Part shown: piece by piece, positions 1 to 64,000 of the stretch
Layout of the letters: the number at the start of each line of letters is the position of its first letter
Position numbering within the stretch: the first letter of the stretch is position 1
NCBI GenBank assembly: GCA_002163155.1
Contig: MAAO01000006.1
Coordinates: 434,001 to 498,000 of the forward strand
Length of the DNA: 64,000 nucleotides
Direction of reading: 5' to 3'
DNA from: Halobacteriovorax marinus
Lineage (GTDB): Bacteria; Bdellovibrionota; Bacteriovoracia; Bacteriovoracales; Bacteriovoracaceae
Notes under the pieces: generated by a model
What the model saw: the letters and a program-made list of their open reading frames with translations, nothing else
The model's database searches: none
What the model was told of the DNA's origin: nothing
Made by a program: the position numbers and the translations under genes

Positions 1-930
1 CTTAGTATTGTATTTCTCTCTCTATCAACTTTCGCTGCCCCTAAGTGGGTAAATTCACCAATGGAGTTTTGTCCTCCAACTGAGTTATGTGCAGTGGGTG
101 AAGCAGCAGGTGCCTTGATTGCTGAAATGGCTGCGAGAGACTCTCTGGCCAAGATTTTTCAAACTAAAATTCAAAGTGATCAATCCGTAGTTACCACTTC
201 AACATCTAAATCAGATCAACATGGTCTGTTAAGTGCTGGGGTAGATGAAGAAACATATCAAAGAATTAGAGAATTCGCCGAAGAAGTTATTCAAGGTGCT
301 TATATTAAAGAAAGATATGAATCGAGTGAAGCTCATTTTGCTTTAGTGGCCCTACATAAATCTAAGGGAGCTAAAATCATTGAAGATAAAATGTCTGTGA
401 TTGATGAAAATAATAGATCTCTTATTAAAGATGGAAGAAGAAGTTCTCTTAATCGTATAATAAAGAATTTGAAAGTTCGAGATGCATTACATGAAAGATA
501 TAGAATCTTAAAGACGGGGACATTTTCTAGTCCTGTTTCACTTTCAAAAGTTCTAAGAAAGAAGAAAGAAAAGAGACTCCTTGGTGTCAAAGTTTCACTC
601 AGAGTAAAAGAACTTAAAAAGGCTAAAGAAATTAAAAAGGCCGTAACGAAAAGTCTTCTTGATAACGATTTTATATTAAGTAAAGATCGTTCGACATTTG
701 TTATAAAGGTGACTCTTGAAGAAGAAAGACAATATATGAAAGTAAAAGGTTTTGTTAAATTTAAATACCTCTTACAAGCGAAGAGTTATAACTCAAATAG
801 TGAAGAAATTGGTGCGGTTAAATACGAAATTGCCCAAACAGGTAGAACGAAGGTTCAAGCCTATAATAATGCAATGCCAGGTTTAAAGAAATTTATAGAA
901 GAACATTTTGATGAATTAAATATTGATTAA
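1..930 (+). CDS. LPP20-like secreted protein, 5' end outside window
   Basis: The reading frame is open from the first base of the window, so the start codon lies upstream. The first visible residues are hydrophobic and end in STFAAPKWV, which looks like the tail of a signal peptide with cleavage near the Ala-Ala. After it come PKWVNSP and an alanine-rich helix with AEMAARDSLAKIF, the pattern seen in LPP20-type envelope proteins (W-x-x-x-P followed by A-x-A-x-A-R-x-x-L). The rest (about 230 residues) is rich in Lys and Glu and charged. It is followed after 10 bases by another LPP20-like lipoprotein, so the two probably form one operon with the LpoB-like gene. The internal ATG at 61 is not a credible start because it would remove the signal peptide. 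Molecular function is unknown; family assignment is by pattern only. Confidence 0.55.
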   Translation, partial: LSIVFLSLSTFAAPKWVNSPMEFCPPTELCAVGEAAGALIAEMAARDSLAKIFQTKIQSDQSVVTTSTSKSDQHGLLSAGVDEETYQRIREFAEEVIQGAYIKERYESSEAHFALVALHKSKGAKIIEDKMSVIDENNRSLIKDGRRSSLNRIIKNLKVRDALHERYRILKTGTFSSPVSLSKVLRKKKEKRLLGVKVSLRVKELKKAKEIKKAVTKSLLDNDFILSKDRSTFVIKVTLEEERQYMKVKGFVKFKYLLQAKSYNSNSEEIGAVKYEIAQTGRTKVQAYNNAMPGLKKFIEEHFDELNID

Positions 931-940
931 AGGAGTAAAA

Positions 941-1630
941 ATGAAACAAATGACGTTATGTTTACTTACTCTTTCTCTGCTCGCTTCTTGTGGGTCTGCT
1001 GAGAAAGAACGTAAAGTAGAAGAAAGAGAAAACATTCAAATTAAGAGAGAGTATGTTGTTAAAGATGCTAGTTCTAATTACAGACCCGGTTGGATAGAAG
1101 ACCCTGAAGTTTGGGCGAGAGATAAGGGGAAGAATGTAAATACTTATAGATATTTTTCTTATGAAACAGAAGCTAAAGTTTCAAGAAATATTGCTTGTAA
1201 TATAGCTAAAGCGAATGTGAAGTCTGATATCGGTGGTGAAATTGCAACGTTTATTGATAAACAACTTGCCACTTCTACTGAAGGAAATGCTTCCATAGAT
1301 GAAAATAACCCTCAATTTAAACCACTAAGACAATTTGTTGAAAACACTCTCTCAGAAAAAATCCAGGCGCTAATTCATGGAGCTGCGATTGTAAAAACTT
1401 ACTGGGAAAAGAGAGATTATAAAGCAGAGCTTGGAGCTAAGAGAGATTTTAAAGCTTATACATGTGCTGTGTTTATAAGAGTTGATAGTAAGAGACTTGC
1501 TCGCGCAGTTGATGCCGCAGCGAACTTCGTTGCCAATAAGGCCGATGATGCTGAAACTAAGTCTAATGTTAAAAAAGCCCTTGATAATGCATCAGTCAAT
1601 TTTGCAAAAGCTAAGAAAGGCGAAATCTAA
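941..1630 (+). CDS. LPP20-like lipoprotein
   Basis: A protein of 229 residues beginning MKQMTLCLLTLSLLASC, a standard lipoprotein signal with lipobox L-A-S-C and lipidated Cys17. The chosen ATG has AGGAG 6 bases upstream; the in-frame TTG 18 bases earlier lies inside the previous gene and has no ribosome binding site. The mature part has RPGWIEDP followed by an Ala-rich segment that contains conserved-looking Cys residues (IACNIAKANV, YTCAVFIRVD). This resembles the LPP20 family, whose members sit next to LpoB-type genes in several Gram-negative bacteria. It is likely an outer-membrane lipoprotein acting with its neighbours in envelope assembly; that role is inferred from context only. It could have arisen by duplication with the gene before it. 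Confidence 0.6.
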   Translation: MKQMTLCLLTLSLLASCGSAEKERKVEERENIQIKREYVVKDASSNYRPGWIEDPEVWARDKGKNVNTYRYFSYETEAKVSRNIACNIAKANVKSDIGGEIATFIDKQLATSTEGNASIDENNPQFKPLRQFVENTLSEKIQALIHGAAIVKTYWEKRDYKAELGAKRDFKAYTCAVFIRVDSKRLARAVDAAANFVANKADDAETKSNVKKALDNASVNFAKAKKGEI

Positions 1631-1645
1631 ATTTTGGAGAATATA

Positions 1646-2254
1646 ATGAAGAAAACCATATCCCTATTAACGCTACTTCTTTTGATTACAAGTTGTGGAA
1701 GTTTTAAAGCGCAGAGAGTTGATTCAGATGAATCTGATGAAAAGGCCCTAGAGATTACTGATCAATGGGTTCAAAGAGATACAGAAAAAGTTGTTTCTGA
1801 AATACTTACAAAGATTTCATCGCACAAGGGCTTTAAAAGATACTTAATGAAGTCTGGAAAAACACCTACTGTATTTATTGGAGAAGTTAAGAATTTAACA
1901 GCTGAAGCTTATTTTCCAATAAATGATATTAATGATGAATTTCTTAACGAAATTTCTGCCAGTGGAGACTTCATATTGATTGATGCTTCTGCGAGAGAAA
2001 ATATTTTAAAAGAGATTACTTATCAGCATGATGGAATGGTTGATCCAAATACAGCTAAGTCCATTGGAAAACAAGTTGGTGCTGATTTAATGATTTTTGG
2101 AAATGTTTATATGAAGCCTGCTACTCGTAAGGGTAAAACAATTAAGCAATATTCAGTAAATATTAGAATGACAAACATTGAAACAGGTTTAGAAGTTTTA
2201 AGAACAAGATCTAAACTTTCTAAGTATTCTGAACAAAGTAAGAGTGGATGGTAA
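1646..2254 (+). CDS. LpoB-like penicillin-binding-protein activator lipoprotein
   Basis: A protein of 202 residues with lipoprotein signal MKKTISLLTLLLLITSC (lipobox I-T-S-C). GGAG 7 bases upstream supports the ATG over an in-frame TTG at 1634. The mature domain has the LpoB/CsgG-like alpha-beta pattern: PTVFIGEVKNLT, a middle FILIDASARENILKEI segment, GKQVGADLMIFGNVY, and a final strand pair with YSVNIRMTNIETGLEV. In Escherichia coli LpoB is an outer-membrane lipoprotein that reaches through the periplasm to activate PBP1b; the linker here is short, so reach and partner may differ. It sits between LPP20-like and COG3014-like lipoproteins, an association I recall from other Gram-negative bacteria. 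Its stop codon overlaps the start of the next gene, which suggests translational coupling. Confidence 0.75.
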   Translation: MKKTISLLTLLLLITSCGSFKAQRVDSDESDEKALEITDQWVQRDTEKVVSEILTKISSHKGFKRYLMKSGKTPTVFIGEVKNLTAEAYFPINDINDEFLNEISASGDFILIDASARENILKEITYQHDGMVDPNTAKSIGKQVGADLMIFGNVYMKPATRKGKTIKQYSVNIRMTNIETGLEVLRTRSKLSKYSEQSKSGW

Positions 2255-3936
2255 GAAATTCAAAATTCTTATTTAGTCTTATAATCTTAACTCTTGTTGC
2301 CTCTTGTGCAACAGGAGTTAGGGAATTAAAGAAAAATTTGCGAACTCAAGTTCGAGCTGGTCAGTATGAGAGTGCTTTAAAAACTCTTGATAGTTCTAAA
2401 GTTTTACGAGACAGCGAAGAGTCACAACTTCTTTATCTCATGGAGAAAGGAGCCATCCTTCATTCTATGGGTCATTATGGTCAGTCCATTCAAGTCTTTG
2501 AGAAAGCAAAGAAGCTTGCTACTGATCAATACACTGTACGAATTTCAAAGAAACTCAAAACCTATATTGGCAGTGATAGTTCAGATATTTTCTATGGAGA
2601 AAAATATGAACTATCAATGCTTTACTTTTACCAGACTTTAAATCACTTCATTCTTTCTTATTCAGAAAAAATAGATGAATTAAAAGTTGTAGAAGCTAAG
2701 GAACAAATCGTTTGGAATAATCACAGCGGTAAGAGTCAAAGAGAAGAGCTCTATAGAGCGAGAGCTGAACTTCTTGCGTGGGATTCATTTTTAAATGATT
2801 TAAAAAATGAAAGATCAGGAACTGCTGTCTTTAAAGATGATTTGATTGCTAAGGTTCTAGGTGGTCAAATTCATGAAGCGGTTGGTACTTCAAAAGACAG
2901 AGAGATTGCCTACCAGCTCTACAAAGATGCACTTAAGTTACTTTTAAAAAATTATAATGGATACAAGTCATTTAACTTAAAATCAAAAGAGTTCGTAAGT
3001 GATTTTGATAAACTTCCTAGTCTTGGAATGAAGAAAGTTAAACAGGATTATATTTCAAAAACTAAACATCAGAAAGAATTACAATTCTTTTTGAAAACAA
3101 AAGTACTTACTCTTGCTAAGAAACTTCGCTCAAGATCTTGGAAAAGAGATATCAGACCATTTGATATTGACTTGAAAAAAATAAAATCAAAACGGGAAAG
3201 TAATGTTTCCATTGTTTTACAAGAGGGAATTATCCCCAGTAAAATTGGTGAAAAACAATATTATGGACTAGGTAAGTATTTAGATAAGGGCGGAGCCAGT
3301 GCTGCCATTATATCTCTTTTTGCAGCTGATGTTTTAGGACTTTACCCGCCACCAAATACTTATAATCCTGCAGGGGCTTATCTTGGTTATAATGTTGCCA
3401 AGCTTGCTGTAACTGAAGCTGCTATAAAATTTGAACTACCAAAAATTGAAGCTAATACTATTAATAATCACCTAGTCTTAGAAATTTGGTCAAATGAAGC
3501 AAAAGTTAAAGAAGTTATAGTTCCGGTAGTGAGTCCACTAGGAGATGTGGCTGAACAAGCTATTGTTGAGCAATCTGCTTGGTTATATCCAAAAATTGGA
3601 ACAAGACTGGCCACTAAGCACGCCGTGGCCATCGCTGCAGCATTTGGTACCTATTCGGCTCTAAAGCGTCAGAGTGGTGCTTTTCTGGCTAAGAACGCTG
3701 CAGTTATTCAGTACGTTGCCTCTAGTAAGGGAATTGAGTTATCTGAATCTGCAGATACAAGGCAGTGGTCAACAATTCCCGCGACTCTTAGAATTGTTGA
3801 TTTATTTTTAAAGCCTGGAACTTATCAATTAAAAATTAGGTCTGTCGGTCCTAAGACTAAAACCCAGCAACTTGGTCAATTAATGATTAGTGATGGGAAA
3901 AAGAAGCATTTCTTTCAAAAGCGCCTACATTTTTAA
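2248..3936 (+). CDS. COG3014-like large lipoprotein
   Basis: A protein of 562 residues with lipoprotein signal MVRNSKFLFSLIILTLVASC (lipobox V-A-S-C). The start overlaps the last 7 bases of the LpoB-like gene. The N-terminal half is helical with TPR-like spacing (QYESALKTLDSSKV, MGHYGQSIQVFEKAKKLA). The C-terminal half has a Gly/Ala-rich segment (LATKHAVAIAAAFGTYSALK) and ends in predicted beta-strands with TRQWSTIPATLRI and DLFLKPGTYQLKIR. The layout fits the uncharacterised COG3014 family found beside LpoB and LPP20 genes. Likely role: periplasmic outer-membrane-anchored partner of the LpoB-like protein. No enzyme motif is visible and function is not established. Confidence 0.55.
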   Translation: MVRNSKFLFSLIILTLVASCATGVRELKKNLRTQVRAGQYESALKTLDSSKVLRDSEESQLLYLMEKGAILHSMGHYGQSIQVFEKAKKLATDQYTVRISKKLKTYIGSDSSDIFYGEKYELSMLYFYQTLNHFILSYSEKIDELKVVEAKEQIVWNNHSGKSQREELYRARAELLAWDSFLNDLKNERSGTAVFKDDLIAKVLGGQIHEAVGTSKDREIAYQLYKDALKLLLKNYNGYKSFNLKSKEFVSDFDKLPSLGMKKVKQDYISKTKHQKELQFFLKTKVLTLAKKLRSRSWKRDIRPFDIDLKKIKSKRESNVSIVLQEGIIPSKIGEKQYYGLGKYLDKGGASAAIISLFAADVLGLYPPPNTYNPAGAYLGYNVAKLAVTEAAIKFELPKIEANTINNHLVLEIWSNEAKVKEVIVPVVSPLGDVAEQAIVEQSAWLYPKIGTRLATKHAVAIAAAFGTYSALKRQSGAFLAKNAAVIQYVASSKGIELSESADTRQWSTIPATLRIVDLFLKPGTYQLKIRSVGPKTKTQQLGQLMISDGKKKHFFQKRLHF

Positions 3937-3967
3937 AGACTTATAGTTAAATTCCGAATAGTGATCA

Positions 3968-4939
3968 ATGAGTATTTGCAAGAAATCATTGATTACTATT
4001 CTTATATTGGGACTTTCAAATATAGTTCTGGCTAAGTCTTTTGAAAGGCGAGCTAGAGTTATTCATATTGACTCAGAAGTAAATTGGAAAAAGAGCTGGT
4101 ATATTTCTTCAAAGGGCAAAGTAAACTCTTTAAAAGAAGTTGTTCGTGGACTTGAAAAATCTGCGACAGGTCGATCAATTATTGCAAAGGCCAAGAGGAA
4201 AGCAGCAACTTTTGGTCAGGGGTTATTTGATATTCTTGATGCAGGGGAGAGTTCTCTCACTGACACAACATTAATAAGAAAATTTTCTCCAGACAATCCT
4301 TCAGAAATTGCTTACGAAACAAGGTCAAAAGTATTTTTAAATAAAAGTCTTTCATTTAAAGACGCGGTTTTAGATCTTGCTCACGAATTAACTCACTATT
4401 CTTTTAGAGAACCTTTTAACCCTTACCTAACTCAATTCACTGTGGATCAATTTGTAAGTTCTGTCATTGAAGGTAGAGGCGGTGAAGTAGACGCCTACAT
4501 CATAGAGTGTAGAGTCTTGAAAGAAATTAGACCCTCATCTTTTCGCAACAATTCTAATTGTAGAAATGTTATTGATCCCAATTCTGGTCATTTATCAAAG
4601 CGCTTGGGAGTAGAGAAATTCTATGAAGTTGGAAAGTATGACGACACGCTCTTGGACATACTAAATAAATATGGTTGGAAGAAGTCAAAATTTCCTAAAA
4701 TTGGTTCTGGCGAGGCCTTGTATATTTCATCCGCCTATGGAGTGCCATATCCTGTTGCTGCAGTGAGTGAATTTACCACGATTATGGGTAAAGCTTGTGA
4801 AAATGATCATAAGCGTTTAGCCATTATTAGGGACTCTATCGCTAGTGGTAGAGGGCGTAGACCTGCATCAGCAGGGAAGAGCTCATTTAGGGATTTATAT
4901 GCCTCTTACAAGTCGCGTTGCTCACTCTTTGCGCCTTAA
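3968..4939 (+). CDS. Secreted protein with HExxH metalloprotease motif
   Basis: A protein of 323 residues with a cleavable signal peptide (MSICKKSLITILILGLSNIVLA). Residues 139-143 read HELTH, matching the zinc-binding HExxH motif, in a helix LDLAHELTHYS; a candidate third ligand is a Glu in the downstream stretch EGRGGEVDAYI near residue 168. Several Cys residues occur downstream (ECRVL, NSNCRN, GKACEN, SRCSLF), possibly in disulfides. I do not recognise a named peptidase family. The gene starts 31 bases after the COG3014-like gene with no strong ribosome binding site, so it may be translated from the same transcript. A zinc peptidase acting in the periplasm or outside is a reasonable inference, not proven. 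Confidence 0.5.
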   Translation: MSICKKSLITILILGLSNIVLAKSFERRARVIHIDSEVNWKKSWYISSKGKVNSLKEVVRGLEKSATGRSIIAKAKRKAATFGQGLFDILDAGESSLTDTTLIRKFSPDNPSEIAYETRSKVFLNKSLSFKDAVLDLAHELTHYSFREPFNPYLTQFTVDQFVSSVIEGRGGEVDAYIIECRVLKEIRPSSFRNNSNCRNVIDPNSGHLSKRLGVEKFYEVGKYDDTLLDILNKYGWKKSKFPKIGSGEALYISSAYGVPYPVAAVSEFTTIMGKACENDHKRLAIIRDSIASGRGRRPASAGKSSFRDLYASYKSRCSLFAP

Positions 4940-5019
4940 GCTTTACTTTGGATTGATTTAGGCAGGTTTTGCGCATGGCGTTTTCTCTAATAAAAACAGC
5001 ATTTTTTCACGTCCCTACA

Positions 5020-5048
5020 TTGACGAAAACCCGTCTGAAAGGTAAAAA
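5020..5048 (+). promoter_or_regulatory. Probable promoter of the nuo operon
   Basis: TTGACG at 5020-5025, 17-base spacer, TAAAAA at 5043-5048, then about 38 bases to the nuoB start. AAAGGA at 5073-5078 is the ribosome binding site. The -35 is near consensus and the -10 is weaker. The same -35/17/-10 form recurs before the 42-residue gene at 16462. Confidence 0.45.
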
Positions 5049-5086
5049 TTAACAATCTGTAAATTGATTAAGAAAGGAAAACGCTA

Positions 5087-5569
5087 ATGCAAGACAGCGT
5101 AGTTTTGATGAAGTTAGATGACTTCTTTAACTGGGGCCGAAAGAATTCTCTTTGGCCTATGACTTTTGGTTTAGCTTGTTGTGCTATCGAGATGATGGCC
5201 ACGGGTGCTTCTAAGTATGACCTTGAAAGATTTGGTTGTGGAGCCTTTATGGCAACGCCTAGAAGAGCTGACTTAATGATTGTTGCTGGAACAGTAACAC
5301 TTAAGATGGCACCAAGAATAAAAACACTTTATGCGCAAATGGCAGAACCGAAATATGTTATTTCGATGGGTTCATGTGCAAACAAAGGTGGTCCTTACTG
5401 GCAACATGGTTATCATGTTCTTAAAGGTGTGGATGAGATCGTTCCTGTAGACGTTTACGTTCCAGGTTGTCCTCCAAGACCAGAGGCCCTTATCGAAGGT
5501 CTAATGACTCTTCAAAAGAAAATCGCTAATGAAAGACTTCTTAGAGATAAGTGGGTGAAGCATGCATAG
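5087..5569 (+). CDS. nuoB: NADH-quinone oxidoreductase subunit B
   Basis: A protein of 160 residues with the complete NuoB/PSST core: [11 protein letters not shown] with tandem Cys31-Cys32, MGSCA with Cys97 and [10 protein letters not shown] with Cys128. These four Cys hold the terminal N2 [4Fe-4S] cluster that passes electrons to quinone in the peripheral arm of complex [18 protein letters not shown] is also typical. First gene of a four-gene operon; its 3' end overlaps nuoC by 8 bases. The length is at the short end for the family and lacks an N-terminal extension. No nuoA precedes it, which is unusual since nuoA normally comes directly before nuoB. Confidence 0.95.
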
Positions 5570-6272
5570 TGAAATCGTAGAGTTTTTAAACGCTGAAGTT
5601 TCAGGATGTAATGCTGTTTATAATGCTGCAGAAGTTGGAGATAGTTCTATTACTATCGCTTCTACTCATATTAAATCGGCGTGTATTGCTCTTAAGAATA
5701 GTTCTAAATTCAATATGAATGTTCTTCAGTGTATCACTGCAACTGATTACATAGAAGAAGATGAAATTGAATTAAGTTATATCTTAGCCAGCTTCATTGA
5801 GAATACAGAACTTATTTTAAAAGTTCGTGTTCCAAGAGGTGATGGAGTTACTCTCTCTGTTGTGGATAGTGTTTGTGATGTTTGGAAATCAGCAAACTAT
5901 CTAGAGCGCGAATGTTACGACATGATGGGAGTAAAGTTTGAAGGTCATCCTGATCATAGAAGAATTCTCTGCCCTGATGACTGGCAAGGTTGGCCACTTA
6001 GAAAAGATTACGTTGTTCAGGAAAAATATCTTGATATGACTGTTAATCCTCCAGAAAAAATTAATCAAGCTGATATTGAGCTGTTTGCTAAAATGAGATT
6101 AGATCTTGAAGATCCAACTTTAGTAACAGGTTCTTGGAAAGATGATCACGCTTGGATTGATCAAGACTTAACAGCTAAGGCCGCAGGTCGTTTGGCTGAA
6201 TTTAAAGCCGCTAAGAAAGCTAAAGCTGATGCTGAAAAAGCAAAAGCCTCTTCTGAAGAGAAGGGAGAATAG
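5562..6272 (+). CDS. nuoC: NADH-quinone oxidoreductase subunit C
   Basis: A protein of 236 residues of the 30-kDa complex I family. The signature is clear: [18 protein letters not shown], then [19 protein letters not shown]. It is a peripheral-arm subunit that packs against NuoD. It ends with an unusual Ala/Lys/Glu-rich tail (about 35 residues after residue 200, with [14 protein letters not shown]) that looks like a charged helix; such tails are not part of the core fold. The ATG overlaps the end of nuoB by 8 bases, pointing to translational coupling. It is a stand-alone NuoC, not fused to NuoD as in E. coli. Confidence 0.93.
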
Positions 6273-6273
6273 A

Positions 6274-7407
6274 ATGGATATTAAAAACCAAGAAAAACTT
6301 CATACTGATCTTTTAACTATGAACATGGGTCCTCAACATCCGGCGACCCACGGTGTTCTTAGAGTTGAGATCAAAACCGATTCCGAAATCATTGCTGAAG
6401 CAATTCCTCACTTAGGATATCTTCACAGATGTAAAGAAAAGCACTCTGAGAATTTAGATTACAGAGGAATTATTCCTTATACTGACAGAATGGATTACCT
6501 TGCTGCAATGAATATGGAGCATGGATACTGTTTAGCTATTGAGAAGATGCTTGGAACAGAAGTTCCTAAAAGAGCAGAATATATAAGAGTCATGATGGCC
6601 GAGATGCAAAGAATAGCTTCTCACTTAATGTTCTTTGGAACATATGCTATTGACCTTGGAGCTTTCTCTCCATTCCTCTACGCATTTCAAGATAGAGAGT
6701 TTATCCTTAGAATTTTCGAAGAACTTTCTGGGGCAAGACTTCTTTATAATTACATTTGGGTTGGTGGTGTTTGGAATGACATCAACGATTCTCAACTAAA
6801 GAGAATTGAAAAATTCATGGTTGAGCTAGAAGAAAATGTTAAAAAATATCACTCTCTTGTTGGTGAAAACGCTATCTTTATTGGAAGAACTGCCAATGTT
6901 GGCGTTTTAACAAAAGATCAAGTTTATGATTACGGTGCAACAGGGCCAATGCTTAGAGGTTCAGGTATTGATTGGGATCTTCGTAAGACTAGACCTTATT
7001 CAATCTATGAAGAATTTGATTTCAACACTGTTGTAGGTGTTGGGGCCAAAGGAACTGTAGGAGATTGTTGGGATCGTTACTATGTCCGTGTTTTTGAGAT
7101 CTTTGAGTCAATCAAAATTGTTCGCCAGTGTCTTGATGGAATTGAGGAAGGACCTATTATGGGTAAAGTTCCAAAAGTTTTAAAAGTCCCTAAAGGTGAA
7201 ATTTATTTGAGAACTGAGTGCCCTAGAGGTGAGCTTGGTTATCACATTATTTCTGACGGAACTAAAACTCCTTATAGAGTTAAAGTTAAGTCATCTTGTT
7301 TTACACACGTTTCAATGCTCGGAGAAATGGCTCCTGGTCAGATGATTGCTGACTTCGTTGCTACTATTGGTTCTATTGATATCGTTCTTGGAGAGGTCGA
7401 CAGATGA
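6274..7407 (+). CDS. nuoD: NADH-quinone oxidoreductase subunit D
   Basis: A protein of 377 residues of the 49-kDa subunit family, which forms the quinone-binding site with NuoB. Visible motifs are MNMGPQHPATHGVLR near the N-terminus, IPHLGYLHRCKEK, IPYTDRMDYLAAM, GDCWDRYYVRVFEI, ECPRGELGYHI, and the usual C-terminus DIVLGEVDR. The start at 6274 has GGGAG about 7 bases upstream; an earlier in-frame ATG at 6229 lies inside nuoC and is rejected. The usual HRGxEK is HRCKEK here, a small deviation at a conserved loop. It overlaps the next gene by ATGA. Confidence 0.94.
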   Translation: MDIKNQEKLHTDLLTMNMGPQHPATHGVLRVEIKTDSEIIAEAIPHLGYLHRCKEKHSENLDYRGIIPYTDRMDYLAAMNMEHGYCLAIEKMLGTEVPKRAEYIRVMMAEMQRIASHLMFFGTYAIDLGAFSPFLYAFQDREFILRIFEELSGARLLYNYIWVGGVWNDINDSQLKRIEKFMVELEENVKKYHSLVGENAIFIGRTANVGVLTKDQVYDYGATGPMLRGSGIDWDLRKTRPYSIYEEFDFNTVVGVGAKGTVGDCWDRYYVRVFEIFESIKIVRQCLDGIEEGPIMGKVPKVLKVPKGEIYLRTECPRGELGYHIISDGTKTPYRVKVKSSCFTHVSMLGEMAPGQMIADFVATIGSIDIVLGEVDR

Positions 7408-7928
7408 GTTCTACAACATTAACTCCGATAAAAGAGACTGAGGGTTTAACTTTAAAAAAGTGGTTTTTAAATATCTACAGAGCAGTAACTTCTGTTTCTA
7501 AAGGTATGATGATTACTATGAAATACGCCTACGGTGTAAAGCCTGTGACTATTGAATATCCTGAAGTTCGTGAAGTTCTTCCGGAAAATTCAAGGTCTAG
7601 ACTTTATAACGATGCTGAAAACTGTATTAGCTGTTATCAGTGTGCAGTTGCTTGTCCTGTTGATTGTATTTATATTACAGCAACTAAGAGGGATAAGGAT
7701 GCGGACAAGATTAAGACTTCCAATGGAACTGCCATTAGGCTTGATTTAGTTCAGTACACAATTGATACAGCTCTTTGTTGTTACTGTGGTCTATGTACGA
7801 CAGTTTGTCCTACTGAGTGTCTTACACACACAACAGATTACGAATTTTCTCAGTACACTTTAGATAGTATGAAATATGACTACCTTGCTCCAGATATAAG
7901 ATCTTGGCGTGATCGTATCGTTAAGTAA
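7404..7928 (+). CDS. nuoI: NADH-quinone oxidoreductase subunit I (two [4Fe-4S] ferredoxin)
   Basis: A protein of 174 residues with two CxxCxxCxxxCP cluster motifs: Cys74, 77, 80, 84 (CISCYQCAVACP) and Cys125, 128, 131, 135 (CCYCGLCTTVCP). These hold the N6a/N6b clusters that bridge NuoG and NuoB. The N-terminal LKKWFLNIYRAVTSVSKGM helix and the TIEYPE strand are typical of NuoI. It directly follows nuoD through a 4-base overlap; in most genomes nuoH lies near this position, and it is absent here. A strong terminator follows, so the operon ends with this gene. Confidence 0.9.
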   Translation: MSSTTLTPIKETEGLTLKKWFLNIYRAVTSVSKGMMITMKYAYGVKPVTIEYPEVREVLPENSRSRLYNDAENCISCYQCAVACPVDCIYITATKRDKDADKIKTSNGTAIRLDLVQYTIDTALCCYCGLCTTVCPTECLTHTTDYEFSQYTLDSMKYDYLAPDIRSWRDRIVK

Positions 7929-7950
7929 TTTTAATTTAAATTTTGAAATA

Positions 7951-7984
7951 TTGAGAGCTCCCGAAAGGGAGTTTTCTTGTTTTT
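7951..7984 (+). terminator. Rho-independent terminator of the nuo operon
   Basis: Stem CTCCC/GGGAG (7958-7962 and 7967-7971) with a GAAA tetraloop, followed by a T-rich run. It lies 30 bases after the nuoI stop and closes the operon before any nuoH or later nuo gene. Confidence 0.85.
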
Positions 7985-8126
7985 GAAGGGTCCCTGACAT
8001 CTTTTCAAGGCATTCAAAAAAATAAACAATGTTTTTTATTTTTTCCGAAAAACGGATAACTCTTTGAAAATATGAGGATCTTCCATAAAAAAAAGTAATC
8101 TTTCTTACCTGTAGTACATTTACTTT

Positions 8127-8786
8127 ATGACAGTTGAACGTTTGCGGACCATTAAAAATCGATTAGAAATCGTGTCGATCATCAAGAAACTTTGCGAAAG
8201 GGAAGTGGATGTTACCGTGTGGCAAACACTTGAAGGTGACGAAGATAAGACACGTGACATTAGGATCGGCACCATGTTTAAGGTCAATCCTAAAGAAGGT
8301 TCTTTTTCTGTAAGAGCAAAGGATGCCAACTTTTCTTTCTTTAATAAAAAGCTAACAGTTTATATACGAGGGGAATTTGAAAGTATTCTCTTTAAGTGTA
8401 GTGGTGAAAACTTTGGGGATAAGTTTGGAAACTTTAATATCCCTCTCGAAATGATGATCCTTGAAAAAAGAGAATTTCCTCGTGTGTCTTTATCTGATAA
8501 AAAACTCATGAAATTGAAATCTGGTGATAAAGAAATTAGTCTGCGAGTTTTGGACATTTCCTGTGGAGGAGCGTGTTTACTTATTTCAGAAAAGTCAGCG
8601 GAGTTCCTAAAGAAATTTAAAAAATTTGAAGCGGTGTCTATAAATGAGACTTTAGATTTTGTAAAAACTACAGGCGTGATTGTTCACTCTCAGGCCCTTC
8701 CAGGTGCAAACTCTGAAAGGTCAATGAGAGTGGGGATCAAATTTAGTAAGGCTCAAGACGAGTACTTCTTACGGCAATTTACTTAG
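8127..8786 (+). CDS. PilZ-domain protein (cyclic-di-GMP receptor)
   Basis: A protein of 219 residues. The C-terminal domain (about 110-219) is PilZ: R115-E-F-P-R119 gives the RxxxR motif and D143-I-S-C-G-G148 gives DxSxxG, the two motifs that clamp cyclic-di-GMP. Both are intact, so ligand binding is expected. The N-terminal 105 residues look like a YcgR-type beta domain (TVYIRGEFESILFKCSG). No Shine-Dalgarno is visible; a possible promoter, TTGAAA and TAAAAA with a 16-base spacer, lies at 8064-8091. The 3' end overlaps the convergent methyltransferase gene by 8 bases. The effector it controls is unknown; a pilus locus lies 5 kb away. Confidence 0.8.
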   Translation: MTVERLRTIKNRLEIVSIIKKLCEREVDVTVWQTLEGDEDKTRDIRIGTMFKVNPKEGSFSVRAKDANFSFFNKKLTVYIRGEFESILFKCSGENFGDKFGNFNIPLEMMILEKREFPRVSLSDKKLMKLKSGDKEISLRVLDISCGGACLLISEKSAEFLKKFKKFEAVSINETLDFVKTTGVIVHSQALPGANSERSMRVGIKFSKAQDEYFLRQFT

Positions 8787-9990
8787 TTTTTCCTAGGATA
8801 ACACCTTTGAGATAGTCTCCTTCAGGAAAACCACTAAGTATTTTGCAATCTTCATCCATACGAAGTTGCTTTAGAACTTTTAAAGATTCTTTATGGGCGA
8901 GAGCTTCAATTTTTTCGTTGAACTTTTTTCTAAGAACAGTATGAGTATTTAAAAAAGCTACAATCTTTCCCTTCTCACTTAGACATTCACTCATAAGTGG
9001 AATCAACTTTTCATAACTCTTAAGTGAGCTTTGACTTTTCTTTCCATCACTTGAAAAACTTGGAGGATCACAAATGATGAGATCAAAAGTTTTTCCTGCA
9101 GACTTAAGTTGTTTGAGCGCTTTTTCTACAGGCATGACTTTGCTTGAATGATTAGCACTATCAAGTTGTGGGTTTAATTCTAGGTTTCTTTCTAACCAGT
9201 TGATGTAGTCACTTGATAGATCAACACTACAAACTTCAGAGGCCTTATGAGAAAGAGCAAATAGACTAAAGGCTCCAGTGTAGGAGAATAAGTTTAGAAC
9301 TGATTTCGCTTCTCTAAATTCATTCGTAAGCTTCTTTCTAATGGCAGACATGTCACTATAAATTCCAATGTCGTATCTATAATCAAACTTTAAATGATAG
9401 TTGATTCCAAATTCTTGAATGGTAATTTCCGTGAGTTTATTATCAATACCAGAGAAGCTAATATTGTCAGACGCTTTTCTTTGTTGAAAGATAACTTTAT
9501 CAACTTCCGGAAAGTGAGTACCACATTGTTTTTTTACTATCCTTCTCACATCATTTTTAAAGTGATGCCAAAAGTCACAATAGACTTGAATGAGAATAAC
9601 ATTCTTAAACTTCTGAATCATGAGTCCTGGAATACCATCAGCCTCAGCAAATGAAAGATAGAAGTTATCTCTATTTAATTTATTTTCAATACTTTTTCTT
9701 TTAAGAAAAGATTCTTCCAGCCTTTTATCAAATGATCGGATAAATCCATTTGGAGACTCTGGGAGTTCTGTTCCTATTTCCCAAACTCGTGCCTTAACTT
9801 TCTTATGGGCATGATCGTGAATAAGAAAAATTCTTTCATCACTTCTTGGATTTTTTCCTATGAGTAGTTTTTCATCAGTAGGGAATTCTTTAGTAAAGGA
9901 ATCTGCAGTAACCCAAGGGTGTCCCTTTTTTGCTAATTTTATAGTTACAGGGTGAAGATCTACCCTTGGTAATTTATTTTTCTTTGCCAT
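8779..9990 (-). CDS. RlmI/RlmK-like class I rRNA methyltransferase
   Basis: A protein of 403 residues with the RlmI layout: an N-terminal PUA-like domain (HPVTIKLAKKGHPWVTADS), a central beta domain, and a Rossmann methyltransferase domain. Motif I is VLNLFSYTGAFSLFA (231-245), the acidic SAM ribose contact is in CSVDLSS, and motif IV is CDPPSFS (307-313). The C-terminus GFPEGDYLKGVIL is typical. In E. coli RlmI (m5C1962 of 23S rRNA) a catalytic Cys follows motif IV in a F-S-C-S strand; here that strand reads VAFLNTH and has no Cys. The base modified may therefore differ, or the Cys may lie elsewhere. Confidence 0.75.
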   Translation of the reverse strand: MAKKNKLPRVDLHPVTIKLAKKGHPWVTADSFTKEFPTDEKLLIGKNPRSDERIFLIHDHAHKKVKARVWEIGTELPESPNGFIRSFDKRLEESFLKRKSIENKLNRDNFYLSFAEADGIPGLMIQKFKNVILIQVYCDFWHHFKNDVRRIVKKQCGTHFPEVDKVIFQQRKASDNISFSGIDNKLTEITIQEFGINYHLKFDYRYDIGIYSDMSAIRKKLTNEFREAKSVLNLFSYTGAFSLFALSHKASEVCSVDLSSDYINWLERNLELNPQLDSANHSSKVMPVEKALKQLKSAGKTFDLIICDPPSFSSDGKKSQSSLKSYEKLIPLMSECLSEKGKIVAFLNTHTVLRKKFNEKIEALAHKESLKVLKQLRMDEDCKILSGFPEGDYLKGVILGKTK

Positions 9991-9995
9991 GATTT

Positions 9996-10268
9996 CTAAT
10001 GCTCTTGTTTTAGGACCACCAACTTCTCAATGGCATTTTCAGTCATAAAAAGTAAGTGATTTGTTAGGGCGAATGGGTCATTAAATTCTTCAATTCCAAT
10101 GTCAACGAGTCTCTCTTTCATGCTTAGGGCAAGTTCGCTATAAGGGTCAATTTCGTGACAAATCCCTTTAAGTTTAGCGATGAGTATTTCTAGGTTCATA
10201 ATCTCTTCATTATTTGAGAGAGGCTGAATCTGTTTCGATTGTGAAGTTTCTATAGTTTCCATTTTCAT
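9996..10268 (-). CDS. Small hypothetical helical protein
   Basis: A protein of 90 residues starting MKMETIETSQ, with a weak GGA upstream. The frame could extend to a TTG at 10304, but that codon lies in the divergent promoter region. The sequence is mostly helical and acidic (NLEILIAKLKGICHEIDPYSE, ENAIEKLVVLKQEH). It precedes the methyltransferase by 5 bases on the same strand, so the two are probably cotranscribed. I recognise no family and no motif that suggests a function. Confidence 0.5.
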   Translation of the reverse strand: MKMETIETSQSKQIQPLSNNEEIMNLEILIAKLKGICHEIDPYSELALSMKERLVDIGIEEFNDPFALTNHLLFMTENAIEKLVVLKQEH

Positions 10269-10331
10269 TAAATTGAATATTCCAAAAAAAACTTTTAACG
10301 TCAATCGTCAATGCAAAATACATAGGTAAGT

Positions 10332-11138
10332 ATGGAATATCTTATAACTTTATTTCCCCTCATATTATTAATTCCCCTAAGTCTGATGAAAGGACCCTCT
10401 GCGAAATCTTTCGATAATATAATCCAGCTGATAGAGGGGAAGGATTTTGAGAGTCCTAGGAGGCCAGATGACCTTTATAGGGCCACTAAACTTCTTTTAG
10501 AAATGCGCAAACTCTATGGTTCAAAAGTAAATGCGGGATTAATGCTGCTTAAACAAGAAGTCTTTAAGGCAAAATGGGACTTTAAGCATCTGCAGGCCTT
10601 GATGCACGGAGCATATTTTCAGCAATTGACTATGCTCATTCTGATAATAGCTATGGTTCTTATTACGAATACTATGTTTGAAACTCCGGTCTGGAGCTAT
10701 GTGGTATTAGCTATCTTGCAAGTTGTGGCCGTAGTATTTCTCCATCTAAGCGCAAAAGCTCTCAGTAAGATGTATGTGCATGGAGGAAGGGTGAGATTTA
10801 ACAATCTCTTGATCATTCAATGCCTCTCGATTAGTGGACTTTCTGTGAGTAAAGTTCTCTCCTACGTGAATTGGGCGGAGCTTGATGAGACTAGAGGAAA
10901 AAAGTTTGAAGAGTGGGACCGGCTATTTTCAGAGTCTCTATATCTGTGGCAGCAGTCGGGAACAGGCCTAGAGCAGAAGCTCAAAGAATTAACAGCGGAG
11001 CTTAAATACCTGAGAGAGAGTCATACTAAGAGTTACAAGGATTTTTTGAGTGGTTCGAAGTTCATATCCTTACTGATTAGTGGGTTTGTGAGTTATTTTG
11101 TTTATCTCTACAGTTTCATGTCTAAATTTATAGGTTAA
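10332..11138 (+). CDS. Membrane protein with TadB/TadC-like (T2SSF) layout
   Basis: A protein of 268 residues. Membrane segments are predicted at about 3-19, 97-113, 120-140 and 242-264, separated by cytoplasmic stretches of about 80 and 100 residues. This is the layout of pilus platform proteins (TadB, TadC, GspF). The second loop has FNNLLIIQCLSISGLSVSKVL and then SGTGLEQKLKELTAELKYLR, which resemble the two-part helical T2SSF repeat (helix, small-residue turn, then L-x-x-L-A-x-x-x-R). The pilus operon at 13978-18515 lacks an obvious platform gene, so this protein is a candidate. The match is by eye and weak; it may be an unrelated membrane protein. Confidence 0.4.
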   Translation: MEYLITLFPLILLIPLSLMKGPSAKSFDNIIQLIEGKDFESPRRPDDLYRATKLLLEMRKLYGSKVNAGLMLLKQEVFKAKWDFKHLQALMHGAYFQQLTMLILIIAMVLITNTMFETPVWSYVVLAILQVVAVVFLHLSAKALSKMYVHGGRVRFNNLLIIQCLSISGLSVSKVLSYVNWAELDETRGKKFEEWDRLFSESLYLWQQSGTGLEQKLKELTAELKYLRESHTKSYKDFLSGSKFISLLISGFVSYFVYLYSFMSKFIG

Positions 11139-11249
11139 TTTAAATTGTTTTCACGTTATTTAAGCGCAGGGGCACATTGATATATGGGCCAAGCTGTAAT
11201 AGTTTAAAGGGGAATTTTATAATCAATATGACACGTAGCAGGAGTCTCC

Positions 11250-12935
11250 ATGGCACAACCAAATGATAAGCAAATTATCTACTCTATGAATAGAGTTGGT
11301 AAAGTTATTAAGAGTAAGCACATTCTAAAAAATATTAGTCTCTCGTACTTCTATGGCGCAAAAATTGGTGTACTAGGACTAAATGGTTCCGGTAAGTCTA
11401 CACTATTAAAAATTCTCGCAGGACTTGATGAAGACCACTTAGGTGAAACTCATATCTCAAAAGGTTATACGGTCGGTTACTTAGAACAAGAGCCAACACT
11501 AGATCCAGATAAAACAGTAAAAGAAATTGTTCAAGAAGGTTGTCAGGAAGTTGTTGATTTACTCGCAAAGTTTGACGAGATGTCCATGAAGTTTTCCGAG
11601 CCTATGAGCGACGATGAAATGAATGACCTCTTAGATAAGCAAGCTAAGCTTCAAGACAAGCTTGATCACGCTGAAGCGTGGGAGCTTGATAGTAAGCTTG
11701 ACCTCGCTATGGAAGCTCTCAGATGTCCTCCTAGTGATCAGAAGTGTGGTGTTCTCTCTGGTGGGGAAAAAAGACGTGTGGCACTTTGTAGAATACTTTT
11801 ACAAAAACCAGACATTCTCCTTTTAGATGAACCAACAAACCACCTTGATGCTGAAACTGTTTGGTGGCTTGAAAGACATTTACAACAATACAAGGGAACA
11901 GTCATTGCCGTTACCCATGATAGATATTTCTTAGACAATGTTGCTGGGTGGATTTTAGAACTTGATAGAGGTCAAGGAATTCCATTTGAAGGAAATTACA
12001 CTGATTGGTTAGATCAAAAATCTCAACGTCTTGCACAGGAAGAAAAAACTGAGTCTAAGAGACAACGTGCCATGAAAGAAGAGCTTGAGTGGATTAGAAG
12101 TTCCCCTAAAGCTCGTCAGGCAAAATCAAAAGCTAGAATTAAAAGTTATGAAGATAGATTTAAAGCTTCTCAAGATAAGAGAAACGAAACGAATGAACTC
12201 TTTATTCCTACAGGTCTAAGACTTGGAACTAGTGTTATCGAAGCTACAAATGTTGCCAAGGCCTTTGGTGATAAGGTTCTCTACGATAACTTAAACTTCT
12301 CACTACCTCCTGGAGGAGTCGTTGGGATAATTGGGGCCAACGGTGCTGGTAAGACGACTCTTTTTAAAATGATTACCGGTGAAGAAGAGGCAACTGGTGG
12401 AACTTTCAAAATTGGTGAGACAGTCAAGCTTAGTTATGTTGATCAAGGTAGAGCGCTAGAAGCTGGAAAAACTATTTATGAGACAATTTCTGGTGGAACT
12501 GAATTTATCAAACTCGGTGAGCAAGAAATAAACTCTAGGGCCTATATTGCAAAATTTAACTTTACTGGTGAAGAGCAGAAGAAACTAGTAACTGAAATAT
12601 CTGGTGGTGAGAGAAATCGTGTTCACTTGGCTAAAACTCTTCTTACTGGTGGTAACGTTCTACTTCTAGATGAGCCTACCAACGATTTAGATGTAAATAC
12701 TCTACAGGCCTTAGAAAAAGCGCTCGTAGACTTTCCTGGCTGTGCCGTTATCATTTCTCACGATAGAGCATTCTTAGATAGACTTGCGACTCATATCCTA
12801 GCTTTTGAAGGAAATGGAGAGACTATCTGGTTCGAAGGTAACTTTGCAGATTATGAAGAAGATAAGAAAAAACGTCTAGGGGACGCAGCTGTTAATCCTA
12901 AACGTCATACATATAAAAAACTTACAAGAGACTAG
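11250..12935 (+). CDS. ettA: ABC-F translational throttle EttA
   Basis: A protein of 561 residues with no membrane segment and two ABC ATPase domains, the layout of ABC-F ribosome factors. Domain 1 has Walker A GLNGSGKSTLL, signature LSGGEKRRVALCR and Walker B DILLLDEPTNHLD; domain 2 has GANGAGKTTLF, ISGGERNRVHLAK and NVLLLDEPTNDLD. Residues across the whole length match E. coli EttA closely, including the N-terminus YSMNRVGKVIKSKHILKN and the FEGNYTDWL block. EttA binds the ribosomal E site and gates entry into elongation according to ATP/ADP ratio. GGAG 5 bases before the ATG sets the start. An aspartokinase gene follows after 3 bases. Confidence 0.93.
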   Translation: MAQPNDKQIIYSMNRVGKVIKSKHILKNISLSYFYGAKIGVLGLNGSGKSTLLKILAGLDEDHLGETHISKGYTVGYLEQEPTLDPDKTVKEIVQEGCQEVVDLLAKFDEMSMKFSEPMSDDEMNDLLDKQAKLQDKLDHAEAWELDSKLDLAMEALRCPPSDQKCGVLSGGEKRRVALCRILLQKPDILLLDEPTNHLDAETVWWLERHLQQYKGTVIAVTHDRYFLDNVAGWILELDRGQGIPFEGNYTDWLDQKSQRLAQEEKTESKRQRAMKEELEWIRSSPKARQAKSKARIKSYEDRFKASQDKRNETNELFIPTGLRLGTSVIEATNVAKAFGDKVLYDNLNFSLPPGGVVGIIGANGAGKTTLFKMITGEEEATGGTFKIGETVKLSYVDQGRALEAGKTIYETISGGTEFIKLGEQEINSRAYIAKFNFTGEEQKKLVTEISGGERNRVHLAKTLLTGGNVLLLDEPTNDLDVNTLQALEKALVDFPGCAVIISHDRAFLDRLATHILAFEGNGETIWFEGNFADYEEDKKKRLGDAAVNPKRHTYKKLTRD

Positions 12936-12938
12936 CTT

Positions 12939-14048
12939 TTGAAGGTATTTAAGTTTGGAGGTAGTAGTGTAAAAGACGCTACTGCCATGAAGGCCGTTTC
13001 GAAAATAATTATTGATAACGATGATTGTAGAATTGTTGTTATTAGTGCAACAAAGAATACGACTAATGAACTTGAATTAATTGCTAAAGAAAGTATTCAT
13101 TCTATCCCAAAGTCTCAAGAACTTTGGGATAAGACCATCTCTCGTCATAGAGAAATTGCCAATGATTTACAAATTGATTGTGAATTTCAAGATTTAGATT
13201 CTGAAGTTTTGGAGCTTATTGGTAAGTTTAATAAATGCCAAATGATCTCCTCAGAGTACATGGATCAGTTGTACAGTATTGGTGAGAGACTATCGACTCG
13301 TATCCTCAGCGAATACTTAACTTCTCACCACTCTAAAACAGTTCTCTATAAAGATGTTCGAGAAGTTTTAATCACTAATGATAATTGGTCAAAAGCTTCT
13401 CCTCTAATTACCGAAATTCAAGATGCCTTTGATTTAAAATGGAAAGAAATATTAAAGAATTCCCTAATAGTGACACAGGGGTTTGTAGGAGTTACGACTG
13501 AAGGTAGAACAACAACTCTTGGTCGAGAGGGCTCTGATTTTACTGCTACAATTCTTGGAGAGTCCTTAGGTGCCAATGAAGTAATTATTTGGACAGATGT
13601 CACCGGTGTTGCGACTAGTGATCCGAGAGTTGTAGAAAATACCAAATTTATTAAAAAACTTAATTATGTAGAAGCTTCTGTGTTGGCAAAACTGGGTGCC
13701 AAAGTATTATTTGAAAGAACTTTGGAGCCAGCAATAAGGAAGGGCTTTTCTGTTATTGTTAAATCTACACTTACTCCTAGTGAATTAGGCTCTGTTATAA
13801 GTGATAGTCCTCCACACAATGGTCCAATGGCAGTCACAACACAAGGTGATATACTTTCAATTGTTGGGGATAAGCTTCTCAGTGAGAAGGCCCACTGTTC
13901 AAAGAGACTACTTGAAATGAATCAAATAGATTATCATGTGCATGAACAAGAGGATCATTTCATATGTTTTAAAATTCCTAGCTCACAAATGGATAAGGCA
14001 TTAGATGTTGTTCATTGTTGGGTTCTAGAATTTCATCAAAATGAATAA
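12939..14048 (+). CDS. lysC: Aspartokinase, short form
   Basis: A protein of 369 residues starting at a TTG that gives MKVFKFGGSSV, the correct aspartokinase N-terminus. Other kinase motifs are GERLSTRIL (115-123), TTLGREGSDFTA (192-203) and WTDVTGVATSDPR (218-230), which together bind ATP and aspartate. It makes aspartyl phosphate for Lys, Thr, Met and diaminopimelate. The part after residue 285 is only about 80 residues, enough for one ACT-like domain instead of the usual two, so feedback control may be reduced or altered. It follows ettA by 3 bases. Its last 71 bases overlap, antisense, the end of the pilus ATPase gene. Confidence 0.85.
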   Translation: MKVFKFGGSSVKDATAMKAVSKIIIDNDDCRIVVISATKNTTNELELIAKESIHSIPKSQELWDKTISRHREIANDLQIDCEFQDLDSEVLELIGKFNKCQMISSEYMDQLYSIGERLSTRILSEYLTSHHSKTVLYKDVREVLITNDNWSKASPLITEIQDAFDLKWKEILKNSLIVTQGFVGVTTEGRTTTLGREGSDFTATILGESLGANEVIIWTDVTGVATSDPRVVENTKFIKKLNYVEASVLAKLGAKVLFERTLEPAIRKGFSVIVKSTLTPSELGSVISDSPPHNGPMAVTTQGDILSIVGDKLLSEKAHCSKRLLEMNQIDYHVHEQEDHFICFKIPSSQMDKALDVVHCWVLEFHQNE

Positions 14049-15087
14049 CTCCGTTCTCATGATTTAATAATTTAATAGCATGTGTAACTTTCTTTTCTTC
14101 CATAAAAATGATGACATCGATACCGTTGGCAATGAGTTCAAGCGCTAATGATTGATCCATTCCCTGTATATTTGAATAAAGACATAGAAGAGTAGCTAAC
14201 CGTTGAGGTGCGCTGACAGCGCTATTAGCGTGAAGTGTGCTGATGAGGCCTTTGTGTCCATTATTTGAATTTAAAATTAAAGGTACCACTTCATTGGAGC
14301 GTATTTCTCCAACAATCAACCTGTCAGGTCTCATGCGAAGAGAGTAAGCGCAAAAGTCTTTTAAGGAGTGACCTGGAAGTTTATTTGAGACAAGTCTCGT
14401 GCAGCAATTATTAGGGGAGATGATTTCATGAGTATCTTCTATGATAAATAGGTGCTCATTTTCTTCTACATGATTGAGAAGACTTGAGAGAAAAGATGTT
14501 TTACCTGAACCTGTAGCGCCACAAATGAGAAGATTGCTCTTTCCATAAAATACATTCATGATGATTTTTTCTTCCTCAACACTTTTAAAGTACTTCTCAA
14601 TTGGATATGTTTTCTTTGAGTGAAAGCGAATTGAGCACTTGTGGGAATGCTCCTGGCTTAAACTTTTATGCGTAAGTGTTATTCTACATGGATTGCCAAG
14701 TACAATTGATTTAAAACTAACAAAGGGGTTAGATAAGTTCCAATCGATGCCTTTTTTTAAACATAGAAGCTCATAGGAGATTTCTAAGTCTTCATCAGTT
14801 AAATCAATTTCACTATTAACCGACTTTTCTGAATAAATGAAAATTGAATTCTTTGGATTATGGATGATTATCTCTTCTACTCCTTCTGAAAGAGTTAAAT
14901 AAAGTAATTGGTTTAATTTATTAAACCAGTTAGCGAGTTCATATTTTGGAAGGAGAATACTCCAGTCTTCACCGAATTCAATATTTAGGTGTCGCTCTAT
15001 TGAAGAGGGTGTAGGGAAGGCACTTCTTTGAATGGATTCTCTTATATAATTTCTCGCAAGGTCGTAGAGATCGTTATTGATTTTCAT
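13978..15087 (-). CDS. tadA: TadA/CpaF-type pilus assembly ATPase
   Basis: A protein of 369 residues of the VirB11/TadA secretion ATPase family, which drives Flp pilus assembly at the cytoplasmic face. Walker A is GATGSGKTS (190-198), the Asp box region is LFIIEDTHEI, Walker B is RLIVGEIR (256-263), and the His box is GHKGLISTLHANS (277-289). All catalytic elements are present. The N-terminal domain (1-170) is shorter than in most CpaF proteins. It overlaps the secretin stop by 1 base (TAATG), so it is the last gene of the minus-strand pilus operon. The last 71 bases overlap the convergent aspartokinase gene. Confidence 0.85.
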   Translation of the reverse strand: MKINNDLYDLARNYIRESIQRSAFPTPSSIERHLNIEFGEDWSILLPKYELANWFNKLNQLLYLTLSEGVEEIIIHNPKNSIFIYSEKSVNSEIDLTDEDLEISYELLCLKKGIDWNLSNPFVSFKSIVLGNPCRITLTHKSLSQEHSHKCSIRFHSKKTYPIEKYFKSVEEEKIIMNVFYGKSNLLICGATGSGKTSFLSSLLNHVEENEHLFIIEDTHEIISPNNCCTRLVSNKLPGHSLKDFCAYSLRMRPDRLIVGEIRSNEVVPLILNSNNGHKGLISTLHANSAVSAPQRLATLLCLYSNIQGMDQSLALELIANGIDVIIFMEEKKVTHAIKLLNHENGVIHFDEILEPNNEQHLMPYPFVS

Positions 15088-16463
15088 TATAGCCTCTCTA
15101 ATTGAAGATAGAGTTTAATATTCTTAAAAGTTTCTATTTCTGTATTGGAGGTGAATAGTCTTCCTAGGATAGGTAGGCGTGAGAGATAACTTAGGGAGCT
15201 TAATTCATTTTGAATTCCTCTATGTGATATGTTTACTACCTCTAGAGTTTTTTTCAATTTTATATTTAACCTAGAACTTGTTCTATTTGATGTTATTGAT
15301 GTTGTACCTGAACTTGTATTTGGCCTTGAGAGTTCAGTTTGTATATTTAGAAAGTATTGATCTCCTTCTTTTTCAATTAAAGCGGATACTTTTAAACCCG
15401 CAAACTTCCACTCAGTATAAAGATCATCTTTTAATTTATTTGAAAAAGGTATTTCACTTCCAATACTAAATTGACTCTTACTTCCAACTCGTAAAATAAT
15501 TTCAGGTGTGGCCATGGAGGACAATTTCACTTTTGTATTATTTATATTGACTTGGTTTTCACCAATGAACCCATTAAAATCCTTATTTATTAAGGAAAAT
15601 ACTTTTCCTGAGATTTTATGAAGACCCAATTGTAAAATATCTCTATTTGCAGATTCAGTGAGAATGAGTTTTGTCTTTAATCTATAATTTGGAAGCATTA
15701 GGGTTTCATTGACTCGAATGAGTTTTAAAGGAATATTTTTGAGCCAGAACTTTTGAATACCGACTAAATCGATTTTAGATTTTGGGATCGTACAGGTGAT
15801 AGGAAGTGTTTCAAATGTACATTTTACATTTGTTATTTTTCTTTTAATAAAGCTAGAGTAAATTTTTGACGCCAATATCTTTTTGAATGTTTTTGAAAAC
15901 CTATAGTGGTCGCTTAGTTTGAAAATCTTATCCTTCCTACTTTGTTTCAATTTCCAAACGATTGATAGTTGAGGGAAGTTTTCAACAAGATTACAAACTT
16001 TGATTTCACCATTTTTGATTTGTGAATCCAACCCTAAGGCACTTAACGAATAGTTTACGGACTTAAGTTCTCCTGCCAATTTCTTAGTCATAACAATAAA
16101 TCTAAACTCTTTCTGAGAGCTCTTTTGCCATACTTTAACTGTGCTTAGTCCCTGTTGCTTGGCCCTAATGAGAAGAGTTTTCTTGGTGCTAGAAAGCTTA
16201 GCTGAGATGATCTCTCTATTGCTAAGTGCGTAATTTTTAAGGTGATTTAGTTTAATTTGGTGATATTCCCCAATTCCTAGGTACTTTGTATTTTGCTGTT
16301 TAATACTGTTATTTCCACAACTTAGAGTGTTTGGAGAAAGGAAAGAGAAAGATAGGAGTATAATTATTTTGACAAGTTGGCCCTGGATGGGTAAAAAATG
16401 TCTTCGATATAAGAAATTATCAAATAAATTAGAATAGTTTTTGAAATATAGGGGAGATATCAT
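15087..16463 (-). CDS. CpaC/RcpA-type pilus secretin
   Basis: A protein of about 458 residues. The N-terminal pilus-assembly domain has IKLNHLKNYALSNREIISAKL and GLSTVKVWQ, as in CpaC/RcpA. The C-terminal secretin domain shows TPEIILRVGSKSQFSIGSEI, a Ser/Thr-rich lip segment, and the terminal LSRLPILGRLFTSNTE block. It would form the outer-membrane channel for the Flp pilus. The start is unsure: the only ATG giving an export signal (hydrophobic VKIIILLSFSFLS) is at 16463, and it shares a CATG with the start codon of the plus-strand gene at 16462. It has no Shine-Dalgarno. The frame stays open to 16550. This secretin is short, with few recognisable N-domains. Confidence 0.65.
   Translation of the reverse strand: MISPLYFKNYSNLFDNFLYRRHFLPIQGQLVKIIILLSFSFLSPNTLSCGNNSIKQQNTKYLGIGEYHQIKLNHLKNYALSNREIISAKLSSTKKTLLIRAKQQGLSTVKVWQKSSQKEFRFIVMTKKLAGELKSVNYSLSALGLDSQIKNGEIKVCNLVENFPQLSIVWKLKQSRKDKIFKLSDHYRFSKTFKKILASKIYSSFIKRKITNVKCTFETLPITCTIPKSKIDLVGIQKFWLKNIPLKLIRVNETLMLPNYRLKTKLILTESANRDILQLGLHKISGKVFSLINKDFNGFIGENQVNINNTKVKLSSMATPEIILRVGSKSQFSIGSEIPFSNKLKDDLYTEWKFAGLKVSALIEKEGDQYFLNIQTELSRPNTSSGTTSITSNRTSSRLNIKLKKTLEVVNISHRGIQNELSSLSYLSRLPILGRLFTSNTEIETFKNIKLYLQLERL
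16369..16397 (+). promoter_or_regulatory. Near-consensus promoter of the 42-residue gene
   Basis: TTGACA (16369-16374), 17-base spacer, TAAAAA (16392-16397). It lies about 65 bases upstream of the small gene, antisense to the signal-peptide region of the secretin gene. The -35 is a perfect consensus. Confidence 0.55.
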
Positions 16464-16590
16464 GGTATCTAATACAAGAGTTACAAAGAACAAAAGATCA
16501 AACAAGAAAGTTAAAGCTGGTTCAAGAAGAAAAGCGGCTAATAGAAACAAGGGAACAACTCCTAAGTTTGCAATTCACCAAGATAAATAG
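16462..16590 (+). CDS. Very basic 42-residue protein
   Basis: This small gene has a full set of expression signals. A TTGACA/TAAAAA promoter lies upstream, GGGGAG sits 5 bases before the ATG, and two terminators follow. The product has 42 residues with about 15 Lys/Arg and few acidic residues; its core is KKVKAGSRRKAANRNKGTTP, followed by KFAIHQDK. Such composition suggests RNA or ribosome binding, as in small ribosomal or ribosome-associated proteins, but I cannot name a family. It lies on the plus strand inside the minus-strand pilus operon, between the secretin and the gene at 16659. Constitutive high expression is inferred from the signals. Confidence 0.75.
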   Translation: MVSNTRVTKNKRSNKKVKAGSRRKAANRNKGTTPKFAIHQDK

Positions 16591-16600
16591 TCTTAGTGAT

Positions 16601-16630
16601 ATATAAAAGGTAGCTTCTGCTACTTTTTTT
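16601..16630 (+). terminator. Rho-independent terminator of the 42-residue gene
   Basis: Stem GTAGC/GCTAC (16610-16614 and 16619-16623) with TTCT loop, flanked by AAAAG and a run of seven T. It starts about 11 bases after the stop codon. Confidence 0.85.
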
Positions 16631-16634
16631 GTTA

Positions 16635-16660
16635 CGCTCACCTAATGGTGGGCTTTTTTT
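16635..16660 (+). terminator. Second tandem terminator
   Basis: Stem CTCACC/GGTGGG (one G-T pair, 16638-16643 and 16648-16652 region) with a TAAT loop, then C and seven T. It is directly behind the first terminator and touches the stop codon of the minus-strand gene at 16659. Tandem terminators suggest strong transcription that must not run into the pilus operon. Confidence 0.6.
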
Positions 16661-16952
16661 ATTTCCAAAACACTCCAAGCATTTCGCTCATTAGTTTCTC
16701 ATTTCTATAGACCACTCTTACTTCTCCATTCTCTAGACACAGTTGTGTAGCAAGGGCATTTGATTTTTTACAAGGATTTTCTTTCACTTCCTGTAGATGA
16801 TAAATCTCTCTTGTTAAGTAGAATTGCTCCTTCATTATCTTCTCTGTTTGTGAGGCCATCTCTCTCTCTGCAGCTTTGTAAGTAATAAGTATAAGAGGTG
16901 TGGCAAAAGTACTGGCTTGGAAGAAAATGATTAGGCTATAGCAGAATTTCAT
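16659..16952 (-). CDS. Small secreted protein of the pilus operon
   Basis: A protein of 97 residues with signal peptide MKFCYSLIIFFQASTFATP. The ATG at 16952 has AAAGG 8 bases upstream and is preferred over an in-frame GTG at 17033. The mature part is helical and charged (AAEREMASQTEKIMKEQFYL) with two Cys (NPCKK, QLCLEN) that could form a disulfide. It overlaps the previous pilus-operon gene by 17 bases. I do not recognise a family; a periplasmic accessory role in pilus assembly is inferred from position only. Confidence 0.5.
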   Translation of the reverse strand: MKFCYSLIIFFQASTFATPLILITYKAAEREMASQTEKIMKEQFYLTREIYHLQEVKENPCKKSNALATQLCLENGEVRVVYRNEKLMSEMLGVFWK

Positions 16953-17394
16953 AAGATACCTTTTTGTTATTGGTAATTTTTCTTTTAGGGATGAGTTTCC
17001 ATCCTCTTGGGTTTTCAACAATTTTAGAAACACTTGTAGAGGGGAGCTCTACTTTTATCAAGACAAAGCTAGTGTCTAGATTTTTTGAGTCTAGAACTTG
17101 AACTTTTTCAATCTCTAGTCTTTTTTCTTTATGGAAGAGATTTGCTTCTCTTTCACTCTTGGGGATAAGTGATTGAACCTCTAAGCTCATTTGAACGTGA
17201 CCATCTTTAATCTGATTATCAATTTCTACCTCCTCGGTAACACTCTCTGTAGTAAGGGTTCTAAGTAGGTGTGAAAGAATGAAAATTAGCAGAAATCTAA
17301 GGATTGCCTTCTTTTGAAACTCTTGTCTTTTCTTACTGGTAGACTCTTTGAATTTTTGAAGTTGTAAACTTATTCCATTTTCTTGTGAATTCAT
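16936..17394 (-). CDS. Membrane-anchored pilus operon protein, possibly CpaB-like
   Basis: A protein of 152 residues with a cytoplasmic N-terminus (about 27 residues, Lys-rich), one membrane segment (about 30-46, AILRFLLIFILSHLL) and a periplasmic part of about 105 residues. The ATG at 17394 has AAGGGA upstream; it starts 62 bases inside the end of the preceding TadE-like gene in another frame. The segment FVLIKVELPSTSVSKIVENPRGWKLIPKRK is loosely like the C-terminal part of CpaB/RcpC periplasmic proteins, and the position just before the secretin fits that role. There is no clear SAF domain, so the assignment is only a suggestion. Confidence 0.45.
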   Translation of the reverse strand: MNSQENGISLQLQKFKESTSKKRQEFQKKAILRFLLIFILSHLLRTLTTESVTEEVEIDNQIKDGHVQMSLEVQSLIPKSEREANLFHKEKRLEIEKVQVLDSKNLDTSFVLIKVELPSTSVSKIVENPRGWKLIPKRKITNNKKVSYEILL

Positions 17395-17515
17395 TTAAGT
17401 CCCTTTTTTCTATTTCTTGTAAGTGAATTGTGAGTTTACAAAAACTCAATATGCTTAAACTTAAGAAGAATAGGAATATTGCTAACTCTATTTGGGCAAT
17501 TCCTTTATTGTTCAA
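17333..17515 (-). CDS. Small TadE-like pseudopilin
   Basis: A protein of 60 residues beginning MNNKGIAQIELAIFLFFLSLSILS. The pattern G-x-x-x-x-E followed by a hydrophobic helix is the TadE-type prepilin signature. The start is TTG, in a 4-base TTGA overlap with the upstream TadG-like gene; no ATG is available. It is much shorter than typical TadE proteins (more than 120 residues). Expected to be a minor pilin processed by a TadV/CpaA-type prepilin peptidase, which is not encoded in this window. Confidence 0.55.
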   Translation of the reverse strand: MNNKGIAQIELAIFLFFLSLSILSFCKLTIHLQEIEKRDLNEFTRKWNKFTTSKIQRVYQ

Positions 17516-18096
17516 ATACTTTCCTCTCTTGTGTAAATCGATACTTCGGTATCTAGGTTGTTATCTAGGGTAAAAGTTGATTTGAAAATGATTGGTCTGA
17601 TTTTTAATGAGACTTTTTCAATACTGAAATAGCGTATGGAGAACTTCTTTAGCTTGAGTGTTGTTGTTTCATCATTGTCTCTTTTAAAGGTAGTCTTAAA
17701 ATTCAGATCAAAGGGAAGATTTTGAATAATGATTGCTTTGGTTATTGTTGAGCAATTTTTCAATGAATAGACTTTTCTATAAAATTTAAAAAGAGAATAC
17801 TGTTGCTTGATTTTCGCTAACTTTATAGTGGCATTAGCAGCTTGAGCGACATAAGGAATACCTGAATATTTGAAGGGGAGAGTACTTACTAGAAGCAGAT
17901 TTATACTATTCACTTCAGTTATAAATTTTGCTTCATAGTACTGAGACTCTCTTAAACAAAGAAGTGAGGAGTAGCGAAGACGATTTTTTTTTAGATGGAT
18001 GACTTTGTTAAGAACTAGCGCTGTCACTCCACTCAGTGCAAGTAGAAGTAATAAACAAAGAAAAATCTGACTTGATCCTTTTTCATTTAATTTCAT
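17512..18096 (-). CDS. TadF/TadG-like pseudopilin
   Basis: A protein of 194 residues with N-terminus MKLNEKGSSQIFLCLLLLLALSGVTALVL, the short charged leader, Gly and hydrophobic helix of TadE/F/G-type pseudopilins. The Glu at +5 is absent, as in many TadG proteins. The remaining 160 residues are a periplasmic beta-rich domain (LNFKTTFKRDNDETTTLKLK). It overlaps the gene upstream by ATGA and the TadE-like gene downstream by 4 bases, so the block is translated as one unit. Likely a minor pilin of the Flp apparatus; identification rests on N-terminus and neighbours. Confidence 0.5.
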   Translation of the reverse strand: MKLNEKGSSQIFLCLLLLLALSGVTALVLNKVIHLKKNRLRYSSLLCLRESQYYEAKFITEVNSINLLLVSTLPFKYSGIPYVAQAANATIKLAKIKQQYSLFKFYRKVYSLKNCSTITKAIIIQNLPFDLNFKTTFKRDNDETTTLKLKKFSIRYFSIEKVSLKIRPIIFKSTFTLDNNLDTEVSIYTREESI

Positions 18097-18332
18097 TTTT
18101 CTATTTCAATTTTATTATTAATCAAAATACTACTTTTTAGAACTTTGATAGTTGTTAATTTTTGACATTGATAGAAGTATTGTTCTTTATTCGTTATTAA
18201 AGACCTAGAGATTGCTCTCACTCTTCTGTGGTGAAGTTGCGATTGGCAATTTGATTCTTGGAGAACTTTCCAAGAACCAAAGAGTGCCAGCAGGGAAATC
18301 TTAAAAAGAACAATTTGCGATAAAATGATCAT
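18093..18332 (-). CDS. Small protein after flp, possible minor pilin
   Basis: A protein of 79 residues with a hydrophobic N-terminus (MIILSQIVLFKISLLALFGS) and a charged rest with two Cys (SNCQSQ, YQCQKL). It starts 3 bases after the Flp pilin stop and overlaps the TadG-like gene by 4 bases. The hydrophobic segment could be a signal anchor or prepilin helix, but the Gly/Glu cleavage motif is not present. No family recognised; membership in the pilus operon is clear from spacing. Confidence 0.45.
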   Translation of the reverse strand: MIILSQIVLFKISLLALFGSWKVLQESNCQSQLHHRRVRAISRSLITNKEQYFYQCQKLTTIKVLKSSILINNKIEIEK

Positions 18333-18335
18333 GAA

Positions 18336-18515
18336 TTAATTCACAGGAATTGTTCTTACAATTTCTTTTCTCATTTTTTCTACTCGTTTATGAACGCTTG
18401 CTCCAAATTGCTTCATTGCGACTAGGCAAAAGATTCCTACCAAAGATGAGATAATGACGTACTCCATAACCCCTTGACCATTTTGCTTTTTTAAATTTCT
18501 TGTAACCTTAGACAT
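18336..18515 (-). CDS. flp: Flp-type pilin
   Basis: A protein of 59 residues. MSKVTRNLKKQNG is the leader and QGVMEYVIISSLVGIF begins the mature pilin, with Glu at +5 and Tyr at +6 if cleaved after Gly13, exactly the Flp G/xxxxEY rule. The mature part is a single hydrophobic helix and a short basic tail. The ATG at 18515 has AAAGGAG 5 bases upstream; an ATG-type extension to 18563 is rejected. First gene of the minus-strand Tad operon, which continues to 13978. It would be the major subunit of the pilus. The upstream region shared with the SPOR gene holds an inverted repeat. Confidence 0.88.
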   Translation of the reverse strand: MSKVTRNLKKQNGQGVMEYVIISSLVGIFCLVAMKQFGASVHKRVEKMRKEIVRTIPVN

Positions 18516-18602
18516 AACTTCTCCTTTGAAAGCTCGATTAACACTAAGCAAGCGAGCGACCAAGTAGGGTTCTTAAAATTCAAGCCCTTATAAGTTAAGT
18601 AG

Positions 18603-18641
18603 TTCAGGTTTTGAATCACTAGGTAAAAATAACTACCTGAA
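18603..18641. promoter_or_regulatory. Inverted repeat in the flp/SPOR divergent region
   Basis: TTCAGGT (18603-18609) and ACCTGAA (18635-18641) are perfect inverse copies 25 bases apart, between divergent genes. A nested AGGTA/TACCT pair lies inside. It could be an operator or a looped DNA structure controlling the pilus operon; no regulator is known. Confidence 0.35.
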
Positions 18642-18648
18642 ATTACGA

Positions 18649-18677
18649 TTGCGTGGAATTTTAGAGAAGACTAAAAT
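18649..18677 (+). promoter_or_regulatory. Promoter of the SPOR gene, likely leaderless
   Basis: TTGCGT (18649-18654), 17-base spacer, TAAAAT (18672-18677). The start codon is at 18684, about 7 bases after the -10, where transcription should begin. No Shine-Dalgarno is present. Confidence 0.5.
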
Positions 18678-18683
18678 AAGTGT

Positions 18684-19361
18684 ATGGATGATAAAACTAA
18701 ATTATATGTACTAGCAAAGAAAGAAGTCTTCTTGATCTTCGTTTTCATGATTTTAATTTCACTAACTTCATTTCTGTTAGGAGTGAAAATAGGGGTTAAT
18801 AATTCATTTGAAAGCTCAGGATTTACTCGAGAGGATATGAAAAATGTTGAAATTATGTCTCCCGATGAAGAAAAGGTGACCGATCTCGAAACTTCAATGA
18901 GCAAAGTCGATCAAGATGCGACATATAAAGCTTTAAAAGAAAAGACCAACTCTTCACTTAGGAAAAAGATTGAAAATGAATTTTCTAATGAGGATATGAA
19001 ATTTAATATAAAAAAACCTGAAGCTAAGATGAAAGACGAAGCTCCAGTCATTGAAAAAAAATCTACAAATGTGATGGCTCCAGCAACAGCTCCTGTAGTT
19101 AACAAGAAAGATGAATTTTCTGGAAAACACTCTATTCAAGTAGGCTCTTTTCCTTCAATAAATGAAGCAGAGCTATTTGCTAAAGGTTTTAAGGCAAGAG
19201 GATATACTCCTATCATTAATCAAGTTGAACTTAGCCACAGAGGAACTTGGTTTAGAGTAAGTCTTGGTGTGTTTGAAAATGTTTCTGAGGCCAAGGAATA
19301 TGTTATTGAGCACAGATCATTATTTGAGTCTTCAGACTATCACTTTGTCCAATTTGAATAA
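18684..19361 (+). CDS. SPOR-domain membrane protein
   Basis: A protein of 225 residues with a short cytoplasmic N-terminus, one membrane segment (about 15-36, FLIFVFMILISLTSFLLGV), a charged low-complexity linker, and a C-terminal SPOR domain (about 150-224). The SPOR region has HSIQVGSFPSINEAELFAK, GYTPIIN and WFRVSLGVFENVSEAKEY, which bind denuded glycan strands at the division septum. This layout matches FtsN-type division proteins, but no FtsN-specific motif is seen. The mRNA may start at the ATG itself. A role at the septum or in pole-localised envelope remodelling is inferred from the domain. Confidence 0.85.
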   Translation: MDDKTKLYVLAKKEVFLIFVFMILISLTSFLLGVKIGVNNSFESSGFTREDMKNVEIMSPDEEKVTDLETSMSKVDQDATYKALKEKTNSSLRKKIENEFSNEDMKFNIKKPEAKMKDEAPVIEKKSTNVMAPATAPVVNKKDEFSGKHSIQVGSFPSINEAELFAKGFKARGYTPIINQVELSHRGTWFRVSLGVFENVSEAKEYVIEHRSLFESSDYHFVQFE

Positions 19362-19381
19362 TTCCTAAAACAAAAAAACTT

Positions 19382-19390
19382 TGATATAAT
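19382..19390 (+). promoter_or_regulatory. Extended -10 promoter upstream of the mannose-1-phosphate guanylyltransferase gene
   Basis: TGATATAAT (19382-19390) is an extended -10 element. No good -35 lies 17 bases upstream, which fits the extended -10 type. The gene starts 30 bases further on. Confidence 0.5.
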
Positions 19391-19420
19391 ACATTCATAT
19401 TATTTACTAAAGGTAGTTTT

Positions 19421-20494
19421 ATGGAAAATCTTTACAGTTTAGTTATGGCCGGTGGTCAAGGGACTCGGTTTTGGCCAGAGTCAACTTCAAAAAAACCAAA
19501 ACAATATCTTTCACTTGTTTCAGAGAAGAGTCTCTTAGAAGAGACTCTAGATCGTCTAGATGGTCTCATTCCAACTGACAAAAGATATATAGTGACTGTA
19601 AGAGAGCAGGAACAATTAGTTTATTCTAATTCCAAAAATAAAATTGGTGAGAATGGAGTTATATTTGAACCAAGTGGTAGAAATACAGCACCATGTATCC
19701 TTTTGTCTTTAGCGACACTATTAAAACAAGGTGCTTCTCGCGAAGACGTCGTGGCCATATTGCCATCAGATCACGTCATTTTAAATAGATCAGGGTTTCA
19801 ACAAACTCTTTCACAGGCTTCAAAGGTTGCAGTTGGGCAAAAGAGAATTGTAACGATTGGCATACCTCCTCACTTTCCCCATACAGGTTATGGTTATATT
19901 CAAAAAGGTGATGAATTAGAAGAAGGTTCATTTATTGTAAGTTCTTTTAAAGAAAAGCCTAACTTTGAAACTGCTAAGAAGTACCTTGAAGAAGGTAAGT
20001 ATTTTTGGAATGCTGGGATGTTTGTCGCTCAAATTGGTGTTCTTCTTGCTGAGTTTGAGAAACATTCTCCAAGTACTTATGAGTTCTATGAACAATTATA
20101 CAATGCTGTAGGAGATAAAGATCTCGTAAGCAAAGTCTATTCTCAGATTCCTGCAGACTCTATTGATTATGCCGTGATGGAAAAGTCAGATAAGGTGGCC
20201 CTTTGTCAGGCAAACTTTGATTGGAATGACCTAGGGTCATGGGACGCATTAGCTACTGTTATTGATGAGACAGATGACAATACTCTGGTTAGCGCAAAAG
20301 GACATTACTTTGAAGAAGCCAAGGGGAATATTATTTATGCTCCTGAGCAATTTGTAAGCCTAGTAAATGTTCAAGATTTAATTGTGATTGCAAATGGAAA
20401 GAATGTGGTCGTTCTACCTAAGAGCGACTCACAAAAAGTTAAAAATATCGTAAATTTTCTAAAAGATTCAAAATGGGGTAAAGAGCTGTTATAG
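19421..20494 (+). CDS. manC: Mannose-1-phosphate guanylyltransferase
   Basis: A protein of 357 residues of the nucleotidyltransferase fold, single-domain (not fused to an isomerase). It has LVMAGGQGTRFWPEST at the N-terminus, EPSGRNTAPCILL, ILPSDHVI, TGYGYIQKG, FKEKPNFETA, FWNAGMFV and FDWNDLGSWDAL, the full motif set of GDP-mannose pyrophosphorylases. It makes GDP-mannose from mannose-1-phosphate and GTP for surface polysaccharide. Its last codons (GKEL) form half of a hairpin with purB, with which it overlaps by 6 bases. Specificity for GDP-mannose over other NDP-sugars is from the family pattern. Confidence 0.85.
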   Translation: MENLYSLVMAGGQGTRFWPESTSKKPKQYLSLVSEKSLLEETLDRLDGLIPTDKRYIVTVREQEQLVYSNSKNKIGENGVIFEPSGRNTAPCILLSLATLLKQGASREDVVAILPSDHVILNRSGFQQTLSQASKVAVGQKRIVTIGIPPHFPHTGYGYIQKGDELEEGSFIVSSFKEKPNFETAKKYLEEGKYFWNAGMFVAQIGVLLAEFEKHSPSTYEFYEQLYNAVGDKDLVSKVYSQIPADSIDYAVMEKSDKVALCQANFDWNDLGSWDALATVIDETDDNTLVSAKGHYFEEAKGNIIYAPEQFVSLVNVQDLIVIANGKNVVVLPKSDSQKVKNIVNFLKDSKWGKELL

Positions 20495-20503
20495 CTCTTT
20501 ACC
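20477..20503. terminator. Dual-coding hairpin at the manC/purB junction
   Basis: GGTAAAGAGCT (20477-20487), loop GTTAT, AGCTCTTTACC (20493-20503): 11 perfect base pairs. The left arm encodes the GKEL end of the plus-strand protein and the right arm, read on the minus strand, encodes the GKEL end of PurB. No T run follows on either strand, so it may act with Rho or as a mRNA 3' end barrier. Confidence 0.6.
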
Positions 20504-21814
20504 TTGTGGGTATTGTTTCAAAACTCTTTCAAATACATCATTAGTAGACTTTAAAAATATCTTCTTTATTTCATCTTTAGTAGGCATTGGAAGAGTCAGG
20601 CTAGAGTCTTTCTCTATAAGAAGTTTTTCTAAAGTGTTATGAAATACTTCTGCGCTTTGAGTTTTGCTGGCTTCAAAACTAGCTTCTTGAACTAGAGTGT
20701 ATAAGTCATCTCTTTTAAAATTTGTCGTCTCAATAAGATGGTGAAGGTAGTAACTAGAAAGATAAGTACAGTTCTCAAAAACTCTATTTGTAATGACATC
20801 TTCATTGAATACGAGGTTTTTAACGGTAGAAGTTAATCTTGTTAATGAATAGAAGAGAATCCCAAAAGTGTCCGGTAGATACATTCTCTCTGCACTTGAG
20901 TGGGATATGTCTCTTTCATGCCACAGTACAATATTATCTAGCGCAAGGCCTATGTGTGATCTAAGCATTCTCGCCATTCCCGTTAAGTTCTCACCACTGA
21001 TAGGGTTTTTCTTATGAGGCATGGTAGAAGAACCTTTCTGGCCTTTAGCGAAGCCTTCATGTAGTTCTCCTACGTCAGAGCGATGAAGGTGTCTAATCTC
21101 AACAGAGATTCTTTCAATGGCAGCTCCTGTCATAGAAATTATAGAAACAAGTTTTGCTATTCTATCTCTTGGAATGACTTGAGTACTGTGCTCTTCTGGA
21201 AGAACTCCTAGTTCTTTTGCTGCAATTGCTTCTAGTTTTGGTTCTAAGATTGTGTAGTTTCCAACCGCTCCAGAAAATTGAACTCTTAAATCGTTCTTAT
21301 AGAAGTCTTCTAGCTCTTGATATCTTCTGCAAAACTCAGCGTAGTGACCAAGAAGCTTTTGACCAAAGCTAAATGGCTCGGCATACATTCCGTGTGATCT
21401 ACCGATAGTCGCAGTTTCCTTCATTTCGTTAGCTCTAAGGAGCAGTGAATTTAGAAGGGCCTTAAAGGCCGGAAGAATTTGTTCTAAAGATTGTTTAATT
21501 TGTAGTGTCAGTGATGAATCAATAATATCACTTGATGTCACACCAAAGTGAAAATATTTTCCAATTTCCGGTTCTAAGTTTTCAGTAATCGATGAGCAAA
21601 AGGCTATAATGTCATGTCTTGTTTGAAGTTCAATCTCATTTATTCTATCGATATTTATTGTAGCTTTCTCTCTGATCTTGTCACTTGATCCTACAGGAAC
21701 TTTCTCACCTTCGAGAGCTTTTAGAATAGCTAGTTCTACTTCGAGATAAGTTTTAAACTTATTTTCTTCGGACCAAATATTAGAAATTTCTTTTTTGTCG
21801 TAACGAGAAATCAT
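20489..21814 (-). CDS. purB: Adenylosuccinate lyase
   Basis: A protein of 441 residues. The fumarase/lyase signature is SSTMPHKKNPISGENL, with the flexible catalytic loop; TSSDIIDSSL and the active-site His in GRSHGMYAEP are also present. It cleaves adenylosuccinate to AMP and SAICAR to AICAR in purine synthesis. The ATG at 21814 has GGAG 8 bases upstream; an ATG 30 bases earlier is rejected for lack of one. Length is normal for the family. It is convergent with and overlaps the manC-like gene by 6 bases. Confidence 0.93.
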   Translation of the reverse strand: MISRYDKKEISNIWSEENKFKTYLEVELAILKALEGEKVPVGSSDKIREKATINIDRINEIELQTRHDIIAFCSSITENLEPEIGKYFHFGVTSSDIIDSSLTLQIKQSLEQILPAFKALLNSLLLRANEMKETATIGRSHGMYAEPFSFGQKLLGHYAEFCRRYQELEDFYKNDLRVQFSGAVGNYTILEPKLEAIAAKELGVLPEEHSTQVIPRDRIAKLVSIISMTGAAIERISVEIRHLHRSDVGELHEGFAKGQKGSSTMPHKKNPISGENLTGMARMLRSHIGLALDNIVLWHERDISHSSAERMYLPDTFGILFYSLTRLTSTVKNLVFNEDVITNRVFENCTYLSSYYLHHLIETTNFKRDDLYTLVQEASFEASKTQSAEVFHNTLEKLLIEKDSSLTLPMPTKDEIKKIFLKSTNDVFERVLKQYPQGKEL

Positions 21815-21862
21815 GTGAGAGGCTCCAAGTTGTGACTCCCACATGTTGAGTAGGGGAGTCTT

Positions 21863-22630
21863 TTAAAAATAATATGATAAATCAATAGCAAAAGTTGTCC
21901 ATTGCAACAAGAGTGATTTTGCACTACTTGTCTCATTTTCTGTAATCTCGGCACGTTTGACCTGGGCCAAATTGTAACTAAATTTTCCTCCCCAGTGGAA
22001 GGATTCACTTGTACGATAGTGAAGACCAAAGTCAGCTTTCATACCAAATCCACTGTAAGAATCTCCTAAGTCTGTTGAAGTCTTATTATAGTTCACATAG
22101 GCCGCAACAGTTTCAAAGAGATTGTCACTTGCGAACAGTGTTTGAATTAAACTTGTTCTATATGAAAGACCTGTTCCAAGAGTTGAGGTTGTAAGATTTT
22201 GTTCATCCACTTCTGTACTTGTACTTGTTAGAAATTGCCCGTTGTCATCAGCAATATTTGAAAAAGTCGCAGTGGTTTGAGCGAAGTAAAACTCCCACCA
22301 AGCATGATCAAATTTCTTGGCATATTCAAATTCAAATCCAGAGATTCCCGCAAGCTTCATAGGGTTTGAGTTTATATGATAGAGGATAGAGATTCTGCTA
22401 CCATCGTCGGCGGTAGAGAAGCTATCAAGAGATAGTCCCTTTTCTAAATCATACTTTTTAATACGTAGATCTTCATCAAACGATTTTTCTTCAGTTGATT
22501 TTCCTGACTTCAAGAATTTTAAGTCACCCTCTAGATCTTTATCAGTAGGGGGGACCGTAGAAACTTCTTGAGCGTTTGCCGAAGAAAAAGTAATTAGCAG
22601 TAAAGCGAGTAGTAAAATAATGTTTTTCAT
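21863..22630 (-). CDS. Outer-membrane beta-barrel-like protein
   Basis: A protein of 255 residues with signal peptide MKNIILLLALLLITFSSANAQ. After a charged region (about 30-70) it shows alternating strands rich in aromatic and polar residues (WWEFYFAQTTATFSN, SYSGFGMKADFGLHYRT) and ends in DLSYYF, with the terminal Phe typical for outer-membrane barrel recognition. It overlaps the TolC-like gene upstream by 4 bases (ATGA), so the two are made together. It may be an outer-membrane partner of that exporter; there is no known family match. Confidence 0.6.
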   Translation of the reverse strand: MKNIILLLALLLITFSSANAQEVSTVPPTDKDLEGDLKFLKSGKSTEEKSFDEDLRIKKYDLEKGLSLDSFSTADDGSRISILYHINSNPMKLAGISGFEFEYAKKFDHAWWEFYFAQTTATFSNIADDNGQFLTSTSTEVDEQNLTTSTLGTGLSYRTSLIQTLFASDNLFETVAAYVNYNKTSTDLGDSYSGFGMKADFGLHYRTSESFHWGGKFSYNLAQVKRAEITENETSSAKSLLLQWTTFAIDLSYYF

Positions 22631-24111
22631 TTAGCTTTCCCCTTTACCTTTATAATGAGATTTTCGAAGTTTTCTCCTGGGAAATCTTCAAGCCCTATGA
22701 GTCGAGCCAGTTCAACTTTATTTAAAAGGTGTAAGAAACGGTTTGATTCAAGAAGAGTCTCAGTTTCAGTAAGTTCGATGAGAGTATTTTTAAAATCTAT
22801 ATAGCGAGCTTTCTTATTCATGTAGTTTTCTAGAATTGTATCAAAAGTTTTTTGTAGAGTTGGAATTCTAGCATCAAGAATATTAATTTGGTTTTGAAGG
22901 TGATTCACGGTGAAGTAAGTCGTCTTTATTAATGCGTCGACACTTCTGTGTATCTGGGCTTTTTTGGTAAAAGCAATATGCTTTGAGAGAAAAGATGTTC
23001 TCGTCTTGCGATCATTGAAAAGTCCACCACTTCCTGTTAGCGACCAAGTGGCATTAATTGAAGCAACGAGGTCTACATTTGAGTTTCCAGTTCCTGTGCT
23101 GTAATTCGTTCTATTAGTAGAGCTATTAAAGCGGTAGTCGTAAGCTCCAAGTTTGACACTTATTTTAGGAAGAGGAAGGTTTTCCTTTAGGGCCAACTCG
23201 TAACTTCTCTTGGCGTTTTGAACATTCTTCTGTGCGTCTAAAGCGTCAGGGTTGTTCTTTCTTGAGAGCCTAATCGCCTCCTCTAGGGAAGTGTTTAGGA
23301 CTTCATATTTCAATCTATCTCTAAGAATATACTTAGTTCCAACTTCGTCATTGATTAGAAGCGCAACCGATTCATTTTGAATTTGTACATTATTTTTAGC
23401 TTCATGATATTCATTTTGAGCACGTAGATATTCAGCTCTTGCTAAGTAATAATCTTGCTTTGTGATCTTCTTTAAAGATATTTTCTCTCTATTTAATCTG
23501 TAAATAAATGAAGCATGTCTAAGTTGATCTCTCTTAATTCTTTCAGCTTCTTTTAGGTAGTAGAGCTTGAAATACGAAATTATGAGATTATGTTTTAAAT
23601 CTCTTGATTCTTCTCTTAAGCTTTCTTTACCTCTTTTATAGTCGGCCTTGGTATTTAAGTATTGGAGATAATCTTTTCCCCAGTTGAATACTGTGTAGTC
23701 TCCAAAGTCTAAAGATAAAGTACCATCTGGTCTTTTTGATCTAGGATTTGTGTTGTTAGAACCTTTAATTAAGGTTCCAAGTTTTTGATCACTAGTCATG
23801 AGGGATAGACTTACTTTAGGAAGCCAGAAATCTTCCCATGAGTCTTTCCATGAAAGTTCTAATATTTCTTTATCGTACTTTCTAACTTCTTGATCGTAGT
23901 TCTTTCTAAGACCTTGTTCGATCACATCATTAAGATATAAAGCTTTAGTGTTGGTACGACTTTGAACTCTTTGGTCAAGGGATTGAATGTAAGAGTCTGA
24001 GTTCAGTTGCCTTGGTGTTGTTTGTGCCCAGATGGAACTAATTGAACCAGTGGAGAAAACAATCAAAGCAACCGCCACTTTGTTGGCAGTTTTATTCATG
24101 AATCCGTTCAT
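22627..24111 (-). CDS. TolC-family outer membrane efflux protein
   Basis: A protein of 494 residues with signal peptide (cleavage near SSIWAQ) and two long helical halves. The pattern of helices (RKYDKEILELSWKDSWEDFW, EYLRAQNEYHEAKNNVQ, ALDAQKNVQNAKRSYELALK) and the short strands between (LPKVSLSLMTS, LPKISVKLGAYDY) are those of outer-membrane efflux proteins, which form trimeric channels. No inner-membrane pump or adaptor gene lies next to it; the only partner is the barrel-like gene overlapping its stop. Two ATG choices exist (24111 and 24099); the first is used. Substrate unknown. Confidence 0.75.
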   Translation of the reverse strand: MNGFMNKTANKVAVALIVFSTGSISSIWAQTTPRQLNSDSYIQSLDQRVQSRTNTKALYLNDVIEQGLRKNYDQEVRKYDKEILELSWKDSWEDFWLPKVSLSLMTSDQKLGTLIKGSNNTNPRSKRPDGTLSLDFGDYTVFNWGKDYLQYLNTKADYKRGKESLREESRDLKHNLIISYFKLYYLKEAERIKRDQLRHASFIYRLNREKISLKKITKQDYYLARAEYLRAQNEYHEAKNNVQIQNESVALLINDEVGTKYILRDRLKYEVLNTSLEEAIRLSRKNNPDALDAQKNVQNAKRSYELALKENLPLPKISVKLGAYDYRFNSSTNRTNYSTGTGNSNVDLVASINATWSLTGSGGLFNDRKTRTSFLSKHIAFTKKAQIHRSVDALIKTTYFTVNHLQNQINILDARIPTLQKTFDTILENYMNKKARYIDFKNTLIELTETETLLESNRFLHLLNKVELARLIGLEDFPGENFENLIIKVKGKAK

Positions 24112-24201
24112 TTAAAATGTCTCTTTTTTTGTGTGTGTTTAGAAATGATACGAAAAAAATTTAGACGTGCAAAGGAAAGAATTTACTTTGTCTGAAGGTT
24201 T

Positions 24202-24558
24202 TTAAAGAGTAAGTCCTGGGCAGCCAGTTCTTACAATGCTTTCTTCATAGTGATTGATTTTAATCAGAGAGAGGCGAAGTTCATTTTTTAATTTTCCATA
24301 ATTGTCTATGAGCTTCGTTTTTACGGAATTCTTCTCTTTGGGAACATATTTTAAGAGTTTTCTATTTCTTGTAATAAGCTCCATGAGCTTTTGTTTATGG
24401 GAGACTTTCTGGTTTCGCTTGTTTAGTAACTCTTCGCATCGTCTGGATATACTAGGGTCTGTGACTACTGTATTTTCGTAATCTTGGGCCAAGCTCATAT
24501 GGGAGTTGAAGAAGGTGCAGAGCATAAATATCATTAAAATCAATTTTCTACTTATCAT
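24202..24558 (-). CDS. Small secreted hypothetical protein
   Basis: A protein of 118 residues with a signal peptide (MISRKLILMIFMLCTFFNSHMSLAQ). The mature part is helical and Lys-rich (NKRNQKVSHKQKLMELITRN) with two Cys, SRRCEEL and RTGCPGL, far apart, that could be joined. The ATG at 24558 is preferred over a TTG two codons earlier. It stands alone between the TolC-like gene and the divergent kdsB gene. No family recognised. Confidence 0.45.
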   Translation of the reverse strand: MISRKLILMIFMLCTFFNSHMSLAQDYENTVVTDPSISRRCEELLNKRNQKVSHKQKLMELITRNRKLLKYVPKEKNSVKTKLIDNYGKLKNELRLSLIKINHYEESIVRTGCPGLTL

Positions 24559-24637
24559 TTTCAATTAATATCATAACATACCTTGGAAGTTTCAATTGAA
24601 AGTGATAAATTCTACCCTTAAATCACGGAGATGATTT

Positions 24638-25399
24638 TTGAATAACTTAAGAGTTCTAGTACTCATTCCTGCTCGCTATGCGTCGTCAAGGTTTCCCGGA
24701 AAACCATTAGCTGTCATCTCTAAAAAATCAATGATTCAAAGAGTTTATGATAATTGTTCAAAGATTAAGAACGATCTTTCGAGTTCTACCGTTTGTGTTG
24801 TCACAGATGATCAAAGAATTGAAGATCATGTTTTAAGTTTTGGTGGCAAAGTTGTGCGAGTTGATGATGATGTACCCTCCGGTTCTGAACGAATTGCCTT
24901 GGCCCTTACAAGATTCTTTTCAAACGAAAAATGGGACCTCGTTATAAACGTTCAGGGCGATGAGCCATTAATAGAGAGTGATTTGCTTTTTAGATTAGCG
25001 AGATTTCACTCGCAAAGCTCATTTGATATGGCCACAGTGGTGAAACCTTTTGTTGGATTTCCCGACGAACACCTTGATCCCAATAAAGTAAAGGCGATTT
25101 ATAGTCCCATAAAGGGACAGTGTTTATATTTTTCTCGCTCTAGATTACCTTTCTATAGAGATGAAACAGAACAACAGAAGTGGCATCTTCATATAGGAAT
25201 CTATTCTTTTAGACCAAGTGTCTTAAATGACTTTTGTAATCTAGCTGATTCTTATTATGAAAATATAGAGAAATTAGAACAATTAAGGGCCCTTGAAAAT
25301 GGTTACACCATTGGGGCGATAGAAACAGATATGACCCTTATGGGAGTTGATGTTCCTGAAGATATAGAGAAACTTGAAGGAGTACTCGGTGAAAGTTAA
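24638..25399 (+). CDS. kdsB: 3-deoxy-manno-octulosonate cytidylyltransferase
   Basis: A protein of 253 residues that activates Kdo as CMP-Kdo for lipid A core synthesis. Motifs: [17 protein letters not shown] with the CTP-binding loop, [31 protein letters not shown] and the FSRSRLPF region. The start is a TTG with GGAG 7 bases upstream; the ATG nearby (24631) is out of frame and stops at once. It starts a four-gene operon kdsB-pyrG-kdsA-kdsC whose junctions all overlap by 11 bases. This shows a Kdo-containing lipopolysaccharide. Confidence 0.93.
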
Positions 25400-26996
25400 A
25401 AAGAATCCTAAGAAGTTTATTTTTATTACTGGGGGAGTAGCTAGTTCTCTTGGTAAAGGTTTAGCCGCTGCAAGTATTGCAGGTCTTCTAGAAAGAAGAG
25501 GCTTAAAAGTAAATATGCTAAAAATGGATCCTTATATAAATGTAGATCCAGGGACAATGAGTCCTACTCAGCACGGTGAAGTTTTTGTCACTGATGACGG
25601 GGCAGAAACTGATCTTGATTTAGGGCACTATGAAAGGTTTACCTCTCTCACTCTAACAAGAACAAGTAACTTCACAACTGGACAAGTTTATTTAAAAGTT
25701 ATTGAAAATGAACGAGCAGGAAAATATCTAGGAAAAACTGTTCAAGTTGTTCCGCATATTACTAATGAAATTAAAAGAAGAATTCATGTGGCCGCTGAGG
25801 AAGCAGAAATTCTCCTTGGTGAAATTGGAGGGACAATTGGTGATATTGAATCTCAACCATTTGTAGAGTCAATTAGACAGCTGGCCCATGATGTTGGACC
25901 TGAGAATGTATTATTTGTTCACCTGGTTCTTGTTCCTTATCTAGGAGCGGCTGGAGAGTTGAAAACGAAACCAGCACAGCATTCGGTAAAAGAGTTGCGT
26001 TCAATGGGACTCTTTCCACAAATCATTATTTGTAGATCTGATAGGGACGTTGAATCATCGCTAATTGATAAAATCTCATTATTTTGTAATGTCTCTAAAG
26101 AAAATGTATTCCAATCCATTGATGTAGATACTATTTATAAAGTTCCTCTAAGTTTTCATGATCAGGGTCTAGATCAAAAAGTTGCTGATCACCTCGGAAT
26201 CTGGGCTTCTGCTCCAAAAATTGGTGACCTGCAAAAAGTCGTTTACAACTTTGAAAATCCACTTAGAAAAGTGAAAATTGGAATTGTTGGTAAATATACA
26301 GAACTTATTGAATCTTATAAGTCTTTAGATGAGGCACTAAATCATGCAGCAAACTCATGCCAGCTTGAATTAGAACCTATCTATATTGATGCCGAAGAAC
26401 TAGAAAAAGGAAATGATCAAATATTAAAAGAAATTCAAGGGATTCTTGTTCCTGGTGGATTTGGTCAACGTGGTACTGAAGGAAAAATTAGTGCTATTAA
26501 ATTTGCCAGAGAAAATAACCTACCTTTCTTTGGGATTTGTCTTGGAATGCAACTGGCAATGGTTGAATTTGCAAGAAATGTTGTAGGACTAGAAAGGGCC
26601 ACTAGTGAAGAGTTTGAAAGTGGCGGAGACCACGTCATTCACTATATGGAAGGTCAAAGTAAAGAAGGTGCAAAAGGCGGTAATATGAGACTTGGTGCCT
26701 ATAAGTGTGAATTGGAAAAGGGTTCTAAGGCCCATGACATTTATGGAAGTGAAATCATTTCAGAAAGACACCGTCATAGACTCGAAGTTAATAATTTATA
26801 CGTAGGAAAAATTTGTGAAGCAGGAATGACTGTTTCAGGAGTAAATAAGGAGCTTGATCTGGTAGAAGTTATTGAACTTCAAAGTCATGATCATTTTATT
26901 GCTTGTCAGTATCATCCTGAATTTAAATCAAAACCTTATACTCCACATCCACTCTTTAAAACATTTATAGAAAAGGCAGATAAATATGGAAAATAA
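25389..26996 (+). CDS. pyrG: CTP synthase
   Basis: A protein of 535 residues making CTP from UTP with glutamine or ammonia. The N-terminal synthetase has [32 protein letters not shown] and [20 protein letters not shown]; the C-terminal class I amidotransferase has [17 protein letters not shown] with the nucleophilic Cys, and HPEF. GTG at 25389 with AAGGAG 6 bases upstream is the start. It overlaps kdsB by 11 bases and kdsA by 11 bases. CTP is the co-substrate of KdsB, which may explain its place between the kds genes. Confidence 0.95.
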
Positions 26997-27795
26997 ACTA
27001 ATGGATTTCTTTATAGGACCTTGTGTTTTAGAAAGTGAAGCAATGGCCATGGATATAGCAGGGAGACTTGTTGAAGATCTTGCTGAATTTAAAGGTAAAA
27101 TAAATTTTCATTTTAAAGGAAGTTTCGATAAGGCGAATAGATCGTCAATCAATTCTTACCGAGGCCCAGGTATTGAAAAAGGTTTGGCTATTTTAGAAAA
27201 AATAAGCAAGACATATGATATTCAAACAATCACTGATTTTCATTTTCCTGAGCAGGCAAATGAAGTTGCGTCTGTTGTTCATACTCTGCAAGTTCCAGCA
27301 TTTCTTTGTCGGCAAACTGACATGATTATCGCAGGGGCAGAAGCTTGTAAGAAATATGACGGGCAGTTAAAAATTAAGAAAGGACAATTTCTAAGTCCTG
27401 AAGAAACAAAGAATATTGTCGATAAAGCATCTAACTTTCTTTCGAAAGATAAAATACTACTAACTGAGCGAGGAACAAGTTTTGGTTACAATAACTTAGT
27501 TGTAGATATGGCCAGTTTTCAAATAATGAAAAGTTTTGGAGTGAGAACAATTCACGACGCTACTCATTGTGTTCAACGTCCTGGTGGATTAGGAACTTCC
27601 ACTGGTGGTAAGCGTGAACAGATTTTTACTTTAGCCAAAGCTGCTGTGGCCGCTGGCGCAGATGGTATTTTTATGGAATGCCACCAAAATCCTGATAAAG
27701 CTCTTTCAGACCCTACAACTTGTCTTCCTTTAGATGAAGTACAAAGTATTGTAAGAAAATTATTAAAACTAAAAGAGGTTGTTAATGAGCTCTAA
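26986..27795 (+). CDS. kdsA: Kdo-8-phosphate synthase
   Basis: A protein of 269 residues that condenses arabinose-5-phosphate with PEP to Kdo-8-phosphate. Motifs are FIGPCVLES at the N-terminus, [12 protein letters not shown], the TDFHFPEQ region, [25 protein letters not shown] and [11 protein letters not shown]. It has the usual length. The ATG lies 11 bases inside the end of pyrG, and its own 3' end overlaps kdsC by 11 bases. Residue Cys13 in the GPCVLES motif is the one that binds the metal in metal-dependent members. Confidence 0.94.
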
Positions 27796-28348
27796 CTTGA
27801 GAGAAATTGCAAAGAAATTTGAAGATAAGCTTTCGAAAATTAAAGTTGTGGCCTTTGATGTTGATGGAATTCTAACTGATGGAAAAGTTTGGTATTCTGG
27901 TGATGAGATGGGCTGGAACCGAGTCACTAATACAAGTGATGGTTATGGTTTAAAGATGCTTAAAGAATTTGGTTTTAAAGTCGGAGTGATTACCGGTGGA
28001 GATTCCCTAAGTGTTATAAAGAGATTTAAGGAAAACCTTAAACTTGACTTTGTTTACGCTGGAAACGAAGACAAGAGAGAATCTTATAAGAAATTATTAG
28101 ATGAGGGATATAAGCCTGAAGAAATTCTCTACATGGGGGATGAGTTTTTTGACCTTCCCTTACTTATGGCGAGTGGTTTCTCTGTCACTGTTCCAAGTGC
28201 AAGCTTAGAAATTCAAGAAAGGGTTGATTATATCACTTCTATTTCTGGAACAGGTTCTGCCAGAGAAGTCATAGATATATTGAGATATTCGAGAAACCTA
28301 TATCCAAAAATTAAAGATATGAATGGAGAATTCATTAAATTTAATTAA
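27785..28348 (+). CDS. kdsC: Kdo-8-phosphate phosphatase (HAD family)
   Basis: A protein of 187 residues of the C0-type HAD phosphatases. Motif I is VVAFDVDGILTDG with the nucleophilic Asp, motif II GVITGGDS, and motif IV YMGDEFFDLPLL. It removes the phosphate from Kdo-8-phosphate between KdsA and KdsB. ATG at 27785 has AGAGG 6 bases upstream. It overlaps kdsA by 11 bases and, at its stop, the convergent sensor kinase gene by 4 bases. The cap insert is missing, as expected for tetrameric KdsC. Confidence 0.9.
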   Translation: MSSNLREIAKKFEDKLSKIKVVAFDVDGILTDGKVWYSGDEMGWNRVTNTSDGYGLKMLKEFGFKVGVITGGDSLSVIKRFKENLKLDFVYAGNEDKRESYKKLLDEGYKPEEILYMGDEFFDLPLLMASGFSVTVPSASLEIQERVDYITSISGTGSAREVIDILRYSRNLYPKIKDMNGEFIKFN

Positions 28349-30441
28349 TTTTTTAAGGGGAGCTTGATAATAAAATGTGCTCCCTGTTCTGACTCTTTTA
28401 AAATCAAGTCGCCTTTCATCTCTTTCATTATTGACTTAGAAATACTTAAGCCAAGGCCCGTTCCTTTTCCTTTTTCCTTCGTGGTGAAGAAAGGGGTGAA
28501 GATCTTTTCAACCATAGAACTTGGTATTCCTGTACCTGAATCTAAAATTCCTAGGTAGCAGTATCCATTTTCACTTCTGTTGGTAATGGTTATTTTCTTA
28601 ACAGAGCAATTCTCCAATGCATCTATTGAGTTATTTAGTAAATTGATAAGAACCTGTGAAAATTGTGTTTCTTTGATGAAGACATTTAATTCACTATCCA
28701 TATCTTCAATTAATATTCTCACTTTTTGTTTCTTAATTTTTGATTCTATGAAGATGAGAGTTTTATCAATTAAGATTTTTAATTTCTTATTATCCTGCTT
28801 GTCTTTACTGCTCTCTCTAGAGAAATCTAAGAGATTTGAAATAATAGATGAGGTTCTTGTTACAGAGTCATCAATATTATTTAAACATCTTTCTATTTTT
28901 TCTGATTTCTTAGCGTTTGTGATCTTTAAGAAGTGAAATTCATCTTCAAGAATAGAAAGTGAGAGAGAGATGACTCCCATAGGGTTATTGACTTCATGTG
29001 CAATACTACTGGCGACCTCTCCAAGAGCTGCTAGCTTTTGATTATGAATCGATTTTGCTCTTTCTAATTCGATTTCTACTTGTGCTTTGACTTTCTCACT
29101 ATTATCGAAACATTGAGCAAAGTAGATTTCTTCATGCTTATCTTTATTTATTGTCCAAAGAGAATATTTCCATTCTTTTTTATTTTTAAAAATTATCTCT
29201 TCATTGAAGATCTCATTGTTTACTTCTAGCTTGTTGAGTAGTTGTTTAAAGGAGTAACTTTCATTTAAGAGTGAGTCCTGAACTATATTTTCTCCGACTT
29301 TTTCTAGATCTAGGAAGTTCTTTGCTGACTCATTTAATTGAATGATAGTGCCATCATTATCCCAAATGAGTATTGGAAGTTGTGAAGAGTTGATAAACCT
29401 AGAGAGCTGGTTTTTCTTAATTTTAAAATTTTGAAATACTGTAGAAAAATCATCACTAATAATATTAAATTCCTCTATCGAGCTCTTTTTGTAAGTAGAG
29501 AGATTATCATCTTCAATGGTTGAGTGTAAGAAATTGAGTAATCTTTTAAGGTTAGGAGTGAGTAGGGCATGAGTTAATAACATGGAAATAAAAGCTAAGA
29601 TAAATGTCAGCACAACTGTATAAATAACATATTTAAAATAGGATTGTCTGAGCTCTTCAATAAGAAGTGAGGATGTTTCAAAATATATATTTAAATCGAC
29701 ATCCTCGAAAATATCTAATTTTCCTGAGTAGTATATTTTTTGATCTGTTGAAAATAACTTCTGACTAAATGAGCTTTGAAATATTTTTCTTTCTTCTTCC
29801 TTTAATGGTCTAATTCCTGCAATGAATTTATCTCCTAGAAACACAAAAAGGTTGTGATGATTAATTCTATCTGAAATTTTAGAGAGAAGTTCTAGATTAT
29901 TATTAAGTAAGATTCCTGTGTGTATGGTCGCTAGAACCTTTCCGCTATTTGTAGAGATAATTGGTTTTTTTGTGAAAATAACAACGTTTGAGTTATTATA
30001 AACACCAAAAGAAAGAGTTTCATTTGATTTTCTTTCTAGATATTCTTCAATGATTGAGCTGTCATCGTGTAAATTGATACTGACATCTATTGTTTCCTTA
30101 CTCTGATCAAAACTAATAAATAGAAAATCTGAACTACTGAAATCTGTTGAAATTTCTTCTAGTACTTTTTTTACTTTTTTAAAATTGTCTTCTTCTAAGC
30201 TCTTGATGATTTCTTTATTTTCAGATATAGAATTTAGTGAATTATTCATTATTTTAAATTCTGAATTCAAAAATAATTGAGTGAGCTTTAGGTCTTCCTC
30301 AAAGTCTTGAATAAGTTTTTCTTCAAAGAGTTGTGAGGACGTTTGATACTGTATATAGATAATAGGAGTCGCCACAACTAAAATCGTTATGAGAATATTG
30401 AAACCTATAATAGCTGAAAGTCTGTAATCTTTTTTCTTCAT
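28345..30441 (-). CDS. LuxQ-like sensor histidine kinase without receiver domain
   Basis: A protein of 698 residues. Membrane segments at about 9-30 and 271-290 enclose a periplasmic sensor of about 240 residues. The sensor resembles the LuxQ periplasmic domain: FLFISFDQS (106-114), and PIISTNSGKVLATIHTG with LLNNNLELLSKI (160-189), match LuxQ in order and spacing. After TM2, SSIEEFNIISDDFSTVFQNF and the PAS segment LPILIWDNDGTIIQLN (355-370) also match LuxQ. The kinase core has H482 in SIAHEVNNP, N-box NLLNNSIDALEN, DSGTGIP and GKGTGLGLS, and the protein ends there. LuxQ of Vibrio has a further receiver domain; this one does not. It directly follows the luxP homologue (TAATG junction). Likely senses AI-2 through LuxP. 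Confidence 0.8.
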   Translation of the reverse strand: MKKKDYRLSAIIGFNILITILVVATPIIYIQYQTSSQLFEEKLIQDFEEDLKLTQLFLNSEFKIMNNSLNSISENKEIIKSLEEDNFKKVKKVLEEISTDFSSSDFLFISFDQSKETIDVSINLHDDSSIIEEYLERKSNETLSFGVYNNSNVVIFTKKPIISTNSGKVLATIHTGILLNNNLELLSKISDRINHHNLFVFLGDKFIAGIRPLKEEERKIFQSSFSQKLFSTDQKIYYSGKLDIFEDVDLNIYFETSSLLIEELRQSYFKYVIYTVVLTFILAFISMLLTHALLTPNLKRLLNFLHSTIEDDNLSTYKKSSIEEFNIISDDFSTVFQNFKIKKNQLSRFINSSQLPILIWDNDGTIIQLNESAKNFLDLEKVGENIVQDSLLNESYSFKQLLNKLEVNNEIFNEEIIFKNKKEWKYSLWTINKDKHEEIYFAQCFDNSEKVKAQVEIELERAKSIHNQKLAALGEVASSIAHEVNNPMGVISLSLSILEDEFHFLKITNAKKSEKIERCLNNIDDSVTRTSSIISNLLDFSRESSKDKQDNKKLKILIDKTLIFIESKIKKQKVRILIEDMDSELNVFIKETQFSQVLINLLNNSIDALENCSVKKITITNRSENGYCYLGILDSGTGIPSSMVEKIFTPFFTTKEKGKGTGLGLSISKSIMKEMKGDLILKESEQGAHFIIKLPLKN

Positions 30442-31523
30442 TAACGAGAATACCTAAAAGATCTTTTCTTTAATTTTTCGATCTCTTCTTTAGTCGTACT
30501 TTTATCTATGATAACCATTTCTCCAGAAAAAACTCTTGGTATTAATGATGATCTATCCTCTAATTCATATTTTATGGCCTCTGCCATGGCCACTCCATTG
30601 TCATCATTTATTCGCATCACTGTTAAATCTATTCCATTTTTTTTCAAAGATAAACTTTCAAGTTCTGCACTTCCGCCACCCCATCCGTTTATAGTAAAAT
30701 CTAACTTATTTTTTTTAGAGAACTTTGCAGAAGTGATGGCGATATCAGTAGAACAAGAAAAGACGAGCTGAATGTCTTTTTCATTTGTGGTGAGGTCTTC
30801 TAATGCCTTCTTGATCTTATTTTCATCATTGTCGGTATAATATCTTCCAACGAGTTTCCATTTCTTGTGTTGCTTTAAATTACCTATGAAAGAGTCTCCG
30901 CGCATTTTACTAACGTAACCATCTGTTAGGTACAGCATGGCAAACTTGCCTCCATTAGGATGAATTTGTAAGATGCGATCAAGTAGTAGTTTACTTCCTA
31001 ACTGGTGATCAAAACCCACATATAAGAATGGAGGGTGATTTTTCCAAAGCTTCAGGGGAGTCGTAATATTTTGTAGGATGACTTTGGTTTTTCCCTTACT
31101 AAGTATTTGAGTGATAATTTTTTGATGTTTCTTAGCATCTAAAGTGAATATTAAGTAATCTGGGTTTCCCTTTAAACTTTGCAATATATGCTTTGCTTGT
31201 TTTCTTATCTCAACACCAGGCTTTGTGAAGAATTCTTCTATTTGATATTTTATATTTAGAAGATCGAGTCTGGCCTTAAAAGAGGAGAGGCTTCGCTTCC
31301 AGTAGTCTGAGATTTGTTTTCCAGGATAGATCACAGAAATTTTAATGGGTCTTCGCTGCTTCGCTTTTACTTGAATTGGAAGATTTGTGACAACTTTCGA
31401 AAAATCATTTAAAAGTTGTTCTTGTTTAGGATGGTGTTTGAAGTATTCATTTATATGCCAGAACTCGTCTGAATGAGAATTTAATGAAATTAAGAGGCAT
31501 AAATATATTGATATTTTCTTCAT
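30441..31523 (-). CDS. luxP: LuxP-like autoinducer-2 binding protein
   Basis: A protein of 360 residues with a signal peptide (MKKISIYLCLLISLNSHS) and the whole length of Vibrio LuxP. Matching segments include RRPIKISVIYPGKQISDYW, PDYLIFTLD, QNITTP, PPFLYVGFDH, CSTD, INGWGGGSAELE, TVMRINDD and KKRSFRYS. From memory of the Vibrio harveyi LuxP-AI-2 structure, the ligand contacts are Gln77, Ser79, Tyr81, Trp82, Asn159, Arg215, Thr266, Trp289 and Arg310; here they align to Gln70, Ser72, Tyr74, Trp75, Asn152, Arg208, Thr259, Trp281 and Arg304, all conserved. It overlaps the sensor kinase start by 1 base. GGA precedes the ATG. LuxP is distinct from RbsB and LsrB. Confidence 0.9.
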   Translation of the reverse strand: MKKISIYLCLLISLNSHSDEFWHINEYFKHHPKQEQLLNDFSKVVTNLPIQVKAKQRRPIKISVIYPGKQISDYWKRSLSSFKARLDLLNIKYQIEEFFTKPGVEIRKQAKHILQSLKGNPDYLIFTLDAKKHQKIITQILSKGKTKVILQNITTPLKLWKNHPPFLYVGFDHQLGSKLLLDRILQIHPNGGKFAMLYLTDGYVSKMRGDSFIGNLKQHKKWKLVGRYYTDNDENKIKKALEDLTTNEKDIQLVFSCSTDIAITSAKFSKKNKLDFTINGWGGGSAELESLSLKKNGIDLTVMRINDDNGVAMAEAIKYELEDRSSLIPRVFSGEMVIIDKSTTKEEIEKLKKRSFRYSR

Positions 31524-31659
31524 TTAAATTCCTGATTAAGATATATTCTTATCGGAAGTTGCTGAAATTACTTAAGAGATTAGTGGTGAGGCTTGACTGT
31601 AGGTTCGAGAGTCGTTAAATAGTTGAGCGTAGTACTTAGTTTAAAATTTTAGGAATAAC

Positions 31660-31917
31660 ATGAAAGAATTAAATAATCTAAAAGCACTTCTCGACACTGA
31701 ATACGAGTGGCCAGGGCCTTATTTGTTTAAGTTCATTGTGCCTGCTGTTCAACTTCTTGCTCTAAAGGGTTTACTCTCAGGACATGATTTAATAGAGAAA
31801 CCTTCAAAAAATGGTAAATATATCTCAATTACGCTCACTATAACGTGTGAATCTTCACAAAAAGTCATTGATCTATACGAAAAGGTTTCTTCAATTCCCG
31901 GAATCATGTCTCTGTAG
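31660..31917 (+). CDS. DUF493 (YbeD-like) protein
   Basis: A protein of 85 residues with the small alpha-beta DUF493 fold: YEWPGPYLFKFIV at the start, EKPSKNGKYISITLTITCES and IDLYEKVSSIPGI at the end. Members such as E. coli YbeD often sit beside lipoate genes, and have an ACT-like fold with a suggested regulatory role; no partner is present here. It starts 136 bases from the divergent luxP gene and 38 bases before gpsA, so it may share a transcript with gpsA. Function not established. Confidence 0.7.
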   Translation: MKELNNLKALLDTEYEWPGPYLFKFIVPAVQLLALKGLLSGHDLIEKPSKNGKYISITLTITCESSQKVIDLYEKVSSIPGIMSL

Positions 31918-31955
31918 TAGAATAATAGAAATTCAATATCTAAGGAAGGTTTAAC

Positions 31956-32984
31956 ATGAGTTATGATTGCGCACTTGTAGTAGGTGCTGGAGCATTTGGA
32001 ACTTCAATTGCATCAGTTTTGGCAAATAATTTTAAGAAAGTCATACTTAAAGTAAGATCAGTTGATGTCTATGAGAGCCTTTTAAAGGGTGAGAATTCTG
32101 TATACCTTCCAGGTCAAAAACTTTCTGATAATATTGTTCCCGCCCTTAGTTGGGATGAAGTGGATGAACAAACCACGGGCAAGATAGAACTCATTATTTC
32201 AGGCTTACCAACTGCAGGAATTTCATCGTTTTTCTCTGAAAACTCTGAACGTTTTAGTCGGTACTTTGAGCAAGGAGTACCTCTTGTTTCTCTTTCTAAA
32301 GGGATTGATCCCATAACATTAGAATTAGCAGACGATCTCTTCTTTGATCTCTGGAGTCAGCATAGAGAGCTTTTTACTTTTCTTTCTGGTCCAAGTTTTG
32401 CCAAAGAAATCATGGAAGAGCAAATTACTCTTGTCACTCTTGCGGGTAGGTCACGTAAAGTCTTAAAAAATGTTTCTAAGATGTTGGACACGCAATACTT
32501 TAAGGTTCTTCCAAGTTATGACATTAAAGGAGTTCTCTTAGGAGGAGCTCTTAAGAATGTCTTAGCGATTGCCGGTGGGATTTTAGAAGGTCTTGGTTAT
32601 AACCATAATACTAGGGCCGCAATGATCACTCGAGGTATTGCTGAGATGTTGAGATTTGGTAAAGTCTATAATGCTAGACCTGAAACTTTCTATGGATTGA
32701 GTGGAATGGGAGATCTTATTCTTACGACAACAGGAGAGTTGTCTCGGAATAAATCTTTTGGTCTTGAGATTGCGAAGGGACGAAGTCCTGAAGAAATTGT
32801 GAATTCACAAAGAACAGTAGTCGAAGGTTTTAAAACGTCTAAGGCCGCATATCTTGTATCTGAAAAATATGAAATTAGAGCGAGTATATTTGAAGGCGTC
32901 TATAGAGTTCTCTATGAGAACGCTGACCCAAGAGAAGTTCTCACTAAACTCATGAGGCAGCCAGGAAAGTTTGAGCTTGATTAA
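31956..32984 (+). CDS. gpsA: Glycerol-3-phosphate dehydrogenase [NAD(P)+]
   Basis: A protein of 342 residues. The N-terminal Rossmann motif is VVGAGAFGTSIASVLANN, with ISGLPT, SLSKGID, SGPSFAKE and the catalytic Lys region LGGALKNVLAIAGG, then GLSGMGDLILT. It makes sn-glycerol-3-phosphate for phospholipid synthesis. The gene starts with AAGG upstream (31946 region) and ends in FELD. Its stop codon overlaps the dsbD gene by 4 bases, and the two ends form a hairpin. Normal length. Confidence 0.93.
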   Translation: MSYDCALVVGAGAFGTSIASVLANNFKKVILKVRSVDVYESLLKGENSVYLPGQKLSDNIVPALSWDEVDEQTTGKIELIISGLPTAGISSFFSENSERFSRYFEQGVPLVSLSKGIDPITLELADDLFFDLWSQHRELFTFLSGPSFAKEIMEEQITLVTLAGRSRKVLKNVSKMLDTQYFKVLPSYDIKGVLLGGALKNVLAIAGGILEGLGYNHNTRAAMITRGIAEMLRFGKVYNARPETFYGLSGMGDLILTTTGELSRNKSFGLEIAKGRSPEEIVNSQRTVVEGFKTSKAAYLVSEKYEIRASIFEGVYRVLYENADPREVLTKLMRQPGKFELD

Positions 32985-32993
32985 TTCAAGCTC
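32973..32993. terminator. Dual-coding hairpin at the gpsA/dsbD junction
   Basis: GAGCTTGA (32973-32980), loop TTAAT, TCAAGCTC (32986-32993): 8 perfect base pairs across overlapping stops of convergent genes. The left arm encodes the end of GpsA (ELD), the right arm the end of the DsbD-like protein (SLN). No T run follows on either strand. Confidence 0.55.
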
Positions 32994-35218
32994 TCTCTTA
33001 TTTCACTTATGGTGATCGTCTCGCCTAGGTTCTTTAATTCTCCCTTCTTATTTATAACAAAGTAAGCAGGGACTCCCACAAAGCCATTCTTTTTAAGCCA
33101 GTTTCCTATGACGACATCTCTCTTAGTCCAATCAGCGAGTAAGAGTTTTATATTCTTCTTTTCAACTAAGTTTTTAAATTTATCAGTATCGATAACGAGT
33201 CTCTCATTTACCTTACAGGTGAAGCACCATTTAGCAGTGAAGTCGATAAAGACTAGTTGGCCAGTAGAAGAATATTTTTTCATAGAATCTTCAGACCATT
33301 TCTCCCAAGCAAGACCTTTGGAATTCTTTTCGTTTAAGAGTTTTGAAGAGGAGTCTCCAACTGATGGAACAATTGGAGTCATGACAATATTTACAATTAA
33401 ACTCAAGTAAAGTATGTGAGAAATAGCTTTAATCACTTTAGATTTAGTGATGTGTTTTGCAAGATAGAAAGCGAAGAAACATAAGCTTAGGGCAATGTTT
33501 AGCTTTAACATAAGCTCCGTTGAGTCCTCAATTAAAGCTGAGTAAACATCCATTAACCATAGAGTTGTGAGAACTAGAGTTAAGCCTAAGAATTTTTTGA
33601 GCTTTTCCATCCACATACCAGGTTTTGGTAGAAATGAAATTGTGGAAGGAATAAATCCTGTTACTAAGAAAGGAAAAGCAAGACCTAATCCTACAAATAA
33701 AAAGACGAGAAATATAATTGAATTCGATGAAGTAAAAGCAAAGGTGAGTGCGGCACCTAGAAAAGGGGCTGAACATGGAGTGGAAAGAACAGTTGCAAGT
33801 ACACCTGAGAGAAAGTCTCCAAAGAAGCTATCTTTTGTTTTGACATCACCTAAGTGAGATCCTCCTGGAGTATTAAATTCAAATAGGCCAAAGAGATTTA
33901 ACGAGAAAATAAATAACGCAAAAATCATGACGAGTACAAAAGTTGGAGATTGTAATTGAAATCCCCAGCCAACTTGCTCGCCAGCTCCTTTAAATAGAAT
34001 AATTGTTAAAGCGAGTAGTGAAAATGTGGATAGGATACCTAGTGTGTAACTTAAATTATGTTTTAAAACTCTTGATCTATCTTCGTTTCTATTCTTAATG
34101 AGACTGAAGAGTTTTATAGAAATTACTGGTAGTACACAGGGCATGAAGTTTAGGATGAGTCCGCCAATAAATGCCAGCAGTAAATAAGAGAATAAACTTG
34201 TTTCCGACTCAGCTTTAGGGATCTCTGTTTTTACCTGCGTTTTAATAACACTCTTTGCCTCTAGAGGTTTTAAAAGTTCTGTGAATTTTTCAAACCTAGT
34301 GGCAGCAGTCAGAGAATAAGTATGAATATCATGTTCGATAATTTCAACTTTTCCATTCTCTGGATTCGCATAGAGAAATTTTAAAGTGTAAGGTTTCTTA
34401 AATTTTCCACTTAATGGAAGAGGGATCTCAGGTTCCATGTACTCGCCATCCCACTCGATAGTGTGTTTGGCGTAGAGATTATTTTTAGAGTCAATGAATA
34501 CTTTCTCTCTTACAAATGTGAAAGGGCCAGCAGGGTAGGGAGTGAGTAGGTTTTTCTCTAGATTAAATTTTCCTGGTTTCTCCAGAGACAGGTTGTAATA
34601 AAGAGTAAGTTTGTTTTCTTTATCGCCAACACTCTTAGCTAGTACAATATCTAAGTTTGAAGGGAAGTCCCTCTTGGCCGGAAGGTCTTTAAGTTGGTTT
34701 AGGAGAGTCGATTTTGATACCTCTAAAGTTGCTCCCTCAAGTTGTTCAATATTTCCATTTCTTATATTACCTGAAAAATTAATTTGTCCTGGAATACAGA
34801 TGTGCTTACAAACTAGCCAATTCGACTTGATCTTAAATGAGCCATTAGAGTATTTCTTTGGAAGTTTGAAAAAGAGTGAGTATTGCCCCTCGTAACCAAA
34901 GGCCAACATATTTCCTTCTTCTATATACTTCTTCGGAACTGGCCACTCTAACTCTTCAAGTGTTACCTTCTTTCCATCAATCTCGAAAAAGTACATTAGT
35001 GGGAGGCCAGCATCTCCTGGATTTTTCCAGTAAGTGTGCCAATGGGGATAATTTTTATAACTTAGAGATAGATAATTATCTGTACCATCATTAAAAGTTG
35101 ATACAGTTGCTTTTACTGGAAGATCTGGAATCACTTCTTTAGAGTTTGACGCAAATACAGAATTTGAAAAATTCAATAAGAGAGTCATTAAAAGTATTGG
35201 TATTAATTTTATTCCCAT
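32981..35218 (-). CDS. dsbD: DsbD-type thiol:disulfide reductase
   Basis: A protein of 745 residues. Signal peptide MGIKLIPILLMTLLLNFSNSV; then a periplasmic N-terminal domain (about 25-330) with W-C-K-H-I-C-I-P (GNSWLVCKHICIPG) of the DsbD/ScsB alpha type; then eight membrane segments with the redox Cys in FMPCVLPV and STPCSAPF; and a C-terminal thioredoxin domain with WCFTC (Cys665, Cys668). It passes electrons from cytoplasmic thioredoxin to periplasmic proteins. The ATG at 35218 has GGAG 7 bases upstream; an in-frame start 42 bases earlier is rejected. The large N-terminal domain suggests the ScsB-like branch more than classic DsbD. Confidence 0.85.
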   Translation of the reverse strand: MGIKLIPILLMTLLLNFSNSVFASNSKEVIPDLPVKATVSTFNDGTDNYLSLSYKNYPHWHTYWKNPGDAGLPLMYFFEIDGKKVTLEELEWPVPKKYIEEGNMLAFGYEGQYSLFFKLPKKYSNGSFKIKSNWLVCKHICIPGQINFSGNIRNGNIEQLEGATLEVSKSTLLNQLKDLPAKRDFPSNLDIVLAKSVGDKENKLTLYYNLSLEKPGKFNLEKNLLTPYPAGPFTFVREKVFIDSKNNLYAKHTIEWDGEYMEPEIPLPLSGKFKKPYTLKFLYANPENGKVEIIEHDIHTYSLTAATRFEKFTELLKPLEAKSVIKTQVKTEIPKAESETSLFSYLLLAFIGGLILNFMPCVLPVISIKLFSLIKNRNEDRSRVLKHNLSYTLGILSTFSLLALTIILFKGAGEQVGWGFQLQSPTFVLVMIFALFIFSLNLFGLFEFNTPGGSHLGDVKTKDSFFGDFLSGVLATVLSTPCSAPFLGAALTFAFTSSNSIIFLVFLFVGLGLAFPFLVTGFIPSTISFLPKPGMWMEKLKKFLGLTLVLTTLWLMDVYSALIEDSTELMLKLNIALSLCFFAFYLAKHITKSKVIKAISHILYLSLIVNIVMTPIVPSVGDSSSKLLNEKNSKGLAWEKWSEDSMKKYSSTGQLVFIDFTAKWCFTCKVNERLVIDTDKFKNLVEKKNIKLLLADWTKRDVVIGNWLKKNGFVGVPAYFVINKKGELKNLGETITISEIRESLN

Positions 35219-35363
35219 GTGTGGGCTCCAGTTAAAAAAGTATTTAATCAATATTATCAAATTATCGTTATTTGCCCACGAAAGTTAATAGATATTTACG
35301 TAAATTTGCTAAAAATTGACAATTCTAGTGTTAAAATAGCTAGAAAGAGCGAGGTTTTATAAT

Positions 35364-36152
35364 ATGAGTCGAAATTTTCCTAAATCAATAGTGTGTATTA
35401 CTGAAGAAAGCGTTGAGGTTTTATACGCCCTTGGCTTGAGTGAGCTTATAGTGGGTGTCTCATGTTATGTGAAAAGACCTGAGAGCGCGAAATCTAAACC
35501 AACGGTTTCAACCTTCACTGATGCCAATCTAAAAAAAATTATCGCCCTAAAACCAGATCTTGTTCTTGGCTTTTCTGATATTCAAAAAGACATTGCAAAA
35601 GATCTTATTGGGGCGGGACTCAATGTTTTCATTACAAATCAAAGAAGTATTGAGGATATTTTAGATTACATATTAATGCTTGGAAACCTAGTTGGAAGCG
35701 GTGAAAAAGCGAAAGAGTATGTGAACGATTTAGAAAATAAGCTTAATTGGGCCAGAGAACGAGCTGCTAAGTTTAAAAGAAGGCCAAGAGTCTATATAGA
35801 GGAGTGGGATAATCCTCAAATTTGTGGAATAGAGTGGTTTAGTGAGATTGTTGAAATTTGTGGAGGAGATGTCATTCACAAGGATAAGAGTAAATCGTCT
35901 CTAGCTGCTGATCGAATTATTGAAACTTCAGACATCGCTGCAGGTAATCCCGATGTTATTTTGGCCTGCTGGTGTGGCAAGAAGGTTCAGATGGGGACAA
36001 TTCTAGAAAGAGTGGGTCTCGAAGAGGTAAATGCTATAAAGAACCGAGATGTTTATGAACTTGAACCTGAAATTTTCCTTCAGCCTGGACCTGCTCCAAT
36101 TGTTGATGGGATCGATATACTTCTTGAAATCTTTGGAAAATTACAGCTTTAA
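35364..36152 (+). CDS. BtuF-like binding protein without signal peptide
   Basis: A protein of 262 residues of the BtuF/FhuD-type binding-protein fold: PKSIVCITEESVEVLYALGL, VGVSCYVKRPESAKSKP, ALKPDLVLGF, the long linking helix DYILMLGNLVGSGEKAKEYV, and PDVILACWCGKKV, DRDVYELEPEIFLQPG. These proteins normally carry cobalamin or iron-siderophores to an ABC importer, but this one begins at MSRNFPKSI with no export signal and no ABC genes lie nearby. GAGG is 9 bases upstream, so the start is credible. It may act in the cytoplasm; Cys residues in ACWCG could bind a metal. Confidence 0.65.
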   Translation: MSRNFPKSIVCITEESVEVLYALGLSELIVGVSCYVKRPESAKSKPTVSTFTDANLKKIIALKPDLVLGFSDIQKDIAKDLIGAGLNVFITNQRSIEDILDYILMLGNLVGSGEKAKEYVNDLENKLNWARERAAKFKRRPRVYIEEWDNPQICGIEWFSEIVEICGGDVIHKDKSKSSLAADRIIETSDIAAGNPDVILACWCGKKVQMGTILERVGLEEVNAIKNRDVYELEPEIFLQPGPAPIVDGIDILLEIFGKLQL

Positions 36153-36160
36153 CCTCTTTA

Positions 36161-36180
36161 GCCTGACTGTCTAGTCGGGC
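36161..36180 (+). terminator. Hairpin after the BtuF-like gene
   Basis: GCCTGACT, loop GTCT, AGTCGGGC (36161-36180; one G-T pair). It begins 9 bases after the stop. The T run is poor (ATTTACT), so it is at best a weak intrinsic terminator. Confidence 0.45.
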
Positions 36181-36273
36181 ATTTACTCCACATTTCTCAA
36201 TTTTTCCCTAAACATTTTAGTTCATTAACCGATTAGTAGTGGACGATTAAGGTTTAAGTGTAAGGGTTAACCT

Positions 36274-36993
36274 ATGAATACGACCATGAAAACAGTTTCT
36301 ACATTATTATTTTTAACACTTTTTGCATCTTGTGATTTGATGTCTCACATCGAGGATAGGGCTGAAGTGATAAACCACCATGAAGATCAGATTCTTAAGT
36401 TATCTAAGGAAAGTCGTGATCAACGTATGGAAATATCCAGATTAAAGACTGCGATCATGAGTTTAGAAAGTAAGAATCAATATTTAAAAGTTCAGCTTAA
36501 AGAAATCAAAGAAGGGAAGCCAAAAGCTAGAGAAATTGCTTCTGTTAGAGCTCTTCCTAAAGGAAATGACCTTGTTAAATTTGATGTCTATAAGTGGAAG
36601 CCTGGTCAAATTCTAGCTGTTGCAGAAAAAGAGTTTACTCTTAAAAACTTTGAAAAATCAGCACAGTTTTTTAACACTTTCAAACACCAATTTCCTGGTG
36701 ATAAGAATCTTGACGATCAATTTCTATTTCAAGCAGGTGTTGCTTCTTTTGAGTCTGGAAAACATTATGACTGGGCCGTAAGTAACTTTGAAAAATTAGT
36801 AGAGGCCTATCCAACTTCTAAGTTTTATAGAGGATCAAAATTATGGATGGCACTTGCAAATTTAAAATTAGGTCATGACGACAAATTCTTTAGCGCAGTT
36901 GAAGAGTTTAGAATGAAATATAGAAATACTCCTGAATGGAAAATACTGAGTACACATTATGAAAAAATCGTACAGCGCCACAAGAAAAATTAA
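36274..36993 (+). CDS. CpoB/YbgF-like TPR lipoprotein
   Basis: A protein of 239 residues with lipobox F-A-S-C at Cys20, a coiled-coil region (about 27-80, LSKESRDQRMEISRLK), and a C-terminal TPR region (about 110-235): ILAVAEKEFTLKNFEKSAQFFN, GVASFESGKHYDWAVSNFE. This order, coiled coil followed by TPRs, matches CpoB/YbgF, which links the Tol-Pal system with peptidoglycan synthesis; YbgF itself is not a lipoprotein in E. coli, and no tol gene is near. Alternatively, BamD-like. The 3' end overlaps the FecR-like gene by 35 bases. Confidence 0.55.
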   Translation: MNTTMKTVSTLLFLTLFASCDLMSHIEDRAEVINHHEDQILKLSKESRDQRMEISRLKTAIMSLESKNQYLKVQLKEIKEGKPKAREIASVRALPKGNDLVKFDVYKWKPGQILAVAEKEFTLKNFEKSAQFFNTFKHQFPGDKNLDDQFLFQAGVASFESGKHYDWAVSNFEKLVEAYPTSKFYRGSKLWMALANLKLGHDDKFFSAVEEFRMKYRNTPEWKILSTHYEKIVQRHKKN

Positions 36994-38155
36994 TATATTT
37001 TTCTTAATTGCTACATTGTTAGTTTCTTTTACTTCTTTTGCTGATTCGCCAGAGTTGATGGTTCGAGCAGTTAAAGGAAATGCTTTTCTTGTTTCAAAAG
37101 GAAAGACTGTGACTTTAAAACCTGGGGATCATATTTATGATTTTCAAGAGGTTTTTACAGAAGTAGGCGGACAAATTAGTGTTGCAAATTTCAATGATCA
37201 AGTTTTTCATCTCGCTGGAGGTGGAAATATTCGCGTTCTTAAAGGTTTAATTGAACTTCAAAATGGTTACCTTTGGTTAGAATCTATTGCTAAAACTGAT
37301 TCTGAATATCAAATACAAACGCCGAATAGCAGAATTCTATTTACTGAGGGAGAGGCGATTATTGATTTTGATAATAGTAGTGGAAAGTCTCAGGTTCTTG
37401 TTCTTCAAGGAAGGATTGAGTTTGGAAATCTCTTTCAAGACTTTTTAAGAACTGAAGTTTCAGCAGGGAAGTTTTCATTTATCTCAAAAGATTATGAAAG
37501 TGGTGCCCCTAGAAATCCAACTCCGGTTGGAAGAAATACTTTTTCAAAAGTCCAAGCACTCTTTGACAAGCCAAAGATTGAAAAGAAAAGAAGTATTAGT
37601 ATTAAGCAGGTAGATTCTATTCTTGCACAAGAAGATACTGCTTCGAAAGTTCATGCCACTGCGAAGTCTCGTGGAATTGCCTCTGTGTCAAGTGCAGCTG
37701 CCATGGAGCCAATAGATGAACCTGTAATGACAACTGAGAGTAAGTCTACGACAAATGAATCGGGAATTATCTATATAAGACCAAAAGTTAGAAATCATTC
37801 GAAAGATACGATGCTTTTAAACTATCATTCTAAAAATATAACAAAGTTTAAATTGAAGAAAGTTAAAAAGAAGTTTAAACCAAGTTACGAAAAGAAGTCT
37901 GGTGTTAAAATTTACGTCTTTGGCCGCAAAGGCATGAAATCAAATAATGCCGTTGCTTCCAAGTCTAAGCTCAAGTCGCGAGGAACCAGAGCTCCTGCTT
38001 CCGTTGGAACAGCTCCAGCGGTTAAGCTTAAAAAGGATGTCTTTGAAAGCTCCCTCATTAAAGAGTACAAAAAACAACTTCGCCACTCAAAAGAAGTTAA
38101 TAGTCTTATTCAAGAATTAAAAAGCTATGATCAAGACTACAAACAAGCTTACTAA
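36959..38155 (+). CDS. FecR-domain secreted protein
   Basis: A protein of 398 residues with signal peptide (MKKSYSATRKINIFFLIATLLVSFTSFA). Residues about 35-160 match the FecR domain: AVKGNAFLVSKGKTVTLKPG, a G-D-x-I-x-x-x-x-E/V-x-T-E step (DHIYDFQEVFTEVGG), GLIELQNGYLWLES, QTPNSRILFTEGEAII. The rest is Lys/Ser-rich low complexity and ends in a charged helix. There is no sigma factor or TonB receptor beside it, so the classic FecR role is unlikely; such proteins in other Bdellovibrionota-type genomes are structural or signalling. Start at 36959 lies inside the preceding gene (35 bases). Confidence 0.65.
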   Translation: MKKSYSATRKINIFFLIATLLVSFTSFADSPELMVRAVKGNAFLVSKGKTVTLKPGDHIYDFQEVFTEVGGQISVANFNDQVFHLAGGGNIRVLKGLIELQNGYLWLESIAKTDSEYQIQTPNSRILFTEGEAIIDFDNSSGKSQVLVLQGRIEFGNLFQDFLRTEVSAGKFSFISKDYESGAPRNPTPVGRNTFSKVQALFDKPKIEKKRSISIKQVDSILAQEDTASKVHATAKSRGIASVSSAAAMEPIDEPVMTTESKSTTNESGIIYIRPKVRNHSKDTMLLNYHSKNITKFKLKKVKKKFKPSYEKKSGVKIYVFGRKGMKSNNAVASKSKLKSRGTRAPASVGTAPAVKLKKDVFESSLIKEYKKQLRHSKEVNSLIQELKSYDQDYKQAY

Positions 38156-38158
38156 CTG

Positions 38159-38199
38159 CACCAATTAAAGAAAATTGGTGTAGTGGTATTAGTCCACTA
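38159..38199 (+). terminator. Two tandem hairpins after the FecR gene
   Basis: First stem CACCAATT/AATTGGTG (38159-38166 and 38173-38180, 8 perfect pairs), second stem TAGTGG/CCACTA (38181-38186 and 38194-38199) with TATTAGT loop. No long T run follows the second. Terminator or RNA-stability element at the operon end; also the boundary before guaB. Confidence 0.45.
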
Positions 38200-38283
38200 T
38201 TTGAATCAAGAATAGACAAATTAGTTTGACCTAACGGCACACCTCGTAAGTCATTCCACCTCGAATTCTTTCGACTTTTAAGT

Positions 38284-38289
38284 TATAAT
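38284..38289 (+). promoter_or_regulatory. TATAAT -10 upstream of guaB
   Basis: Perfect TATAAT at 38284-38289, 40 bases before the guaB start, in an otherwise uncoded 170-base gap. No strong -35 is seen at the usual distance. Confidence 0.4.
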
Positions 38290-38328
38290 TTCAACAGTTT
38301 AATCAACCATTCATTCTTTGAGGTATCC

Positions 38329-39795
38329 ATGAGTAAATTATCTCCTAAGCCAGCTTTGACTTATGACGATGTTCTTCTTAAACCAGGTTATTCCGAAATC
38401 CTTCCGTCCGATGCAATTGTATGTTCAAAGTTTTCAAAAAATATTGATCTCAATGTTCCAATTGTATCCGCTGCTATGGATACAGTTACTGAAGGAAGAT
38501 TTGCCATCGTAATGGCCCAGCAAGGTGGGATTGGTGTTATTCATAAAAATATGTCACCAGAACTACAAGCGAATGAAATTCGTAAAGTTAAAAAGTTTGA
38601 AGCCGGTATGGTTCTCGACCCCGTCACAGTTTCACCTGAGGCGACCTTGTCAGACGTCTTTCAATTGGCAAAAGACAGAAAAGTGACCGGAATGCCAGTT
38701 GTAGATAATCAAAATATTTGTGTTGGTATTATCACAAGTAGAGATACTCAGTTTGAAAATGACCTAACTAAAAAAGTTAAAGAGATCATGACTAAGAGAG
38801 AGGATCTCATTACAGCGAAGAGAGGAGTCAATCCTGGTGAAGCTCAAATGCTTCTTCACAAACATAGAATCGAAAAACTTCCCGTTGTGGATGATAAAGG
38901 TCGCTTGGCCGGTCTTATTACCATAAAAGATATTATGAAGAAAAATGATTTTCCAAGTTCGAATAAAGATCGTTTTGGAAGATTAAGAGTCGCTGCTGCC
39001 ATGGGTGTAGGACAAAAAGAATTTGACCGCGCTATAAGGTTAGTAGAAGCAGGTGTTGATGCACTTGTTGTTGATACGGCCCACGGACACTCAAAAGGTG
39101 TTATCGACATGGTTAAAAGACTTAAAGATACTTTCGCGGAAGTTGATATTGTGGCCGGAAATGTGGCCACGGCTCAAGCATGTATTGATTTAGAAGCGGC
39201 TGGAGCAGATGCTGTAAAAGTAGGAATTGGGCCAGGGTCTATTTGTACAACAAGAGTTGTCGCTGGAATTGGCGTCCCTCAACTTGCAGCTGTGATGGAA
39301 TGTGCTGAAGCTTGTAATAAACTAGGTATTCCCATGATTGCTGATGGGGGAATTAAATATTCTGGTGATATTGTTAAGGCAATTGCAGCCGGAGCATCCT
39401 GTGTAATGCTTGGTTCTCTCTTTGCTGGTTGTGATGAAACTCCAGGTGAGATGATTCTCTATCAAGGAAGGCATTTTAAAGTTTATAGAGGTATGGGTTC
39501 TCTTGGTGCTATGGCGCTCGGATCAAAAGATCGTTACGGGCAAGGTGCAGTTGAAGAAATTCAAAAACTTGTACCAGAAGGTATAGAAGGACAGGTGCCT
39601 TATAGAGGTCCACTTGCTTCAAATATTTATCAAATGATTGGTGGCCTCAGGTCTGGTATGGGATATGTCGGAGCAAAGACTGTATATGAATTACAAGAGA
39701 AGGCTGAGTTTATTCAAATAACAGCGGCCTCTTTAAAAGAGTCTCATCCACATGATGTGATGATTACAAAAGAAGCACCAAATTATCAAAAGTAG
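38329..39795 (+). CDS. guaB: IMP dehydrogenase
   Basis: A protein of 488 residues that oxidises IMP to XMP, the first step to GMP. The catalytic loop is [18 protein letters not shown] with the nucleophilic Cys, preceded by [10 protein letters not shown], and [12 protein letters not shown]; the flap is [17 protein letters not shown]. Residues about 95-205 hold two CBS repeats ([18 protein letters not shown] and [18 protein letters not shown]). Length is normal. It is 12 bases upstream of guaA, so the two form the guanine-nucleotide operon. Confidence 0.95.
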
Positions 39796-39807
39796 AAAAG
39801 GAATATA

Positions 39808-41370
39808 ATGAAAAGCGACAAATTAGGACAAAGGCAAATATGGATTGTGGACTTCGGTTCACAGTACACTCAACTCATCACTAGAAAGTCTCGAGAACTC
39901 GGCTATTCTGGTGAGATTATTACTTTGAAAGAATGTAGAGAATTATTTGAGAGTGGGAAAACTCCAAAAGCGTTAGTACTAAGCGGTGGTCCGCAATCAG
40001 TTTTTGATGATGAGACGGATTACTCTTTTATCTTTGATCAAAAAGAATTACCAATTCTTGGTATTTGTTACGGTATGCAATTACTTGGTAAATATTTTGG
40101 AGGAGAAGTTGAAAAGGGTACCATTGGTGAATATGGTCATGCTGAAATTCAATTTGATTCAGCTTTTGAAAATTGTCCTGAAAAAGTAAATGTTTGGATG
40201 AGTCACTCAGATCATGTTTCAAAAGTTCCAGCTGATTTCAAAACAGTTATAGAAAGTCATAATGGGCTAGTGGCAGGAATTCAACATAAAGAAAGAAAAA
40301 TTCTAGGGCTACAATTTCATCCTGAAGTAGATCATTCAGATCATGGAAAAGATATTCTCAATCACTTTTTTAAGAATATAGCTTCTCTTAAAGGAGATTG
40401 GACTGCTTCTGAAATGTTAAAAGAAGCGATGGAACTTGTCTCATCAGTAGGGGATAAGAAAGTTCTCTGTGCTTTTTCTGGAGGGGTTGATTCTCTAGTT
40501 GCAGCTACTCTTGCTCATAAAGTACTTGGTGAGAATCTATACTGTTTCTTTATTGATAATGGTCTTCTTCGTCCACAAGATATGGGCCATATTAAAATGT
40601 TACAAGAGAAGACTCCTCTCAATATCGAAATTGTTGATGTGAAAGATTTCTTTCTTGGAAAATTAAAAGGTCTTGATGAACCTGAAGATAAGAGGAAAAT
40701 GATTGGTCGAACTTTCATTGAAGTCTTTGAACAAAAAGTTCATGAATACGAAAATAACCATGGCATTAAATTTGACTATCTTTTACAAGGTACACTCTAT
40801 CCAGATGTTATTGAATCTTTTTCTCCCCATGCAGCTGATGGTAAATCTGTAACGATTAAGTCCCATCACAATGTGGGAGGGCTTCCTGAGAGAATGAAGT
40901 TAGAGCTGCTTGAGCCGCTTAGATATCTTTTTAAAGATGAGGTAAGAAAGTTAGGTGAAGAGCTGTCACTAGACTACGAATGGGTACATAGACACCCATT
41001 TCCAGGACCTGGTATTGGAATTAGAGTTCTAGGCGAGCTTAAACCAGAATCAATTTTAAAAGTTCAAGAATCAGATCAAATTCTCTTTGAAGAGTTACAT
41101 AGTCAGGGACTCTATCAGTCAACTTGGCAGGCACTAACTGTTCTTCTTCCTGTGAAAACGGTAGGAGTAAAGGGAGATAAGAGGGCCTACGAAGAAGTGA
41201 TTTGTCTTAGAATGGTAAATAGCAGTGATGGTATGACCGCGACTTGGTCTGATATGCCTCATGAATTTTTAAGTAAAGTGAGCTCTAGAATTACAAATGA
41301 AGTGAAAGGTGTGACGAGAGTAGTTTATGATATTACTTCTAAGCCGCCTGGAACAATTGAGTGGGAATAA
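39808..41370 (+). CDS. guaA: GMP synthase (glutamine-hydrolysing)
   Basis: A protein of 520 residues that aminates XMP to GMP. The N-terminal amidotransferase has LVLSGGPQSVFDD, GICYGMQLLG with the nucleophilic Cys and FHPEVDHSD; the ATP-pyrophosphatase domain has CAFSGGVDSLVAATL (SGGVDS P-loop), LLQGTLYPDVIES and KSHHNVGGLP; the C-terminal dimer domain ends KPPGTIEWE. AAGGA precedes the ATG. It is last in the guaBA operon and is followed by a hairpin. Confidence 0.95.
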   Translation: MKSDKLGQRQIWIVDFGSQYTQLITRKSRELGYSGEIITLKECRELFESGKTPKALVLSGGPQSVFDDETDYSFIFDQKELPILGICYGMQLLGKYFGGEVEKGTIGEYGHAEIQFDSAFENCPEKVNVWMSHSDHVSKVPADFKTVIESHNGLVAGIQHKERKILGLQFHPEVDHSDHGKDILNHFFKNIASLKGDWTASEMLKEAMELVSSVGDKKVLCAFSGGVDSLVAATLAHKVLGENLYCFFIDNGLLRPQDMGHIKMLQEKTPLNIEIVDVKDFFLGKLKGLDEPEDKRKMIGRTFIEVFEQKVHEYENNHGIKFDYLLQGTLYPDVIESFSPHAADGKSVTIKSHHNVGGLPERMKLELLEPLRYLFKDEVRKLGEELSLDYEWVHRHPFPGPGIGIRVLGELKPESILKVQESDQILFEELHSQGLYQSTWQALTVLLPVKTVGVKGDKRAYEEVICLRMVNSSDGMTATWSDMPHEFLSKVSSRITNEVKGVTRVVYDITSKPPGTIEWE

Positions 41371-41385
41371 ATTAAGAAAAATATA

Positions 41386-41410
41386 GGGTAAGCATTAATA
41401 CTGCTTACCC
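41386..41410. terminator. Bidirectional hairpin after guaA
   Basis: GGGTAAGC (41386-41393), 9-base loop, GCTTACCC (41403-41410): 8 perfect pairs. It lies between the convergent guaA and DUF3943 genes, preceded by AAGAAAAATATA. Followed by AAATTACTT, so the T run is weak on the plus strand; on the minus strand TATATTTTTCTT follows and fits better. Confidence 0.55.
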
Positions 41411-41426
41411 AAATTACTTGTGAGTA

Positions 41427-42530
41427 TTAAAATTTAAATTCGATTCCAATTCCAATGAAACCACTATCATTTTCTCTATGTTGATCGTTAGAACCTGCAC
41501 TAGCTGGTTGAGTGAAAAGATAAGTTCTTGAACTTTTCATTATATCATTATCAAAGAGATTATTTATTCCATCTAACATGGCTCCTGCTGGATTCATTAC
41601 TGCCATGGCAAATCCGCCAAACCCTTTTGAACCAAAAAGCTCTCCATCATTTTCTTTAATTTTTTCACTCATCTGAAATAGAGCTTCTCCCATGAGTGAA
41701 CCAATGATTGGAGTGATAAGTAGGTCTTGGATTGAAGGAGTTTCTGCAACTGCTTCGAAACCATATTCCCAAAAGACGGTAGACATGAAAACACTGTAAC
41801 CAAATGATTGTGTTCTCGTTAAGCCGGCGTGTCTCGCCACTGTATAATAGGCAGCACCAGAAATCGGGTGACCAATATAATTAATGACCCAGTCATCTTT
41901 ATCTACAACGGGACCTTCTTTAACATTTTCTTTCCATTTACCTATGAGTCCAGCATCTTTAATACTGTCTTTGTCCCACTTTGAAACTGATTCTGGTAGC
42001 ATCCAGATAAGTCCAATCGCTGCGGCACCAATTGCTGTGAAGTTTCTTGTTTGCTCCACCATTTTTCTTTGTTTATCACTTAAGTTGTCTAGGGAGATAG
42101 GCATTCTATATTGATCATCTACAACGACTATAGATGTATAAGGACTTTTTGAATCTTTAATACAAAGCTTATTAAGCTCAGAACTTGGTACATCTCCTCT
42201 TCTAGCAAGAGTTGCTTGCAGAGAGTGACAGCCTTCTTGATCTCTAGTATCAACAGTTATAACTTTTCCTTGTCCAAACATTCGAGCTTGTTTTTGTTTA
42301 AGCTCTTCTTCATTTCTCATATCTTCTTGAATTTCATTCCAAGCTTCTTTTGAAATAAATCTCGAGACTGGATTCATAAGCCAAGGATCAATCTGTCCTT
42401 CTTCTAATTCAGTAGTACTAGTTGTTTGAAAATAATCGATAGGTTTAAATTCAATTTTCTCAGCGGCCAAGAGATTCATTGGAGCTGAAGTTAATAAGAC
42501 TAGAGATAGAAAGATAGATTTTAAGTTCAT
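41427..42530 (-). CDS. DUF3943 secreted/outer-membrane protein
   Basis: A protein of 367 residues with signal peptide MNLKSIFLSLVLLTSAPMNLLAAE. The DUF3943 pattern is clear at about 210-285: WVINYIGHPISGAAYYTVAR, SFGYSVFMSTVFWEYGFEA, ETPSIQDLLITPIIGSLMGE. The C-terminus ends in GFIGIGIEFKF, with a terminal Phe as in outer-membrane proteins. Two Cys (QEGCHSL, LNKLCIK) are in the N-terminal half. Function of the family is unknown; it has been grouped with outer-membrane-associated proteins. AGAGGAA precedes the ATG. Confidence 0.7.
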   Translation of the reverse strand: MNLKSIFLSLVLLTSAPMNLLAAEKIEFKPIDYFQTTSTTELEEGQIDPWLMNPVSRFISKEAWNEIQEDMRNEEELKQKQARMFGQGKVITVDTRDQEGCHSLQATLARRGDVPSSELNKLCIKDSKSPYTSIVVVDDQYRMPISLDNLSDKQRKMVEQTRNFTAIGAAAIGLIWMLPESVSKWDKDSIKDAGLIGKWKENVKEGPVVDKDDWVINYIGHPISGAAYYTVARHAGLTRTQSFGYSVFMSTVFWEYGFEAVAETPSIQDLLITPIIGSLMGEALFQMSEKIKENDGELFGSKGFGGFAMAVMNPAGAMLDGINNLFDNDIMKSSRTYLFTQPASAGSNDQHRENDSGFIGIGIEFKF

Positions 42531-42669
42531 AGTTTCCTCTTAATAATTAAATAGATTTCTCCCATTGTAGAGAATTAGAGCTCACTTATGTGTAAGTTTG
42601 AAAGGATTTCAGTGGGTGTCCAATATCTAGTCAAAAGAACTCTCAAAATAGACAATGTTTATAGTCTAA

Positions 42670-42752
42670 GTGCTTAATATTAGAGGGAGCTCTCCGCTGG
42701 GAGTACTTGAGTTGTAAGTAAAGGCAATGGCCTCACTATCCGATAAGTCTTT
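42670..42752 (+). other. Structured leader upstream of the lipoprotein glycosyltransferase gene
   Basis: The 222-base gap between divergent genes (42531-42752) holds possible stems just before the ATG at 42753: CTCC/GGGAG around 42691-42704 and GGC/GCC around 42724-42732. There is no Shine-Dalgarno in front of the ATG. I tried and could not match it to any riboswitch class. It may be leader RNA, promoter or neither. Confidence 0.25.
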
Positions 42753-44096
42753 ATGAAAAAGACTTCTCTACTTATATTTTGCCTTATTCTCTTCTCTTCT
42801 TGCGCGACTAAGCTGAAGGTGAGATCTAGATCAGTGGCAAGTGTCGATCAAACATCTTGTACCAATGTGATTAATTCTCTTATGAGTAATAATCATCATA
42901 AAATTTCAAAATTAAAGTCTACTGGTCGCCCAATAATTCTTGTGACTGATACATCGCTTGAGATGAGTAACGGTGTGGTTACTGTGGTTAAGAAGATGAC
43001 AGCAGAGCTTGATGAACTTGGCATACCGTACCGTTTTATTTCTCCTGAAAATGTTCCTGGCTACGTTATTAAAAGTGAGAAGGCCCAGGGAACAGGGATT
43101 CATTATCTTTCTCATAAGATGTTAAGAGATATTTTAAAGAAGGAAAACCCCATGGCCATTCATCTCGTGACTGAGGGAATGATTGGCGAGAGTGTAAGAA
43201 AATATGCACTTGAGCAGGGGATTCCATTTTCTACTTTCTATCACACAGCATGGCCTGAATTCTTTCATGAAATGTTTAATCTTCCTGTAGCTCTTGGTGA
43301 GAAGTATGTTTCTCGTTTTCACAAGACTGCAGACACAGTGATGTCCGCCACAGATAGTATGGTGAAGAGACTTAAAGAGATTGGAATACCAGAAAATAAA
43401 TTAAAAATTCGATCTCATGGTGTAGATATCAAACACTTTCATCCAAGAAAGAAAGCTGATTTTCTGCCTGAAGTTAAAGAGGTTTTTGAAAATAATGAAG
43501 GTCCTTTTTCTTTATTTGTTGGAAGAATTTCTCCTGAAAAAAATATTCAAGACTTCTTAGATGCAGATACTGAAGGAACAAAAATTATCGTAGGCGATGG
43601 TCCACTGCTGGAGAGTTTTAGGGCAGCACAAGCAAAGGGTAAGTATAAAAATGTTGTATTCACGGGAAGACAAGGGGGAGAGAAGCTCGCTCAGTTCTAC
43701 TCGGGAGCAGATGTCTTTGTCTTTCCAAGTAAGAGTGACACTTTTGGTTTAGTGCAACTTGAAGCACTGGCCAGTGGTACACCAGTGGCGGCCTATCCTG
43801 TGCAGGGACCAATTGATGTGATCACACCAGAAATAGGTTCTTTGAATGACAATCTCGAAATTGCAATTAGAGAAGCTTTAAAAGTTGATCCGTTAAAGGC
43901 ACGTGCGTTTGCTGAAAATTACTCATGGAAACATACAGCTCTGCAATTTGTAGAACAGATTCATGAAATTCCCCAGAGTACTATTGAGAATTTATCAGCT
44001 AAGATGCCCATGTATCAAAAGGTTCCGCTTATGACGACTGCGGCAGGGACAGTTTATGCGATCATTTATTATGTGGATGAGGAATTAGATAAATAG
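42753..44096 (+). CDS. GT4-type glycosyltransferase with a lipoprotein signal
   Basis: A protein of 447 residues. The GT-B fold of family 4 is clear: NGVVTVVKKMTAELDELGI, the inter-domain SHGVDIKHFHP, LFVGRISPEKNI, IVGDGPLLESF, VFTGRQGGEKLAQFYSGADVFVFPS, and the donor motif ESxGLVxLEAxAxG in the form DTFGLVQLEALASG. These enzymes use nucleotide sugars in the cytoplasm. Here, however, the N-terminus is MKKTSLLIFCLILFSSC, a typical lipoprotein signal with lipobox F-S-S-C at Cys17. There is no Shine-Dalgarno, and no later in-frame ATG would leave the first domain intact. If lipidated the enzyme would be outside the cytoplasm, where nucleotide sugars are absent. The 3' end overlaps the convergent gene by 12 bases. 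Confidence 0.7.
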   Translation: MKKTSLLIFCLILFSSCATKLKVRSRSVASVDQTSCTNVINSLMSNNHHKISKLKSTGRPIILVTDTSLEMSNGVVTVVKKMTAELDELGIPYRFISPENVPGYVIKSEKAQGTGIHYLSHKMLRDILKKENPMAIHLVTEGMIGESVRKYALEQGIPFSTFYHTAWPEFFHEMFNLPVALGEKYVSRFHKTADTVMSATDSMVKRLKEIGIPENKLKIRSHGVDIKHFHPRKKADFLPEVKEVFENNEGPFSLFVGRISPEKNIQDFLDADTEGTKIIVGDGPLLESFRAAQAKGKYKNVVFTGRQGGEKLAQFYSGADVFVFPSKSDTFGLVQLEALASGTPVAAYPVQGPIDVITPEIGSLNDNLEIAIREALKVDPLKARAFAENYSWKHTALQFVEQIHEIPQSTIENLSAKMPMYQKVPLMTTAAGTVYAIIYYVDEELDK

Positions 44097-44990
44097 GTGC
44101 ATTTGATCTGCAATTGATTCTTCTTTTGTAATAATATCTCGAGTTCTATGTTGTAGAACTTCCGTCTTTGTAAAAGAGTCTTTAAAAGTATGAATAACAA
44201 AGAAACTCATTTCTGGATAATCTTGTTTTAAACACTTCATCTCTTCAGTAATTAATTCTACATTGTGAGAATCATCATCACTCATTCCGAAACGGTGGTG
44301 ATCGCTATAACCATACTTATCAATCGCTTTTTCAACGGACTCCCTAATGGCGCCACGTTTTAAATCAGCAACAGAAGCATTTTCTTCTCCACCTGAGAGT
44401 TTCTTTTTTACTTCAGGGTTACTTACTGGATAAATACTTAAGTAATTTGGTGAGCGACTGAGGTGACCATCTTTAACCAAGAGATCAATCCCTTGTTTAA
44501 TTGTTTCAGGTTCATGACCCCTGGCCGTGATTACTGAAATAGGTCTTTGATTATGGGCAGCGTGATAGAAGCAACTCCAAGAAGGTGCTTTCCAATCGAA
44601 ATCTTTTCTTGATAGGGCCTCTTCAACATCTTCTATAAACTTTTGTTTCTTTCCTTTAATTTTATCAAAGGCTGCAATTTTCTGATCTCTAAAATTTCTA
44701 AAACTTCCATTCTCATCATCGAAATCGATGAAGTAGTCTTTAAATATTCCTGAAATTCCCACTTCTCTATGAACTAGGGCGAAATTTGCACTGGTGAGAA
44801 GAACCTCTTCACCTGTTTCTTTATGAAAGATAATGATCTGTGTTGCTAGAGTGGCCACGTTGTCATCAAAGTCAAAGAAATAGAAACTCTTTCCACCTAA
44901 GTGAAAATTTCTATCAACCTCTTTGCGGCGCTCCGAAAAGAGCTCCATTTGAGATGTGGAAATAGGGGTTTTCTTTCTTCTTTTTACCAT
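44085..44990 (-). CDS. HAD-like hydrolase-fold protein
   Basis: A protein of 301 residues. FFDFDDNVATL (about 37-47) looks like HAD motif I with DxD, ISVITARGH (about 152-160) looks like motif II with Thr, and HRFGMSDDDSHNV (about 232-244) like motif IV with two Asp. Long charged helical inserts separate them, so the fold may be a modified HAD with a large cap. There is no signal peptide. I do not recognise the family name. It is convergent with the glycosyltransferase gene. Confidence 0.5.
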   Translation of the reverse strand: MVKRRKKTPISTSQMELFSERRKEVDRNFHLGGKSFYFFDFDDNVATLATQIIIFHKETGEEVLLTSANFALVHREVGISGIFKDYFIDFDDENGSFRNFRDQKIAAFDKIKGKKQKFIEDVEEALSRKDFDWKAPSWSCFYHAAHNQRPISVITARGHEPETIKQGIDLLVKDGHLSRSPNYLSIYPVSNPEVKKKLSGGEENASVADLKRGAIRESVEKAIDKYGYSDHHRFGMSDDDSHNVELITEEMKCLKQDYPEMSFFVIHTFKDSFTKTEVLQHRTRDIITKEESIADQMHLFI

Positions 44991-45105
44991 TGTGGTTTCA
45001 TTATGCTTAATACGGTGTCAGATGCAAGGCGGTGTGTAATTATTCTCTACCTTCTTAAAGCTAAGTGAGTGAAATTACATTGTAAATAAAGGGGAATGGA
45101 TAAGT

Positions 45106-45558
45106 TTAGTCGACTAATATTGAAGCGAGCCTAACTACTTCGCGGGGAAATTCATTCTTTTTAATTGAGCCAATACGATTGGTTCTTATAAAAACACTAT
45201 AGTGAGTAAGACAAATGGCCGCGAATTCAGTGAGTACTTGTTTGTTCTTTGCGCAGTTTTTGAAAAAGCTTAAACCTTTTCTACTAAGTGTGTTGTTAAT
45301 TTTTATGATTTGAGCAATTTCATGTAGAGCTGCTCCAGTATCTTTCCAGTGGTGATGAATTTGTGCAACTTTTCCAGGAGCTAGAGGAGGGTACTCTTTC
45401 TTTGTAGGGAGTGCACTACTGGCTTCTTTGAGAATTTGTTTAAATTCAAGTGCTGAGAGTTTTCTCATTTCTCTGCGAGTATAGAGCTTTGGTTTCTCAA
45501 CATAATTAGCAGAACAAATTGTAGAAAGAAGAATGTAGCTTAGTAAAATTTTTATCAT
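45106..45558 (-). CDS. Small secreted hypothetical protein
   Basis: A protein of 150 residues with signal peptide (MIKILLSYILLSTICSA). The mature part is basic and helical with three Cys (FFKNCAKN, AAICLTHY and one in the signal) and motifs such as YTRREMRKLSALEFKQIL. No family recognised. It stands alone, with about 115 bases before the HAD-like gene on one side and a hairpin on the other; no function is suggested by its neighbours. Confidence 0.4.
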   Translation of the reverse strand: MIKILLSYILLSTICSANYVEKPKLYTRREMRKLSALEFKQILKEASSALPTKKEYPPLAPGKVAQIHHHWKDTGAALHEIAQIIKINNTLSRKGLSFFKNCAKNKQVLTEFAAICLTHYSVFIRTNRIGSIKKNEFPREVVRLASILVD

Positions 45559-45629
45559 AGTAGTAACTAGCTATAATAAAAGATTTTTTCAAATGATCAA
45601 GGAAAAGATTTAAGGATTTTTTTAAGAGG

Positions 45630-45657
45630 AGGTCATAGAAGAGAATTTCTATGACCT
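45630..45657. repeat. Perfect 11-bp hairpin between two minus-strand genes
   Basis: AGGTCATAGAA (45630-45640), loop GAGAAT, TTCTATGACCT (45647-45657). It lies 10 bases after the stop of the gene at 45668 and before the start of the gene at 45558. On the minus strand it is followed by CCTCTTAAAAAAAT, not by a clean T run. It may be a terminator or an mRNA 3' protecting structure. Confidence 0.5.
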
Positions 45658-45667
45658 AATAACAGTC

Positions 45668-46165
45668 TTACCAATTCATTGATTGAATAGTCATAGTGAC
45701 TTCTTCCATTTCCAATTTTGCGATACCGTGAACTGGGAAAGCTCCAATCCAAACAAAACCTCTAGAGTTCTTATTTACATGAAAACCAGATTTTGTAATG
45801 AGAGGAAAAACTGAATCAGAATTTGCTTCAAGTTTACATGTTCTCTTCGCTTGTCCCATCACTTGAATAGTTTCGTTAATCCCACCCATGAACTCGCAAT
45901 TGGCAAGAATCATATTGGCATTTTCAATTGTCATAATATCGTCAGTTGGAACATTTTCTATATTTGTGTCAGTTTGACCACTAATTGTCGTCGTTGTTTT
46001 CAGTGAGTACTCAGCAGAGCTTCTGTTTACATTTACGATTTCAACTCTTTGATTAGCAGTCATTCCCATTACGCTCATTGAGTAAGTGGCAAAGTCTCCT
46101 ACATTTTTTGACCCTGCAAATATAGAAGTTGAGATGAGGGAAATCAAAATTAGTCTAGAAAACAT
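45668..46165 (-). CDS. Secreted hypothetical protein
   Basis: A protein of 165 residues with signal peptide MFSRLILISLISTSIFAGS. The rest is beta-rich (YSMSVMGMTANQRVEIVNV, AEYSLKTTTTISGQTDTNI) with two Cys (ANCEFMGG, KRTCKLEA) and a hydrophobic ending (VHGIAKLEMEEVTMTI). It has an AGGAG 7 bases upstream. The pattern suggests a small periplasmic lipocalin- or beta-sandwich-like protein, but I cannot name it. Confidence 0.45.
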   Translation of the reverse strand: MFSRLILISLISTSIFAGSKNVGDFATYSMSVMGMTANQRVEIVNVNRSSAEYSLKTTTTISGQTDTNIENVPTDDIMTIENANMILANCEFMGGINETIQVMGQAKRTCKLEANSDSVFPLITKSGFHVNKNSRGFVWIGAFPVHGIAKLEMEEVTMTIQSMNW

Positions 46166-46425
46166 AGTTTCTCCTGAAGCCTTGAAATTTAATAAAGAAG
46201 GTAATTATTCCACAAATTAATTCATCTTATATAAAAAATAGCAAATGTAAGAAGATTGAATATAGATGTGCGTTAAGTTCCTGATTCTAGAGAGAAGTAT
46301 TTTTCATTTACTAGCTAAACTCTGGGCCTTTTGACCTGACAAATCCTTCTAAATTTGCTTTAATAAAGCTTAATTATACACATTGCGACACACACACAAC
46401 CGCAGTATCAATGAGGCGTTTACCT

Positions 46426-49400
46426 ATGAGTGAGAATTCTACTCCTTCGCTTAAAGAAACACATCCAGACAGTTTTGTTCATCTTCATCTCCATACTCAA
46501 TACTCACTCCTTGATGGGGCGATAAGATTGAAGGATTTAATTCCTACGGCAGTTGAGATGGGTGTTCCCGCTATTGCTATGACAGATCATGGGAATATGT
46601 TTGGTGCCATTGATTTTTATAAAAGGTGTAAGAAGGCCGGAATAAAACCTATTCTTGGTTCTGAGATTTACTTCACGGCTGGTTCTAGATTCGATCGTAA
46701 GTCTGGCAGAAGAGCTGCGCGAGTTTCCAATCAAGATGAAGAGGAATCAAATCACCAAATCCATCATTTAATTTTACTTGCTAAGAATAATACTGGTTAT
46801 GAAAATCTATGTAAGCTGCTCTCAAGGGCCTACCTTGAAGGTTTCTACTATAAGCCTAGAGCTGATATTGAACTTTTAAAAGAATTCTCTGAAGGTCTTA
46901 TTTGTACAACAGCTTGTTTAAAAGGAGAGGTTGGTTACAACTTCTTTACTGGTCAGGACGATAAGGCCATTCGTGCCATTGAGAAATTGCGTGATGTTTT
47001 TGGTCAAGAAGACTTCTATTTGGAGATTCAAGAAAATGGAATTCCTGAGCAGAAAGTCGTTAACGAAAGAGTCATAGCTTACGCTAGAGAAAATAACGTT
47101 AAGCTCGTGGCCACAAATGATGCTCACTATATGACTCCTGATGATGCTGTGGCACAGGAAGTTCTTCTATGTATTCAAACTGGTAAGTCTTTTGCCGATG
47201 AAAATAGAATGAAGATGACTTCACAGGAGTTCTATTACAAGTCTCCTGAAAAGATGAGAGAGCAATTTTCATACTGCCTTGATGCCTGTGACAATACTTT
47301 AGAAATCGCAGATAAGTGTGATGTGGAGCTGAATTGGACAGATGAAGAAGGTAATCAAATTTATCATCTTCCTGATTACCCAATTGATACGGGTGAAACT
47401 CCCGATGAGTACTTCAGTCGTTTATGTACTGAAGGTCTAGAGAAGCGATTTACCGGACCACATTTTACTAAACTTGTGGCCAAAGATAATTGGAAAACTG
47501 AAATTGAACCCCAATACTGGGAAAGATTAAAGTACGAAGTTGATATGATTTTGGATATGGGGTTTCCCGGTTACTTCCTTATTGTTGCGGACTTTATCCA
47601 GTGGTCAAAAGATAATGGAATTCCTGTAGGTCCTGGACGTGGTTCTGGGGCGGGGTCTCTCTGTGCTTATTCACTAACGATTACCAATATTGACCCTCTT
47701 CCTTACAATCTGCTCTTTGAGCGATTCATCAATCCTGAGCGTATTTCAATGCCGGATTTTGATGTAGATTTTTGTCAGCAGGGAAGACAGAGGGTAATTG
47801 AATATGTGACACAAAAATACGGCGAGCATCGTGTTGGGCAGATTATCACTTTTGGTAAGCTGCAAGCGAAAGCTGTTGTTAAAGATGTTTCTAGGGTTTT
47901 TGATCTCTCTTTTGCTGAAGCGAATATTCTCTCTAAACTCATTCCTGATGAGCTGGGAATTAACCTTGATAAGGCCATTGAGATGGAGCCTAAGATTCAA
48001 GAGTTAATTGACACGGATCCAAAGATTAGACAAATTTTTACCATTTCCAGAAGACTTGAGGGGCTTTATAGACACGCTGGTATTCACGCCGCCGGGGTTA
48101 TCATTACCAACAAACCTCTGGTTGATTACTGTCCACTCTTTAAAGGTTCAAAGGGTGAAAAGGTTGTCCAATTTGATAAGGATTTCTCTGAGGAAATTGG
48201 ACTTGTTAAATTTGACTTTCTTGGTCTTAAAACTCTGACTGTTATTGATTACGCTTCTAAATTTGTTCAAAGAGATCATATTCCTGACTTTGATATTGAA
48301 GAAGTTGATTACGAAGATATTGATGTTTATAAATTCATTGGTGACGGACACTCTACAGGTGTGTTCCAGCTTGAATCTTCGGGGATGATTGATCTTTGTA
48401 AAAGAATTATGCCAGATAGTATTGATGATATTACCGCCATCAACGCGCTCTATCGTCCGGGTCCGATGGGCTCTGGGATGCATGATCAATTCGTTGAGAT
48501 TAAGCACGGAAGGCAAAAAGAAACATACGCTTTTGAAGAACTTCGCCCAATCTTAAAAGATACTTATGGAATTATTGTTTATCAGGAACAGGTGATGAAC
48601 ATTGCAAGAGTACTTGCAGGTTACTCTCTTGGTCAGGCGGATATTCTAAGAAAGGCGATGGGGAAGAAGAAACTCGACCTCATTGAAGAACATAGGGCCA
48701 TCTTTTTAAAGGGTGCCGGAGAACGAGGATTTGATCAGGAAATTGCCAATGATGTTTACTCACTCATGGCCAGTTTCGCGGAATACGGTTTCAACAAATC
48801 ACATGCTGTTGCGTACTCATATATTTCCTTTCAAACAGCTTTCTTAAAGTTCTATTACCCAGCTTGTTTCTTTGCAGGGCTTCTCTCTACGGAGCTTTCA
48901 AATACTGACAAGGTGACAATCTATATTAACGACGCCAAGAATTATGACGTTGAAGTTCTCGCCCCTGATGTGAATGAGTCTCTTTGGCTCTTTAATGTCA
49001 TCGGTAACAACATCCGTTTTGGTATGGGTGCTATTAAGAACGTCGGTGAAGCTGCCGTTTTAGAACTTGTGAGAGAAAGAGAAGAGAATGGACCTTTTAA
49101 AGGATTCATCGATTTCTGTTTAAGAGTTTCCCTTAAGTCTGTGAATAACAAAGTGATTGAATCTCTCATAAAAGTAGGGGCCTTCGATGAATGTGAAGAA
49201 AAGCTAAACCGTAAGACGATGCTTGAAAACTCTGAATTGGTGGTCACATATGCCAAGAAGATGCAGCTTGAAAAAGAGCTTGGACAGGTAAACCTCTTTG
49301 ATATGGGTGGGGCAACAGAGGAAGATGATTCCACTAATGACCCTATGAAAATGCTCGATATTCAAATGACCAATGAGTTCGATGATAGAGAAAAACTCTC

Positions 49401-50052
49401 ATTCGAAAATCAACTTATGGGGATTTATGTTTCTGGACATCCATTAGATCGTTTCCGCGATATTATGGGAAAACTAGCTTCAATGGATATTGCCGCTGTC
49501 CACGATATATCTGGTGGAGACAAGAGAGAAATGGTCTTAGCAGGGTTAATCACCGAAAGAAGAGATATTCTAACTAAGAAAGGGGACAAAATGTGCTTTG
49601 CACAATTGCAAGACCTTTCCGGTAAAATCGAATGTATTGTCTTTCCAAAGACATTTCTTGAGATAAATGAGCTACTTTCAGGCGAAGAGCCACTGTTAAT
49701 CAGTGGAACTGTAAATTTATCAGAAGAGCCTAGGAAATTTTTTCCGAGTAAGGTCCAATTATTAAAAGATCAGGCCGAGGATAGGGTTACTTCGATCCGT
49801 ATTAATGTTAAAATGGAACTACTTTCAGAGACTAAGCTTACGAGATTTAAGCAAGTACTGTTAAGTTATAAAGGATCCGTTCCTGCGCATGTTATCTTTG
49901 ATGGAGAAGATGGAAGAGCAAGATTGCCACTAGGGCAAGATTTCTTAATAAATCCATCTCCACAGATGGCCGCGAGAGTGAACGAATTATTTGATGGAAA
50001 TTCAGTTCAATTTATTGTTGATGGGAGAGTTGAAGATCCTACAATGCAGTAA
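46426..50052 (+). CDS. dnaE: DNA polymerase III alpha subunit
   Basis: A protein of 1208 residues that replicates the chromosome. The PHP domain begins with VHLHLHTQYSLLDGA; the polymerase domain has PGRGSGAGSLCAYSL and the catalytic Asp pair in MPDFDVDFCQQGRQRVIEYV (about 444-448), then YRPGPMGSGMHDQF and YGIIVYQEQVMNIA; the C-terminus has the tandem HhH region (ALTAIKNVGEAAVLEL-like FGMGAIKNVGEAA) and OB-fold (FAQLQDLSGKIECIVFP). Start at 46426 with GAGG 9 bases upstream, rather than an ATG 15 bases earlier. Length is a little above that of E. coli. Transcribed from the 260-base gap to its left, in which I see no clear promoter. Confidence 0.95.
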   Translation: MSENSTPSLKETHPDSFVHLHLHTQYSLLDGAIRLKDLIPTAVEMGVPAIAMTDHGNMFGAIDFYKRCKKAGIKPILGSEIYFTAGSRFDRKSGRRAARVSNQDEEESNHQIHHLILLAKNNTGYENLCKLLSRAYLEGFYYKPRADIELLKEFSEGLICTTACLKGEVGYNFFTGQDDKAIRAIEKLRDVFGQEDFYLEIQENGIPEQKVVNERVIAYARENNVKLVATNDAHYMTPDDAVAQEVLLCIQTGKSFADENRMKMTSQEFYYKSPEKMREQFSYCLDACDNTLEIADKCDVELNWTDEEGNQIYHLPDYPIDTGETPDEYFSRLCTEGLEKRFTGPHFTKLVAKDNWKTEIEPQYWERLKYEVDMILDMGFPGYFLIVADFIQWSKDNGIPVGPGRGSGAGSLCAYSLTITNIDPLPYNLLFERFINPERISMPDFDVDFCQQGRQRVIEYVTQKYGEHRVGQIITFGKLQAKAVVKDVSRVFDLSFAEANILSKLIPDELGINLDKAIEMEPKIQELIDTDPKIRQIFTISRRLEGLYRHAGIHAAGVIITNKPLVDYCPLFKGSKGEKVVQFDKDFSEEIGLVKFDFLGLKTLTVIDYASKFVQRDHIPDFDIEEVDYEDIDVYKFIGDGHSTGVFQLESSGMIDLCKRIMPDSIDDITAINALYRPGPMGSGMHDQFVEIKHGRQKETYAFEELRPILKDTYGIIVYQEQVMNIARVLAGYSLGQADILRKAMGKKKLDLIEEHRAIFLKGAGERGFDQEIANDVYSLMASFAEYGFNKSHAVAYSYISFQTAFLKFYYPACFFAGLLSTELSNTDKVTIYINDAKNYDVEVLAPDVNESLWLFNVIGNNIRFGMGAIKNVGEAAVLELVREREENGPFKGFIDFCLRVSLKSVNNKVIESLIKVGAFDECEEKLNRKTMLENSELVVTYAKKMQLEKELGQVNLFDMGGATEEDDSTNDPMKMLDIQMTNEFDDREKLSFENQLMGIYVSGHPLDRFRDIMGKLASMDIAAVHDISGGDKREMVLAGLITERRDILTKKGDKMCFAQLQDLSGKIECIVFPKTFLEINELLSGEEPLLISGTVNLSEEPRKFFPSKVQLLKDQAEDRVTSIRINVKMELLSETKLTRFKQVLLSYKGSVPAHVIFDGEDGRARLPLGQDFLINPSPQMAARVNELFDGNSVQFIVDGRVEDPTMQ

Positions 50053-50075
50053 ACTTCAAGGATGGAGAATAAGTG

Positions 50076-51500
50076 ATGAAGGGAATGATCACGACAGTAC
50101 TACTTTTAGTACTTAGTTTTAATGTAAGTGCCAAAGACCAGACTAATACTGGAGATGGACGATTTGTTTCAGTTGATGGAGATTCATTAACTTTTATAAA
50201 AAAACAACTCATCTATTCTTCATTTAAAGATCTTATAACTAAAGAGCTTTCCCTCATGGGACATAGCTCTGAAGTTTTTTGGACAAAATATAATGAAAAA
50301 TTCGAGTCTTATTTTTCTCCTATTCAAGAAAAACTAGACAAGGCATATGGAGTAACTAAAGAGACTCCTCTTACTGATAAGAAAAAAGAACGGTACGATA
50401 GAGTGTTGAGAGTGAAGAAACTCACACTAAAAGCTAGATACGGAAAATTACATAAAGTGATTTCTTCCTACTCTGTCAAAAAAATGTCACGTTCCCCTCA
50501 ATTTCCTAATAGTCGTTACATGAGTATTCATGCCAAGGTTAATAAAAGTCTTCTAAATAGTACTTTCTACAGATTTACAAGAAGTGGGCAGAGAAGAAAT
50601 TACAATAACCTCTTTGTGACTGTTGATTTCTCTCTAAAAAATATGGCCTGGCAAGATTTAGGAGTGGAACTTGAAAATGATTTCACTAGTGTTTTAAAAG
50701 AACACTGGAAGAGATGGTTTGAAGATCACTTCAAAGGAAAGATCACAAATATTATTTTAACAAATTCTAGTGAAGTTGAAAAATTAGATTCTCATTTGAA
50801 AATACTTTCTGAATCAAGTTCATCATTAAATGAAATTGCAGGGCGTGGACAAGAAATTGAAAATGCCGAGACAAATGCGATACTCTCAGTTGATGATCAA
50901 TTAGTAGATTCTCTTTGGCTAAAAATAAAAGTAAATATTAGAAAAGTTTCGGATGATCTTATTTTCAATAAGAGAACTTTTCATTTTGGGGGAGAGTATC
51001 TCTTATTCGATTTAAAATCTAATCGACTAGCTTCTCATCATGATTTCATTAGTGAAGAGGCCACTTATTCTACTAAAGTTGATCAAAAACTCAGTAGTAA
51101 TACTGCCAGTCTTGTCTATAGGTTACCTGTAGGGAAATGGCAGAGATTAATAAAAGATGTTTCTCACTTTCCCCTTGGTCAGAGAAACTTTAACTTAGAA
51201 CTCTTTGGCGCAAGCTCAGTTAAACAAATTGATGAGGTTAAGGAATATCTCTCATCCCTTGGTCTTACAAATAATTTAAAAGTCACTCTCGATTCATTTA
51301 ATCGTGATCGTGCTCTCTTAAAAATTCATTTCAAAGGGAATGTCGTTGACTTAAAATCTACAATCTTAAAATCAAAAGACTTAGAAGTAGATAGGAATAA
51401 AACGATTTCATTTGCAAATGAAGAAAACCCATTTGCCATGAACTTAATTGAGAAGACAAGTCCCTCTGTAAATTCAAATGAGAATAAGGGGAATATGTAA
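50076..51500 (+). CDS. Secreted hypothetical protein linked to a CsgG-like lipoprotein
   Basis: A protein of 474 residues with a signal peptide (MKGMITTVLLLVLSFNVSA). GGAG is 8 bases before the ATG at 50076; a GTG one codon earlier is possible. The N-terminal part is helical and charged; the rest has repeated strand patterns (LVYRLPVGKWQRLI, RNFNLELFGASS, KVTLDSFNRDRALLKIHF). There are no Cys-rich or catalytic motifs. It follows dnaE by 24 bases and its stop overlaps the next gene as TAATG, so it works with the CsgG-like lipoprotein. No family recognised. Confidence 0.5.
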   Translation: MKGMITTVLLLVLSFNVSAKDQTNTGDGRFVSVDGDSLTFIKKQLIYSSFKDLITKELSLMGHSSEVFWTKYNEKFESYFSPIQEKLDKAYGVTKETPLTDKKKERYDRVLRVKKLTLKARYGKLHKVISSYSVKKMSRSPQFPNSRYMSIHAKVNKSLLNSTFYRFTRSGQRRNYNNLFVTVDFSLKNMAWQDLGVELENDFTSVLKEHWKRWFEDHFKGKITNIILTNSSEVEKLDSHLKILSESSSSLNEIAGRGQEIENAETNAILSVDDQLVDSLWLKIKVNIRKVSDDLIFNKRTFHFGGEYLLFDLKSNRLASHHDFISEEATYSTKVDQKLSSNTASLVYRLPVGKWQRLIKDVSHFPLGQRNFNLELFGASSVKQIDEVKEYLSSLGLTNNLKVTLDSFNRDRALLKIHFKGNVVDLKSTILKSKDLEVDRNKTISFANEENPFAMNLIEKTSPSVNSNENKGNM

Positions 51501-52444
51501 TGAAGATGACACTGAACAAAACCATAAAAAAATCCATTAGTTTATTGGTTACAGTCTCTCTATTCACTTCATGTGGAATTGGGACGATTGATAGAACCTC
51601 TCATGGAAAGAGACCGCGTTCTGCTCCTAGGAAATATTTTAATGGAGTCAAAAAGAAAGTTGCTCTGCTTACGTTCTTTAATGAGTCTCCTTATGGTGGA
51701 CAAGATCTAGGAGTTACAGCGACTGAAGAATTTAGAAGAGAGCTAAGCCGTACTAGTCAATTTGTAGTAGATCCCATGGCCAAAAAAATCTTTGGTAGCT
51801 CTAAAGAAATTTACGCTGGCGGGGGAGTCAAGTTAGTTCAATTGTCTAGAAAAGCCAAAGTCGCAGGACTTAACTTTGTTTTATTTGGACGAATTATCGA
51901 TGCTCGCATCCGTGAAAAAGTAGATGAAATTGGAGTTGTAAGAGAGACAAAATCTTATACAGAAGCAAAGTTAGAGATTCGTATTTTTGATGTAAATGCC
52001 AATAAGGAAATTTATTCAGATACAATACGCGCTTTTGCTGATGACAGTACTTTTAGATTCTTTCAAGGAAATAGAGAGACACATTTAGAATATAGAAGAG
52101 AGCTACTCCGTTATGTGATAAAAGTAGCCGTTAGAAAATCCATTGTGAAAATTGTTGATGTTTCTTCTAAGTTAGATTGGGTTGGTCGAGTGGCCAAAAT
52201 TATTGGTAATAAAATCTACTTAAATGCAGGAAGGTCATCAGGATTAAATATAGGTGATATTTTAAAAGTTATGTCTGATGGACAGGAGATCTTTGATCCT
52301 GAAACAGGGGCGATGATTGGTGTCTCTAAGGGTGAAGTGAAGGGAACGATTGAAGTTATAGACTTCTTTGGACCAGACGGGTCGATCGCTATTTTACACT
52401 CGGGTGGATCTGTTCACGAAAATGACTTTATTCAGCTTTATTAA
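51500..52444 (+). CDS. CsgG/FlgT-like lipoprotein
   Basis: A protein of 314 residues with lipobox F-T-S-C (Cys near residue 25). KKVALLTFFNESPYGGQDLGV, FVVDPMAKKIF and AGLNFVLFGRIIDARI match the CsgG-type fold; the C-terminal 90 residues (GRVAKIIGNKIYLNAGRSSG, LNIGDILKVMSDGQEIFDPE) look like the FlgT C-terminal domain. CsgG and LpoB share this fold and act at the outer membrane. The 5' end overlaps the stop of the previous gene (TAATG) and AAGGGG precedes it. Partner and function unknown; flagellar T-ring and curli genes are not present. Confidence 0.6.
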   Translation: MKMTLNKTIKKSISLLVTVSLFTSCGIGTIDRTSHGKRPRSAPRKYFNGVKKKVALLTFFNESPYGGQDLGVTATEEFRRELSRTSQFVVDPMAKKIFGSSKEIYAGGGVKLVQLSRKAKVAGLNFVLFGRIIDARIREKVDEIGVVRETKSYTEAKLEIRIFDVNANKEIYSDTIRAFADDSTFRFFQGNRETHLEYRRELLRYVIKVAVRKSIVKIVDVSSKLDWVGRVAKIIGNKIYLNAGRSSGLNIGDILKVMSDGQEIFDPETGAMIGVSKGEVKGTIEVIDFFGPDGSIAILHSGGSVHENDFIQLY

Positions 52445-52454
52445 GGAATAACTA

Positions 52455-53507
52455 GTGCTCTACGATTTTTTTAAGTTTATGGCCTTTAAGATGGACGCTG
52501 AAAAGGTCCATGAATTATCAATAAAAATGCTCTCAACATTTCCTCTGGCACTTTCTGAAAGTTTTGGAGGAGATATCTCTGATCGAGATCGTTTTCAAAC
52601 AAAATTAAATTCAATGAATTGGGACTTTCCCGTTGGACTCGCAGCAGGGCTGGATAAGACCGCCAGTTGTATTGACTTCTTTTCGCGTATTCCTTTTGGA
52701 GCAGTGGAAGTGGGAACAGTTACACCTCTAGCTCAAGTGGGGAATCCAAAACCACGTCTCTTTAGATATAAGAGTGAAGAGTCCCTTAGAAATTGTATGG
52801 GCTTTAATAACCCTGGTTCTGAAGTTGTCTTATCAAATATTTTAAAGAGTGATAGAAATGGTAAAATGCTGGGAGTGAATCTCGGTAAGAATAAACTCAC
52901 AACAGCTGATGAAGCGAAGAATGATTATCTAAAACTCTACCGCTCCTTTAAAGATGTAAGTGATTACTTAGTGATCAATGTTTCTTCTCCTAATACTCCA
53001 GGGCTTAGAGATCTTCAGCGCCATGATAGTATGCGAGAGATATTCATTAATCTGGAAGAAGAGAGAAAGACTGATTCAACACCTTTATTTATTAAAATTT
53101 CACCAGACCTTCCGCTAGATTCTCTAGAGGGAATAGTTGAACTTGCTAATGAGTTTAAGCTTAGTGGGATTATTGCTACCAATACAACAATTATGGAAGA
53201 GCGTGGAGCAGGAGGAGTTTCTGGAAAACTTCTCACTGCAAAAGCCAAAATTGTGAGAGAGAGACTTCTTGAAGTGATGAAAGATCATACCTCTCTAGAC
53301 TTAATCGGAGTGGGGGGAATCTCTAGCTTTGATGATCTATGGGATTACTGGAAGAAGGGTGGCAGGGCCGCTCAGATTTATTCTTCTTTTATTTTTCAAG
53401 GACCAACAGTTCTCTTTGATATTCAAAAGAGCATTGATGAAAAATTAAATCAATATCAGTTTAAAAACCTTGAAGAGCTCTTTCTCAATATAGACCACTG
53501 CGATTAG
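52455..53507 (+). CDS. pyrD: Dihydroorotate dehydrogenase (quinone), class 2
   Basis: A protein of 350 residues starting at GTG with AAGGA 7 bases upstream. FPVGLAAGLDKTA, FGAVEVGTVTP, MGFNNPGSE, NVSSPNTPGLRDLQ with the catalytic Ser, and GVGGISS with the FMN-phosphate loop are present. The N-terminal helix pair (FKFMAFKMDAEKVHELSIKML) is the quinone-tunnel extension that marks class 2. It oxidises dihydroorotate to orotate on the membrane inner face. It lies 10 bases after the CsgG-like gene. Pyrimidine synthesis. Confidence 0.93.
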   Translation: MLYDFFKFMAFKMDAEKVHELSIKMLSTFPLALSESFGGDISDRDRFQTKLNSMNWDFPVGLAAGLDKTASCIDFFSRIPFGAVEVGTVTPLAQVGNPKPRLFRYKSEESLRNCMGFNNPGSEVVLSNILKSDRNGKMLGVNLGKNKLTTADEAKNDYLKLYRSFKDVSDYLVINVSSPNTPGLRDLQRHDSMREIFINLEEERKTDSTPLFIKISPDLPLDSLEGIVELANEFKLSGIIATNTTIMEERGAGGVSGKLLTAKAKIVRERLLEVMKDHTSLDLIGVGGISSFDDLWDYWKKGGRAAQIYSSFIFQGPTVLFDIQKSIDEKLNQYQFKNLEELFLNIDHCD

Positions 53508-53514
53508 AAAAGTA

Positions 53515-54078
53515 ATGAAAGTTTCAGATATCCCTTTTAATATGGAAGTTGAAATTCAAGAGGATCTTAGAGAAGCTCCTAAGAGTTATGACGGCATGGA
53601 AAAAGGAGTAGGTTTTCTTAAAGATGAAATGAATAAGACTACTGACGAATTAAACCTCGCTTCCATTTATTCTCTAATAGGAAACTATTCAAGAATTCTC
53701 TTAAAATTAGCAGACTCCGAAAAATTCTTAAACTTCTCTCTTGAGATTTATGAAAAACACGAGTTAAAGATTGAAGCCTTTGCCGTGAAGATTCAACTCG
53801 CTACAACTTATCTTTGGAATGAGCAATTCACTAAGGCCGACAAATTCTTCTTATCGGCAATTAAGCTTTGTGAGAAATCACAAAATGAAAAAATAAAAGA
53901 CTATTTAGATTTTGTTATACAGCACTATGGAAAGAGCAAGTTTGAGCAAAAGTGTTATCACGAAGCTAATGTTCTCTTTGTAAGGGCGATGGAGCTTAGA
54001 GTTGTTAAGGGCAATCTTGAGCTTATGGAATCAAGTCAGAAGGCCCTAACAGTAGTAAATAAATTTATAAGTAACTAG
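53515..54078 (+). CDS. TPR-like cytoplasmic protein
   Basis: A protein of 187 residues with no signal peptide and helical repeats of TPR spacing (LASIYSLIGNYSRILLKLADSEKFLNFSL, LATTYLWNEQFTKADKFFLSAIKLCEKS, KCYHEANVLFVRAMELR). It starts 7 bases after pyrD in the same direction. No enzyme motif. Expected to bind proteins; partner unknown. Its end overlaps the convergent queC gene by 14 bases. Confidence 0.6.
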   Translation: MKVSDIPFNMEVEIQEDLREAPKSYDGMEKGVGFLKDEMNKTTDELNLASIYSLIGNYSRILLKLADSEKFLNFSLEIYEKHELKIEAFAVKIQLATTYLWNEQFTKADKFFLSAIKLCEKSQNEKIKDYLDFVIQHYGKSKFEQKCYHEANVLFVRAMELRVVKGNLELMESSQKALTVVNKFISN

Positions 54079-54766
54079 GTCTCTTATCGTATTCAATAGG
54101 ATCTTCAAGCTTTGCAAGCTCAAACCCTTTGAGTCTTAGGGCACATGAATCACAAACTCCACAGGCCTTATCTCCACGAGCATAACAAGAGAAAGATGAA
54201 GCTAGGGGAGCTTTAAGTTCCACTGCTTTTTTTACAATTTCTTCTTTCTTCATATAGATCACAGGAGTCACTACTGAGATATCTCCGTCTTTTGTTCCTT
54301 CTTTAATTAGAGCATTTAGTGCTTCGTAGTAAGAAGGGCGACAATCTGGATAACCGGATGAATCTTCAAAGACAGCTCCAATGTAGATCTTCTTAGCGCC
54401 TATGACTTCAGACCATGAAACGGCCATGGCCACTATGTGAGTATTTCTAAAAGGAACGTAGCTATCTGGAATTTCTTCTGTATCACCTTCGTAGTCTTTA
54501 ACTTTGATGGAAGCATCTGTTAGTGAACTTCCACCAATTTGCGTGAGAAAACTAATGTCGATGATTTTTCTTTTATCTGCAGGAACATTGTAGAAATCAG
54601 CAATTTCGTTAAAACACTTTAGTTCGCGTGCTTGAGTTTTCTGACCGTAGTTAAGATGTAAGAAGGCCATGTGCTCATGCTTTTCATGGGCAATGGCCGC
54701 CGTTACTAATGAGTCCATTCCACCACTAACTAAAACTACTGCTAACTCTTTGGACTTATTTGACAT
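54065..54766 (-). CDS. queC: 7-cyano-7-deazaguanine synthase
   Basis: A protein of 233 residues. ATP-pyrophosphatase P-loop LVSGGMDSLVTAAIA, NYGQKTQARELKCF and the C-terminal zinc site CYARGDKACGVCDSCALR are all present. It makes preQ0, the precursor of queuosine in tRNA. GAGGAA precedes the ATG. It starts 16 bases after the phosphohexomutase gene on the same strand. No queD, queE or queF is in the window. Normal length for the family. Confidence 0.92.
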   Translation of the reverse strand: MSNKSKELAVVLVSGGMDSLVTAAIAHEKHEHMAFLHLNYGQKTQARELKCFNEIADFYNVPADKRKIIDISFLTQIGGSSLTDASIKVKDYEGDTEEIPDSYVPFRNTHIVAMAVSWSEVIGAKKIYIGAVFEDSSGYPDCRPSYYEALNALIKEGTKDGDISVVTPVIYMKKEEIVKKAVELKAPLASSFSCYARGDKACGVCDSCALRLKGFELAKLEDPIEYDKRPSYL

Positions 54767-54782
54767 GTTCTTCCTCTATTTC

Positions 54783-56552
54783 TTAGGCCTGATCTGCTCT
54801 CTCTTGGATGAAGTTTAGAAACTCTTCCGTTTTTGAGGTTGCGCGGGCTTTCTTTTCGGCCAAGCTGCCTTCTGTTTCCTGAATCATTATATAGAACTTA
54901 ATCTTTGGTTCAGTTCCAGAAGGTCTCATATAGACCTTAGTACCATTTACAAAGTTGAAACCTAAAACATTACTAGTAGGTAGGTCAAGTTTAGACACCT
55001 TAGAGTCTGTAAAAGATTTAGACTCACCAGTTGAATAATCTTCTAAGTTACTGATTTCTACTCCACATAGATCTTTAGCATCAAACTTTCTAAAAACTTC
55101 CATAATTCTAGAAATCTTCTCAGCGCCTTCTTTTCCAAAATAATTTAAGTTTAGGAGAGTCTCGTGAGAGAAGCCATACTCTTCATAAATTTTATCAAGA
55201 GCATCAACTAGGTCCATTCCTTGAAGTTTATAGTGCAGACAAAGTTCACTGAGAAGAGTGATTGAGCTCACTCCATCTTTATCTCTTACGTACTCGTGAT
55301 TTAAATAACCAAATGATTCTTCAGTGGCAAAGACAAAATTTCTCTCTGGATTTGTCTTCTCAAGTTCATTCATGCGGCCACAGATCCATTTAAAACCTGT
55401 CAGTGTGTTTTCAACTTCTACGTCGAAACTCTTAGCGATGACGTCTTGAAGGGGAGTGGTCACTATGGTTTTTACAAAGTAAGGATTGCTAGGCATTGTT
55501 CCTTGCTCTTTAAGATTCTTAAGAATGTAGTGAAGCATGAGGACACCAATTTGGTTTCCATTTAAATAAGTGATCTCACCGTTGTGCTTAAAAGCAAGTC
55601 CCACTCTATCTGTGTCAGGATCAGTTCCAAGAGCTATATCTGAATCAGTGTCTTCCATGAGTTTTACCGCAAGAGCAAGCGCTTCAGGGTTTTCAGGATT
55701 GGGTGAGCTTACAGTTGGAAATTTCTCGTCGGGAAGTTTTTGTTCTTCAACAACTAGTACACTTGAAAAGCCAAGGTTACTTAAAGCAGTTGAACAAGGA
55801 AGCAGACCTGTTCCGTGAATAGGAGTGTAGACGATTTTTAATTTTCCACCATCTTGCTTACACATGTCGGGCTTTACTGCTTTTGCGTTGATCAGCTCGT
55901 AGTAGATATTTTCTACATCTTCTCCAACCCAGTGAATAAGTCCGGTTTTTTCACCTTCAGCAAAGTCCATCGTTTTAATAGTTGAGAAGTCAGTAATAGA
56001 ATTATAGTTATTGATAATATTTTGATCGTTTGGAGGTGTGACTTGCGCCCCATCACTCCAAAAGACTTTATATCCATTGTACTCTGGTGGGTTGTGAGAG
56101 GCGGTTACCATGACGCCAGCTTGTGCTTTATGGTGTCGAACAGAGAAGCTTAAAAGAGGTACTGGATTTAATCTCTTATAAATATAGGCCTGAATATCAT
56201 TTCCGGCCAAGACAGAGGCCACTTCTTTAGCGAACTCAAATGAGAATCTTCTTGAGTCGTATGAGATGGCCACTTTAAAAGTCTTAAGACCCTCTTCAGC
56301 TCCTGCACGTCTAACTTCATTTGCAAGTGCTTGGGTGGCCTTTCTGACCGTGTAAGTATTAATTCTGTTTGTTCCCTGACCGATGATGCTTCTGATTCCG
56401 CCAGTTCCAAATTCGATATCTTTATAGAATCTCTCAGTGATTTCTTTTTCATCGTTATTATCTAAGAGAGTTTGAACTTCTTTTCTCGACTCTGCGTCGA
56501 AGTATGTATTTTGTGACCAAGCTCTAGCTCTTTCAATGGCATTGTGCTCCAT
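54783..56552 (-). CDS. Phosphoglucomutase/phosphomannomutase
   Basis: A protein of 589 residues of the alpha-D-phosphohexomutase family. The phosphoserine loop is VTASHNPPEYNGYK (Ser152), the metal loop is GTDPDTDRVG, the sugar loop is FATEESFGY, and the phosphate-binding loop MRPSGTEPKIKFY is near the C-terminus. The length fits PgcA/PGM2-type enzymes with an N-terminal helical extension. It interconverts glucose-1- and -6-phosphate, possibly mannose phosphates, for sugar nucleotide supply. GGAG is upstream of the ATG; queC follows. Confidence 0.88.
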   Translation of the reverse strand: MEHNAIERARAWSQNTYFDAESRKEVQTLLDNNDEKEITERFYKDIEFGTGGIRSIIGQGTNRINTYTVRKATQALANEVRRAGAEEGLKTFKVAISYDSRRFSFEFAKEVASVLAGNDIQAYIYKRLNPVPLLSFSVRHHKAQAGVMVTASHNPPEYNGYKVFWSDGAQVTPPNDQNIINNYNSITDFSTIKTMDFAEGEKTGLIHWVGEDVENIYYELINAKAVKPDMCKQDGGKLKIVYTPIHGTGLLPCSTALSNLGFSSVLVVEEQKLPDEKFPTVSSPNPENPEALALAVKLMEDTDSDIALGTDPDTDRVGLAFKHNGEITYLNGNQIGVLMLHYILKNLKEQGTMPSNPYFVKTIVTTPLQDVIAKSFDVEVENTLTGFKWICGRMNELEKTNPERNFVFATEESFGYLNHEYVRDKDGVSSITLLSELCLHYKLQGMDLVDALDKIYEEYGFSHETLLNLNYFGKEGAEKISRIMEVFRKFDAKDLCGVEISNLEDYSTGESKSFTDSKVSKLDLPTSNVLGFNFVNGTKVYMRPSGTEPKIKFYIMIQETEGSLAEKKARATSKTEEFLNFIQERADQA

Positions 56553-56687
56553 GTCTATTCTCCGTAATTTATTGAGTTTGATAATCCTTACAATCGGTCA
56601 TTGTGCCACTATTAAAGATAAGTGACAAGAATGACGTAGAGCAAAGTATTAAGATAGCCTTAAAAAATAGCACTGATCCATTTCAAA

Positions 56688-56717
56688 TTGTGGTCAATAC
56701 GTAAAAGCTGATATAAT
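56688..56717 (+). promoter_or_regulatory. Promoter of the ferredoxin gene
   Basis: TTGTGG (56688-56693), 18-base spacer, TATAAT (56712-56717) preceded by TGA, giving an extended -10. The start codon is 55 bases downstream behind AAGGAG. Confidence 0.6.
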
Positions 56718-56772
56718 ACTCTTAAAAACTGATAATTTTTTAAAAGTTAATTGAGAAAGAAAGGAGACCGAG

Positions 56773-57021
56773 ATGGCCAATAAGGACATGAAACACGAGA
56801 AGAATATTGCTGGTGCATGGTACTGTACTGATCCAGATGACGACAATGGAGAAGGATGTATTGCTTGTAACGTTTGTTACACAGGCGCGCCAGATTTCTT
56901 TGCTGAAGATGAAGATGGTAATGCATACATTGTGAAGCAACCAACGAATGATGAAGAAGTAGAACTGTGTACTGAGCAATTAGAAGCTTGTCCAGTAGCT
57001 TCAATCGGAAACGACGGTTAG
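56773..57021 (+). CDS. Ferredoxin, single [4Fe-4S] type
   Basis: A protein of 82 residues, acidic. Cys29, Cys32, Cys35 and Cys73 form CxxCxxC...CP (GCIACNVCYTGAP, EACPVASI), the motif of one-cluster bacterial ferredoxins; Cys18 and Cys66 are extra Cys, possibly a disulfide or alternative ligand. AAGGAG sits 6 bases before the ATG. It is a monocistronic gene with its own promoter and terminator. Electron partner unknown. Confidence 0.85.
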   Translation: MANKDMKHEKNIAGAWYCTDPDDDNGEGCIACNVCYTGAPDFFAEDEDGNAYIVKQPTNDEEVELCTEQLEACPVASIGNDG

Positions 57022-57028
57022 TTGATTT

Positions 57029-57060
57029 AAAGGGTCAATCATTGGCCCTTTTTCTTTTTT
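57029..57060 (+). terminator. Terminator of the ferredoxin gene
   Basis: AAAGGGTC/GGCCCTTT-type hairpin (57029-57051) with one mismatch and a short loop, followed by TTTTTCTTTTTT. Confidence 0.75.
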
Positions 57061-57190
57061 CTAAATTTTATATCTATAGTAAAAATTTATTTCTCTTCGC
57101 GCAATCCTAGGTTAGAATTCTAAGTACTTACTTTTTAATAAAAACCTATGGCCGATTATTTAGATTGGTTATTCTACCTAGGGGTATTAC

Positions 57191-58513
57191 GTGGATCCTA
57201 CGAATGTACAATTGGTGGGGACAGTGCTTTTTGCTGTTGCCGTCATTCACACCTTTCTTGTTTCAAAATTTGAACACATGGCACATAAGTATCCAAAGGG
57301 ATCTATTGGCGAGAATGTCTTTCACTTCTTAGGTGAAGTTGAAGCGGTATTTGGTATGTGGGCAGCAGTTCTTATTGGCTTTATGGCCGCGACTGAAGGA
57401 CTTATCGTTACAGGTGAGGACGGACACACTGTAGTAGGTGGGGCGATTCACTATCTTGAGTCTCTAAACTACACTGAGCCTGCTTTTGTTTTTGTGATTA
57501 TGTGTATCGCGGGAACGAGACCAATCATTTTATTTGCTGAGAAAATTATCTTAGCAGTTTCAAAAGTGATTCCTCTTCCAGGAAAGATGGCCTTCTATAT
57601 TTCAGCTCTTATTGTTGGACCTCTTCTAGGTTCATTTATTACTGAGCCTGCTGCGATGACTGTGACAGCTTTAATCCTGCTTGATTACTTCTACTCAAAT
57701 AAAATGTCGACAAAGTTTAAGTACGCTACTCTTGGTCTACTCTTTGTAAATATTTCAGTGGGTGGAACTCTGACTCACTTTGCAGCTCCTCCAGTATTAA
57801 TGGTTGCGGCAAAATGGCATTGGGGTCTAATGCACATGCTGACTAACTTTGGTTATAAATCAGCAATCGCTATTTTTATCTCTACACTGGTTGTTGCTTT
57901 CTTCTTTAAGAATGAATTAAGTGGTTCTCTCGAAGCGAAACAAAAACATGATAATGAAATGGTTCCTACTTGGTGGATGACTCTTTCTCATCTCGTCTTT
58001 ATGGCGTTAGTGGTTTACTCTGCTCACCATATGGTTTTCTTCATGGGTCTATTCTTATTCTTCTTAGGATTTGCAACAGTGACTCAAGAATACCAAGATG
58101 AAATTAAGCTTAAAGAATCACTACTCGTTGGTTTCTTCCTAGCGGGACTTGTGACTCTTGGAGCACAACAAGCGTGGTGGTTACAACCAATTCTAACTGA
58201 AATGGGTGATATCACTTTATTCTTTGGAGCGACTGGGCTTACAGCTATTACTGATAACGCCGCACTTACTTACTTAGGTTCACTAGTTGAACTAACAGAC
58301 TCGGCCAAGTTTAATCTTGTTGCTGGTGCCGTTGCCGGTGGTGGTCTTACGGTTATTGCCAACGCGCCAAACCCAGCTGGATTTGGGATTCTTAAAGGAT
58401 CGTTTGGTAAGGATGGAATTAGTCCTCTTGGTCTTTTGATGGGAGCTCTTTTTCCGACAATCATTGCCATGATTTGTCTTCAGGTCTTTCCAAGTTTAAT
58501 GGGTGGACATTAG
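57191..58513 (+). CDS. Putative Na+/H+ antiporter (NhaD-like, Na_H_antiport_3)
   Basis: A protein of 440 residues starting at GTG (MDPTNVQLVGTVLFAV). About 11-12 membrane segments are predicted. Motifs such as GPLLGSFITEPAAMTVTALIL and GATGLTAITDNAALTYLGSLV, with charged/polar residues in the membrane, match the Pfam Na_H_antiport_3 family of proteins. Probably exports Na+ in exchange for H+, which fits a marine or saline habitat. AGGGG is upstream of the GTG. Transcribed alone; a strong terminator follows. Ion specificity is not shown by the sequence. Confidence 0.8.
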   Translation: MDPTNVQLVGTVLFAVAVIHTFLVSKFEHMAHKYPKGSIGENVFHFLGEVEAVFGMWAAVLIGFMAATEGLIVTGEDGHTVVGGAIHYLESLNYTEPAFVFVIMCIAGTRPIILFAEKIILAVSKVIPLPGKMAFYISALIVGPLLGSFITEPAAMTVTALILLDYFYSNKMSTKFKYATLGLLFVNISVGGTLTHFAAPPVLMVAAKWHWGLMHMLTNFGYKSAIAIFISTLVVAFFFKNELSGSLEAKQKHDNEMVPTWWMTLSHLVFMALVVYSAHHMVFFMGLFLFFLGFATVTQEYQDEIKLKESLLVGFFLAGLVTLGAQQAWWLQPILTEMGDITLFFGATGLTAITDNAALTYLGSLVELTDSAKFNLVAGAVAGGGLTVIANAPNPAGFGILKGSFGKDGISPLGLLMGALFPTIIAMICLQVFPSLMGGH

Positions 58514-58544
58514 AATTTAAAAATTAAAATTCATTTTTATAATT

Positions 58545-58572
58545 AAGGACCTCTTTTTGAGGTCCTTTTTTT
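58545..58572 (+). terminator. Strong Rho-independent terminator
   Basis: AAGGACCTC (58545-58553), loop TTTTT, GAGGTCCTT (58559-58567), then further T to 58572: 9 perfect pairs with a T tail. Directly after the antiporter gene. Confidence 0.92.
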
Positions 58573-58661
58573 GTCAAAAGTGAAATATTTAAAGACCAAA
58601 AAACTACTTCTCTTTCTAAATTTTTCAAAACTATGTAGAAGCTCTCCTGGACGGAGGGAGT

Positions 58662-59216
58662 ATGAAGAAGGACAAGGGTCTACTAGAAATTACAAATCAC
58701 ATTTACATTATTAGAAATCAGAAAGTTATGCTCGATAGGGACTTAGCCGAGCTCTATGGAGTTGAGCTGAGAGTGCTTAATCAAGCAGTGAAAAGAAACA
58801 TTGAGAGGTTTCCCGAGGACTTCATGTTTCAACTAGATTCCAGTGAGTTATCTAACCTATGGTCACAAAATGTGATCATGGGTGACTTAACTACTCGAAA
58901 ATACATAACGAGGAATCCACCATATGTATTCACTGAAGCAGGATCTTTTGCTCTTTCCTTTACTCTGAGATCACAAAAGGCAATCGAGATGGGCCAATTT
59001 ATTATTCGTGCATTTACTCATTTGAGGCGCTTTATTCTAAAGAATGAAAACCTAATGATGGAGCTTAAAAATAATGATCATCTTTCTAAGACATTTTCTA
59101 ACTTTGAAAAACGAATTGAACACGATCTGTTGATACTTTATAAGAACACTTCAAAATTTGAGAAGAGGTTTATGTTTCTTGAAGATGAGATTAATAAGCT
59201 TAAGAAGGGAAAATGA
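58662..59216 (+). CDS. ORF6N-domain DNA-binding protein, copy 1
   Basis: A protein of 184 residues with the ORF6N/KilA-type DNA-binding domain: NQKVMLDRDLAELYGVELRV, LNQAVKRNIERFPEDFMFQL, then FTEAGSFALSFTLRSQKAIE. It ends with a helical C-terminal segment. ORF6N proteins occur in phages and accessory regions. It is paralogous to the gene at 59832; the segment at 119-155 is identical in both proteins. GGAGGGAG is 4-8 bases before the ATG and lies in a CTCC/GGAG hairpin that could mask it. Probably part of an accessory island; regulator or toxin-related role unknown. Confidence 0.8.
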   Translation: MKKDKGLLEITNHIYIIRNQKVMLDRDLAELYGVELRVLNQAVKRNIERFPEDFMFQLDSSELSNLWSQNVIMGDLTTRKYITRNPPYVFTEAGSFALSFTLRSQKAIEMGQFIIRAFTHLRRFILKNENLMMELKNNDHLSKTFSNFEKRIEHDLLILYKNTSKFEKRFMFLEDEINKLKKGK

Positions 59217-59236
59217 GATATTACTTTGTAATAACG

Positions 59237-59266
59237 TTTGTATGTACAAATATGGCGTTTTATGAT
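59237..59266 (+). promoter_or_regulatory. Promoter and overlapping palindromic operator of the brnTA-like operon
   Basis: TTGTAT (59238-59243), 17-base spacer, TATGAT (59261-59266). The palindrome TTTGTA-TG-TACAAA (59237-59250) covers the -35. The start codon lies 12 bases after the -10 with AAGG in between. Fits autorepression by a ribbon-helix-helix antitoxin. Confidence 0.5.
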
Positions 59267-59277
59267 AAGGTGAGTAT

Positions 59278-59520
59278 ATGTTCGAATGGGACAATAAGAA
59301 AAATGAGGAAATAAAAAAGAGGCATGGAATATCTTTTGAAGAGCTAGAAGTTTGTATCAAAATTGATAGCGTGATCATAGAAACACCAAATGAAAACAGA
59401 AATCAAAATGCCTTTCTCACTTTTTTAAATGATTATCCAATAATTGTTCCATTTGAAATTCGAGGTGATAACTACAGACTTATCACTGCCTGGCCGGATA
59501 GGAGATACAAAGATGAGTAA
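59278..59520 (+). CDS. brnT: BrnT-like toxin
   Basis: A protein of 80 residues. MFEWDNKKNEEIKKRHGISFEEL matches the N-terminal BrnT pattern (W-D-x-x-K...K-H-G-x-x-F-E), and the end YRLITAWPDRRYKDE matches the final RelE-like strand and basic tail. BrnT is a type II ribonuclease toxin; the catalytic assignment here is by pattern only. It overlaps the antitoxin gene by 8 bases with toxin first, the order usual for BrnT-BrnA. AAGG is upstream. Confidence 0.65.
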   Translation: MFEWDNKKNEEIKKRHGISFEELEVCIKIDSVIIETPNENRNQNAFLTFLNDYPIIVPFEIRGDNYRLITAWPDRRYKDE

Positions 59521-59734
59521 AGCAAGAGAACACGCTAAGAAGAAAAATTATAAAGTTGATGAAGAGATGACTAAAGAGTTTGAAAGAAGACTAAGACTCA
59601 GTAAGAAGAAGTCTGTGACGATTCGTCTTCCTGAGGAAGTGATTAGTGCTTTTAAGAGAATGTCCGGTGAGGATGGTAAGTATCAGGCGTTAATGAGAGA
59701 GGTTCTCATAGAGGCCGCTAAGAAAGAGGCCTGA
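59513..59734 (+). CDS. brnA: BrnA/CopG-like antitoxin
   Basis: A protein of 73 residues, starting at 59513 with GGAG 8 bases upstream; an earlier in-frame ATG at 59444 is inside the toxin gene. The C-terminal KKSVTIRLPEEVISAFKRM and YQALMREVLIEAAK are the ribbon-helix-helix strand and helices of CopG-type antitoxins. The N-terminal 35 residues (REHAKKKNYKVDEEM) are charged and probably wrap the toxin. The 3' end gives the 25-base repeat found again at 60379. Confidence 0.7.
   Translation: MSKAREHAKKKNYKVDEEMTKEFERRLRLSKKKSVTIRLPEEVISAFKRMSGEDGKYQALMREVLIEAAKKEA
59708..59732 (+). repeat. 25-bp direct repeat, copy 1 (antitoxin 3' end)
   Basis: This sequence, from ATAGAGGCCGCTAAG to GGCCT, is the last 8 codons of the antitoxin gene. 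An identical copy is at 60379-60403, outside any gene. Confidence 0.85.
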
Positions 59735-59831
59735 GAGAATTTCAGAAGTGAAATACTCCTTGTTTAAAGTGTAATTAACTTATCTAAAAGTTAAAAACTT
59801 CGCTAGATTCCTTCAGAGTTTTGGAGGACAG

Positions 59832-60368
59832 ATGGATAAAGAAAAGAAGTTACTAGAAATTACCAATCAAATTTACATTCTTAGAAATCAAAAAGTGATG
59901 TTAGACCGTGACCTAGCTGAGCTCTACGGAGTTGAGGTCAAAGCTTTAAATCAAGCTGTTAAACGAAATATAGAACGCTTTCCTGAAGAGTTTTGCTTTA
60001 AACTAAATTCCAATGAGTTAGCTGAATCAAAGTCACAAAATGTGACTTTGATAGATGCAAGTAACCGAAATTTCAAAGCTCCGAGAGTGTTCACAGAGCA
60101 AGGAGCTTATGCTCTGTCCTTTGTATTGAGATCAAAGAAAGCAGTGGAAGTAGGTATCTTCATTGTGAAGGCATTCACTCACTTAAGACGATTTATTTTA
60201 AAGAATGAAAATCTAATGATGGAGCTAAAAAACAACGACCATCTCTCAAAAACCTTTTCAAATTTTGAAAAAAGGATTGAGCAGGATTTAGTAGTTCTAT
60301 ATAAAAACGCATCGAAGTTTGAGAAGAGGCTTATGATTCTTGAAAGAGAGTTTCGAAAGTTAAGATGA
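59832..60368 (+). CDS. ORF6N-domain DNA-binding protein, copy 2
   Basis: A protein of 178 residues, paralogue of the product at 58662. It keeps NQKVMLDRDLAELYGVEVKA, LNQAVKRNIERFPEEFCFKL and VFTEQGAYALSFVLRSKKAVE, and shares an identical 37-residue segment in the C-terminal half (AFTHLRRFILKNENL...). The DNA encoding that segment differs at many third positions, so the identity is not a recent duplication. GGAGGA precedes the ATG. It lies after the toxin-antitoxin pair. A 25-base copy of the antitoxin tail follows its stop. Confidence 0.8.
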   Translation: MDKEKKLLEITNQIYILRNQKVMLDRDLAELYGVEVKALNQAVKRNIERFPEEFCFKLNSNELAESKSQNVTLIDASNRNFKAPRVFTEQGAYALSFVLRSKKAVEVGIFIVKAFTHLRRFILKNENLMMELKNNDHLSKTFSNFEKRIEQDLVVLYKNASKFEKRLMILEREFRKLR

Positions 60369-60378
60369 GAGAGATAAT

Positions 60379-60403
60379 ATAGAGGCCGCTAAGAAAGAGG
60401 CCT
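60379..60403 (+). repeat. 25-bp direct repeat, copy 2
   Basis: Identical to 59708-59732 but not in a gene: a relic of an antitoxin 3' end after the second ORF6N gene. Within it GAGGCC/GGCCTC (60382-60387 and 60399-60404) can form a hairpin, a possible terminator for convergent genes. Confidence 0.8.
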
Positions 60404-60417
60404 CATAAGAATTTAGA

Positions 60418-61491
60418 TTAGTAGCAAACAACCTTAACAGTTTCACGCCAACCGTGTTGATCTTCATTTCTTCCTTCTTGTAGTGCAAGTAGAGAACCAC
60501 GAAGTTTCTTAGCGATTGGACCTTCTGGATTTGAAACATTCCACTCAGTTCCTGAGACGTCACCAAACTTTCCAATAGGAGTGATGATGGCAGCTGTTCC
60601 ACAAGCAAATGATTCAGTACAACTTCCGTCGTTGATAGCTTTTAGAAGTTTTTCAATTTCCATTTTCTCTTCAACCACTTCAATACCCTGATCTTTGGCG
60701 AGCTGGATAAGAGAGCTTCTTGTGATTCCATCAAGGATAGTGTCTTCAATTTTTGGAGTGAAAAGTTTTCCGTCAATGACTGCGAAGAAATTCATTCCTG
60801 ACATTTCTTCAATGTACTTTTTTTCAATTCCATCAAGCCAGAGAGTTTGTTGGTAACCAAGCTTCTTTGCTCTTTGCGCGGAGATTAAACTTCCGGCGTA
60901 GTTTCCACCTGTCTTAGCAGCTCCCATTCCACCAGGACACGCTCTTACGTTTTCTCTTTCTACGAGAACGCTTAAGCAACCTGTTGTGAAGTAAGATCCT
61001 GAAGGGGAGGCGATGACCATGAATTTATAAGTGTCACTTGGTTTAATACCAAGATTTTCATCTGTAGCGATCATGAATGGACGGAGGTAGAGAGATTCAC
61101 CCGAGTTTGTTGGGATGAAGTCATTTGAGTGTCCAACGATTGAGCGAACAGCTTCTAGGTAGATTTCCTCTGGAATTTCTGCCATGGCCATACGGCGAGC
61201 CGACTCGTTAAATCTCTGTGCGTTTCTTTCTGGTCTGAAAAGGTATGGACCGTGACCATCTGTATGGTAGGCCTTCATTCCTTCAAATATTTCTTGTCCG
61301 TAGTGGAGGACTTTTGCTGTTGGGTCTAGAGTTATAGGACCGTATGGGAGAAGTTCAAGCTCGCCCCATTTTCCATCTCTATAGTCACAAACGGCCATGA
61401 TAGGGACGAGTGTACTTCCAAAACCAATAGTTTCGGGGAGAGTGAAGTTCTTAAGCGCCTCAAGGGCCTTTGGGTCTATTTTAATGCTCAT
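60418..61491 (-). CDS. ilvE: Branched-chain amino acid aminotransferase
   Basis: A protein of 357 residues of the type II BCAT (fold type IV PLP) group. Motifs: GFGSTLVPIMAVCDY, QEIFEGMKAYH, LFRPERNAQRFNESARRM, AKTGGNYAGSLIS with the PLP-Lys, and CTESFACGTAAIITPIG. It transfers amino groups to make Val, Leu and Ile. AAGGA precedes the ATG. Single gene; the surface-protein gene upstream is in the same direction with 97 bases between. Length is normal for type II enzymes. Confidence 0.93.
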   Translation of the reverse strand: MSIKIDPKALEALKNFTLPETIGFGSTLVPIMAVCDYRDGKWGELELLPYGPITLDPTAKVLHYGQEIFEGMKAYHTDGHGPYLFRPERNAQRFNESARRMAMAEIPEEIYLEAVRSIVGHSNDFIPTNSGESLYLRPFMIATDENLGIKPSDTYKFMVIASPSGSYFTTGCLSVLVERENVRACPGGMGAAKTGGNYAGSLISAQRAKKLGYQQTLWLDGIEKKYIEEMSGMNFFAVIDGKLFTPKIEDTILDGITRSSLIQLAKDQGIEVVEEKMEIEKLLKAINDGSCTESFACGTAAIITPIGKFGDVSGTEWNVSNPEGPIAKKLRGSLLALQEGRNEDQHGWRETVKVVCY

Positions 61492-61588
61492 GGCTATATC
61501 CTTATAGATTTTAGTGGCAAACCATAACAGAAGCTAAATGAAGTGTGACGGGAGTGTGCGTAAGTTTTGAGGTTGTCTTTAGGCTAAG

Positions 61589-64000
61589 TTATTGAAAGAA
61601 GGGGGTTGCATCTGTGAAAGTGCTGTCTTCAATATTAATAATGATTGAGTGAGTGTCTGTTCCATCGATGAAGGTAGAGAACACCGTGTCATTTGTATTG
61701 TCGTCTCCGGTACCACTTACAAAGTTCTCTTGGATGAAAACTGTGAGGTGTCCAGCGGCGCTCGATTGGTCATCGTTGTTAGTAGTGTTAGTTTGCCTTG
61801 AAGATTTATGACCTGCGTCGGTTAATCTCACCAAGTAATTATCGTTGGCGACAGTAGTGGAAACATAGGCTTCATGATTGGCCCCAAGAACTCCAGTTAC
61901 AATTGTTAAGGCATTTACATTATGAAGTGCAGGGATAGTAGCAAAATCATCCACCGAGTTTTGTAAGTCTGAATTTGCAGCAGTCATGGCATCTGATCTA
62001 TAGAGCACGACATTATTTCCTGCATTGGTTGCCGCTACATAATTGAAGAGGTTACCAGTTCTAGCTCCAGACATTGAAATTCTTGTCATAAGGGCCGAAG
62101 CAAAAATATTAGTATCAGTTGCAGGTGATGAAGGAGCTCCACCAGTCGCGAGTGATGTGATGTCGTAAAAACCTGTTGCTGTGTCTCTATTTAAAATAAC
62201 GATTTCAGCATTGGCCTCATCGTAAGTAGAGTAGAGGTCACTTGAGTCGGTAGCGATAGTTGAAACACTTGAAAGAGTGGTTCCACCTGCAGTTGCGACA
62301 GTTTGATATCTAAATGAAATATTATTTGAATTATTAAAATCTATGTAAGGGAGAAACCATCTCGTTCCATCTGTTGAGATGGATCCAATTTTATTTGTCA
62401 CGATGTTGATATCAAAAGTATCAATGGTAGCGAGTGTTGCTCTATCAACTCTTCTTACACGCATAACGGAAGTGGGAGTGACAAAGAAGTCTGCTTCTTC
62501 AATTCTATAAGCAATATAGATAAAAGTGGCATCACCGACAACACTTATATCGTAGGGAACTTCCAATACGTTTGCCGTGGCAACGTCAGTGACAAATGTT
62601 CCAGTTGTGGCGCCAACGGTGTAAGCACCAGTGGCTGCATTATAAGTATTGTGTGAAATATTGATATTATTAGTCGCACTTGTAACGATGTATTGATTAA
62701 CTCCATCCATCCAAGTTGCGTGAGCAGCTGAGCTTGTGGCCACTGCTTGTTTGTCTGATTCTACGACAGTTGTGAAGCTATTGCCTGAACCAGTCCAAGT
62801 TCCACCAGTTAAGCCAGTACAATCGGCAGGGTTTCCAAAGCCATCATCACCAACACAAAGTCTAAGACAAACAACAGCACCATCTGCAATTGTTCCTACA
62901 TCTGGAGACCAAGTTAAAGTCGAAGATGTAGCTCCTGTGATATTTGTGTAAGCTGCAACACAAGTTACATTTTTCTGCCATTGGTAAATTATAGTATCAC
63001 CGTCAGCTGTTGAAGCGTCACTAAATACTGCTCCAGGAGAAATGCTGATTCCTGTTCCTTCTGAAATGAAGTTATCTGAAAGATAGGCGGGAGAAGGGGT
63101 AGCCGCTCCCATTGTTGGTGTTGGATTATCATTTGTAATTGTTATAGCAACAATATTTGAAGTAGAAGTTGCCGCTGCTGTATCGGGAGAGTCCGTAACG
63201 GTAACTCTAAAGTTAACTGCAGAAGTCGCTGCTCCCACAACTGCTGTTTGCGGAATAGTAAAACTAGCTGAAGTAGTAGCTACTGGATCAGTAGTATTTG
63301 ATATAGTGACGACATTACTCACAGATGCAGTAATATAAGTTCCTGCAGTTTGATCTAAGTATTCATAAGTGATTGTGTAATCATCGCGTTCTGCTTCAGA
63401 AACATTTGTTTCAAAGAATATAACGTCGCCTTCTGTTGCCGTATTGATAGCAGTTGTATTGTCCCCAGTATCATAGATATAGGTGTCAGTTCCTTGAGTG
63501 GCACCAGGTCCTGGTGCAAATACATTATTGATTGATGGAGTCGTTGTAATTTCTATGGGCTGTGCTAACCACGAGACAGTGTTAGAAGTTAACAGTGACG
63601 TGTCAGTAACAGTTGCTTGAATTGTATAAACAGTAGAGTCTGGAATGGATCCAGCATCACCAAAAGTACTAAAGGTAACTGTACATTGATATTTACCGGC
63701 CACTAGTGAACCAGATGCTTTTACACAATTAGACATGGTAGCAGCAGTCTTTAAAGGCATTGGAGAAACGCCATCTAAAGGTGAGGAGTTAATAGTAAAA
63801 TTAACAGCCATATTCACATCGACGCTTGGATCTTGATCTTTATCTTCTACAGTAATCGCAAAAATTGCAGCAGAGTTTTGAGTAATTGTAGCGAGTGCTG
63901 TACTTGTTCCTGCATCAATTGAAATAGTAGGAGCAGTATTTACAGGTTCAACACTTACAGTCCATTCAACTCTTGTGACTTCTGGATTAGCAGCGTAAGC
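61589..64000 (-). CDS. Large surface protein with Ig-like repeats, N-terminus outside window
   Basis: The frame is open to the end of the window, giving at least 803 residues of the C-terminal part. The N-terminal part has repeated Thr/Ser/Ala-rich beta-sandwich segments with N-T-A-P-T-I-S-I-D (63900 region), FTINSSPLDG, ATVTDTSLLTSNTVSW and ITNDNPTPTMGAATPSP, the style of cadherin/Ig-like adhesins. The C-terminal 350 residues have a different pattern (HATWMDGVNQYIVTSATN, DGTRWFLPYIDF, NAEIVILNRD, NVVLYRSD), which suggests a beta-propeller. Few Cys are present. No anchor is seen at the C-terminus (ends DSTFTDATPFFQ). Likely exported and attached by its N-terminus; adhesion to prey or surfaces is a guess. 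Any ATG at 63817 is internal. Confidence 0.7.
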   Translation of the reverse strand, partial: AYAANPEVTRVEWTVSVEPVNTAPTISIDAGTSTALATITQNSAAIFAITVEDKDQDPSVDVNMAVNFTINSSPLDGVSPMPLKTAATMSNCVKASGSLVAGKYQCTVTFSTFGDAGSIPDSTVYTIQATVTDTSLLTSNTVSWLAQPIEITTTPSINNVFAPGPGATQGTDTYIYDTGDNTTAINTATEGDVIFFETNVSEAERDDYTITYEYLDQTAGTYITASVSNVVTISNTTDPVATTSASFTIPQTAVVGAATSAVNFRVTVTDSPDTAAATSTSNIVAITITNDNPTPTMGAATPSPAYLSDNFISEGTGISISPGAVFSDASTADGDTIIYQWQKNVTCVAAYTNITGATSSTLTWSPDVGTIADGAVVCLRLCVGDDGFGNPADCTGLTGGTWTGSGNSFTTVVESDKQAVATSSAAHATWMDGVNQYIVTSATNNINISHNTYNAATGAYTVGATTGTFVTDVATANVLEVPYDISVVGDATFIYIAYRIEEADFFVTPTSVMRVRRVDRATLATIDTFDINIVTNKIGSISTDGTRWFLPYIDFNNSNNISFRYQTVATAGGTTLSSVSTIATDSSDLYSTYDEANAEIVILNRDTATGFYDITSLATGGAPSSPATDTNIFASALMTRISMSGARTGNLFNYVAATNAGNNVVLYRSDAMTAANSDLQNSVDDFATIPALHNVNALTIVTGVLGANHEAYVSTTVANDNYLVRLTDAGHKSSRQTNTTNNDDQSSAAGHLTVFIQENFVSGTGDDNTNDTVFSTFIDGTDTHSIIINIEDSTFTDATPFFQ

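Follow-up and report, generated by a model that had tools for sequence, protein, structure and literature searches.

Basic-protein gene between minus-strand pilus genes

The window, which is the whole stretch of 64,000 nucleotides of Halobacteriovorax marinus DNA analysed here, contains a short plus-strand gene set between minus-strand genes. A TadA/VirB11-type ATPase and a secretin lie to its left and pilus-type small genes to its right, those of the latter that were tested matching no Pfam family at cut-off. The frame translates to MVSNTRVTKNKRSNKKVKAGSRRKAANRNKGTTPKFAIHQDK, a 42-residue protein with 14 Lys/Arg against a single Asp/Glu and a pI of about 12, and is accompanied by transcription and translation signals of its own (Table 1). 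A preliminary description of this DNA had claimed a TTGACA-17-TAAAAA promoter, a GGGGAG ribosome binding site, a Lys/Arg-rich ATG-to-TAG frame, and two tandem terminators, and all are present, the last as two structures that each combine a hairpin with a T-run. The promoter was not listed by a general sigma-70 scan, because its −10 element is weak, and a general terminator scan of the plus strand listed hairpin 2 alone, without hairpin 1.

Table 1. Features of the small basic-protein gene, in window coordinates.
Feature	Position	Strand	Remarks
Promoter, TTGACA, 17-nt spacer, TAAAAA	16369..16397	+	−35 at 16369-16374, −10 at 16392-16397
Ribosome binding site, GGGGAG	16451..16456	+	read from sequence
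ORF for small basic protein, 42 codons plus TAG	16462..16590	+	ATG at 16462, TAG at 16588-16590
Terminator-like hairpin 1, GTAGC-TTCT-GCTAC, T7	16610..16630	+	sequence read directly
Terminator-like hairpin 2, GCTCACC-TAAT-GGTGGGC, T7	16636..16656	+	general terminator scan

On the opposite strand, the secretin frame lacks any ATG, GTG or TTG start codon between 16463 and 16150, and its signal-peptide-like segment (IIILLSFSFLSPNTLSC) begins near 16367. A rare start codon is one possibility for the secretin; the other is an ATG at 16463, in which case the two genes would overlap at the start codon of the small one. An antisense frame (ORF start 16550) that seems to carry the secretin on across the small gene was taken as a mirror of the basic codons rather than as coding sequence.

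Conservation of the gene, its signals and its neighbours

Homologues of the small protein were found throughout most of Bdellovibrionota. A search with the single sequence was positive in 42 of 59 genomes, the window's own included (34/37 in the genus and family, 8/22 in other families of the phylum), and a 28-row profile detected the gene in 250 of 290 genomes drawn across the phylum. With a 34-row profile, 217 of 241 Bdellovibrionota genomes at least 90% complete were positive, with one copy per genome among the rows listed, so that conservation in relatives, which had been set as a check on the gene, is borne out. One taxonomic family that appears to be Bdellovibrionaceae-like (f6) carried the homologue in 28 of 31 genomes, including all 24 with completeness of at least 90% and contamination of at most 5%. 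The misses listed with the 34-row profile fall mainly in family f3, with a few in f11 and single genomes elsewhere. No homologue was detectable in any f3 genome listed (e.g., G038, G046, G053, and G062) and most other families of the phylum carry one; loss or replacement in f3 could be informative.

Beyond Bdellovibrionota, homologues were detected in four other phyla, in 5/5, 39/40, 101/188, and 1/1 genomes. The third of these phyla, in which 87 of the 188 genomes gave no detectable homologue, is probably Myxococcota, and the AT-rich genus found in the 39/40 phylum suggests Oligoflexia. In a wider test, a multi-phylum profile was compared with 385 genomes at 98% completeness, drawn from other phyla as well, and matched 107 of them. 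Bdellovibrionota accounted for 97 of these, out of 100 genomes, and other phyla for 10, out of 285. Among the ten, nine matches are strong (E ≤ 2e-14) and one is weak (0.003); all nine strong ones fall in the same four phyla, with hardly any elsewhere among the 285 genomes. Second matches within a genome were rare (G238 with the 28-row profile; G673, G777, and G815 in the 101/188 phylum; G041 and G059, both weak, in the 385-genome search). The family is nearly always represented by a single gene, in most Bdellovibrionota and several other phyla.

The signals around the gene are retained along with it. TTGACA...GGTAAAAA is present in all five congeners, and a scan of a named species collection with a C-terminal pattern gave 159 matches, 150 of them confirmed. 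The best 80 of these served as family loci, and the closest relatives among them are Bacteriovoracaceae, Halobacteriovorax, and Bacteriovorax records. Across these best 80 of 150 loci, TTGACA occurs within 200 nt upstream in 77; of the 79 loci whose upstream DNA was long enough, 76 have it within 160 nt (shuffles expect 4.25). The best −10 is placed at a 17-nt spacer in 77 loci. An SD-like motif was found in 76 of the same 80, an ATG start in 79, and a downstream terminator in 52 (3.2 expected). In family loci L031-L110, CT precedes a perfect −35, and the −10 (GGTAAAA or GTTAAAT), at a distance of 17 nt, is weak yet conserved. The same promoter form yielded two pattern matches in 163.5 kb of genome, one being the small-protein gene. 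Taken with the homologues and the selection described below, this retention of promoter and terminator strongly supports the proposal that the gene is genuine, is transcribed on its own and encodes a conserved basic protein.

The neighbouring genes are less constant. Minus-strand homologues of the window's Tad genes lie on both sides in 74 of the best 80 of 150 family loci (77 on the left, 77 on the right), and seven loci from families f24, f8, f15, f12, and f20 have a divergently oriented TadA-like gene to the left. In six of these seven, metK is directly to the right, MetK and the secretin being confirmed by Pfam in one. At L168-L171 and L176, translations also show, in several families, a sigma-54-activator-like AAA gene after metK, about 1.6-3 kb to the right of the small gene, a placement by which the metK block seems conserved in its own right. 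Five loci from families f6, f11, and f18 have no window Tad gene nearby; judging from translations, an outer-membrane-type gene precedes the small gene there, and one of the five has a trigger-factor gene no more than 3 kb away. Within the 39/40 phylum, the gene is upstream of infC in eight of nine inspected f141 loci (Pfam IF3 in one), and at other loci it precedes a coaBC-like gene (Pfam in one). At L184, the genes upstream include EF-P (efp) and a radical-SAM gene. Because the neighbours differ outside the family (metK, infC, and others), the pilus context is probably an inherited position rather than a clue to function. The nesting of the gene antisense to a minus-strand pilus operon, as originally described, stands as a matter of position; as a meaningful context the operon is not supported, since the neighbours change between families.

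Selection, codon usage, and predicted structure

Members of the protein family are mostly 41-55 residues long and very basic. Among 45 sequences of the window's taxonomic family, M1, S3, T5, R12, G20, R23, K24, G31, T33, P34, K35, F36, and H39 are invariant; in a 31-row multi-phylum set, S3, R12, K24, and T33 remain invariant and M1, G20, R23, and G31 are conserved in at least 90%. The C-terminus reads GTTPKFxIH in most members, GTTKSxKxLFxD in Bdellovibrionaceae-like genomes, and is GTTPVFPIHTPE-like in the 101/188 phylum. The invariant Gly and Thr residues beside Arg/Lys suggest, from the alignment, that the protein makes specific contacts. Members longer than 50 residues make up 20 of the best 80 of 150 family loci, and many of these have an AK/P-rich tail; the window protein does not. 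H1-like, Lys/Ala/Pro-rich long C-terminal tails after the conserved core are seen in Bacteriovorax-type members (L055, L062, L063, L066-L068, L079, L081, L084, L089, L091, and L103).

Selection on the small gene is purifying: dN/dS values between the window and four congeners are 0.055, 0.048, 0.128, and 0.268, and changes at codon positions 1, 2, and 3 across all genus pairs number 25, 32, and 95. AlphaFold, given 45 window and family sequences, predicted one confident helix spanning residues 6-29 (mean pLDDT 80.3), followed by a flexible low-confidence tail that contains the conserved GTTPKFxIH.

Codon usage was compared with 25 ribosomal-protein ORFs and 116 background ORFs from the window's own genome. 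Under background codon usage, the amino-acid-matched P for the small gene is 0.003 (0.002-0.015 for the four congener orthologues), and 74% of simulations under ribosomal-protein usage score no higher than the small gene. None of the 116 background genes scores above it, against 3 of the 25 ribosomal-protein genes, and its score per codon is 0.126, compared with −0.136 and −0.142 for tadA and the secretin. Its codons are therefore ribosomal-protein-like, which for a gene this short and with tables from one genome amounts to moderate evidence.

Database and literature searches returned little. Searches of PDB with the sequence and three profiles matched no ribosome chain and gave only one spurious hit (E 7.5), and Pfam, NCBIfam, PHROGs, and PADLOC yielded nothing meaningful; NCBIfam gave only spurious single-member models for any member, and PHROGs, PADLOC, and phage genomes gave no match bar one member with phrog_829 at E 0.099. 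The best Pfam candidate, DUF6254 (E 6e-4), was discarded, as it touches 1 of 34 members and is absent from a second Pfam table. A phage or plasmid gene was likewise rejected for lack of matches in the phage/plasmid, PHROGs, and PADLOC searches, and a structured RNA was rejected on zero Rfam families and on codon-position bias and dN/dS that show a protein. Full-text literature had no match to the motif letters, and no description was found in literature on Bdellovibrio and Myxococcus ribosomes and small proteins, in a scope that left most subscription papers and all preprints outside; in the passages of PMC11656739 that were searched the terms "ribosomal protein", "small protein", and "hypothetical protein" do not occur.

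Candidate function and comparison with known systems

A protein that is tiny, basic, near-universal, and single-copy, with ribosomal-protein-like codons, its own promoter, and a distribution restricted to certain phyla, is best accounted for as a lineage-specific ribosomal protein. Extrapolating location and function from these traits, we think it rather probable that the product is a clade-specific small ribosomal protein or a permanent ribosome ligand. The narrower proposal has about an even chance of being right: an unrecognised structural ribosomal protein of Bdellovibrionota and at least four other phyla, with its helix in an rRNA pocket, for instance the one that bS22 occupies, and its GTTPxFxIH tail reaching a second site. 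Under the broader reading, the gene's own promoter would drive abundant synthesis, a Lys/Arg-rich helix of roughly 24 residues (6-29, in which R12, G20, R23, and K24 are conserved) would lie in an rRNA groove, and the conserved tail (GTTPKFxIH, or GTTKSxKxLFxD in Bdellovibrionaceae-like genomes) would make a specific contact with an adjacent site on rRNA or protein and stabilise the particle, in a manner comparable to bS22/mS38/eL41 or bL37. The predicted RNA- or ribosome-binding role of the preliminary description has indirect support from the single-copy near-universality, the codon usage, the helix and tail, and the place beside infC in one phylum. The near-universal, single-copy occurrence expected of a ribosomal protein is seen at 217/241 and 39/40 and is weaker at 101/188, and the codon usage expected of a highly expressed gene is found with moderate strength; the places beside infC and, at L184, near efp and a radical-SAM gene also speak for it. 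Against a ribosomal role, the gene in most groups is not beside ribosomal genes, and no ribosome chain in the PDB matches the protein. Absence from the f3 genomes listed and from 87 of 188 genomes implies that the protein is not indispensable everywhere or has diverged past detection. There is precedent for such proteins escaping annotation, as PMC10618245 describes bS22 and bL38 of Borrelia as small basic ribosomal proteins that were unannotated and were found by cryo-EM.

Among the alternatives, the least unlikely is a nucleoid-associated, H1-like protein, whose basic helix, together with the long Lys/Ala/Pro tail in Bacteriovorax-type species, would bind DNA and compact the chromosome. The strong basicity agrees with it, as do the AK/P-rich tails that many of the 20 longer loci (of the best 80 of 150) encode; the H1-like tails of some members fit DNA binding as well, and some of the bacteria concerned are predators whose nucleoids are condensed in the attack phase. 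However, the tail is missing in most members, the invariant S3, G20, G31, and T33 and the GTTPKFxIH motif suggest specific over general contacts, and the gene is single-copy in the rows listed, whereas H1-like proteins are often variable. Next in order, and again unlikely, comes a ribosome-associated non-structural factor made in quantity, such as an RNA chaperone or a factor for ribosome assembly or hibernation. The codon-usage and conservation data and the infC gene downstream in one phylum suit it too, but the protein has only about 42 residues and no domain, and near-universal single-copy spread would be more typical of a structural protein.

The position between Tad genes in 74 of the best 80 of 150 loci, and the TadA-like neighbours in seven loci from five further families, could also mean that the protein regulates or assists the Tad pilus. 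This is highly improbable, as the protein is kept in f6, f11, f18, and other phyla without a nearby Tad gene and its codon score differs from those of tadA and the secretin (0.126 against −0.136 and −0.142); a pilus function was rejected because the neighbours switch from family to family. Finally, the shortness of the gene and its absence from the curated libraries searched would be compatible with an ORF arisen by chance or with a locus for non-coding RNA, to which we assign a negligible probability, since protein-level conservation, dN/dS, and the signals in the family loci exclude it.

That most genomes of one phylum, and genomes of related phyla, keep a single-copy protein found in none of the libraries and structures searched suggests that predatory bacteria and their relatives have a core component not yet on record, most likely one belonging to the translation machinery. 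Homologues occur in cultivable and genetically tractable organisms, namely Bdellovibrio and, probably, Myxococcus, and a ribosomal protein would have to enter models of those organisms' ribosomes. The case also indicates that annotation still misses short genes of core function. The protein family is most likely new, having no name in any family database searched, and its kind, the small ribosomal protein, is already known.

Several known systems offer comparisons with a small ribosomal protein of this kind. H1-like nucleoid proteins such as AlgP resemble the AK/P-rich tails of Bacteriovorax-type members; the conserved core of the small protein is of another kind, and the tail is usually absent rather than shared by all members (20 of the best 80 of 150 loci exceed 50 residues). 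TIGR04137 of NCBIfam, which we take to be a clade-wide small basic protein of the PVC group thought to be ribosomal, differs in that members of the present family give no NCBIfam model beyond spurious single-member ones. bTHX (Thx) is likewise a tiny basic small-subunit protein limited to some bacterial lineages, with no detectable relation to the small protein (hhalign probability 0.1%; no Pfam/NCBIfam match). The restricted spread also recalls bL37 and bL38, small extra large-subunit proteins confined to some phyla, and bL37 was found by structure and mass spectrometry. The same route led to bL38, according to PMC10618245; the present family differs from both in having no PDB match. The closest likeness in form is to bS22/mS38 (AURKAIP1/COX24, DUF1713) and eL41, which are likewise tiny, very basic, single-helix ribosomal proteins. 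As set out in PMC10618245, bS22-type proteins sit in an rRNA pocket (h2, h27, h44, and h45) and were missed in Borrelia annotation. The small protein has no detectable sequence relation to bS22/mS38 (hhalign probability 0.3%; no Pfam/NCBIfam match), and the conserved C-terminal tail of the GTTPKFxIH type is a feature of its own family that sets it apart from bS22/mS38 and eL41.

Follow-up and report, generated by a model that had tools for sequence, protein, structure and literature searches.

Does a bacterium that preys on other bacteria, and that makes no LuxS, carry a receptor for the AI-2 signal of other cells? The question is raised by a luxP homologue of Halobacteriovorax marinus, located in a 64,000-nucleotide stretch of its genome (contig MAAO01000006.1; hereafter the window), which an initial annotation made from the letters of the window had described as a full-length LuxP with all AI-2 contact residues. 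We consider it moderately probable that luxP and the kinase gene overlapping it form a listen-only two-component AI-2 receptor of the LuxPQ type, made by the swimming predator. A further proposal, to which we give somewhat less than an even chance, is that the predator eavesdrops, an attack-phase LuxPQ-type receptor reading the AI-2 of prey or prey communities and a receiver-less kinase tuning hunting or prey entry.

LuxP homologues in luxS-less marine bacteria (Neptuniibacter, Marinomonas and Desulfuromonas) were described as early as 2008 (PMC2561040), and a 2024 paper counts Bacteriovorax marinus SJ among the "AI-2 listeners", without further analysis in its accessible text (PMC11069264). 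The predator resembles these carriers in having LuxP without LuxS and, like several of them, a sensor or regulator with a PAS domain next to LuxP. A total of 267 LuxPs was counted in 2025 (PMC12268683). The accessible text of PMC2561040 and PMC11069264 contains no description of the predator's LuxQ-type kinase, synteny, pocket or promoter. A search mostly outside subscription journals found no literature tying LuxP to Halobacteriovorax biology and, within the same scope, the Halobacteriovorax papers examined by term mention neither quorum sensing nor LuxP. New in this study are the LuxQ-type partner, its synteny throughout the genus, the intact pocket, the finding that neither LuxU nor luxS is present, the non-Vibrio descent indicated by trees, the candidate sigma-28 promoter, and the rarity of the pair elsewhere in the phylum.

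The 360-codon luxP ORF reads on the minus strand, and the plus strand there is full of stops. By every available test of sequence and fold, this gene encodes a true full-length LuxP. At E<=0.001, a phmmer search of the PDB with its product returned LuxP chains only (4yp9, 1zhh, 1jx6 and 2hj9), the best match (E ~3e-96) covering residues 20-359. An AlphaFold model built on an alignment of 29 LuxPs (mean pLDDT 89.7) had its top Foldseek matches in 4yr7 (E 4e-40) and 1jx6 (E 5e-39), which are LuxPs complexed with AI-2 or AI-2 analogues, at 43% identity and an rmsd of 1.4-1.6. Sugar binders ranked after LuxP, and the best non-LuxP binding protein had an E-value of 9e-16. Because the sequence matches LuxP only and the fold matches LuxP first, the observation is real and lies far beyond chance. 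The full-length assignment made at the outset thus stands, and the LuxP motifs then quoted are found in the protein. The features of the locus are collected in the table.

Features of the luxP locus, in positions of the window
Feature	Position	Strand	Remarks
luxQ-type membrane histidine kinase gene	28345..30441	minus	698 aa, without receiver domain
HATPase_c	28351..28671	minus	N and G boxes intact; domain search and sequence
HisKA	28813..29025	minus	H-box intact (SIAHEVNNP); domain search and sequence
Periplasmic LuxQ-like sensor domain	29626..30360	minus	kinase residues 28-272; PF09308 and AlphaFold model
luxP homologue	30441..31523	minus	360 aa; Peripla_BP_4; LuxP PDB chains, 326 bits; predicted periplasmic AI-2-binding protein with signal-peptide-like stretch at N-terminus
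sigma-28 (FliA)-type promoter, TTAAGTAA-N11-TCCGATAA	31549..31575	minus	CCGATA core ends 26 nt before luxP start
Small DUF493 gene	31660..31917	plus	divergent from luxP; conserved flank, outside the sensor
gpsA	31956-32984		after DUF493 gene; conserved flank, outside the sensor

The ATG of the kinase gene overlaps the luxP stop codon (TAATG at 30441), so the two genes are probably co-transcribed and translationally coupled. Besides PAS, HisKA and HATPase_c domains, the kinase carries a LuxQ-periplasm domain (PF09308) at 43.1 bits, above the Pfam cut-off of 25.7; in the other four species of the genus this domain scores just under the cut-off (20-25 bits). Its best NCBIfam model is LuxQ_Vibrio (NF041947), at 177.5 bits and hence below the 1200-bit cut-off, with an alignment that spans 3-697 of 843 positions and is full-length apart from the receiver. 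A model of the periplasmic part (pLDDT 89.3), made without templates and with V. harveyi LuxQ as one alignment row, is closest to the LuxQ periplasmic domains of known structure (Z 18-20 over ~200 residues); the next fold relatives, other double-PAS/Cache sensors, follow at a clear distance (Z 14.5). The kinase ends after HATPase_c, whereas V. harveyi LuxQ has a Response_reg domain; lacking a C-terminal receiver, it is LuxQ-like and not a canonical LuxQ. For the gene pair, the earlier view that luxP lies outside Vibrio-type neighbours has to be given up, since the gene that adjoins it in the apparent operon encodes a LuxQ-type kinase whose periplasmic domain is that of LuxQ in sequence as well as in fold. 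The locus resembles V. harveyi LuxPQ (1JX6; complex 1ZHH, 2HJ9) in its full-length LuxP with complete AI-2 pocket, in the gene order luxP-luxQ and in an adjacent kinase of the same periplasmic fold. It differs in that its LuxP is only 43% identical, its kinase has no receiver, and a sigma-28-type promoter precedes it.

In V. harveyi LuxP (1JX6), AI-2 is hydrogen-bonded by S79, R310, R215, T266, N159, W82 and Q77 (PMC9687752). The equivalents in the window LuxP, by alignment, are Ser72, Arg304, Arg208, Thr259, Asn152, Trp75 and Gln70; all seven are identical, as is Trp289 (Trp281), and the contact residues, including Gln77 and both arginines, are invariant across all five species of the genus. 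The seven correspondences first proposed (Q70, S72, W75, N152, R208, W281 and R304) are borne out, and the positions then singled out as most telling, Gln70, Arg208 and Arg304, are intact after alignment. The contact residues are essentially invariant across 84 LuxPs, for which the best 80 of the 263 loci described below were kept, although the conservation of Arg310 is partly built in because the loci were found via two conserved peptides, one of them containing Arg310. The closest relatives linked to ABC transporters (L091-L093, 25-28% identity) keep both arginines, but in them Gln77 is replaced by Asp or Glu, Thr134 by Gly and Asp267 by Ala. LuxP can therefore be told apart from these relatives by the three residues, all of which are as in LuxP in the window protein. 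Three of the five species have Asn at the Asp136 position, where the window species keeps Asp, and three of five have Leu before N159 (Q158L). From the pocket we infer that the window LuxP binds AI-2, most likely S-THMF-borate as in Vibrio. As a separate observation, the contact list of the initial annotation did not include T266; its counterpart, T259, is likewise kept.

No luxS had been seen in the window, and the absence extends to the whole genome and to all five genomes of the genus, in searches whose controls worked. Of 49 further LuxP carriers that were checked, luxS is present in 27, which include the vibrios, Arcobacter and most of the remaining Gammaproteobacteria; it is missing from every alphaproteobacterial carrier and occurs in few of the Desulfobacterota. 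The predator genus contrasts with the Campylobacterota and with most of the sampled gammaproteobacterial carriers. In principle, some AI-2 activity can form from pentulose phosphates without LuxS. The lack of luxS in the genus points to other cells as the origin of the AI-2 signal. LuxU has no convincing counterpart in the genus, the best match (E 0.036, 25% identity) occurring in one genome, and the proteins resembling LuxO are numerous members of the NtrC family (35-39% identity), among which none stands out. The genus departs from the V. harveyi circuit in having no LuxU, no luxS and no protein singled out as a specific LuxO. With neither a receiver domain nor LuxU, the kinase must use a separate, unlinked response regulator.

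In each of the five genomes of the genus the luxP-kinase pair lies next to gpsA, in conserved synteny. Elsewhere in the phylum it is rare: luxP was found in six of 369 genomes, the five of the genus and one from another genus of the same family (G095), where luxP lies at a different place and the adjacent kinase again has a LuxQ-periplasm domain. In trees, the LuxPs of the genus form one clade (support 100/99-100) that falls outside the Vibrionaceae/Aliagarivorans group, across a 100/100 branch; deep relations are unsupported. Identity to V. harveyi LuxP is 61-69% among vibrios versus 43% for the genus. These trees indicate that luxP of the genus is of non-Vibrio descent, the separate and supported clade giving no sign of a recent theft from vibrios. 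Any link between the gene and Vibrio prey is consequently ecological guesswork.

A sigma-28-type promoter block, TTAAGTAATTTCAGCAACTTCCGATAA, lies in the 136-nt intergenic region that separates luxP from the divergent DUF493 gene. In Bdellovibrio bacteriovorus, RNA 5'-end mapping placed TTAAG-N16-CCGATA in 92 of 140 attack-phase promoters, and these sites were read as FliA/sigma-28 sites (PMC3627812). The luxP promoter is of the same TTAAG-N-CCGATA type as this attack-phase FliA regulon; it differs from that of the other genus in its spacing, N15 as against the printed N16. A generic sigma-70 scan of the luxP intergenic region returned nothing on the luxP strand. Since the strict whole-genome pattern TTAAGTA-N13-CCGATA found the luxP site only, use of the motif as a regulon was tested through spacing enrichment on 864 kb of the genome. 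Exact T(A/T)AAG-Nx-CCGATA occurred six times at x=15 and four times at x=16, and the 15 other spacings, which served as control, gave five matches together, or ~0.3 per spacing. All ten exact sites lie 7-80 nt before a correctly oriented ORF; luxP is among these ORFs, and one is a MotA-like gene, recognised as such by eye. The probability that the luxP leader contains one such exact site by chance is ~2e-4.

Exact TWAAG-N15/16-CCGATA stands before luxP only in the window species among the five, and the other four keep a degenerate block at the same spacing (beginning TTAACTAA, TTTAGTAA, TATAGTAA and again TTTAGTAA). With a scoring matrix whose training set excluded the luxP sites, three of the five genus sites reached p 0.005 and two were weak (p 0.04-0.06). 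G095 has a site of its own ~125 nt upstream of its match; before luxP of other lineages such a site was found in none of 78 cases at p<0.01. Together these results are good evidence that luxP is under sigma-28 control in this lineage. On the strength of the Bdellovibrio data, luxPQ may be expressed in the attack phase.

The identity and origin of the gene could be read otherwise. That it encodes an ordinary uptake protein for ribose or another sugar, of the RbsB type, is hardly credible: the Peripla_BP_4 domain is present, but no ABC transporter genes adjoin luxP, its partner is a LuxQ-type kinase, and the RbsB equivalog model gives E 0.039 and 13 bits against a cut-off of 337. RbsB-type proteins, the competing identity raised in the initial annotation, also lie far behind by fold (Foldseek E of at least 9e-16 versus 4e-40), LuxP structures being ahead by 24 orders of magnitude in E-value. 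This identity was rejected on the model score and the Foldseek ranking. Vibrios are known prey of Halobacteriovorax (PMC10434201), and luxPQ might have been acquired from them recently; the separate clade, the strongly supported branch between it and Vibrionaceae, and the gap in identity described above make this very improbable, and recent transfer is disfavoured by the trees.

Other readings accept a LuxPQ-type sensor and change its ligand or its use. The ligand may be another small polyol or sugar, such as a pentulose or an AI-2 look-alike from lysing prey, since LuxP belongs to the ribose-binder superfamily, sugar binders come next in Foldseek, three species of the genus have D136N and Q158L, and the solved LuxPs hold AI-2 analogues, for example 1-deoxy-L-xylulofuranose-1,2-borate in 4yr7. 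We regard this as improbable, given that all direct hydrogen-bonding contacts are kept in every species while the ABC-linked relatives change Gln77 and Thr134, and that three random LuxPs, from Proteobacteria and Deferribacterota, bound AI-2 in a reporter assay (PMC12268683). A receptor that does bind AI-2 might serve general sensing of the habitat, such as a biofilm or dense community, in place of prey finding. The occurrence of LuxP with a LuxQ-periplasm partner in many marine bacteria outside the phylum of the predator, many of them without luxS, lends this some weight, but the sigma-28 promoter, found before luxP in the predator genus and before none of the 78 other luxP genes, speaks against it, and we rate it as less likely than not.

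In the preferred reading, that of a listen-only AI-2 receptor, LuxP would be exported to the periplasm and would bind, via its conserved pocket, AI-2 diffusing in. Liganded LuxP would then act on the LuxQ-like periplasmic domain and shift the balance between kinase and phosphatase activities, and the kinase would directly phosphorylate a response regulator whose gene lies elsewhere. Read from the sigma-28 promoter, the operon would supply the receptor in the motile attack phase. The AI-2 itself would be made by other cells, with prey or dense communities of prey as plausible producers. Vibrios are among the bacteria that Halobacteriovorax attacks (PMC10434201), and every vibrio genome checked has luxS, which makes prey an obvious source. 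A true LuxP with a complete pocket, in a predatory lineage without luxS, renders the sensing of others' AI-2 plausible, and AI-2 from prey may be sensed by the predator. If true, this would connect a bacterial predator directly, at the molecular level, with a signal that is widely made by other bacteria, and whether such predators listen to the quorum signals of their prey could be tested with a single pair of receptor genes and with prey that have or lack luxS.

The receptor has counterparts well beyond vibrios, to which LuxP had initially been thought almost confined. An alignment-based scan of genome contigs found 263 LuxP loci outside the phylum, in vibrios, Oceanospirillales and Halomonas among Gammaproteobacteria, Arcobacter (Campylobacterota), Alphaproteobacteria and Desulfobacterota, a breadth also evident from PMC12268683 and from the accessible text of PMC2561040 and PMC11069264. 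The LuxQ-periplasm domain was present in 23 of 25 genes scanned downstream of luxP, the window's own not counted; of the remaining two, L072 is a case in which a more distant ORF, a mutase, had been picked, and L011, from genus member G004, was weak in the scan. The outputs fused to this input vary, comprising plain kinase, hybrid kinase, GGDEF-EAL and SpoIIE phosphatase. The predator shares its LuxP and LuxQ-periplasm input with the Arcobacter kinase, the GGDEF-EAL receptors of Halomonas and Zobellella and the SpoIIE receptors of Desulfococcaceae, and differs from these in its output domain. Given a widely shared, mostly marine input module with exchangeable outputs, bacteria that do not make AI-2 may sense it far more commonly than a picture centred on Vibrio suggests. 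The "LuxP" of S. (Silicibacter) pomeroyi DSS-3, as it appears in the accessible text of PMC11069264, is probably the ABC-linked L092, which has Asp at the Gln77 position.

At four of the luxP loci (L014, L021, L025 and L036), the gene downstream of luxP encodes a LuxQ-periplasm protein with GGDEF-EAL domains, and the presence of these domains on the LuxP partner suggests AI-2 input into c-di-GMP turnover. The SpoIIE phosphatase domain of the partner at a further locus, L012, is possibly an unusual AI-2 output.

In the genus LuxP alignment, the G001 protein reads NGWGGRSSE where the conserved stretch is NGWGGGSAE, a change that adjoins the Trp289 contact (V. harveyi numbering). The Ruegeria pomeroyi protein has Asp at the Gln77 position when aligned with LuxPs and is probably not a LuxP; it is probably also the S. 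pomeroyi entry in the LuxP count of PMC11069264.

Genome G000 has nine flagellin-domain matches (flagellin loci among L116-L145), and several flagellin leaders of the genus contain TWAAGTA-N-(C/G)CGATA/CCGAATA sites with the spacing of the luxP site. A 447-aa lipoprotein-like ORF starts 7 nt after the window's second exact sigma-28-type site, a position that makes it a candidate for a further attack-phase gene.

Coordinates of the features discussed
Feature	Location	Strand	Remark
LuxQ-periplasm/PAS protein	L012:6158-8404		SpoIIE phosphatase domain at C-terminal end; paired with LuxP
Ruegeria (Silicibacter) pomeroyi protein	L092:3848-5002		Member of ABC transporter operon
luxP of G001	L004:1501-2556		Genome probably H. 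marinus
Sigma-28-type site	window 42719-42746	+	TAAAG-N16-CCGATA, exact; second besides that of luxP
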